A DNA stretch of 31,832 bases. Source: a virus. The notes below the pieces were generated by a model. It was not told where the DNA came from. It was given only the letters and a program-made list of their open reading frames with translations, and ran no database searches. Numbering within the stretch: the stretch's first letter is position 1; each line of letters starts with the position of its first letter. Of the stretch, positions 1 through 31,832 are shown one piece after another. The stretch spans positions 1 to 31,832 of IMG/VR virus record IMGVR_UViG_3300027911_000046, one strand, 5' to 3'. The translations under genes were made by a program, and so were the position numbers.

Positions 1-23
1 AGTTTGCAGATGGGGGGATAAAA

Positions 24-437
24 ATGCCCACCCAGAAAGAAGACAAGGTCATGTACTACGCCCAGCAGTGCGATAGTTTGAGGGACCAGCTGTACGATTG
101 CCAAGAGATGATTACGACACTCAGACACCAGAAGGCCCAGCTTGAGAAAAGGGTCGAGTTTCTGGATGCCGAGAAGCGCAGGATAGCGGTACTCGCTGGC
201 CTCGAGCCGGACGACCCGAAGCCACAACCGTATGTTCCGCTAGCGGGGGTAAAAAGCCAGAAACTCAAGGCCAACCGGGCGCGCTGCCGGAGGTGCGACG
301 ACACCGTTGAGTCGCGAGCGGTACACGACTACGTCGAGTGCTACTGCGGCGCGGTTGCGGTTGACGGCGGACTTGAATACCTGCATCGAACGGGCGAACC
401 TGACGACATCGAAGAGCTATCGGAGTACGAAAAATAA
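24..437 (+). CDS. Coiled-coil protein with C-terminal zinc-ribbon-like domain
   Basis: This 137-residue protein has two parts. Residues about 8-55 are charged and rich in Gln, Glu, Arg and Leu, and look like a coiled coil. Residues about 86-121 carry a CxxC-x14-CxC pattern (C88, C91, C106, C108), followed by AVDGGLEYLHR. That C-terminal part matches a small domain that is common in phage genomes (I believe Pfam lists it as DUF7695) and probably binds zinc; its function is unknown. The ATG follows a G-rich stretch (GGGGGGA, 12-18) that can serve as ribosome binding site. An in-frame TAA at 19-21 could be the end of an upstream gene cut by the window edge. The gene heads a plus-strand operon of accessory genes. 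Confident as a gene; moderate for the domain name. Confidence 0.85.
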   Translation: MPTQKEDKVMYYAQQCDSLRDQLYDCQEMITTLRHQKAQLEKRVEFLDAEKRRIAVLAGLEPDDPKPQPYVPLAGVKSQKLKANRARCRRCDDTVESRAVHDYVECYCGAVAVDGGLEYLHRTGEPDDIEELSEYEK

Positions 438-474
438 TCACGAAGCGAATGCACTCCCACCGTACCACCATCCT

Positions 475-481
475 AAAGGAG
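475..481 (+). promoter_or_regulatory. Strong ribosome binding site for the GHHH-motif gene
   Basis: The sequence AAAGGAG lies 7 bases upstream of the ATG at 489, a near-perfect Shine-Dalgarno match. It fixes the start of the next gene and lies in the 51-base gap after the first gene, which otherwise shows nothing. Confidence 0.75.
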
Positions 482-488
482 TAGCAAA

Positions 489-803
489 ATGGACATGTAC
501 AGGCAGGGCGATGTACTCATTGTGCCGGTCAAGAAGGCGCCGTCCCACGCGGTCGCACAAAAGGCAGAGAACGGACGTGTGATTCTGGCACGCGGCGAAG
601 TCACCGGGCATCACCACTCGTTCGAGGACGACGGGAACGTTGCGCTGCTCGAGGCAGCACCCGGCGAGCTTTACCTCAAAGTGGACGCGCTCTCAATGCT
701 CACCCACCAGGAGCATGGGTCGATTGCGGTGACGCCGGGTGTCGGTCGGGTCATCATCCAGCGCCAGTACACGCCGGCCGAGATCCGGAATGTCGCCGAC
801 TAA
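489..803 (+). CDS. Small conserved protein with RQGDVL and GEVTGHHH motifs
   Basis: This 104-residue protein starts with MYRQGDVLIVPV and contains LARGEVTGHHHSFED near residues 35-50. It continues with alternating hydrophobic residues typical of a small beta-barrel, with a further HQEHGSIAV segment. Short proteins with this RQGDVL...GEVTGH(S/H)H signature occur in phages and bacteria without assigned function. The cluster of His residues (three in a row plus two later) could bind a metal, which is inference. The strong ribosome binding site fixes the start. The 3' end overlaps the next gene's ATG by 14 bases, so the two are probably translationally coupled. Confidence 0.85.
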   Translation: MDMYRQGDVLIVPVKKAPSHAVAQKAENGRVILARGEVTGHHHSFEDDGNVALLEAAPGELYLKVDALSMLTHQEHGSIAVTPGVGRVIIQRQYTPAEIRNVAD

Positions 804-2199
804 GAAGATAGAGAAATTGCCGCCTGAGATCGAGGCGGCGCTACCGGCTATCCGGGATGAGTGGTTGGCCGTGGGCTTGTTTACGGCGCCAGCCGACCGG
901 GCTGAGGCGGAACGCGGTGCTATGCTCGCCTACGAGGCGGCTGGTCTAGCTAGGCCGGAGATTGTTATCTGGCTAGACTCTCCGTTCGCCGGTTGCTTGG
1001 GCGCGGCGTTACTATCTGCGACCGGCAAAACTCAGGTCGGGGCTCAGGTCAGGGATCAGGTCTGGGCTCAGGTCGGGGATCAGGTCAGGGCTCAGGTCGG
1101 GGCTCAGGTCAGGGATCAGGTCTGGGCTCAGGTCTGGGCTCAGGTCGGGCGTCAGGTCTGGGCTCAGGTCAGGGATCAGGTCGGGCGTCAGGTCTGGGCT
1201 CAGGTCGGGGATCAGGTCTGGGCTCAGGTCTGGGCTCAGGTCGGGGCTCAGGTCAGGGATCAGGTCTGGGCTCAGGTCTGGGATCAGGTCAGGGATCAGG
1301 TCTGGGATCAGGTCGGGGCTCAGGTCGGGGCTCAGGTCTGGGCTCAGGTCTGGGCTCAGGTCAGGGCTCAGGTCAGGGATCAGGTCGGGGCTCAGGTCGG
1401 GGCTCAGGTCTGGGCTCAGGTCAGGGCTCAGGTCAGGGATCAGGTCGGGGCTCAGGTCAGGGATCAGGTCTGGGCTCAGGTCAGGGATCAGGTCGGGGGT
1501 CAGGTCAGGGATCAGGCCTCTCGCGCTGTCTACGGCCAGCACGAGAGCGGCTGGCTTGCTTGGGTCGATACGTTCCGGCGTGCGGGTGTGCCCAACCTCG
1601 AAAGGGTCGAAGGACTGGCGCTGGTTGCTCACTCGGCTGGATGGTGGTGGCCATTTAAGGGCGCTGTTATCCTGACGGATCGGCCGGAACGGCTAGAGCG
1701 GGACGAGCGTGGGCGGTTGCATTCCGAGGCCGGTCCCGCCATCCGCTACCGCGACGGGTGGGGCATCTACGCGGTCCATGGCGTTCGGGTTGAGCCCTGG
1801 ATCATCGATAATCCGGAGCAGATCACGGCCGAGAAGATCACGAAGGAAGAGAACATGGAAGTGCGGCGTGTAATGCTCGAGCGCTACGGGGCTGGCCGGT
1901 ACCTGCTCGACATCAAGGCCGAAGTCCTGGATGCGAGCGACTACGGTACGCTCTACCGGGCGCCCATGGGTGAGGATGAACCGCTCGTGATGGTCAAACT
2001 CGTCAACTCGACACCCGAGCCGGACGGGAGCTTCAAGGACTACTGGCTACGGGTGAACCCCGAGTGCAGGCCGCTGCTTGGCATGTCGGACGACGGCCAG
2101 CCGATTCTGGGCGAACCGCAAGAGATGCGAGCCCGTAACGCGGTCGCGGCGAGCTTTGGCCTAAGGGGCGACGAATACATCGTGGAGGTGCAGACATGA
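790..2199 (+). CDS. DUF6745-like protein with a 40-unit tetrapeptide repeat array
   Basis: I start this gene at ATG 790 (469 residues) because that start overlaps the previous gene by 14 bases; an in-frame GTG at 739 would add 17 residues copied from that gene's coding sequence. Residues about 1-78 contain [21 protein letters not shown] and WLDSPFAG. Residues about 81-240 are a tandem array of xQVx tetrapeptides with x = Ala, Asp, Arg or Gly before and Trp, Arg or Gly after the QV. The C-terminal half contains [20 protein letters not shown] and [11 protein letters not shown], which I recognise as the signature of DUF6745 proteins, seen in actinobacteria, planctomycetes and some phages. QVWDQV-type repeats are, as I recall, a recurring feature of that family. 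Function is unknown. TGA overlaps the next gene's ATG (ATGA, 2196-2199). Confidence 0.88.
1030..1509 (+). repeat. 40 tandem 12-bp coding units (tetrapeptide array)
   Basis: Forty head-to-tail copies of a 12-base unit read CAG GTC NGG plus a fourth codon. N is G, A or T in every copy I read, giving Gly, Arg or Trp; the fourth codon is GCT, GAT, CGT or GGT. A degenerate 41st unit (GAT CAG GCC TCT) follows. Because the unit is a multiple of three, gain or loss of units keeps the frame. Units 25-30 and 31-35 have the same order except for one missing Trp unit, which indicates block duplication or slippage. The array is also free of stops in another plus frame (Gly-Ser-rich) and on the minus strand (Pro-Asp-Leu-rich); these are by-products. 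Confidence 0.97.
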
Positions 2200-2612
2200 C
2201 TGACTGGGCAACACGTGGCAAGTGGATGGACGAACACGAGGTCGGGGTTAGTACCCGCGACAAGCTCATTTACTGGAACGGTCCTGGTGGTAGGCGTCAG
2301 ATCACACTTATCGGGGAGTGGTTACAGGACGCTATCCAAGACGCTATGGCCGAATGCGAGCGGCTAGAGGACGAAGCGAAGAAGCCGAAAGTGGGGATAT
2401 TGGCGGAGGCGATACGGGACACAAGAAGGTCTTCTGGCACCTATGACGAGATTGAACGTCGCATGCGCGACGCAATCAAGCGTCAGTGCGATGAGTGGCG
2501 GAAGTATCGCTATCCCGGCGATGCGTTTCCACTAGGCTCTAACGAACTTTGGTCGCAGGGCTGGAACGCGGCGCTGAATATGTGTATCGAACTCTTGGAG
2601 CGTGGGCTATGA
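2196..2612 (+). CDS. Hypothetical protein of 138 residues
   Basis: I do not recognise this protein. It begins [20 protein letters not shown], has a beta-rich first third containing DKLIYWNGPGGRRQITLIGE, and continues as a mainly helical, charged region with many Glu, Arg and Lys. The C-terminal segment WSQGWNAALNMCIELLER resembles the short helix that ends many small phage proteins of the type RNxALdeai. The start overlaps the preceding stop as ATGA, and its own stop overlaps the next ATG at 2609, placing it firmly within the operon. It is probably cytoplasmic: there is no signal peptide or membrane segment. Confidence 0.8.
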   Translation: MTDWATRGKWMDEHEVGVSTRDKLIYWNGPGGRRQITLIGEWLQDAIQDAMAECERLEDEAKKPKVGILAEAIRDTRRSSGTYDEIERRMRDAIKRQCDEWRKYRYPGDAFPLGSNELWSQGWNAALNMCIELLERGL

Positions 2613-2737
2613 GGCCGAATGATGATGTCGGCCGAACGCACTACGTGGGCGACGGGTGTCCCGGAGGCCACCAGAGCGAGCCGACGCCTGACGAGACGCC
2701 GAGCAACGGGAGGGGGAGGAATGACGACATTTGCTGA
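2609..2737 (+). CDS. Possible 42-residue small protein
   Basis: An ATG at 2609 overlaps the stop of the preceding gene (ATGA) and opens a 42-codon frame ending TGA at 2737, 17 bases inside the RNA ligase gene. The product starts MRPNDDVGRTHYVGDGCPGGH and is polar and Gly/Pro/Asn-rich towards its end, without a recognisable domain. The case for a real gene is the coupled start, which matches the habit of this operon, and the fact that the 108-base gap before the ligase would otherwise be empty. It could also be untranslated spacer. Confidence 0.45.
   Translation: MRPNDDVGRTHYVGDGCPGGHQSEPTPDETPSNGRGRNDDIC
2708..2720 (+). promoter_or_regulatory. Purine-rich ribosome binding site of the RNA ligase gene
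   Basis: GGGAGGGGGAGGA lies immediately before the ATG at 2721. It decides the start: the longer frame from 2619 would add 34 Arg/Thr-rich residues with no family similarity, whereas the product from 2721 begins close to the ligase core. Confidence 0.7.
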
Positions 2738-3329
2738 TCTGACGGCAGGGTTGCCACCGTTTGAGGGGTTCGCTTCGATCACCCGTCTGTCGCGTCAAAT
2801 CATCATCACCGAGAAGATCGACGGTACTAACGCGTCGGTGACGGTCTTGGAAGACGGTCGTGTGATCGCAGGTTCACGCAACCGTTATGTCTTCGACCCT
2901 AAGGACCATTTCGGGTTTCCGGGTTGGGTGGCCGAACATATTGATGAACTTCGCACACTCGGCGTCGGCCGACACTTTGGAGAGTGGTGGGGCGCGGGCA
3001 TCCAGCGGCGTTATGGCCTTGGTGCATCCGGCGAGAAGCGGTTCAGCCTGTTCAACGTCAGTCGGTGGTCCGACGAGGCAGATGCTCGGCCTGCTTGTTG
3101 TCATGTTGTGCCGACGCTCTATCGCGGCGTCTTCGATACGGCGGCGATTCAGCGGTGCGTCGATGCTTTGGTCGATGGCGGTAGCGTTGCAGCGCCGGGT
3201 TTCATGAAGCCGGAGGGCGTTGTCGTGTTTCATGTACCGAGCGGTAGCCTGTTCAAGTTCACACTCGACAATAATGACGGTCATAAGGGAGCGGATATTA
3301 CTGCTGGGAACGGAGGTTCGGGCGAGTAA
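2721..3329 (+). CDS. Mini RNA ligase (Rnl2-like nucleotidyltransferase domain)
   Basis: This 202-residue protein has the ordered motifs of the covalent nucleotidyltransferase fold used by ATP-dependent RNA/DNA ligases. Motif I is EKIDGTNA, with K32 as the likely AMP-accepting lysine; SRNRY (52-56) is a candidate motif Ia. FGEWWGAGIQ (86-95) and RFSLFNV (107-113) fit motifs III and IIIa, PEGVVVF (164-170) motif IV and LFKFTLDN with K179 motif V. Family members of the T4 Rnl2 type join RNA ends in duplexes or repair nicked RNA. T4 Rnl2 is over 300 residues and has an extra C-terminal domain; this protein stops just after motif V and so is a minimal catalytic core. The stop overlaps the methyltransferase ATG as TAATG, so the two are probably co-translated. 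RNA versus DNA substrate cannot be decided here. Confidence 0.85.
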   Translation: MTTFADLTAGLPPFEGFASITRLSRQIIITEKIDGTNASVTVLEDGRVIAGSRNRYVFDPKDHFGFPGWVAEHIDELRTLGVGRHFGEWWGAGIQRRYGLGASGEKRFSLFNVSRWSDEADARPACCHVVPTLYRGVFDTAAIQRCVDALVDGGSVAAPGFMKPEGVVVFHVPSGSLFKFTLDNNDGHKGADITAGNGGSGE

Positions 3330-3883
3330 TGCGAGTCCTTGTCGCTTGTGAGTTCTCCGGTATCGTCCGCGATGCGTTCGCGGCCAAGGGTCACGAGGCT
3401 TGGTCGTGCGATCTACTTCCGTCAGAGCGTAAAAGGGGGTGGCACCTTAGGGGCGACGTTCTTGAGCATCTCGAAACAGGCTGGGATCTCATGATTGCCC
3501 ACCCGCCATGTACGTATCTCGCGGTAAGCGGGGCGCGGTGGTTCAAGGACCGGAAGGACGAACAACACCAAGCCCTTGATTTCGTGTGGAGGCTGATGAA
3601 GGCGCCCATACCTCGCATCGCGATCGAGAACCCGATTAGTGTGATCTCGACAAAGATCAGGAAGCCGGACCAGATCATCCAACCGTGGATGTTCGGGACG
3701 CCAGAGACGAAGGCGACCTGCCTCTGGCTCAAGAACCTGTCGAAGCTAGTGCCGACGAACGTCGTTGAAGGCCGGCGCCCTCGCGTGCATCACGAATCGC
3801 CTGGGCCAGACAGGTGGAAGAACCGGAGCCGGACTGACGCCAATATCGCGGCCGCAATGGCCGAACAATGGGGAAAGGAATGA
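3329..3883 (+). CDS. Short cytosine-C5-methyltransferase-like protein
   Basis: This 184-residue protein carries motifs of the SAM-dependent C5-cytosine methyltransferases. VACEFSGIVRDAF (5-17) fits motif I, SCDLLPSE (26-33) the acidic SAM-binding turn, HPPCTYL (58-64) motif IV with the candidate catalytic Cys61, and ENP (100-102) motif VI. The end, AMAEQWG, resembles the last helix of phage members of this group. At 184 residues it is much shorter than a full enzyme (usually over 300), and I see neither a clear QxRxR motif VIII nor a target-recognition domain. It may therefore be a reduced methyltransferase, a pyrimidine-modifying relative or inactive. The start overlaps the ligase stop (TAATG). 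Confidence 0.82.
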   Translation: MRVLVACEFSGIVRDAFAAKGHEAWSCDLLPSERKRGWHLRGDVLEHLETGWDLMIAHPPCTYLAVSGARWFKDRKDEQHQALDFVWRLMKAPIPRIAIENPISVISTKIRKPDQIIQPWMFGTPETKATCLWLKNLSKLVPTNVVEGRRPRVHHESPGPDRWKNRSRTDANIAAAMAEQWGKE

Positions 3884-4263
3884 ACAGCCAAACTAACACG
3901 CCAGAAGCCGACGAGACGATGCCCGCTGGTCGATCGCTCGACGCGCTCGTCGCTGAGAAGGTCATGGGCTGGACTGATTGGTGGGTCGATCGCGAAGGTC
4001 CCAATGCGACAATGAAGACATTCGGGTTCCCGCCGGGCGTTACGGATACCTACTCCGAACCGCCCCACTACAGCACCGACATCGCCGACGCGTGGCTGGT
4101 TGTGGAGAAACTACGGAAAGACGGGTGTCCATTTCTGTTTGGGCACAATAGGAATCCACACAACGGGTGGTTCGCGGACTTTCTTCTCCATCCGCTAGTC
4201 GAATACGCCGACACGGCTCCCTTGGCCGTGTGCCGCGCCGCTCTCAAGGCGGTGGGCGCATGA
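3880..4263 (+). CDS. Phage ABA-sandwich-like protein (BC1872 type)
   Basis: The sequence includes GRSLDALVAEKVMGW, STDIADAWLVVEKLR and ADTAPLAVCRAALKAVG in that order. This is the pattern of the small phage proteins assigned to the Phage ABA sandwich domain (BC1872 family), whose role is unknown. I chose ATG 3880 (127 residues) because it makes an ATGA overlap with the methyltransferase stop, as elsewhere in this operon, and GGGGA at 3870-3874 can act as ribosome binding site. ATG 3868 would add four residues. No membrane segment or catalytic motif is visible. The family is often found among phage accessory genes next to nucleic-acid-modifying enzymes, as here. Confidence 0.85.
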   Translation: MNSQTNTPEADETMPAGRSLDALVAEKVMGWTDWWVDREGPNATMKTFGFPPGVTDTYSEPPHYSTDIADAWLVVEKLRKDGCPFLFGHNRNPHNGWFADFLLHPLVEYADTAPLAVCRAALKAVGA

Positions 4264-4287
4264 GCTATGACGGCGTTATAAGGACTG

Positions 4288-4548
4288 ATGAACGGTAAAG
4301 GCTCCGCCCGTCGTCCGACGCTCGTTTCGCTGGCGTCGTTCGCTGAGAACTGGGACCGGATATTCGGGGAACGACAAAAGCCGCCTCCCGAAGGAAGCGG
4401 CCCTGCCCACACACCAGCTATCTATTCCCCCTACAGCGGACTACCCCTCGTGCTCACCCTTAATAAACTTGCCGGCCAGACCACCCAGGGTGGTTGCGAG
4501 GTTGACGGCCCAGCTGGGGTCAATGATGAAGCCCCCGGCGAAGGCTAG
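4288..4548 (+). CDS. Small basic phage protein (KGSxRRP...NWDRIFG type) with long tail
   Basis: The first 32 residues, beginning MNGKGSARRP and followed by FAENWDRIFGE, match a very common short phage protein with a KGSxxRP...F..NWDRIF pattern and no known function. Family members are usually about 40-60 residues; this frame runs on to 86, crossing the convergent terminator at 4376-4401 and overlapping the last minus-strand gene by 108 bases. The C-terminal 45 residues (Pro- and Gly-rich) therefore look like run-on with no selective signal. AAGGA at 4280-4284 is a fair ribosome binding site 3 bases before the ATG. It is the last plus-strand gene in the window. Confident for the N-terminal part, less for the end point. 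Confidence 0.7.
   Translation: MNGKGSARRPTLVSLASFAENWDRIFGERQKPPPEGSGPAHTPAIYSPYSGLPLVLTLNKLAGQTTQGGCEVDGPAGVNDEAPGEG
4376..4401 (-). terminator. Rho-independent terminator of the late operon (UUCG tetraloop)
   Basis: Read on the minus strand, a 9-bp stem GCCGCUUCC / GGAGGCGGC closes a UUCG loop on a C-G pair and is followed by UUUU. The one non-canonical position is a G-U wobble in the minus-strand RNA but a C-A mismatch in the plus-strand RNA. The uridine tract also lies only on the minus side, so the element is built for the leftward transcript. It sits 40 bases beyond the last minus-strand stop codon, where the two operons converge. Confidence 0.88.
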
Positions 4549-4695
4549 CCCTAGCGACACGGCGACATTGATCGTGTGGAGGGATACCTTGCCGGCCTCG
4601 GTGGTCTCGGCGTCCAGGTAGAGGAGGTAGAGGCCAAAGGCGACAAGGCCCAAGCCCCCTACCCACTGGAGGGCGGTTTTAAGTTTCGGTGACAT
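4441..4695 (-). CDS. Small membrane protein with two hydrophobic segments, lysis candidate
   Basis: This 84-residue protein has two hydrophobic stretches, about residues 10-27 (VGGLGLVAFGLYLLYL) and 43-60 (INVAVSLGLAFAGGFIID), separated by a short polar hinge. It ends in a Lys/Glu/His-rich tail (KFIKGEHEG). Small size, two membrane spans and a charged C-terminus are typical of holins, but the sequence matches no holin family I can name. It is the last gene before the operon terminator and its start overlaps the upstream membrane-protein gene by 17 bases, so the pair may work together. No endolysin is present in the window to support the lysis idea directly. A virion membrane protein is an alternative. 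Confidence 0.7.
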   Translation of the reverse strand: MSPKLKTALQWVGGLGLVAFGLYLLYLDAETTEAGKVSLHTINVAVSLGLAFAGGFIIDPSWAVNLATTLGGLAGKFIKGEHEG

Positions 4696-4978
4696 CGGGG
4701 GAGAGTAGAGCTCGGCGCTCGAGGGCGGTTAGTCGTTCACGGATGGAGTCAAACTCGGGCTGCATGGTCTTCCTGATCTGACCGGCTATGATCCGGCCCA
4801 AGCCCGGTGCGATCGCCCACACTATCAACTTCCAGGCGTACCGCAGCACAAACAACGCTGCCACGGTCGCTATCTCCGACCAGTCTGGGTGTATGGGTAT
4901 CAAGGGGGCAAGAAGTGGGTGGCCTTTCAGGAGCCCCCCGCTCCCTACTCGGCCAGAAAGGTCGTTAACGGGTGGCAT
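4679..4978 (-). CDS. Small membrane protein with C-terminal coiled coil
   Basis: The 99-residue product has a hydrophobic segment at about residues 34-58 (WSEIATVAALFVLRYAWKLI and the following VWAIAPG). After it comes a basic, helical, coiled-coil-like stretch (about 64-90) containing FDSIRERLTALERR. One membrane anchor followed by a coiled coil recalls i-spanin-like or holin-like lysis proteins; no lipobox or signal peptidase site is seen, and the N-terminal 25 residues are Gly/Pro/Leu-rich. The ATG lies 14 bases inside the 751-residue ejection-protein gene and the stop overlaps the next gene by 17 bases. Function in lysis is inferred from position and topology only. Confidence 0.7.
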   Translation of the reverse strand: MPPVNDLSGRVGSGGLLKGHPLLAPLIPIHPDWSEIATVAALFVLRYAWKLIVWAIAPGLGRIIAGQIRKTMQPEFDSIRERLTALERRALLSPDVTET

Positions 4979-7220
4979 TGAGTCCTGCTCCTGCTACGGG
5001 ACTGACGCGGGTTAGCGCGTTCCGCATGGCTTGGCCTGCGGCTGTAGTTCTGTTTCGCTCGGCGAGGCTCGTCTGTACCATCTTCCTGTCGCTGCCGGTT
5101 TTGACAAGGTCTGGGGCCGCTTTAGCCGATGCGGCTCTTAGTCGGGCGGTCTCGCCACCCCGGACAGCATGGGCGGCCATTTCGGCGGCGGCCCTGTGTT
5201 CGACAAATGGCAGCCTTGCCAGTTGCACAAGGGATGGCTTCCTGAAGTTGTCTTCGAGAGCGCCCTGAGAGGTGATTCTCTGTGCCGTTGCAGACCCTTT
5301 CATAATCGCTTGTCGGGTCGCCTCTTCGCCGCCATATTGGTCTATAGCGTCGAGAATTTTTGCGGGATCTGCTCCGACTGCATCGGCGAGCGCCTTGATC
5401 TTGGCCCGACCCTCACGGGAAGAGAACTGCGCCTGCCGGGGAGTGTTGGCGTCCCCCGTGGCACTCCCGGCCTGGGCGTCCACGTTGAGCCTCAGAGCAT
5501 CTATCGCGCCCTTGACATAGGCGGTCTTTTCGCTGCCGCCGACATCCTTAACGGCTTCTGTTATGTCGTAGGGTTCGGCGCTCTTGACGCTACCGAAATG
5601 TTCGGCACCAAGTTGCATCATTTCCTTGACGCGTTCATGGCCTGCGTACTGGTCGTTGGCCGCCTTCCATTCCGGCCTGGCATCGTACACCTGTCCGACC
5701 CAGTCCTGCAGGGCTTTCCGCGAACGGTAGGAGTTGTCGGGGCTGTAAATCTCGTTCTTGATGTTCTTGAACGTGTCGAACGAAAGCCCGGGCTCCCCGC
5801 CGGTCCTTATCTGGTCAGTAGTGCGGGAGAGGGTACCCTGTTGACCCGGGTCCCTGAGCGAACCCTCTGCCTTGAGCTTGGCCGCTCGGGCCGCCAAATC
5901 GCTGGGCCCGAAATTGGGATTTGTCTGGGTTGCGTCTGGCCTGGCCTGAGCCTGGAGTTTGGCATAAGCGGCCCGGGCTTGGTCCTGTAGGGGGTCAGGT
6001 TCCATGATCTTGGGCAGAACATCCCCGGTCTCATTGAGACTCGAAGTCGAGGCCCGGTTGTATGCATCGACCCATGCCGGCCGGCCCTGCCTTAGCGGCT
6101 TGAATATCTCGGGGGCCTCGCTTTCCGTGAGAGGTGCGGAGGCTCTGGCCTTTGCGTAGGCTGGTGTGGCGTCGGCCTGTTGGGCAGCTTCTTCGCCCCC
6201 CAGGTCCGCACTCAGCGATCCCGGGGTTAGGCCGAGCGTTTTTTCCACAGACCGGTATAGGCGGTCCGGGGTGCTCTTATTTCGTTCAGTGAGGGCCTGA
6301 TCCATGACCTGACCCTCGCGTCCGGCTTGACTGCGAACCGCCTGTGCCTGGGCCGGGTTAACATCGGCTAGCATCTTGTGGTCCGGGAGATTGGCGACAT
6401 CCGCCCCGTCAACGGTCGCATTGAGGACTTTGGCCTGGTCCGGCTCCATGCCCCGGTTAAATACCTCCCGGAGCTTGGGAAACCGATCGACCGTAGTTCC
6501 CGCGCCTGCGGTGAGGCCGTGGGCGAGGCCGCCGAAGAGCATGCTGCCGGCCGCCTCCGAGCCCATGCTCGTGGCGTAGTCTCCGGGGTTGTCTATCGGG
6601 TTTCCCTTGACCTGTGTCGCGCCGTGCTCGGCACCCATTGCACCGGCACCGGCAAGGGTCCTAAGGATGGAGGTGCCGGCCTTGACGCCATTACCGATAG
6701 CCGAGAACACGGGGCTGTCAAATGCGCCCACCGTCTGGGCTATGGTTGCCGTGTTGGGGTTCGCTCGATAACTCTCGTTCTGGCGGTCGAGCATCTGGTT
6801 TCGGATGTCGCCGTAGCTGTCCTGGGACCAATGAGGGAACGTTTCGGCCGCACCGATAGGATCAATGGCCTTGGCTAGTCGCCCGACCCCGTACTCCATG
6901 GCCGGTACTGCAACACTCGAGAGCCCCCCGGTGACCATATCACCGTAGCCATAGAGGGCGGTCGTCCCCTTACCCACATCTGGACCCATGGATGACTGGC
7001 CCGACTGACCTAACTGCGCCCGGGCTTTGGCTAGTTCTGCGTGGGGGTCGAAGCCTCCACCCATGCCCGAGCCCCCGCCCAACTGCTGGCGCGCCTTCGC
7101 GAGCTCGGCATGGGGATCAAATCCCTGCTGGGGGGTGTTGGCGTACTGGCCGCCAGGGGGTTGGCCCGGGACCTGGCCCGATACTTGGCCCTGCGACAGT
7201 GGAAGGCCGTCCTCGCCCAT
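4965..7220 (-). CDS. Large internal virion / ejection-type protein (751 residues)
   Basis: The protein opens with a Gly/Gln/Pro-rich leader containing two copies of FDPHAELAKARxQLG (residues about 34-48 and 57-71). A Gly/Ala-rich region with weakly hydrophobic helices follows (about 180-245), then long polar helices rich in Ala, Asp, Lys and Arg to the end. It lies last in a series of four Ala/Gln-rich genes downstream of the tail nozzle, where T7-like phages encode the proteins ejected into the cell with the DNA (gp14-16). I assign it by position and composition, not by a recognised domain; no lytic transglycosylase motif was seen. Gly/Ala-rich hydrophobic helices would suit membrane insertion during ejection. 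The next gene upstream ends one base before its ATG (TAAAATG). Confidence 0.78.
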   Translation of the reverse strand: MGEDGLPLSQGQVSGQVPGQPPGGQYANTPQQGFDPHAELAKARQQLGGGSGMGGGFDPHAELAKARAQLGQSGQSSMGPDVGKGTTALYGYGDMVTGGLSSVAVPAMEYGVGRLAKAIDPIGAAETFPHWSQDSYGDIRNQMLDRQNESYRANPNTATIAQTVGAFDSPVFSAIGNGVKAGTSILRTLAGAGAMGAEHGATQVKGNPIDNPGDYATSMGSEAAGSMLFGGLAHGLTAGAGTTVDRFPKLREVFNRGMEPDQAKVLNATVDGADVANLPDHKMLADVNPAQAQAVRSQAGREGQVMDQALTERNKSTPDRLYRSVEKTLGLTPGSLSADLGGEEAAQQADATPAYAKARASAPLTESEAPEIFKPLRQGRPAWVDAYNRASTSSLNETGDVLPKIMEPDPLQDQARAAYAKLQAQARPDATQTNPNFGPSDLAARAAKLKAEGSLRDPGQQGTLSRTTDQIRTGGEPGLSFDTFKNIKNEIYSPDNSYRSRKALQDWVGQVYDARPEWKAANDQYAGHERVKEMMQLGAEHFGSVKSAEPYDITEAVKDVGGSEKTAYVKGAIDALRLNVDAQAGSATGDANTPRQAQFSSREGRAKIKALADAVGADPAKILDAIDQYGGEEATRQAIMKGSATAQRITSQGALEDNFRKPSLVQLARLPFVEHRAAAEMAAHAVRGGETARLRAASAKAAPDLVKTGSDRKMVQTSLAERNRTTAAGQAMRNALTRVSPVAGAGLNATR
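7026..7121 (-). repeat. Duplicated FDPHAELAKAR segment in the ejection-type protein
   Basis: Two nearly identical copies of a 15-residue segment, FDPHAELAKARQQLG and FDPHAELAKARAQLG, are separated by eight Gly-rich residues close to the N-terminus. The flanks are low-complexity Gly/Gln/Ser, so the segments are likely short linear binding motifs on flexible tethers. Confidence 0.85.
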
Positions 7221-7221
7221 T

Positions 7222-8664
7222 TTATTGTGGGCCCTGCTGTAACTGCGGCTGTAACTGCGGAATGGGAAGAACCGTCGGACTCACGCTTGACTGCACGGGC
7301 TTGAACGGGATTGGGTAGCGGCTACCTGGGACGGTGGCTGCCGTAGGGGTTTGCGGGGCCTGGGGTTGGGATGGCGTACTGGTGTTACCACCCGGGCTGC
7401 CCGCTCCCTGCACCCTATAGTGCTGTGACAGATCGGTGTCCGTCATCTGGGGATTGTTGCGCTTGATGGCATCCATCTCCTGCTGCGAAACCTGCAACGG
7501 GCCCTGCGTGTCCTGCGACCCCGGAAGCTGGTACTGGGACCTCACGGCACCCCACATACCGGGATTCACTATCGGGTGGCTGGCACTATCTTGCGCCAAG
7601 AACCTGTTGGCGTTCTCCTGTGACGCGCCGTGAATACTGTGGACAAGGTCGTGCATCTCGTCCAGGAAATGAACGTTCTGTGGATGGCCCGCCATCGTGT
7701 TCACCCACTGACTGACGTTCTCTTTGACGGATGGGTCTTGGCCTCCATGCTTTAGCATGAAACTCCGGATCGCACCGACGTTATCCACGTCTTGCATGGC
7801 GCTCATGATTGCGGGGGCCAGATCGCCTGTGTCACCCCGCTTGGCACCAGCATACGCCTGATCGAATCGCGTGACCGCGTTTGCGGATTTGGTTGCCGCT
7901 GCGACTGGGGCTGCGGTGTTTGCCCCCCGTTGTGCTGCGTCGGTGGCCGACTCACGGCGAAAGTCAAAGTTCTGCTCTCGCAGGGCCGAGGTGTTTTCGG
8001 CGGTAAGTCGATTCCGTTCTTTTTCGTTGGCCAATTCCCCGGCGTGATACGTCTTGCGTTCGCCGAGGTCGTCGGCCGCTCTGGTGTTCTCCCCGGTTTC
8101 GCGAAGGTTCTCGGTCTGGTACTGTGCTGTTCGTGTGGGGTCGAAGAGTTGGGCTTGGGTCTTACCGACATCGCCGCCATCAGACGTGCGACTGTCTATC
8201 CCGGACTGGGGCATGGCGTTGGCGTTTGCGAGCGCCTCCATGGCTGTGCCAGTATCGGTGTTGACCGATGCCCCCGCATTGAACCCGCCCGGAGACGAGG
8301 GCTGCGCCCCACCCGCCTGCTGGGGTTGAGCACCAATCGAGCTCCCAATGCCGTATGCCCGCCTGGCCTGCTCGGGGTCCATGCCCTGAGAGATCGCCTC
8401 GAAATAGTCGTGGGTCTTACCGGTGGCCGCGACAGCGGCCCTCGTGGCCGCATCACCCGCTTCAATATCAAGCCTTCGACCCTCGTTACCCAACTGCCCC
8501 CGTCTATACGCCTGCTCCGAGTTAAACTGGAGGGCGTTCATCAGGGCCTGTAGTCCGCTATTGATACCCTCGCCAATCGCTCCGACCCGGGTAGTCGCTG
8601 GGTGGGACATGTTCTGGTAGGCCAGGCTCGAGGGCCTAATGCCGTAGTTCTGGAAGGGGGCCAT
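7222..8664 (-). CDS. Gln/Ala-rich probable internal virion protein (480 residues)
   Basis: The N-terminal 130 residues are helical and mildly hydrophobic (YGIRPSSLAYQNM, then GINSGLQALMNALQFNSEQA). The centre (about 190-260) is highly charged and coiled-coil-like with Glu, Arg and Asn, and the last 80 residues are Pro/Gln/Thr-rich low complexity. There is no recognised domain. Its place between two other low-complexity virion-type genes, coupled to both (TAATG upstream, one-base gap downstream), suggests an internal or ejected virion protein similar in role to T7 gp15. This is positional inference. There is no signal peptide or catalytic motif. Confidence 0.75.
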   Translation of the reverse strand: MAPFQNYGIRPSSLAYQNMSHPATTRVGAIGEGINSGLQALMNALQFNSEQAYRRGQLGNEGRRLDIEAGDAATRAAVAATGKTHDYFEAISQGMDPEQARRAYGIGSSIGAQPQQAGGAQPSSPGGFNAGASVNTDTGTAMEALANANAMPQSGIDSRTSDGGDVGKTQAQLFDPTRTAQYQTENLRETGENTRAADDLGERKTYHAGELANEKERNRLTAENTSALREQNFDFRRESATDAAQRGANTAAPVAAATKSANAVTRFDQAYAGAKRGDTGDLAPAIMSAMQDVDNVGAIRSFMLKHGGQDPSVKENVSQWVNTMAGHPQNVHFLDEMHDLVHSIHGASQENANRFLAQDSASHPIVNPGMWGAVRSQYQLPGSQDTQGPLQVSQQEMDAIKRNNPQMTDTDLSQHYRVQGAGSPGGNTSTPSQPQAPQTPTAATVPGSRYPIPFKPVQSSVSPTVLPIPQLQPQLQQGPQ

Positions 8665-9617
8665 TAGCTGAGTCCCAAGAGTTGCATCATGTACTGCTGC
8701 TGTTGCTGGTCCATGCTCTGGTTCTGCTGGGCGGTTGCCAGGCTCTGTCCGAACTGCTGGTTGCCGTAACCCAAGGCGTTACTAACTGCTGAGTTAGTGC
8801 CCTGCATCTGTGCCTGTGCCGCGTTTTGTAGGAGCATGTCGGCCGAGTTCATCTGCTGCCGGCCGGCCTGTGTGTTGATGTCGTTAATGAACCCGGTGTT
8901 GATGTTGCTGTTCGCCAACCCCCTCGAGGCCATGTTTGATTCATTGGCCGCCAGCTGCTGCTGTTGCTGCTCCTGAATCGGGGTATTCAGGGTTTGCATC
9001 ATCGTCTGGATGTTAGACGAGTTGTAGGGGTTCGGGTTCTGCAACTGCCCCGTCAAGAGGGATTGAAGAGCTCCACCCATCTGGTTCGCTTGGGCTGTGC
9101 CGGGGGCCTGTTGCTGCTGGCCGCCCTGCGACTGCTGCTGTGACTGTTGCTGGGGCTGCGCCTGGCCCTGTCCTGGCATGCCGGGCTGTGGCTGTGCCGA
9201 GTAGGGGTTGTAGGGCTGCTGGGGCATCTGCGTTCCGACCCCCGGCATCTGCGGGGGCTGTGGAGCGCCCGATCCTGTTTTAGGCCCACCTAAATACGGG
9301 TTCGTTCCCGACATCCCACCCAATCCCGTCCCCATGCTACCGCCGAATGTGTAGGACGGAGCGGGCCTCGGAACCCCCTGTTGCTGCTGTTGCAGGAAGG
9401 TCTGCGGCACCTGGGGCGCTTGCGGTGCCTTCGGTGCTTGGGGACCCGGACTCGCCTGCTTGGCCTGAACGCCATTACCGCCCGCTCCTCCCTGACCCTG
9501 TGCGGGGAAGGAGAGCGGGCTCTGTAGTTTCTGCTGGTTAACTGGCGCGCCTGGGTAGGCTGGCTGCCGGGGCGGCATCCCGGGCTGTGGTGAGGTGCCC
9601 GAGGGAATCATCGCCAT
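8664..9617 (-). CDS. Pro/Gln-rich probable internal virion protein (317 residues)
   Basis: The first two thirds (about 1-200) are disordered-looking, dominated by Pro, Gln and Gly with runs of up to five Gln. The last 110 residues are helical and Asn/Gln/Ala-rich, including ANESNMASRGLANSNINTGF and the end QQYMMQLLGLS. The C-terminal type, with MASRGLANS and Gln-rich helices, is seen in structural or ejection proteins of podoviruses, though no named domain can be assigned. The start follows the upstream stop by one base and the stop shares a base with the next ATG (TAATG). CAG codons for Gln give strong CTG runs on the plus strand, a composition feature and not a separate repeat. Confidence 0.75.
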   Translation of the reverse strand: MAMIPSGTSPQPGMPPRQPAYPGAPVNQQKLQSPLSFPAQGQGGAGGNGVQAKQASPGPQAPKAPQAPQVPQTFLQQQQQGVPRPAPSYTFGGSMGTGLGGMSGTNPYLGGPKTGSGAPQPPQMPGVGTQMPQQPYNPYSAQPQPGMPGQGQAQPQQQSQQQSQGGQQQQAPGTAQANQMGGALQSLLTGQLQNPNPYNSSNIQTMMQTLNTPIQEQQQQQLAANESNMASRGLANSNINTGFINDINTQAGRQQMNSADMLLQNAAQAQMQGTNSAVSNALGYGNQQFGQSLATAQQNQSMDQQQQQYMMQLLGLS

Positions 9618-9618
9618 G

Positions 9619-10383
9619 TTAAAAAGACTGGAGAGAGTTGTTGTAGTAGGGCGACTGACCGGTCATAGGCTGGTTGCCGTACGCTCCCTGACCCATCCCA
9701 CTCACGGACTGCATCCCATTAGGAGACTGGAAGCCCTGCTTGTAGAGTTGGGCCGCTCCGAGCGATCCGGTCTGCATCGGTGGCTGTTGCGGGGCCTGTT
9801 GGTAGCCTTGCTGCGGGGTCCATTGCTGACCCATGTTCTGGGAACCACCACCCGAGCCCTGTAACCCAAGGTTCACGTTATAGCCCGCCCCTAGATCGCC
9901 GGAGTTGGCCTGATGCTGGAGTTGCTGCGGTGAGCCGTAACCCAACTGAGCGAGCATGGCGTTGTTCATTGCGCTCATCTGGGCACCGTTCTGACCCGCG
10001 TTTGGCATGCTGGCGTTGTTCTTCTGCGCGAGGGCATTCAGGTCAATCCCGCCCTGCGAGGGTGCGCCCTGGTTCTGACCGGACCCGTAGTTAAGAGGAT
10101 TAAACTGGGTCGGGCTCATACCGGATCGGTTCATAAGCTGCGCTATGACCTGATCCCGGAGCGGGGCCATCTGCTGCTGTCGGCCGAGGCTATTCGCCTG
10201 CGACTGCTGCTGTAACTGATTCGAGAGGTTGAACTCCCGCTTCTGCTCACCCAGACTCTTGTTCTGCTGCTGGGTGCCTCCAATCGCGCCTAGTGTGGTA
10301 CCTAAGAGCGACCCACCGGCCATGATCCCGGCCGTAGCTGGGGAGAGTGACGAAAGGCCACCCGTGGGATCGCCTGCGGCCAT
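9619..10383 (-). CDS. Gln/Gly-rich probable ejection protein, gp14-like position (254 residues)
   Basis: Residues about 13-36 are Gly/Ala/Leu-rich and could insert into a membrane (TAGIMAGGSLLGTTLGAIGG). A Gln-rich helix follows (GEQKREFNLSNQLQQQSQAN), then Gly/Gln/Asn-rich low complexity to the end. A short hydrophobic helix followed by a polar helix is the layout of the first ejection protein (gp14-type) of T7-like phages, which forms a pore in the outer membrane. Here that is inference from layout and from being first of four such genes. The gene begins one base after the stop of the 124-residue structural gene. Confidence 0.75.
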   Translation of the reverse strand: MAAGDPTGGLSSLSPATAGIMAGGSLLGTTLGAIGGTQQQNKSLGEQKREFNLSNQLQQQSQANSLGRQQQMAPLRDQVIAQLMNRSGMSPTQFNPLNYGSGQNQGAPSQGGIDLNALAQKNNASMPNAGQNGAQMSAMNNAMLAQLGYGSPQQLQHQANSGDLGAGYNVNLGLQGSGGGSQNMGQQWTPQQGYQQAPQQPPMQTGSLGAAQLYKQGFQSPNGMQSVSGMGQGAYGNQPMTGQSPYYNNSLQSF

Positions 10384-10384
10384 G

Positions 10385-10759
10385 TTAGGCTACCCCGATC
10401 TCGCCTTCTGCCTCGAACGACAATGCGGTCGCTGTGTTGGAGCCACCGACGATGAAGTCGGTTGTGTCGAGCCGGAGCGCGCCGTACCAGTCGATATAGC
10501 TGTTCGCTGCGATCGACGTGCCTTGGAACCCGAATTCGGTACCGGCTGTGTTGGCACCCGTCGCACCCTTCCAGAGCGACACGGTGACTGCGCCGGCCGT
10601 CTTGTTCACGATCCTGATATGTCTCAGGATGTAGTAGCTGTTAGTCGAGTTCGGGGGAACAGTCGTTCCGCCAGTGAGCGTTGGAGCGTTGACGACGTTG
10701 GTCGTGAGTGTGGCCGTGAGTGCGACCGGGCCCAGCGTAATCGCCTTGTTACTAGCCAT
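10385..10759 (-). CDS. Small beta-rich virion protein (124 residues)
   Basis: The sequence alternates hydrophobic and polar residues throughout, with NSYYILRHIRIVNKTAGAVT and YIDWYGALRLDTTDFIVGG as its most distinctive parts. This is the pattern of small beta-sandwich phage proteins used as decoration or tail accessory proteins. AGAGGA at 10764-10769 is a good ribosome binding site 4 bases before the ATG, unlike many neighbours. It lies between the fibre cluster and the ejection genes. No enzyme motif is visible; the specific role is unknown. Confidence 0.78.
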   Translation of the reverse strand: MASNKAITLGPVALTATLTTNVVNAPTLTGGTTVPPNSTNSYYILRHIRIVNKTAGAVTVSLWKGATGANTAGTEFGFQGTSIAANSYIDWYGALRLDTTDFIVGGSNTATALSFEAEGEIGVA

Positions 10760-10771
10760 GCTATCCTCTGT

Positions 10772-11179
10772 TTATTGGTAAATCGGGACTCGGCCAATGG
10801 TCTGACCGTTCGTGGTACATGCCTCCAGCCACCCGACCGGGGTCGCTGTGTTTGTGGGGGCTGTGGCGTTGTGGCCGACGACTATCCGGCCCTGTGTCTT
10901 GTGCCACTGGAGATCGGGTCCGGCCTGATAGACGCCGATCTGGAGTGGTTGGAGCTCGTCGATGACCTGGTTCCCGACCGGGAGGTTCGAGTCGTAGACG
11001 TAGCAGTAGATCTGGTCGTGGGCTTTGACTATCGCGTCGTCACCCACGAGCGCCTGCCCGGCTGTTGGACTGGCCGCGACGATGACGGGTAGTGTCTCGG
11101 TTGCAATCCCGTTCGCGTCGGTGCCGAGCGTTATGGTACCGGTGGCCGAGAAAATCCCGGCCGTTGGTGTGCTTGCCAT
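10772..11179 (-). CDS. Small beta-rich virion protein (135 residues)
   Basis: This unrecognised 135-residue protein is Thr/Ala/Gly-rich with strand-like segments such as ATGTITLGTDANGIATETL and QGRIVVGHNATAPTNTATPV, and ends GRVPIYQ. It has no membrane segment or catalytic motif. It sits directly after the collagen-like fibre gene and before the 124-residue beta-rich gene, 12 bases away, so a role as fibre accessory, chaperone or decoration protein is plausible. No clear Shine-Dalgarno sequence precedes the ATG. Confidence 0.72.
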   Translation of the reverse strand: MASTPTAGIFSATGTITLGTDANGIATETLPVIVAASPTAGQALVGDDAIVKAHDQIYCYVYDSNLPVGNQVIDELQPLQIGVYQAGPDLQWHKTQGRIVVGHNATAPTNTATPVGWLEACTTNGQTIGRVPIYQ

Positions 11180-11191
11180 GGGTAGCGGGTG

Positions 11192-13759
11192 TTAGGTGAA
11201 CTGCATTACAACAACGCCATCGCCGCCGTTACCACCCGCGCCGGAGGTGAACCCGGTAAGACACGCGCCACCGCCACCTCCGCCTGCGCCGTACTTGGCA
11301 CCCGCTGCACCTTGGCCACCGTTGCCGGTGATTGAGGAACCACCGCCAGCGCCACCCGCGCCCGGCCCAAACCAGCCGTCGAAGTTCGTAGGGCTAGCGC
11401 CACCAGCACCGTTGATCGCGCCAGCAGTACCGCCCGTCTGCGCGCCTTGGGTATACGGCCCCGCTATCCCAGCACCGCCCGCGAATGCGGCAGGGGTTAC
11501 CGACACGCCGCCTGCGCTCGAGCCGCCAGAACCGCCCATCGAGTAGGTGGCTGTCGCACTGCCGTAGCCGTTACCGTTCACGGTACCCGCAGCGCCGCTC
11601 GTGCCCGCTTGGCCGTTAGAGCCCTGCGATGGGTTCCCGCCGCCCGAGTTGGTTCCAGTCTTGGCTACGCCCCCGCTTGAATTGGCGGCGAGTTTGCCTT
11701 GGCCACCGCCCGAACCGCTTACCGTGCCACCGTCAGCTTGCCAGATCGTTTTGCTGTTGCCGTCAACAATCTTGGCGTCCGCGCCGTTCGCGCCGTTCGC
11801 ACCGGCCTGAGCCGTTGTGCCCTTGCCTGCGCCACCAGCACCGCCCCGCGGACTCGTGATCGTGAGAGGCATTACTAGCGAGGCAACCGGGAACCACGCC
11901 TCGTTGTACATGCCACCAGCGCCGCCTGCGCCACCGCTTGCCGCCGAACCCGAGGTCTGGCAGGCACCCGAGCCACCACCGGCACCGCTCGCGAATCCCT
12001 GCGCCTTGACGAACGTCGAGCCAATCGGTGCGCTGTTGAGCGTGTAAGTAGATGCGCTCGCCGGAAAGACAATCGTGACGGGCTTGAAATTCGGGTCGGC
12101 GTACATGTACTGAGGCTCGTCATATGTGACATCCTCGCCGATCATGTAGCCGCTTATGCCACCGCCAGTACCGTTGGTGCCATTGGTGCCCGGGTTTCCC
12201 TGCGGCCCCTGCACCCCGGGGACGTGATACGGGTCATCCGGCTGTTCGGGTTCCGCGAACACGAGTGCGCCCATCGGTCCCTGCAGACCCGTCCCACCTG
12301 TGCTGCCGGGATTACCCTGGGGCCCCTGGACACCCGGCACATGGAAGGGCTCTTCCGGTACGTCAGGCTCGGCGTAGACCGTGATACCAGAGGTACCGCT
12401 GGTGCCGCTAGTCCCCGGATTTCCCTGCGGTCCCTGAGATCCCGGAACATGGAAGGGCTCTTCAGGGACATCCGGCTCTTGCCAGATTAGGGCGGCTGGG
12501 GTGCCTGCCGCGCCGGGGTTCCCTGTCGGCCCCTGAACGCCGGGGACATGGAACGGTTCCTCAGGGACATCGGGCTCGGCATAGAGAATCGCGCCGGGTG
12601 CGCCAGCGGCTCCTGTGCTACCGGGGTTGCCCTGCGAGCCAGGCGAACCGGGGATAACCGCAGGGTCGTCCGGAACGTCCGCGTCCTGCCAGTACATGGG
12701 GCCCTGTGGCCCTTGGGCCCCGGGATTACCCTGAGCTCCCGGGCTCCCCGGAACATGGTAGGGATCGTCTGGCGCATCGGGCTCGAACAGGAACGTCGCG
12801 CCAGCCTGACCTGGAGTACCTGGGTTTCCTTGCGGTCCCTGCCCACCCGGAACCATCATGGGGTCGTCGGGTGGGTCCGTGTCTACTAATGTTATAACAC
12901 CAGGCGCGCCCTGTATCCCTGGGTTACCCTGTGCCCCCTGGCCGCCCGGTACAGGCATGGCGTCATCAGGGACATCGGTATCCAGTATGAGCGTGTTTCC
13001 GGGCAAGCCGGGTGCGCCCTGGTTGCCTTGAGGGCCCTGTTGACCCGGGACGTGGTATGGGTCGTCGGGCTGTTCAGGCTCAAAGAAGTACGTGACGCCT
13101 GGAGCGCCGGCCGTTCCTGGGGCGCCTGGATTGCCACTCGGGCCCGGGTTGCCGGGGATGACCGGAGGGTCGTCCGGAACATCCGAGTCGGTCCAGAACA
13201 TCGGACCCGGAGGGCCCTGGGTTCCGGGAGCTCCGGCCGAGCCGGGGTTACCTTGCGGGCCCTGGCCGCCCGGTACCATCGGCGGTTCGTAGGGGTCGTC
13301 GGTATCGGCGAACGGACCCGGAGGTCCTTGTGGGCCCTGTGGGCCGGGGCCACCACCGCCCCCTCCACCACCACCGCCAGTAGTCGCAGTCCCGCTCAAG
13401 GGGATGCTGCTCTCGTCCCTAAAGGTCAGGACATCTATCGTGGCGTTGGCTGGTGCAGCTGTCCCGAAGTAGATCGTGACGCCGTTGACCGTCTTGGCAC
13501 CCGACCAGACTACCGTGAGCCAGTTGGGTACGATTGAGACGCCGTAGACTAAGTCGGGCTCGGGTCTCAGGAAATTCACAACGACTGCTGTGGTCGTTGC
13601 GGGAACCGCCATGTTGATCTGGTTCCCGCCCTTCGTCAGATGCCTACGACGAAGTATGTTTAGATGGGTCCACTGCTCGGGGTTTAGACCTCTGGTCGCA
13701 CCAGTTGTGTCCTCCGTCGGCATGGACGCCGGAAGTGCATCACCTTTCTTCTTGGGCAT
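11192..13759 (-). CDS. Collagen-like tail fibre with Gly-rich tip (855 residues)
   Basis: Three regions are clear. Residues about 1-125 form a compact, partly beta-rich head (HLNILRRRHLTKGGNQINM; NWLTVVWSGAKTVNGVTIYF) that may attach to the tail. A ten-Gly linker (128-137) leads to residues about 138-535, which hold Gly-x-y collagen triplets interrupted by 11 acidic plugs of the type EPDVPEEPFHVPG. Residues about 560-855 are an extremely Gly-rich domain ending GAGGNGGDGVVVMQFT, a known type of phage fibre tip in which polyglycine helices pack together. The whole looks like a trimeric host-binding fibre. AGGA at 13764-13767 is the ribosome binding site. The gene follows the nozzle gene by six bases, fitting a tail-attached fibre. 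Confidence 0.9.
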   Translation of the reverse strand: MPKKKGDALPASMPTEDTTGATRGLNPEQWTHLNILRRRHLTKGGNQINMAVPATTTAVVVNFLRPEPDLVYGVSIVPNWLTVVWSGAKTVNGVTIYFGTAAPANATIDVLTFRDESSIPLSGTATTGGGGGGGGGGPGPQGPQGPPGPFADTDDPYEPPMVPGGQGPQGNPGSAGAPGTQGPPGPMFWTDSDVPDDPPVIPGNPGPSGNPGAPGTAGAPGVTYFFEPEQPDDPYHVPGQQGPQGNQGAPGLPGNTLILDTDVPDDAMPVPGGQGAQGNPGIQGAPGVITLVDTDPPDDPMMVPGGQGPQGNPGTPGQAGATFLFEPDAPDDPYHVPGSPGAQGNPGAQGPQGPMYWQDADVPDDPAVIPGSPGSQGNPGSTGAAGAPGAILYAEPDVPEEPFHVPGVQGPTGNPGAAGTPAALIWQEPDVPEEPFHVPGSQGPQGNPGTSGTSGTSGITVYAEPDVPEEPFHVPGVQGPQGNPGSTGGTGLQGPMGALVFAEPEQPDDPYHVPGVQGPQGNPGTNGTNGTGGGISGYMIGEDVTYDEPQYMYADPNFKPVTIVFPASASTYTLNSAPIGSTFVKAQGFASGAGGGSGACQTSGSAASGGAGGAGGMYNEAWFPVASLVMPLTITSPRGGAGGAGKGTTAQAGANGANGADAKIVDGNSKTIWQADGGTVSGSGGGQGKLAANSSGGVAKTGTNSGGGNPSQGSNGQAGTSGAAGTVNGNGYGSATATYSMGGSGGSSAGGVSVTPAAFAGGAGIAGPYTQGAQTGGTAGAINGAGGASPTNFDGWFGPGAGGAGGGSSITGNGGQGAAGAKYGAGGGGGGACLTGFTSGAGGNGGDGVVVMQFT
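12161..13312 (-). repeat. Eleven collagen-plus-acidic-plug repeats
   Basis: Eleven repeats of about 32-40 residues (roughly 96-120 bases) alternate an acidic plug with collagen triplets. The plug has the form hydrophobic-x-E/D-x-D/E-x-P-D/E-D/E-P-x-x-V/I-PG and the triplets are usually QGPQGNPG plus two to four more. Copies differ by substitution and by triplet number, but the plug length is nearly constant. Two plug classes recur, one ending YHVPG/FHVPG and one ending PxVIPG/PMxVPG. Confidence 0.9.
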
Positions 13760-13765
13760 GAGGTC

Positions 13766-15382
13766 CTAGTATCTGCGTCCATAGTCCCATCCGACGGCCT
13801 TCGCGGAGGTATAGGTGTTCTGGCCGTTGGCCGTGTTGGCGGGCGGGGTGTCCTGAATGAGGATCACGCAAGCCTGTCCCCTCACGCCCGCCTGGAGCCG
13901 GTAGTTCCTGGGGCTCGTATCACCGACTGGCGACTGCGAGAGATTCCTCAGCGGGTTGATCGTCGTCACGCTCTGCGTCGGGTACGAGATGACGTTGATC
14001 GTCGAGGAGGCCGGGTTGGGCAGCTGCGCCGCCACATCCACGTACCGCCACGCTTTCTCGGTGTCGATTAGGGGCTGGCCCTGCATGTCACGCCCGAAGA
14101 AGGGCCTGGACATGATCTGGGCTGTGTAGGAGTAGGTCTGGTTGTTCGCGATCGAGAGACCGGTAGCGTCGTAGTTGTCGATCCCCAACCCCGGGACTTC
14201 GATCTGCCTAACGCCGCCGTTTAAACCACCAGCCATCACGTAGTAGTTGCCCTTCTGGTCGTAGCCGTCCCAGAGGCTAGTGACCACCCCGAACCCATAC
14301 GTCCACGGCCCGAACCAGGACTCGGTGCGGTAGTTGTAGCCGTAGATCGAGTTCGGGACCAATCCGCTCGAGTTCGCGGGGGTCAGGAAGTAGACCGACC
14401 TCGCCTGTTGGTTGTGTAGTACCGTGACCGTCGGGTTTAGGAAACCCACACTCGAGCCGTACTGGGGCTGGCCGATGATCGAGGGCCATATCTTCTCCAG
14501 GGGCTTACTCACCTGAGAGAGCATCCCCCACGGGTTGACCGTGTAGGCCCCGTGATCTGAGGCCAGGAACCCGTAGCTCTCGACCGTGCACATCGAGTGT
14601 GGTCCAAAGACCCCGGTCTCGGCCGAGATGCCGTGAGTGCCGGATTGGATGGAGATGTCGTCCTGGGACCAGCCGGTCCACATCGAGAGGCCGGCGAAGT
14701 GCCCGATCACGAGTCCCGGGCCAAAGGCCACGAGGTCGGTCAGGAAGCTCTCGCCGAACGTCCGGATGATCGCGCTACTACCCTTCTGCGGCTGGCCTGC
14801 GGTCGGGAGCCCGCAGTCGTCACCGTTATTAAGGCTCGACCAGAATAGGGTCTGGTTGAACGAGGGGGTCGCACTCGTGTTGTTGGCGATCCCGAAGAGT
14901 CTCTGGTTCTGGACCGCTAGTGCCTGGAACGAAAAGCTCGGGGCCTGAACGATCTTCGTGAGTGCTGTCCCGTTCCACTTCCAGAGACCGGCTGGGTCAC
15001 CGATATAGACGCACTCGGTGCCGGAGCCATCCACGAACGCCACCATCGGCGGGTAGGCGAACGTGCTACAGGGACCGATGAGTGTTGGGCTTGTCTTCCA
15101 GGGAGGAGCACCTGGCATGGCCGTCGTCCATAGCTGGCCGCCCGAGACGACTAGCATCTGCGGGACCCCATTCGGGGAGTTCTGCCAAATCATCCCGTTC
15201 TGGACGCCGCTCGTAAAGGACTGGACCAGTTGGCTCCCGTCCCGAGGCTGCATCCCGCCGAACAGGGTGGGCTTGGCGTTTACCGCTAGCTGGACCTCTC
15301 TCGGCCCCAGGTGAGCAGGATCAGAAGTGAGGTTAAGAGTCCCAAACCCATCCTGCCCGTCCTTGATGAGCGGGCGAGGCAT
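13766..15382 (-). CDS. Tail tube/nozzle-like protein (TTPB / head-tail stabilising type)
   Basis: This 538-residue protein starts MPRPLIKDGQDGFGTLNLTS and describes an N-terminal strand plus a beta-propeller-like series of short blades, for example MIWQNSPNGVPQMLVVSGG, CVYIGDPAGLWKWNGTALT and LVIGHFAGLSMWTGWSQDD. Proteins with this opening and repeated W..G/N.GDP.GL.W pattern are the distal tail-tube or head-closure stabilising proteins of podoviruses. It would form the hexameric nozzle beneath the adaptor. It follows the adaptor gene by 107 bases that hide a 25-codon ORF, whose TAA overlaps this ATG (TAATG). The alternative reading is a P22 gp10-like stabilisation protein. Confidence 0.8.
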   Translation of the reverse strand: MPRPLIKDGQDGFGTLNLTSDPAHLGPREVQLAVNAKPTLFGGMQPRDGSQLVQSFTSGVQNGMIWQNSPNGVPQMLVVSGGQLWTTAMPGAPPWKTSPTLIGPCSTFAYPPMVAFVDGSGTECVYIGDPAGLWKWNGTALTKIVQAPSFSFQALAVQNQRLFGIANNTSATPSFNQTLFWSSLNNGDDCGLPTAGQPQKGSSAIIRTFGESFLTDLVAFGPGLVIGHFAGLSMWTGWSQDDISIQSGTHGISAETGVFGPHSMCTVESYGFLASDHGAYTVNPWGMLSQVSKPLEKIWPSIIGQPQYGSSVGFLNPTVTVLHNQQARSVYFLTPANSSGLVPNSIYGYNYRTESWFGPWTYGFGVVTSLWDGYDQKGNYYVMAGGLNGGVRQIEVPGLGIDNYDATGLSIANNQTYSYTAQIMSRPFFGRDMQGQPLIDTEKAWRYVDVAAQLPNPASSTINVISYPTQSVTTINPLRNLSQSPVGDTSPRNYRLQAGVRGQACVILIQDTPPANTANGQNTYTSAKAVGWDYGRRY

Positions 15383-15459
15383 TACGGCCCACCCCGGTTA
15401 GGGGTTTTCTTTCCTCCATCGCCTAACCCGCTCCACCGCTTTCTTCCGCTGATCAGCAT
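15382..15459 (-). CDS. Cryptic 25-residue basic ORF coupled to the nozzle gene
   Basis: An ATG at 15459 preceded by AAAAGGA (15465-15471, spacing 5 bases) opens a 25-codon frame. Its TAA shares a base with the ATG of the nozzle gene (TAATG). The product begins MLISGRKRWSGLGDGG and ends in a Lys/Asn/Arg/Gly/Pro-rich stretch; it is strongly basic, without a membrane segment. The ribosome binding site is better than that of most virion genes here, and the overlap with the next start suggests translational coupling. It may be a leader whose translation delivers ribosomes to the nozzle gene, or a small virion peptide. Confidence 0.55.
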   Translation of the reverse strand: MLISGRKRWSGLGDGGKKTPNRGGP

Positions 15460-15489
15460 GTAAGTCCTTTTATCGCAAGCCTAAACCGA

Positions 15490-16206
15490 CTACTGTGTCG
15501 CCCAATCAAACGGAGAGTCGTCGTACCTCTCACTGATCGGGGTGATCCCCTCTCTCGAGAGGTCCTGAAGTTCTTCGTCTAGAAGCTGCTGGCCGTAGGC
15601 TTCGATCTCGGCTGCTGCCTGGGTTTCAGCGCCACCCTTCCTCAGGATGGCTGCCGCCCCGAAGTGGGCCAGGACATCGCTAAAGGTGGTGGTTGGCAGT
15701 ACCACGGTACTGGTATCGGCCACTAACTGGTCGAACTGGGTTGGTGTCCAGTTGACCCAGATACCGGTGGCTTGCTGGCCCGCTGCGTCCGGCATGATGA
15801 TGTTCGTGCCCTGCCTGAACCAAGCCTGATAGGTGAACCCGTTGAGGCTCGCCAACAGGTAGTCCTTGGTCCACTGCTGCTGGTAGGGGAGGTTGTTGAA
15901 AGAGACCCCTAGGATGCGGTAGAGGTTGTTCTGGTTGTCACCCGTACCAGTCGATAGTGACGCCATGGGGATAGCGCCATTACTATCGGCCGTGAGTGGA
16001 ATCTGGTCACCGATCTCGCCCGTCAGGGTCGTGAAGACGTTGACGTTAATGAACGGGTTGGCGTTCAAGACCCGCTTCCAGAGCCGCATGTGAACAGCGC
16101 CCAAGCGGCGATCAACCTCGCCGCCCGGGGAAGTGTCCCACCGTGGACTTGCTACAGCGTCCGCGATGTTAAGAACGTCGTTCCGGATCTGGACTCTTGT
16201 GGCCAT
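15490..16206 (-). CDS. Head-tail adaptor-like protein (TTPA / gp11 position)
   Basis: The 238-residue protein begins MATRVQIRNDVLNIADAVAS and has the helix-rich start and end with a beta middle (DSNGAIPMASLS; YRILGVSFNNLPYQQQWT; GIWVNWTPTQFDQL) typical of adaptor proteins that bind under the portal ring. The C-terminal helix includes AAAILRKGGAETQAAAEIEAYGQ, common in this class. It lies one gene after capsid-associated genes and directly before the nozzle gene, the same order as T7 gp11-gp12. Its start follows the upstream stop with no gap and no Shine-Dalgarno sequence, so it is probably translated by coupling. Confidence 0.78.
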   Translation of the reverse strand: MATRVQIRNDVLNIADAVASPRWDTSPGGEVDRRLGAVHMRLWKRVLNANPFINVNVFTTLTGEIGDQIPLTADSNGAIPMASLSTGTGDNQNNLYRILGVSFNNLPYQQQWTKDYLLASLNGFTYQAWFRQGTNIIMPDAAGQQATGIWVNWTPTQFDQLVADTSTVVLPTTTFSDVLAHFGAAAILRKGGAETQAAAEIEAYGQQLLDEELQDLSREGITPISERYDDSPFDWATQ

Positions 16207-16728
16207 TTATTTGTTTAGGGGCTCACTCTTGGGTACCTTCTTGGAACGCTTACCCAGGATCGAACCTTCGTTTTGGTAGACGGGCTTGACGATCTTTATG
16301 CCCAAGTCCTCGCCGATGCCCTTCTTGTTCATCTCGAACATTTCCTCGGCGTACTCGGTCGTGCTCTTGGCGTTCTCGATGCCCTGCTTCGCGTTGTGTT
16401 CGTGGATATGGTCCAGGAGTCTCGCAACGTCCTCTCGACCCATATCCCTCGCCCAGCGCTGGCAGTGATGCTGCACGTAGTTCGCGGCCTGATCGACCGG
16501 ACAGTCCTTAGGCAGGTACGCTAGAACGTCAAACGCCTGGTCGGCGTCGTACTCACCCTTCCGTACCCAGTCCCTGCGCTTGTCGGCCTCTGGCCATCTA
16601 AACGTCACGGCCCATGCGTTCATGGGGCCTATCCAGCGAAGCCCCAGAGAGTCGTCGAGTCGCTTTAGCTGCTGCTCGAGTTCGGGCCTGGCGGGCAGAC
16701 CTTCGGCCGTCAGGATGTGATTGTCCAT
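16207..16728 (-). CDS. Hypothetical helical protein between capsid and adaptor genes
   Basis: I do not recognise this 173-residue protein. It is charged and mostly helical, with a short Trp-rich segment LGLRWIGPMNAWAVTFRWP (about 29-47). A YVQHHCQRWARDMGREDVAR helix (about 84-103) and a Lys-rich C-terminus (GKRSKKVPKSEP) follow. It has no membrane segment or obvious catalytic motif. The position between the decoration-like gene and the adaptor suggests a head-assembly or virion role, conserved in place in related podovirus-like genomes as far as I recall. The leader has no Shine-Dalgarno sequence. Confidence 0.75.
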   Translation of the reverse strand: MDNHILTAEGLPARPELEQQLKRLDDSLGLRWIGPMNAWAVTFRWPEADKRRDWVRKGEYDADQAFDVLAYLPKDCPVDQAANYVQHHCQRWARDMGREDVARLLDHIHEHNAKQGIENAKSTTEYAEEMFEMNKKGIGEDLGIKIVKPVYQNEGSILGKRSKKVPKSEPLNK

Positions 16729-16766
16729 AGTTCAGTTGTTGGGGGGAGACTACTGAGACTTACTGT

Positions 16767-17207
16767 CTATCGGAGAATGAAGAGCTCGGCACCAATGATC
16801 CCGCCGGTCGCCTGACCAGTCACGGTACCGGCAGCGATGAAGTCGGCATAGAGCGAATCGGCCGGCTGGATAGTGCGCTGGGCGTCGGAGTTGGACGCGA
16901 GGGCCGGGATCGGGAAGGTCTGTTTGGCCGTCTGTGATGTGACGGTGATGTCCTGAGCTGCGGTCAGCGGGACCTTCGCAAAGGAGTTAAGGGAGTCGTA
17001 CTTCCCGATCGTTACCGTCAAGGCCGAGCCGCTTGTTGCGAGCACGGTCTGGCTAACGGCACCGGCATTGAAATACTGCTTCCGGGAGGCCGAGCCGATA
17101 GCCACGGTGGTGGTCGTGGAGTTCGAGATCGTTGCCGGGAACGACGTAATCTCGGTGTTGATCTGTGTGCCGAACTCGCCGGGCTGCTCCAGTCTGTTGC
17201 GATTCAT
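16767..17207 (-). CDS. Small beta-rich capsid-associated protein, possible decoration protein
   Basis: This 146-residue protein opens MNRNRLEQPGEFGTQINTEI and continues with Thr/Ser/Ala-rich strands such as SNSTTTTVAIGSASRKQYFN and PADSLYADFIAAGTVTGQ, ending IGAELFILR. It is predicted to be all beta with no catalytic motif. Its position directly after the major capsid gene is where decoration or head-fibre proteins are usually encoded. An 83-base gap with a hairpin separates it from the capsid gene, and its ATG lacks a Shine-Dalgarno sequence. Role inferred from position. Confidence 0.75.
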   Translation of the reverse strand: MNRNRLEQPGEFGTQINTEITSFPATISNSTTTTVAIGSASRKQYFNAGAVSQTVLATSGSALTVTIGKYDSLNSFAKVPLTAAQDITVTSQTAKQTFPIPALASNSDAQRTIQPADSLYADFIAAGTVTGQATGGIIGAELFILR

Positions 17208-17249
17208 GTTTCAGATTGGTAGGGAGAAAACTGCAAGGAGGAGAAGTCC

Positions 17250-17276
17250 GATGGGGGCCGGGTTAGGGCCCCTATC
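17250..17276 (-). other. Hairpin just downstream of the major capsid gene
   Basis: On the minus strand, GGGGCC and GGCCCC pair around a seven-base loop (CUAACCC), and the stem extends by GAU/AUC across one A-C mismatch, 14 bases after the capsid stop codon. No uridine tract follows, so it is not a standard terminator. It could protect the 3' end of a processed capsid transcript or dampen read-through into the smaller downstream genes. Confidence 0.35.
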
Positions 17277-17290
17277 AGAGCCAGAGGAGA

Positions 17291-18601
17291 CTACATTACG
17301 AACGAGTAGCGGTTCGTGTCGGTGTAGCTGACGATGCTGCCGTGGGTGTTGCGCTGGAGGCAACCGAAGTTCCAATACGCACCGAAGTTGATTTCGTATG
17401 CGTCCTGGTCGGCCACAAAGCGCCACGGACCACTGCCCTCATACTGGAGCTTGGTCCAGTCGAGGAGGTCAACCCAGGTAAGGGTCGGCAGGTGAACCAA
17501 GTACACGGTACCGGCCGGGCACCAGAAATCGGCGACCAACGGGATACCGCAGATATTCACGGCCTTGAACCCACCCTTGATCTCCATGAACGAGGCCGCA
17601 TCGAACCGGCGCTGTCCAAGGAAGGACTCCGCGAGCTTGCGCTCGATACCCGGGGTCGTCAAAAGCAGGAACTCGGAGGGGTTAACCTTCGCGTTCTTGC
17701 CCGACTTGCCCATGATACGGGTCGCGAGTTCCCACACATCCATTTCGGACGGCTGGGTCGCATCGTTCGTGTCCGTACCAGCGGTCATGCGGGTCGTATC
17801 CCAGCGGGCATACGTCGCGTTCGTGATGTTCTGGAACGAGGCGTAGCTGTTACCGCGATTCGTGGTGTTGATGAGCCCGTTCGGGTACTGGTTATAGGCG
17901 TCATCGGCGTTCGTCGCAGCCACTACGATGTCGGTCGCAACCATACCGGTGATCGCCGTAGCGAGAACCAGGGTGCAGTTGTCACCGGAGTTCGTGGCAC
18001 TCGTGATGAAGGACTTGCCACGGAGGGTCGCTCCGGTCGTGTCCTTGACCGCGATGAACATGTTCGCATCCAAGAGCAACCCACCCTGGCCAGACGAGGC
18101 AAGCCCGTATGGGGCATTGACCACGATGGTCGTCGAGTTGGTCACACTAGACACGAGGGCTCTACGGCCAAGACCATCGCCGTGGAGGACTTCCTGCTGC
18201 ATGAGACGGCCAGCATCGACCGCTTCCTGCATGATCTTGCGTGCGAGCGGAATGAATGCCGCCTCGCGGGACTCGGTCGCCTGAATGGCGAGCGCGTCTA
18301 CCTGCCTACGCACATAGGTGCGCTTGATACCCAGGTTCGCCTGGACTTCGATCGCGGTCTGCTGGGGCGGGAGGTTACCAAGCTGGGACGCCGTAGCGCC
18401 GACCGGTCGGGTAAGCACCACATCCCAATACACACCGTTACCACCAAAGCGAAGGTTCTGGGGTCCGCCCGCCTGGCCTTTCTTGATATTGGCCAGCAGT
18501 GGCGTCAAGAGCGGGAATGCGTTTACGCGATACTGGGCGTAGACGTTCTTCAAGACACCAGCCACATTGGTGTCCGTGATAAGCAGCGGATTGGCTGCCA
18601 T
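17291..18601 (-). CDS. Major capsid protein
   Basis: The 436-residue product has features of an HK97-fold major capsid protein: a start with MAANPLLITDTNVAGVLKNV, a long charged segment NLGIKRTYVRRQVDALAIQ (spine-helix region), then MQEAVDAGRLMQQEVLHGDG. The segment VNPSEFLLLTTPGIERKLAE matches the region where capsid proteins of this type contain PxxY/F-L..pG, and VNICGIPLVADFWCPAGTVY follows near the end. It directly follows the scaffold gene, and its length is usual for the fold. I cannot place it in a specific named subfamily. The ATG has no Shine-Dalgarno sequence. An antisense open frame spans almost the whole gene but looks like a codon-bias shadow. Confidence 0.88.
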   Translation of the reverse strand: MAANPLLITDTNVAGVLKNVYAQYRVNAFPLLTPLLANIKKGQAGGPQNLRFGGNGVYWDVVLTRPVGATASQLGNLPPQQTAIEVQANLGIKRTYVRRQVDALAIQATESREAAFIPLARKIMQEAVDAGRLMQQEVLHGDGLGRRALVSSVTNSTTIVVNAPYGLASSGQGGLLLDANMFIAVKDTTGATLRGKSFITSATNSGDNCTLVLATAITGMVATDIVVAATNADDAYNQYPNGLINTTNRGNSYASFQNITNATYARWDTTRMTAGTDTNDATQPSEMDVWELATRIMGKSGKNAKVNPSEFLLLTTPGIERKLAESFLGQRRFDAASFMEIKGGFKAVNICGIPLVADFWCPAGTVYLVHLPTLTWVDLLDWTKLQYEGSGPWRFVADQDAYEINFGAYWNFGCLQRNTHGSIVSYTDTNRYSFVM

Positions 18602-18639
18602 TGATCGGTTCGATTAAGGGTACTGCCCGGCTAAAGACC

Positions 18640-19839
18640 CTACTCGGGATCTTTCCCGAAGGTCTGCTGCATCCAGTCCTCAGCCGATTTTGGCTTAGGT
18701 GGTGTGCCAGGGCCGCTCGGAGCGACCGCGCCGACTTTGGTCGGTGAGACTGCTCGAGCTAGTTGTCGTTTGGCCATCGCTGCCTCGACCTTGGCGGCGT
18801 CTACCTGCACGCGGGCCCGGCGTTCAGCAACAGTCTGGCTCCCAACTCGGTCTGTATGACGCTGCTCCGCCCAAGGGCGAAGATCGGTGTCAATACGCCG
18901 TTCGACCTCCGGTAGATATTCTGGCGGTACTACTCCCCCGACGGTCAGGTCTGAGGTCAGGAGTGTGATACGACCGATTATCTCTTCGTTGGTCACGCTG
19001 GGGAACTGCTTGGCCACCGACTCCACCTTCGGAGTGATGGTTTGCTCTATGTAACCCGTGGCGAGAGCGGTCCTCTGCTGGGCCACTTGGGCTTGCTGCT
19101 GTTCAACTCGCTCTTGTTCAAGGCGCTCGAGGCGGGCTTGGGGCGAGTTGAGCCTTTGGTATTCCTGGGTTGCTACTTCTCTGAAATTGGGGTCCGCGAG
19201 GTACCGCTCGATCAGCGTGTCCCGCTCCTGAAGCGCTTCCTGGTACCCGCGAATCTCCTGCTGGGCCTGGCCCATGGTCTGCTTCGTGAGCGCAACCTCG
19301 TTCTCACGGCGCTCGTTGTAGTAGCCCATCTTGGCCAGCCTGACCAGTTGATCGACGTTCGCCTCACGCTCCTTGCCGTCGGCGGTGAACTTGATCTTGA
19401 GGTCAGGGACCTCTTCTACCGGGGCTCCGTCGGGCCCAAGGGCTTCGTAGTCACGCTTGATCGCGGGCTTGTCGGGGACCTCTTCCTTCGAGGTTTCCCC
19501 TTCGGGGGTGATAGCGGCCTTGATCGCTTCGTGCTCGGTGGCGTCCGCGAACTCACCGTTCGGGCGGTGCCACTTCCCTTGATCGTCCTGCCAGTAGCCA
19601 GTAGGCGCTTCCTCTTCTTTGGGCTTTTCCTCTGGTTTAGCCTTGGCTTCAGGAACTTTCTCGCCATCAGCCGGAGGTACTGGCGGACTATCTGCTTTAA
19701 TCTTCTCACCAGTTCCGCCTATTTCTGCTGGTGTCTCATCAAGAACCTTGATCAGGTTCTCGGTCGGCATGTTGATCAGGTCGTTCGCCGTGGGGTTGGT
19801 GGCGTTGACCATTGGGGTTGCTACAGGTACATCAGCCAT
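18640..19839 (-). CDS. Capsid scaffold protein
   Basis: This 399-residue protein is highly acidic and Lys/Glu/Pro-rich in its first 130 residues. A long coiled coil follows (about 170-265), with Glu/Gln/Arg heptads including RLERLEQERVEQQQAQVAQQ, and the C-terminus has basic helices (AAKVEAAMAKRQLARAVSP; AEDWMQQTFGKDPE). This composition and the position between portal and major capsid genes are diagnostic of a scaffold that guides procapsid assembly and then leaves; the basic C-terminal helices usually contact the capsid floor. No protease domain is seen, so it is not a protease-scaffold fusion. AGAGGA at 19848-19853 is the ribosome binding site, 8 bases before the ATG. Confidence 0.88.
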   Translation of the reverse strand: MADVPVATPMVNATNPTANDLINMPTENLIKVLDETPAEIGGTGEKIKADSPPVPPADGEKVPEAKAKPEEKPKEEEAPTGYWQDDQGKWHRPNGEFADATEHEAIKAAITPEGETSKEEVPDKPAIKRDYEALGPDGAPVEEVPDLKIKFTADGKEREANVDQLVRLAKMGYYNERRENEVALTKQTMGQAQQEIRGYQEALQERDTLIERYLADPNFREVATQEYQRLNSPQARLERLEQERVEQQQAQVAQQRTALATGYIEQTITPKVESVAKQFPSVTNEEIIGRITLLTSDLTVGGVVPPEYLPEVERRIDTDLRPWAEQRHTDRVGSQTVAERRARVQVDAAKVEAAMAKRQLARAVSPTKVGAVAPSGPGTPPKPKSAEDWMQQTFGKDPE

Positions 19840-19930
19840 ACGTAAAATCCTCTAGGAGGGGCGGACCAATTAAGGGCGCGCTCCTGTCTGGGTGGTGCTT
19901 GGGTTGTTGCTGGGTTTTAGGGGGGTTGTA

Positions 19931-22489
19931 CTACTTGATCGGCTGACCCTGCTCGAACAGCCGGGTGTTTTGATCGCCGGAGGTGAGCCCGATCTGCTGC
20001 ATTGGGGCTGCTGCTACTGGCGGATTGTTGAGTGCTAGCGGGGCCTGCTGGGCACCCAACTGCTGGCCTGGGCCCTGTAGTGGTTGCTGCTGTTGGTTCG
20101 GGGCCGGTACCTCGCCCTGGCTACCGTCGGGTGGCCACATTGGGGGCGGGGTACCAGGCATCGGACCCATCATCCCCATAGCCATCGCCTGCTGCTTCGC
20201 TGCGCCCTGCTGGGCGAGCAAGATCCACCGCTCGTAGGCCGCCGCTAGCACCATCTGTGGCTGGTCGGGCTGGAGCAGGATCTCTTCTTCCAGGACCGTC
20301 TGGTGCGTGTGCTCGTCGTCCATCCAGAGGATGGGCTCGGGCATTGGGTTGCCGGTCTGGATGATCATCTGAGCTATGCGTTCGGCCCGTGCCTTGTGAT
20401 GCACGTCGGGCGAGTCCATGTTCCGGACCCATGCAAACGGCATCCGTGAGCGGTACTCCTGCGGGGAGACCAACTGCTTCTGGAACATGTCGTCCAGCAT
20501 CGAGAGCCTTAGGGACCGTGGCATCGGCATCAGGGTCTCAGGCTCGATCCAGACATGAGAGGTCTGGTCCAAGTCCTGATTGCTTAGGACCATTCCAAGA
20601 TCCGGGCGGCTCCGGCCCTCGAGCGCGATCTGCCTCGGGATGTCGTATCCCCAGCGCATGAACTTGAGGACGAGTTTCGCCCAGTCCGTGAAGGAGATTG
20701 ATGCCGCCTGGATCATGGGGGCGAAGACCCTCTCCAGCTGCTCACGAATCGCCAGGATCGCTCGGCCAGAGTCGCCCGCCGTCATCGACCCACGGCTCGT
20801 GTCGTTCCAGCCGGTCAGATCCTCAAACCGTTTCTGGTTCGCCTGTAGGGCTTGAACAACGTCGGGACTGATCGGGTGGCCACCGACCTCCTTTAGAACA
20901 TCCTGGAGGGGCATCGTACCCTTCACCCCCCAGATATTCATGCTGCCGGCCGAGAAGGACTCGGTGCTGATCGTCCCCTCTCTCGCGAGCACATTGATAC
21001 CCGAGTGCTTTCTGATCCCCTCGACCCACTTGCTCCAGAGCGTGTTCTGGCGGATCTGGCTATCGACCCACTTGTTCATTTCCGCTATGGGGAAGAACGA
21101 GGGATCGGTACTACCATCCGTCCAGCGAACGATTGGAACCTCGCCAATCAAGAGGGGCATCGGCGGGACCACGAGCTTGTTCGCGACAAGGGTCATTTGG
21201 AACCCGGTCGGGATGTACTCCGACTTCTCTGCGTAGACCGTGACCCTCGAGACCGTCTGTTGGGTCCGCGTGAGCTCGTCGATTTCGGGGTAGATAAACC
21301 CCATCCTCGAGATCGGGATGTGTTGGAGGTTGTCGTCGTAATTGAACGTGCCAACCTCGTCGGCCACATCCTTGCCATACGTCCTGACCGCTTCGTTCTT
21401 GCTAATGACCTCCCGGATCAACCAAAGCCAGGGCCGCCTGGTGGCGGTTGCCTCTGGCGAGACTCGCACCTGCTCGATGCGTCTCACACGGGTTCTGACA
21501 TCACCCGCCGGGAACTGACGTGTCCACGGCAGTAACGCCTTGCCTGATTCGGGATCTACATACGTCTTAGGGTCAACCCACGGACCTGCATCCGGGTCCC
21601 AGTAGAGCTCCAGGAAACAAACACCGTCCGTGCCAGTCCAGTACGCCCCTTCCTGAACAATGAGGGGCATCTTCTGCTCTTTCCACGAGTACTCTAAGGC
21701 CGCCTGTGCCGCCTCGGCCCGTTTCACCTTGTCATGGTCCTGCGACTCGGGCTCACAGTTAAAGCCCGGGCGCTGCTCCATGATGAGTTGGATACGCTGG
21801 TCAAGGGCCGGCGAGATCATGTTGTCCACGATCCGGGCCGCGTCCCTCGGCTTCATGGGCTCTCTCCAGGGCCCGAACCCAACACTACTTATCCACTGCT
21901 GCCCCTTCCTGAACAACCGGTTCCGCTCGACCATGTGGATGATCGCATAGGTACCGGCACCGTAATTAGTCCAAGCGTGCTGCGCCCACGATACCCAATC
22001 GACCTCTGTGGGGTGGTCCTTGAGGAGTGGGAAGTCATCGCCGTAGAGGGCCGCGATAGCACTCCGGTCAGCGGGGTCGCTAAGACTACCGCCCGATAGT
22101 ACCGATCCCGAGTCGTCGCCCAACCCGTACATGGAATGGCCGGTGACGGAATCCCCGCCCGCAGCCGATCCGTGCCCCTGTCCCTGTCCGATCCCGGTAG
22201 TGGCACTCGTACCGGGCTCGTTACCCATCCCAGCACTACCCATACTAGTCACCTGACCACTCGGTGTAGCACCGGTCAGTTGCTCGAACCCGGTAGCGGG
22301 AGGCTGGGGTTGTACCCCCAACTGTCTGACAGCCAGATCCTCAGAACTCGGGTTCTGGCCCTCCGCCATCAACTGGTCAAGACCATCCAGACTTACCGAA
22401 TGGTCGCCCATAACCCCGTCCCGAAGAGGTCCTATCTTCTTGGGGTCTACCTGCGCGAGTGGGTCGGGGTTGAACGGTACAGCCGCCAT
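19931..22489 (-). CDS. Portal protein (852 residues)
   Basis: The product has the podovirus-type portal pattern. The core carries NRLFRKGQQW and RIVDNMISPALDQRIQLIME, a wing-like middle with WTGTDGVCFLELYWDPDAGP and FFPIAEMNKWVDSQIRQNTL, and a stem/crown region containing LTGWNDTSRGSMTAGDSGRA. It ends in a Pro/Gln/Met-rich tail of about 90 residues. A Gly/Ser-rich N-terminal extension of about 110 residues precedes the core. Twelve copies would form the ring at the unique capsid vertex through which the terminase pumps DNA. It lies directly upstream of the scaffold; the ATG follows the previous stop by one base (TAAAATG). Length is at the large end of the family because of both low-complexity ends. 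Confidence 0.9.
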   Translation of the reverse strand: MAAVPFNPDPLAQVDPKKIGPLRDGVMGDHSVSLDGLDQLMAEGQNPSSEDLAVRQLGVQPQPPATGFEQLTGATPSGQVTSMGSAGMGNEPGTSATTGIGQGQGHGSAAGGDSVTGHSMYGLGDDSGSVLSGGSLSDPADRSAIAALYGDDFPLLKDHPTEVDWVSWAQHAWTNYGAGTYAIIHMVERNRLFRKGQQWISSVGFGPWREPMKPRDAARIVDNMISPALDQRIQLIMEQRPGFNCEPESQDHDKVKRAEAAQAALEYSWKEQKMPLIVQEGAYWTGTDGVCFLELYWDPDAGPWVDPKTYVDPESGKALLPWTRQFPAGDVRTRVRRIEQVRVSPEATATRRPWLWLIREVISKNEAVRTYGKDVADEVGTFNYDDNLQHIPISRMGFIYPEIDELTRTQQTVSRVTVYAEKSEYIPTGFQMTLVANKLVVPPMPLLIGEVPIVRWTDGSTDPSFFPIAEMNKWVDSQIRQNTLWSKWVEGIRKHSGINVLAREGTISTESFSAGSMNIWGVKGTMPLQDVLKEVGGHPISPDVVQALQANQKRFEDLTGWNDTSRGSMTAGDSGRAILAIREQLERVFAPMIQAASISFTDWAKLVLKFMRWGYDIPRQIALEGRSRPDLGMVLSNQDLDQTSHVWIEPETLMPMPRSLRLSMLDDMFQKQLVSPQEYRSRMPFAWVRNMDSPDVHHKARAERIAQMIIQTGNPMPEPILWMDDEHTHQTVLEEEILLQPDQPQMVLAAAYERWILLAQQGAAKQQAMAMGMMGPMPGTPPPMWPPDGSQGEVPAPNQQQQPLQGPGQQLGAQQAPLALNNPPVAAAPMQQIGLTSGDQNTRLFEQGQPIK

Positions 22490-22490
22490 T

Positions 22491-22829
22491 TTAGTTTGGG
22501 TCCGTTATTCCGAGAATGGCGTTTTGCTGGACCTTGTCCCAGTCACCACCCGTGAGTTCGGCGAGCTCCGACATAGCCCGTACCGCGTCCTGCCTAGCCC
22601 ACGGTTCAGACTCCTGCATCGCCATCCGTAGTAGTTGTGGTGGCATCCCCGGCTCCCGGGCCTGCTTCTCCCGGGGACGGATCTTGGCCTCCTCGACCGC
22701 TGCCAGACGTTCCTCGACTGCGAGTTTCCGTTCGACAACCGATCTCACTACCGGTATGGCTGTTCGGAGCACCGCCTCGGTACGCCAGACGATTAGCGCA
22801 CCGAGGGCAAGTACTGCGATTAGAACCAC
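22491..22829 (-). CDS. Small membrane-anchored coiled-coil protein
   Basis: A GTG at 22829, immediately after the stop of the upstream gene, starts a 112-residue protein. The N-terminal membrane segment is VLIAVLALGALIVW (residues 2-15). A coiled-coil region follows (about 22-55, with VRSVVERKLAVEERLAAVEE), then a helical C-terminal part containing MPPQLLRMAMQESEPWARQD. It could be a small virion or lysis membrane protein; no family is recognised. Being coupled to the portal gene suggests production with the virion proteins. GTG instead of ATG is likely because the frame has no ATG nearby and the coupling geometry fits. Confidence 0.72.
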   Translation of the reverse strand: MVLIAVLALGALIVWRTEAVLRTAIPVVRSVVERKLAVEERLAAVEEAKIRPREKQAREPGMPPQLLRMAMQESEPWARQDAVRAMSELAELTGGDWDKVQQNAILGITDPN

Positions 22830-23249
22830 TTACGACCGGATGATCGCTACGTTGTGGTTACCGGAGGCCGGGGTCGGCGTACCGGCAGTCGCGATGAACG
22901 TGAGCGCCAGCGTACCGGCGACCGAACATCTCGAGTACACGAGCGCAACCGCAGCCGTCTGAGCACCTGTGATAGTGGTCAGGAGCTTGTCCGTGGTCAG
23001 GAGCTTGCTCGAGAACGCGGCGAAGGTCTGCTCACCGACCGACGGGCCGGTTGCGAGTGCGGCCGGCGTGATCGAGCCGGTAACCGATGCCGGGATGAAG
23101 GTCGCAATGTTCTGGATCGCTTCGATCAGCCAGAAGTTGGCCGACGGGTCACCACCCGACTGGAGGACGTACCCGTTGCCCGAGAGGGCGTTGACGAGTG
23201 CGGTGTGTGCGTTGACTTCGGTCGGCGGGCTAGTCTGTACGTATGCCAT
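22830..23249 (-). CDS. Small beta-rich virion-type protein (139 residues)
   Basis: The protein begins MAYVQTSPPTEVNAHTALVN and is Ala/Thr/Ser-rich with strand-forming segments such as AAVALVYSRCSVAGTLALTF and a final HNVAIIRS. The composition resembles other small virion proteins in this operon. The ATG lies 20 bases inside the 3' end of the preceding gene and the stop abuts the GTG of the next, so translation is probably coupled both ways. I recognise no domain, and the function is unknown. Confidence 0.72.
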   Translation of the reverse strand: MAYVQTSPPTEVNAHTALVNALSGNGYVLQSGGDPSANFWLIEAIQNIATFIPASVTGSITPAALATGPSVGEQTFAAFSSKLLTTDKLLTTITGAQTAAVALVYSRCSVAGTLALTFIATAGTPTPASGNHNVAIIRS

Positions 23250-23637
23250 TTGGAGAGAGAGAGGAGATGAGGGAAGAGACGGGGGCGAACGGGGCTACGG
23301 TTTGCTTAACTGCCTGCATGGCCTTGTCCACCTTGCAGTAGGTGAACTCCCAGCCCTTGGGTACAGCGTCCAGGATGTATCTGCACATCTCTGCAAGTGC
23401 CTTTGCTTCGTCGGGTGTCAAGCCCGACTTGTCTGCCTGATAGCAGGAGTACATGTGGTCGCGAGGGTTACCTCGCCAGACTGACACCCCTATTTCGTTT
23501 CGGTCGTGACGTATCCAGATGGTGTCGCCGTTCGGGGTCTTGGCTTGGATCACGAGATCGCGGTCGGCACCCTGAGAGGGTTTTCTGGCGTCGTCCTCAG
23601 CCATCCGCTCCCACGGCTCCTTGATAATGAGACTCAT
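23230..23637 (-). CDS. Hypothetical 135-residue protein
   Basis: This protein differs from its beta-rich neighbours: it is charged and of mixed alpha/beta type. It begins MSLIIKEPWERMAEDDARKP, has DGTIWIRHDRN-like strands (NGDTIWIRHDRNEIGVSVWR) and then a helix TPDEAKALAEMCRYILDAV. It ends in a hydrophobic/Ser-rich stretch. No domain is recognised. A start one base after the stop of the giant tail gene (TAAGATG) suggests coupling. It may be a tail assembly chaperone or accessory for that protein, which is inference from adjacency. Confidence 0.7.
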   Translation of the reverse strand: MSLIIKEPWERMAEDDARKPSQGADRDLVIQAKTPNGDTIWIRHDRNEIGVSVWRGNPRDHMYSCYQADKSGLTPDEAKALAEMCRYILDAVPKGWEFTYCKVDKAMQAVKQTVAPFAPVSSLISSLSPNGIRTD

Positions 23638-23638
23638 C

Positions 23639-26600
23639 TTACTTGGTTGCTATGAAGATGTCGTCGAAATCCCAGTACATATTGACAGGTGGACTTGCCG
23701 TGCCACCGCCGTATGTGGGATCGAAGATGATCGAGGGCCAGCCAACAGTCATGCCGGCAGTGAGGAACTGCACACCCGTCTGCTGGAAATGGTTGACCTG
23801 ATCAACCCAAATGTCGATGACTCCGTCACCGGCCCCGATCGAAGTCTCGGGCGTGGTTGACACTTCGACATAGTGCCAATTGCCATCGCTGATAATAAAT
23901 CCAGCGTTCGGCGAGGCTGGTGCGTAGTTGGCAAACAATCCGTTCGGCCCCTGCTTGGCCCAGCCGACCGGGAATCGCGTTGGCGTGCCAGCGCCCACAT
24001 AGCCGAAGACCACCGGGTTGCTGGTTGCCCCCGCGCCGCTTCCCTGATTTTCGGAACGGGGCTCGTATATCTTGACTGAAGCGTTTGTAGAGCAGGTCCA
24101 GTTGGCCGAGTACCGAATCCGCATCCGAGCATAGAGATACCCGGTACCCTGGGGCGTGCCCCCTGACGCGAAGTTCGGAGGGGCGAACCTGACTGGCGAC
24201 CACCCGCCACTAAGGTTGGTGGGGTAGTTGATCCTAAGACCCGTGTCCGGGGCCGGAGTAACTGTGAGGTTGGCGCTTGTCTCGCCCTGCGCGGTCGGGC
24301 TAGAGGGGGAAAAGATTGAGAAGTTCGACGGGATGGCCGTCATCTTGCCGGTGGCGATCTGGGTTGTCATGCCACCGGGCTGGTTGAACAGCGTGCTGAT
24401 GTTCACCGTAACTGTGCAGATTTGACTGAGCGCCGTACCAATGACACCCACAAAAACGGTCCCAACGCCACCCGCGACCGCCGTCACTACCAGTGGTGGC
24501 GAACCCGTGACAGTACAAATCGACGGGGTTTGGGAAAAGGGGTTGAGCGTGAACCCCGATGTCATCACGTTCAGGTACTGGTCCTTGACCGTCGCCGTGA
24601 TCGTCGTGGTCGAACCAATCCCGTTGATCGTGACCGTTGTCGGATTAAGAGTCAACGACGACGGTATTGACGCGGCCTGGCATGTTACGAGAGCCGTACC
24701 GGCGACCGCCGTACCCTGTAGTGCCGCCGTGATGGTCGAGGTGCCGGACGCCGTAGAACTCGCTGCGACATGCCCCGACCCGTCTACCGTTATGCCGATA
24801 CCGGAAAGGCTTGATGTCCAGGTGTAGGCGTTCGGCGCGCCGTTCCACGCGCCGGGCGACGTGTCGGTGGTCCATGCGTATTGGCCAACCGGGAGAGCCA
24901 TTGCGTTCGATCCGACCTGCGCGGTCGCGCTTGTCGGGGTAGTACCACTCGTCGCATCGCTAAACGCGCAGTAGTAGAGACAGGTTGCGTCCGACACCGA
25001 GGGTTTGGCGCTCTCAGAGCCGGCGGCCCTAAGTGTGTTGAACACCCCAACACCCTGACAGATTTCCGACCGGGTTACCGTTGTACCTGCGGCAACGTTT
25101 AGCCCAACCTGACCATTCGCGCCTGTGCCCGGCAGCGCGCCACGGCCCGCCGTATCAAGCACGGTCGCGTTCGGGTCAATCAGGGCGTTCGAACCGTCGC
25201 CCTTATAGACGCTGACGCCGTGGTTGTCACCACCGCCGCCAGCAGAACGGTACCAGGCACGGACGATGATGTCCTGCCCGTTGACCGGCATTGAGGCTGC
25301 GGGAATGTTGCCGGTCTTGAGACTTACGTTCGCGTTCGACATCCCGGCCCGGAAGAGACCGGCACCGTTGTTCTCGAGCGTGACCGAAATCTTGCGGTTG
25401 GCACCACCGCCCGTACCGTCGTCGATCGTACCGACCGGGAGAACATTGAATCCGCCGAGCGCGGCCCAGTTATCGACCCTTACCCGCCACACGGTGTCAA
25501 TACATGTGGTGAGTGCCTGGATGCTCGCGACATTGGCGCAGTAGGCGGTATTGCCGGCCGTGAGGCTGATCGCGCCGCCAGCGGTAAAGCCCGCGAAGTT
25601 GAAGGCGTTCCCGAACTGATCGACCGGGGTTGGTACCTCGGTAACGGTGCCACCAGGCGCCAATACGGTACTGGCAGGTGAGAGTGTTACTGCCGTGAGC
25701 GCGGGGGTGGTCGTTGTTACGGTGAGACTGCCAGTGACGCCCTGCGCGGTCGCCGTTATGTGCGCCGTCTGCGAGCCCGAAAGTGCCTGGATCGTGCCCG
25801 TCTGATCGACCGTGACCTGCGCGTTGTCTGACGCCCACGTAAGTATTCCCGGACTTACCACACCCCCGAACTGATCTAGCACCGTCGGTGTTATGACGTG
25901 GTTCAGGGCGTCATTGATTGACGTGCCGGACGCGAGGGCGAGGGTGATCGACGTGACCGCCGCGAGCGGAGTCGATACGGTGGCAGTTGCTGTCTGGAGA
26001 GGGCTTGACCCGGCAATCGTGGCCGTAATGATGGCGTTACCGCCAGTACCCAGCGCGCTCGCTGCAGCCGTGTAGGTCCCAGTGCTAACCACTGAGATAT
26101 GGCCGGAGTCAGAACTCGTCCACACAAGCGGTGTCGTGAGTGCGAATGGGTGGCCGAACTGGTCAACCACCGTCGCCACGAGCGTTACCGTCGAGCCCTG
26201 CGCCGTGAGGCTTGTGCTCGAGGGGCTGATCCCGCTGATCGTCGGCACCAGCGTTGCCTGAGCCGTGATCGTCGAGACACCCGTAGCAGCCTGGTTGTAC
26301 GCCTCAACATACGTGGTGCCGTTGCCCGCATAGCTCACGAGCCCCGTCCCACTCACGGTTACAACACCAGTATTGGCCGAGATCCAACTAAGCGCGCCCG
26401 GGCTGGTCGCGTTCGGAAGCCCGTACTGGTCAAGCCCGGAGGTTGTTAGCTGGATGGTGCCGGTCGTAAGTGTCGCGACCGCTGGACTGAGTGTCAGATA
26501 CGTGAGGACCGCAGGGCTCGAGCTCACCGTGATCGACGCGCTAATGATCGGCGCGCTCGTCGTTGAGACCGTGACGGTGGTGTTCGAGACTCCACCCGCA

Positions 26601-28498
26601 AGTGCCGACATATAGATGCTCGGCACAACCACGATATTGGCGTTGTTGCTCGTGGTGGTTATCGGGGCCGCGTTCTGGTTCCCCCACGCATCCTTGACAT
26701 ACGCCACGAACTGGTGCTGGTAGGCGTCGTTGAGCGTGATCGACGACGGAGGGGCGGGCTTACCAGCCAGATAGTTGATGACCGCGTAGTAACTCGGCTT
26801 TAGCGTCGGGATCGGCGTTCCGTTCGCAGCAGTCGAGCCAAAGTAGTCCGCGAAGAGCAGGGGTCGCTGTGCGAGCCCGTCACTACGTGGGTTCACGCTG
26901 TTGACGACGATCCCACTCTCGGGGTCCCTCAGGCCCCAGATCATGAAGTGGTCGGGCTTGGCCGAGGCCGCGTCGCAGGCCAAGAGGTAGTTCGTGTAGG
27001 CCTGGGCCACTGCTGTATCGCGGAGCGCTATACCGGCCGGACCCGTCCCGATGTACATGTCGTCCTGCACATCGAACTCGGTGATCGCGTATTTGTAGCC
27101 CGCGCTCGTGATCGAGTTAAAGAGCGCCGTCATCTGCGCCAGATTGAACTGGGCGACCGTACCGGTAGTGTTCTGCAAGAGCGAGCACTTGACGTGCCCC
27201 TCGATACCGACCGTCAGGTTGGATGCGCCGCCAACCGAGCCCGCAGTCGCTATCGCACTCATTAGCGAGAGTACCGCGGTTGCCTGGGCCGGAGTACCGT
27301 AACCGGTACCGTCGTAGCCGAAGGTCCCACCACTCACTTCGATCTTGGCGCCCGGATCGCCCGCGTATATCTGCTGGGCGAATGTGGGGAGCCATGTATT
27401 GGGCGAGCCCAACTGGTTCGTGAACGGGTTGGCGACCGCCGAGCCGAACGCTATCCCCTGCGAGAGGATGACATAGCTATGGATCGCACCGGCCGAGGTT
27501 CTGATCCATGCGTACTCACCGCTTGCCGTCGTCGCGCCAAGTGCCGGGGTTATCCCCGAGAAGTTCGACTGCGCGATATACGTCCACTTAAACCCGTTGA
27601 ACGTTACGGTGTTGCCGTAGGTATAGGTCGTGCCCGCATTATAAGCCGCTGGGGTACCTGGCGTGTTGTAGTGGCTCGTGATCGCGGTACTGATCGCCGA
27701 TAGGAGGCTGGTGGCGGTGCCCGAGGACGTGCAGTAGGTGGTAAGGCCGGTCCACTGGTTGGCGGCTGACCCGTCCAGGATGTACGCCTTGAACTGGGCG
27801 CCGATCGCCTGCGCGTGAGCGAGGTCGTAGTCGAGCGCACCCTTGAAGTTCGTGGTGACGGTCGTCGCGCTCGTGACGGCACTGATCCACCCCTCGCGAT
27901 AGGTCGTATCGCCAAGAATGCTCCCGCCGTTCATCAACTGTTGGTATAGCTGCTGGTATCCGGGGTGCTGCTCGTAACCAAGCAACTCGGAATTAGCGAG
28001 CCCGATTGTCCATCCGGCAGCGGCTGCAGCTGCCCCAAGGTTCGGATACCCAGCACTTATCGTGATGGTGGCCGGGCCGCTGGCAGGCGTTGTTACGGTC
28101 GCAGTGCCAGAGGCGGACGAACTCGGCACACTGGCCGTGATCGTGACGTTCGCGCCCAACTGGAGCGCGGTCGCTAATCCTGTCCCGCTAATCGAGACCG
28201 CGTTCGGGTTGCTCGAGGACCAGTTGATCGTCGCACCCGAGTATGGGACGTTGTACTGGTCCAGCACGGTCGCCACGAACTGCTGGGTCCCGTTCTGCGT
28301 CGTTATATTGACGCTCGCCGGACTAAGCGTGAGCGTTGTCGGCTGGGAGGGGAGCGGAAGCGTCAGTGCGACGACGTTACAGATGAGCGTCGTTGTCGGC
28401 TTCTTGCCCAGCGCTACCGTGAGGGTGGTCTGGCCGCCTATCGTGTAGGCGGACGGTAGCGTGCCCTGCTGGACAGACGACCCTATAAGAAGGGCCAC
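23639..28498 (-). CDS. Giant tail protein: Ig-like repeats, GH10-like barrel, lectin-like domains
   Basis: The 1619-residue protein starts at GTG 28498; no other start is available before an upstream in-frame stop. Domains in order: Ig-like (about 55-137, with VLDQYNVPYSG); GH10-like barrel (145-585); Ig-like repeats at about 585-665, 667-750, 754-845 and 849-932; a sixth Ig-like unit opened by a long insert (about 967-1185) that looks like a concanavalin-type fold; a seventh Ig-like unit (1280-1367); and a C-terminal concanavalin/lyase-like jelly roll (1376-1619) ending YWDFDDIFIATK. The Ig units share LxLxP...VxDQxG and AxGxVxxxG-type turns as in BIG2 domains. Together this suggests a host-surface glycan-binding or degrading tail spike or fibre. 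The 118-residue gene before it carries a related Ig-like fold. Confidence 0.88.
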   Translation of the reverse strand: MALLIGSSVQQGTLPSAYTIGGQTTLTVALGKKPTTTLICNVVALTLPLPSQPTTLTLSPASVNITTQNGTQQFVATVLDQYNVPYSGATINWSSSNPNAVSISGTGLATALQLGANVTITASVPSSSASGTATVTTPASGPATITISAGYPNLGAAAAAAGWTIGLANSELLGYEQHPGYQQLYQQLMNGGSILGDTTYREGWISAVTSATTVTTNFKGALDYDLAHAQAIGAQFKAYILDGSAANQWTGLTTYCTSSGTATSLLSAISTAITSHYNTPGTPAAYNAGTTYTYGNTVTFNGFKWTYIAQSNFSGITPALGATTASGEYAWIRTSAGAIHSYVILSQGIAFGSAVANPFTNQLGSPNTWLPTFAQQIYAGDPGAKIEVSGGTFGYDGTGYGTPAQATAVLSLMSAIATAGSVGGASNLTVGIEGHVKCSLLQNTTGTVAQFNLAQMTALFNSITSAGYKYAITEFDVQDDMYIGTGPAGIALRDTAVAQAYTNYLLACDAASAKPDHFMIWGLRDPESGIVVNSVNPRSDGLAQRPLLFADYFGSTAANGTPIPTLKPSYYAVINYLAGKPAPPSSITLNDAYQHQFVAYVKDAWGNQNAAPITTTSNNANIVVVPSIYMSALAGGVSNTTVTVSTTSAPIISASITVSSSPAVLTYLTLSPAVATLTTGTIQLTTSGLDQYGLPNATSPGALSWISANTGVVTVSGTGLVSYAGNGTTYVEAYNQAATGVSTITAQATLVPTISGISPSSTSLTAQGSTVTLVATVVDQFGHPFALTTPLVWTSSDSGHISVVSTGTYTAAASALGTGGNAIITATIAGSSPLQTATATVSTPLAAVTSITLALASGTSINDALNHVITPTVLDQFGGVVSPGILTWASDNAQVTVDQTGTIQALSGSQTAHITATAQGVTGSLTVTTTTPALTAVTLSPASTVLAPGGTVTEVPTPVDQFGNAFNFAGFTAGGAISLTAGNTAYCANVASIQALTTCIDTVWRVRVDNWAALGGFNVLPVGTIDDGTGGGANRKISVTLENNGAGLFRAGMSNANVSLKTGNIPAASMPVNGQDIIVRAWYRSAGGGGDNHGVSVYKGDGSNALIDPNATVLDTAGRGALPGTGANGQVGLNVAAGTTVTRSEICQGVGVFNTLRAAGSESAKPSVSDATCLYYCAFSDATSGTTPTSATAQVGSNAMALPVGQYAWTTDTSPGAWNGAPNAYTWTSSLSGIGITVDGSGHVAASSTASGTSTITAALQGTAVAGTALVTCQAASIPSSLTLNPTTVTINGIGSTTTITATVKDQYLNVMTSGFTLNPFSQTPSICTVTGSPPLVVTAVAGGVGTVFVGVIGTALSQICTVTVNISTLFNQPGGMTTQIATGKMTAIPSNFSIFSPSSPTAQGETSANLTVTPAPDTGLRINYPTNLSGGWSPVRFAPPNFASGGTPQGTGYLYARMRIRYSANWTCSTNASVKIYEPRSENQGSGAGATSNPVVFGYVGAGTPTRFPVGWAKQGPNGLFANYAPASPNAGFIISDGNWHYVEVSTTPETSIGAGDGVIDIWVDQVNHFQQTGVQFLTAGMTVGWPSIIFDPTYGGGTASPPVNMYWDFDDIFIATK
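26744..28066 (-). other. GH10-like domain with an inserted binding-module-like segment
   Basis: Residues about 145-585 of the tail protein follow the order of family 10 glycoside hydrolases (xylanase type). GIEGHVK (431-437) matches the G-x-x-x-H strand, AITEFDVQDD (471-480) the nucleophile strand with E474 (codon 27077-27079), IWGLRDPESG (520-529) the beta-8 Trp, and RPLLFADYF plus KPSYYAVINYL the C-terminal end. Between the third and fourth strands lies a segment (about 284-333) containing YNAGTTYTYGNTVTFNG and WTYIAQSNFSGITP, typical of CBM5/12-type chitin-binding modules. The canonical WDVVNE acid/base strand appears as HSYVILSQG, with Gln347 (codon 27458-27460) at the Glu position. So either the acid/base comes from elsewhere, or the domain only binds glycan. 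Confidence 0.75.
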
Positions 28499-28512
28499 CC
28501 TAGAGTCTCATC

Positions 28513-28869
28513 CTACGGCGTTACCGAGGACTGGATCACGAACTGCCCACCCAACGGCTTGCTTATGACCCCGCTCGGATCAACCAACTTGAGCTCATAG
28601 AGGTAGTTGCCGGGAGTCGTGATGAGGACCGCGGGGATGGTAACATTTACGGTACCAAGGGTGCCCCCCAGGGTCATCACACCCTGGCTAGCCGGATTCG
28701 TGTTCGAGGTCGTGGCCTCGAGTATGATCGTTGACCCAGCGGTTGACCGGACCTGCATATCGCCCGTGTAACCGGTGAGGTTAGGCGGGTTTGTAGGGTT
28801 GATCTGGATCTGCCAGTTATAGGTCTCGTTGACCGTTGCTGGCCATGCAGGTGAACTAAGGTCAGCCAT
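28513..28869 (-). CDS. Small Ig/BppU-like beta-sandwich protein
   Basis: This 118-residue protein contains TYNWQIQINPTNPPNLTGYT, then QVRSTAGSTIILEATT and ITTPGNYLYELKLVDPSG, and ends GGQFVIQSSVTP. This order is the conserved beta-sandwich seen in many phage proteins near the tail, related to the N-terminal domain of baseplate upper proteins: G-Y/T-G-x-M-Q-V-R...Y-x-Y-E/D-L. It probably forms an adapter or decoration that attaches to tail or fibre components. It precedes the giant tail protein gene by 14 bases, consistent with a partnership. Confidence 0.8.
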   Translation of the reverse strand: MADLSSPAWPATVNETYNWQIQINPTNPPNLTGYTGDMQVRSTAGSTIILEATTSNTNPASQGVMTLGGTLGTVNVTIPAVLITTPGNYLYELKLVDPSGVISKPLGGQFVIQSSVTP

Positions 28870-28879
28870 TAAAGTACCA

Positions 28880-29668
28880 TTACGCAGCTACCGCCGAGTG
28901 ATTGGTTACAGCCCACGCGCCGATCGTCTGGACTTGGGCGGTTGTCGCGAGGAAGTTGAGTACTATCGCAGCCGAGACAACGATCGCCGAGGAGGGTGAG
29001 CTTGTGCCGGTCTGAGCGGCGATCGCGAAACTGGTTAGGCCCGCAGTGCTCACGCCCGCGCCGGTTGCTACCTGGGACTGGTTGTATGCCTGGACAAAGG
29101 CACCGGTACCCGCACCGTTGACCGAGACCGCCACACACCGGACGGTCGCGGCACTGGCGACACCGCTCGAGGTGATTACGCCGCTATTGGCGAACCGGAC
29201 GCCGTAGACCCCACCAGCCGTGTTAAAGAGATCACAGCTTGGGCTTGGGCCGTCCAAGGACATGAGTGTAGACGACAGAGCGACACCCGAATCCGAAAGA
29301 ACGCCGATAATCGTGCAGGGACCGGCCGCATTAACGCCCGTGACTGTCGAGAATGTGGAGAACCAGAGCGGATGGCTCGTTGTCGCCCAAGTGATGACGC
29401 TGCCAGCGCCCGATACCGTGGGACTGGTCGAGCCGGCGGACCCAGGAACAAGCGTCGGACCAGCACCAACCGTCCGGCAATCAGCCCACGCGGTAACGTT
29501 TGGGTTACCAGTGACGTTTACCCTTCGGTCGTAGAAGGCCGCTACTCCACCGTTCCCACCCAAGTTGGAAATGAGGGTGTTGACATCGGAGAGGGTGCTG
29601 TAGTTACCGCCCGGTACCCAGAAAACCGCAGGTAGTGCCTGCCTCAAGCTTAAATTGTGGGCCGACAA
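28880..29668 (-). CDS. Lectin-like beta-rich structural protein (262 residues)
   Basis: The frame starts at TTG 29668; no ATG lies in its first 130 codons, and the start falls four bases after the upstream stop. The product contains ALPAVFWVPGGNYSTLSD, VAAFYDRRVNVTGNPNVTAW, then a Thr/Ser/Ala-rich region with a run of strands, and ends TTAQVQTIGAWAVTNHSAVA. A strand-rich middle, with FYDRR..V....V..WAD early and a closing helix of this type, is common in phage proteins with a concanavalin-like (LamG-type) fold. It probably belongs to the tail or capsid surface. Specific ligand unknown. Confidence 0.75.
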   Translation of the reverse strand: MSAHNLSLRQALPAVFWVPGGNYSTLSDVNTLISNLGGNGGVAAFYDRRVNVTGNPNVTAWADCRTVGAGPTLVPGSAGSTSPTVSGAGSVITWATTSHPLWFSTFSTVTGVNAAGPCTIIGVLSDSGVALSSTLMSLDGPSPSCDLFNTAGGVYGVRFANSGVITSSGVASAATVRCVAVSVNGAGTGAFVQAYNQSQVATGAGVSTAGLTSFAIAAQTGTSSPSSAIVVSAAIVLNFLATTAQVQTIGAWAVTNHSAVAA

Positions 29669-29672
29669 CTAC

Positions 29673-30170
29673 TTAACCCCTTTGGCCATTGTATTCTGCG
29701 ACCGAGAACGTGACAGAGCCGCTGATCGAACCCACCACAATCGAAACAACCCCAACACCTTCGCCCTTCGGTGAAGCGAGTGCTGGGGTAGCGTCCTGCT
29801 GGGTGACTGTCGTCAGGGCACCCATACCGGTAAACGCCTGCTTAGAGGTCTGAGAGTCGGCGTAAGTCGTGTAGCCGCTTGTCGTTACGGTCGTACCACC
29901 ACCGAATGTCGCCTTGATATGCGTCTCGACGCTCGACATCCCGTTAAGCGGGAACGAGCAGAGGTAGGTGCCGTTCGCCGTGAGCGATGCCCCGAGCAGT
30001 GGCTGGCCGATCAGGTTCTCCTGACCCGCTGGTACCGGTGAGACATAGGCCGCTTGCAGGTACGGGTGGCCGGGAGAGGCAGCGGAGCAGATTCTCAAGA
30101 AGTCCTGGCCCCCTAGAGCGGCCTGGTTGAACTGCTGTTCTCTATTATTCGGATCGTAGGGAAGGGCCAT
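29673..30170 (-). CDS. Small structural protein (165 residues)
   Basis: The protein begins MALPYDPNNREQQFNQAALG with a short helix, followed by strands in ATFGGGTTVTTSGYTTYADS and GVGVVSIVVGSISGSVTFSV. It ends EYNGQRG. The gene is the first after the terminase, one of a set of small beta-rich genes (29673, 28880, 28513) before the giant tail protein. No domain is recognised; the composition fits a virion surface or tail accessory protein. The stop of the terminase gene lies three bases before its ATG. Confidence 0.72.
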   Translation of the reverse strand: MALPYDPNNREQQFNQAALGGQDFLRICSAASPGHPYLQAAYVSPVPAGQENLIGQPLLGASLTANGTYLCSFPLNGMSSVETHIKATFGGGTTVTTSGYTTYADSQTSKQAFTGMGALTTVTQQDATPALASPKGEGVGVVSIVVGSISGSVTFSVAEYNGQRG

Positions 30171-30173
30171 TCG

Positions 30174-31658
30174 TTATTCCGGAATCTGGTCTTGCCAGCC
30201 GCGTAGCCGGCCGACGTAAGGGGCTGTCTTGGGTCTCGAACCGCTTTCCATCGCGTCGGCGAGGAGGTCATCCAACTCCACCTCGTCTCGGTCGCGGTTC
30301 TCGGGCATCCTGTGCTTCTTGTCTGCTGGTGTTATAGGCCGAGAGGCCAGGGCATAGCGAAGTGCGTCGTAAGGATCGTCGCCACCTTCCGAATCAACGG
30401 CGTCTAATTTGAGGGCGTCCTCAACGTCATCTGGATCTATGACCATGGTCTCAAGGCAATCGAAGAGCTTGGCGTTGCCTGGAGTCTTGCAAATCCGTAA
30501 TCGCGGGAACTCGGGCGTCATTGGGTCCTTGTTCTCAAGACCCCGCCACTTCAAGTACTCCCGCATGTTGTTAAGCCCGAACTTCCGTGAGATATTCGCC
30601 CGGTCGCAGCGTATACCGGCCGTCATGAAGTGCTCGGCTATGCTCGGCGTGCTCTCTCCACGGGCCCTTAGCTCGTCGAACGTGTCGCGGCCCGCGTGTA
30701 TGTAGCTAAGTGTGTGAATTGGTACGCTTTCGCGTATTCTGTCAGCGATTTCCTTGGGGTTTTGCTTGTGCCCGTGGATTGTGTTCACGACATACGTAAC
30801 ACCGGTCGGAGACACCGCTAACCACGTAAAACACCACGGATGGATGAAACCCCAGTCGAAACCGCCGAATTTGAGCCAATGATCGGGAATCGCGTACTTT
30901 CCGGTCTCATCGTGCGGAAACGGAGGGCAGAAGTGCTTGTCTCTCGAGAGCTCCGTGAGAGCCAGCCCATCGGCCGCGTCCCAGTTGCCGTGGAGAAGCA
31001 TCTCCCTTCTCACCTCGGGCAACGTCTCCAACTGCGAGACATATCGCCTGTCCCGCATGAGGTAGATATTGTCCGAGAGCCGGGCCGGTATGAACCGTCT
31101 TAGGGTGCCCGAGGGCGTCTCGTAGACGGTCTCCCCGTTGTTCGTGGGGACGATGAACCGACGCTTGAGCCAGCCGTGGCCCTTACCGCCCGGGTTACCG
31201 GTCCCCCTAGCCATCAGGACCAGATCCTTGTGCGGCGTTCTGATTTCGGCGATCAGGAGCTCCCAGGCCCGCTCTTCCGAGAGGTTCCCGAGCTCGTCGT
31301 AGATGATTGCCGACCAGCCCCTACCCTGATACCGGTTGATGTCCTGCTCGCCGGCATAGTACCCGATTTCGACGAACGCGCCCGAGGGGAACGTCCACTG
31401 GTTGTTGCCGCCGTGGTAGGTGGCCCCCAAAGCGGGGTAGAGGTTCTTACAGCGTTGCTGTAGGTACTTGAGCTCATCCCACCGTTCGCGTAGCAACAGG
31501 CACCGGAACTCCGGATGCGTGATCTGCTGGAGGGGGAGAACTACCGCTACTTCGCTTTTACCGCCGCCCTTGGCACCGCCGTAAAAAACCTCGAACTCAG
31601 GTGCGGCAAGGAACAACTGCTGGGGCCGACTACACGGGCTCCATTGCCCGTCTGCCAT
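30174..31658 (-). CDS. terL: Terminase large subunit
   Basis: The 494-residue protein has the two terminase domains. The N-terminal ATPase shows Walker A GGAKGGGKS (27-35, K34), an adjacent LLLRERWDELK segment, and Walker B AIIYDE (117-122, D121 and E122), followed by the coupling motif MARGTGNPGG (149-158). The C-terminal RNase H-like nuclease has GGFDWG (265-270, D268) and HAGRDTFDELR (321-331). DDPYDALRYAL (427-437) holds the last acidic positions. It pumps DNA into the procapsid through the portal and cuts it at the end of packaging. The ATG directly follows the stop of a small basic ORF. Portal and terminase are separated by about 7.7 kb of tail genes, which is unusual. Confidence 0.94.
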   Translation of the reverse strand: MADGQWSPCSRPQQLFLAAPEFEVFYGGAKGGGKSEVAVVLPLQQITHPEFRCLLLRERWDELKYLQQRCKNLYPALGATYHGGNNQWTFPSGAFVEIGYYAGEQDINRYQGRGWSAIIYDELGNLSEERAWELLIAEIRTPHKDLVLMARGTGNPGGKGHGWLKRRFIVPTNNGETVYETPSGTLRRFIPARLSDNIYLMRDRRYVSQLETLPEVRREMLLHGNWDAADGLALTELSRDKHFCPPFPHDETGKYAIPDHWLKFGGFDWGFIHPWCFTWLAVSPTGVTYVVNTIHGHKQNPKEIADRIRESVPIHTLSYIHAGRDTFDELRARGESTPSIAEHFMTAGIRCDRANISRKFGLNNMREYLKWRGLENKDPMTPEFPRLRICKTPGNAKLFDCLETMVIDPDDVEDALKLDAVDSEGGDDPYDALRYALASRPITPADKKHRMPENRDRDEVELDDLLADAMESGSRPKTAPYVGRLRGWQDQIPE

Positions 31659-31832
31659 CTACATTATGTGCCAGGGACCTAAAGAGTCCATTTTGGGACG
31701 GTCTCGCTTGGCTACTCGCTCGAGTCCGTTCTTGACGGACACCTTCTTGGTGCTTCCCCGTTGATGGAGGGGGCGTACTGGTGTTTTAGCAGCCGTCTTC
31801 TTCGTCCGGGAGGGGGTTGGGCGGGTTTTCAC
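31659..31832 (-). CDS. Partial basic ORF upstream of the terminase (5' end outside window)
   Basis: On the minus strand the frame is open from the window edge to a TAG at 31659-31661, directly abutting the terminase ATG. The 57 visible residues are strongly basic (RTKKTAAK; STKKVSVKNGLERVAKRDRP) and end in SLGPWHIM. GTG at the very edge (31830-31832) may or may not be the start; the true one could lie outside. Abutment to the large terminase suggests a small gene of the packaging module, possibly the end of a small terminase or a DNA-binding protein, which cannot be proved from this fragment. Confidence 0.55.
   Translation of the reverse strand: MKTRPTPSRTKKTAAKTPVRPLHQRGSTKKVSVKNGLERVAKRDRPKMDSLGPWHIM

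Follow-up and report, generated by a model that had tools for sequence, protein, structure and literature searches.

A GH10-Like Barrel with Gln at the Acid/Base Position in a Phage Ig-Repeat Protein: Probably a Decayed and Reused Enzyme Domain

The Locus and Its Phage

The stretch of DNA analysed here (the window) is 31,832 bases long and comes from IMG/VR as a virus record. It represents the first 31,832 bases, in reversed orientation, of the 48,024-base contig IMGVR_UViG_3300006162_000020, with 100% identity wherever the two were compared. The minus strand of the window carries the genes for the terminase large subunit, the portal protein, and the major head protein, and the gene for a protein of 1,619 aa containing a GH10-like barrel lies between the terminase and portal genes (Table 1). 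The terminase had its best match, at 39.9% identity, in a Caudoviricetes sp. from Manatee Spring; Pelagibacter, Puniceispirillum, and Roseobacter phages came next (~34–36% identity). IMG/VR searches with three queries (the terminase, the small gene upstream, and the C-terminal domain of the GH10-like protein) revealed no phage closely related to this one.

Two genes without a PHROG match (28880–29668 and 29673–30170) are located between the terminase gene and that of the GH10-like protein; their products may likewise be virion surface proteins. The part of the contig beyond the window (31833–48024) contains open reading frames whose translations, inspected by eye, resemble a large helicase/primase, an AAA-type ATPase, and a CHAP-like endolysin.

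Table 1. Features of the GH10-like protein and its surroundings (positions in the window unless another contig is named).
Feature	Position	Strand	Basis or remark
Terminase large subunit	30174–31658	−	phrog_979, 5e-39; upstream of the GH10-like protein gene
Virion-type protein of 1,619 aa carrying the GH10-like barrel	23639–28498	−	Uninterrupted open reading frame
GH10-like (β/α)8 barrel, residues 145–585 (approx.)	26744–28066	−	Pfam, PDB match, AlphaFold2, Foldseek, HMM
CBM5/12-like insert of 58 aa, residues 279–336	27491–27664	−	Between helix α3 and strand β4
Ser346, replaces the invariant Asn preceding the acid/base	27461–27463	−	Alignment
Gln347, codon CAG, GH10 acid/base position	27458–27460	−	phmmer, MAFFT, and HMM alignments
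Glu433, replaces the invariant Gln of G-[IL]-Q-x-H, β6; candidate replacement acid	27200–27202	−	Alignment
His435, conserved active-site His, β6, kept	27194–27196	−	Alignment
Glu474, GH10 nucleophile, ITEFDV, β7	27077–27079	−	Alignment
Trp521, conserved β8 Trp, kept	26936–26938	−	Alignment
Gly529, replaces an invariant Trp (SWL to SGI)	26912–26914	−	Alignment
Portal protein	19931–22489	−	phrog_156, 1.1e-21; downstream of the GH10-like protein gene
Virion-fused GH10	4440–7161 (L009)		Contig IMGVR_UViG_3300046656_000291

The Protein Carrying the Barrel

From the N-terminus, the protein consists of ~50 aa, an Ig-like domain, the GH10-like barrel with its insert, several Ig-like domains, and a C-terminal part. 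The Ig-like domains after the barrel are Big_2/invasin-like (Pfam Big_2 and Invasin_D3), and no domain was assigned to the region ~975–1215 or to the C-terminal domain. A reading made earlier from the sequence only had placed the barrel inside a tail protein of Ig-like repeats. The repeats were recovered, but the tail assignment was not: the gene sits between the terminase and portal genes, the protein has no PHROG match, and the tail-fibre matches of the window fall in a separate gene (11192–13759). The protein is probably located on the virus particle. Its gene context, together with that of the virion-fused GH10 described below, hints at an adhesin displayed on the head or neck, by analogy with the Ig-like capsid decorations that have been proposed as adhesins displayed on phages (PMC9853417).

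The C-terminal ~250 aa (window 23642–24391) showed a similarity to PL14 (0.0065) below the Pfam cutoff. A single-sequence model of this domain, predicted to be all-β at low confidence (pLDDT 39.6), gave no significant fold match; it is possibly another glycan-binding domain.

GH10 Identity and Fold of the Domain

By sequence, the domain was assigned to GH10. Searched alone, it matched Pfam PF00331 at 1.2e-5 (25.1 bits against a cutoff of 22.1), the match spanning model positions 211–297 of 311 only; with the whole 1,619-aa protein, the value was 8.1e-5. The nearest solved relative found by phmmer was a β-xylanase (PDB 9uj3, 5.1e-10). An HMM of 38 cellular GH10s gave the domain 72.1 bits, its C-terminal half 73.8 bits, and the two halves joined without the insert 88.7 bits. 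Meanwhile, the N-terminal half alone (strands 1–3) scored 0.3 bits, no better than a shuffled sequence, so that the residue assignments in this half are only probable; its register depends on context and model.

For the AlphaFold2 prediction, the two halves of the query were added to the alignment as separate rows, which placed the insert between α3 and β4. An initial alignment, in which MAFFT paired GNTVTFNGFKW of the insert with GHTLLW, was discarded. The model obtained from the 42-row alignment had a pTM of 0.79 and a mean pLDDT of 75, with about 75–93 in most core blocks, it being understood that an input alignment of GH10s biases the model to the GH10 fold. The predicted structure is a (β/α)8 barrel with the strand order of GH10 and the catalytic positions at the ends of β4 and β7: β4 comprises domain residues 197–202 and is directly followed by Q203 (Q347 of the full protein), β6 bears E289 and H291 (E433 and H435), and β7 bears E330 (E474). 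Among the Foldseek matches listed, the nearest PDB structures were GH10 xylanases or entries titled xylanases, with TM-scores by target length of up to 0.87. The earlier description of the region as a GH10 barrel is thus upheld by the Pfam match above the cutoff, the β-xylanase relative, the model, and its best structural matches; the alignment likewise confirmed that the nucleophile strand ITEFDV with E474 and the β8 Trp (W521) are kept, as is D476.

The Acid/Base Position and the Rest of the Active Site

The phmmer alignment paired ilsqgia with VVNEAVS, MAFFT paired IHSYVILSQG with IYSWDVVNET, and the register of the HMM was identical. With one register from all three methods, the Gln that had been aligned to the acid/base position by eye is retained there as Q347. 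In the alignment of 85 rows, this column contains Glu in 82 rows, a gap in two, and Gln in the query only; Glu is therefore present in 82 of the 82 other GH10s having a residue at the column, and the change from Glu to Gln is unmatched among these homologues, as had been supposed. Besides the same contig, no relative sharing the change was found in IMG/VR, and a search of 385 genomes of one class for a closer cellular relative yielded only ordinary GH10s (open frames of 373–434 aa).

The pair Asn-Glu, located on β4 in GH10 enzymes, reads Ser346-Gln347 in the query, and the β7 Glu nucleophile is present. β4 and the loop following it offer no acidic residue between E328 and D381. On β6, the position of Glu433 is occupied by Gln in every other aligned row (84 of 84). 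In the weaker register of the N-terminal half, the Lys of ENEMK is probably replaced by Arg201, the His of GHTL by Tyr239, and the Trp of TLLW by Gly243. The conserved set of substrate-site residues (β2–β3, β6, and β8 with its loop) is thus not preserved as a whole, His435 and Trp521 being kept. The single Gln previously noted at one site stood, but the change is not confined to it, as the positions of Asn346 and Trp529 are lost as well. Because these other positions have changed too, the active site is, judging from the alignment, decayed as a whole and not merely at one residue.

Fifty-four columns are conserved at 90% or more in the 38 cellular GH10s. The query matches 29 of them, including 22 of the 34 in the C-terminal half, and the intact phage GH10 described below matches 37. 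Both are ~25% identical to cellular GH10s, and the query has lost conserved catalytic residues (N, E, Q, and W) at columns where the other phage protein keeps them.

The Insert

The 58-aa insert is bordered by ITSHYN (the end of α3) and AIHSYV (β4). Its existence agrees with the sequence-only reading, but its proposed CBM5/12 identity is weak: alone, it matched PF02839 at 8.4e-4 (19.8 bits against a cutoff of 26.2) over 23 of 44 positions, and this partial likeness below the Pfam cutoff is no more than suggestive. Its pLDDT in the AlphaFold2 model was about 35–45 over most of its length. In a TIM barrel, the loops leading from helix to strand lie at the opposite end of the barrel from the active site. 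The insert, forming the α3–β4 loop, is therefore unlikely to reach the catalytic centre, and E328 is its only acidic residue. The idea that it could supply a substitute acid was rejected as unlikely on these two grounds.

Relatives in Phages

The IMG/VR contig IMGVR_UViG_3300046656_000291 (L009/L090) encodes an intact GH10 (1.5e-40) fused behind a phrog_3758 domain (2.2e-25), a family in the head-and-packaging category annotated as virion structural protein. This fusion shows that GH10 can be joined to a virion structural domain in phages, and it is a possible virion-borne xylanase. On one side of the gene is a terminase small-subunit match, and on the other, where the contig ends, an open frame that was read as the terminase large subunit from a P-loop-like motif. 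A second phrog_3758 gene lies just upstream of the fusion.

Among GenBank phages, the query found no GH10 relatives. Four gut records named 'Bacteriophage sp.' (MT835713, MT836723, MT838685, and MT837910), found with the L009 protein, were not accepted as phage GH10s, having ordinary bacterial gene content; they may represent bacterial contamination of a phage collection. By eye, they contain tRNA-synthetase-like and transporter-like genes.

A Probable Role in Glycan Binding

With the changes and the gene context seen in the sequence and with the predicted fold, we infer that the domain is rather probably a GH10-derived, non-hydrolytic glycan-binding module on the virion. A tailed phage would have acquired a GH10 xylanase-type barrel into a large virion protein of Ig-like repeats, and the barrel would have lost GH10 catalysis and retained its fold. 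The double-displacement cleavage of glycosidic bonds typical of GH10 is most likely impossible, because Gln347 is accompanied by further losses in the sugar site, namely of the Asn, one Trp, and probably the Lys, the His, and another Trp. The glycan, presumably a polysaccharide, would probably be bound at or near the old groove, the CBM5/12-like insert may assist binding from the opposite face, and the whole protein would serve the particle as an adhesin that holds glycans multivalently without cutting them. Sugar-binding phage proteins can derive from enzymes. The weak or non-hydrolytic glycan-binding role suggested earlier is accordingly rated as likely, given the Gln together with the wider losses in the site.

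The branch of the query in the tree was 5.48 long against a median of 0.31, as expected once the catalytic constraint is lost, and too long for the query to be placed. According to the title of PDB 5ofk, an engineered GH10 variant, E140Q/E248Q, was crystallised with xyloheptaose; loss of the acid thus need not prevent binding. Meanwhile, the old groove itself may no longer bind, since the sugar-stacking positions Trp529 and probably Trp243 are gone. It should be noted that the glycan-binding reading is drawn from a single phage.

The same losses bring in the main rival to glycan binding, a barrel that serves as a ligand-free structural spacer between the Ig-like domains, any binding being left to the insert, the Ig domains, or the C-terminal domain. 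The missing aromatic and polar sugar-contact residues and the many Ig-like domains flanking the barrel fit such a role, but E474, H435, W521, and D476 are kept on the groove side, where a spacer has no obvious need of them, although they may stabilise the fold; we consider the spacer unlikely.

The retained groove residues could also belong to a working glycosidase in which the acid has moved from β4 to β6, Glu433 (or Asp242 of β3) acting as the proton donor and Glu474 as the nucleophile. In GH10 structures, the acid/base Glu has the β6 Gln as a near neighbour. Glu433 replaces this otherwise invariant Gln, and the whole ITEFDV strand with Glu474 as well as His435 and Trp521 are in place, Glu433 being a more plausible replacement acid than the insert. 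However, the positions of Asn346, Trp529, and probably Lys201, His239, and Trp243 are lost, so that no intact −1 sugar site remains, and the long branch also speaks against retained catalysis; a relocated acid appears improbable. Slightly less credence still is given to an exchange of Glu and Gln (Gln347 on β4, Glu433 on β6) in a GH10-fold glycosidase that would be tuned to a bacterial surface glycan and not to xylan. A barrel merely decaying in one phage lineage, without a present role, would agree with IMG/VR relatives limited to the same contig and L009, but it is very improbable with a frame open over 1,619 codons, barrel strands predicted where GH10 has them, and most conserved residues of the C-terminal half kept.

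The sequence finding is sound, and the domain is probably, as far as sequence comparison can tell, a decayed and reused enzyme domain. The acid/base Glu is invariant in the GH10s examined, which makes a naturally occurring Gln at this position of a virion-type protein informative. The query and the intact virion-fused GH10 form a pair for testing the conversion of an enzyme fold into an adhesin and a way to ask which surface glycans such phages recognise.

Comparison with Known Systems

In the literature, we found no matching case of a natural GH10 pseudoenzyme or a phage tail GH10, and no report of a GH10 barrel reused for phage sugar binding; for GH10 on virus contigs, a presumed role as an auxiliary enzyme has been reported (PMC6460857). 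With the GH10 β-xylanases of the Sphingomonas/Caulobacter/Massilia type (9uj3, 9upa) and Cex of Cellulomonas fimi (2exo), the query has in common the barrel fold, the ITEFD strand, the β6 G-x-x-x-H, the β8 W-G, and the C-terminal PR-x-DGL-x-QRP. It differs from them, at the ~25% identity given above, by the replacement of the acid/base Glu with Gln, of Asn with Ser, of the β6 Gln with Glu, and of SWL with SGI, as well as by the insert and the embedding in a phage Ig-repeat protein. The L009 GH10 is likewise phage-encoded and adjoins terminase genes, but its catalytic pair is intact (VVANE, ITELD), it is fused to phrog_3758, lacks the insert, and is only 19% identical to the query.

In a viral fold library, the nearest structures were barrels of other glycosidases, for the most part GH5 proteins of phages, and their TM-scores were low. 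These domains (e.g., in Pseudomonas phage POR1) are also clan GH-A barrels and the nearest viral folds, but they belong to family GH5 and reach TM-scores of only ~0.38–0.46 to the query. The termite-gut GH10 xylanase PDB 4hu8 resembles the query in having GH10 beside a bacterial Ig-like domain; it is, however, cellular, and its depositors call the protein a xylanase. CBM insertion is known in phage adhesion proteins: the evolved Dit of lactococcal phages and other CBM-bearing virion proteins contain, like the query, a CBM within another phage protein domain, the host domain and CBM type of the evolved Dit being unrelated to those of the query (PMC6669499).
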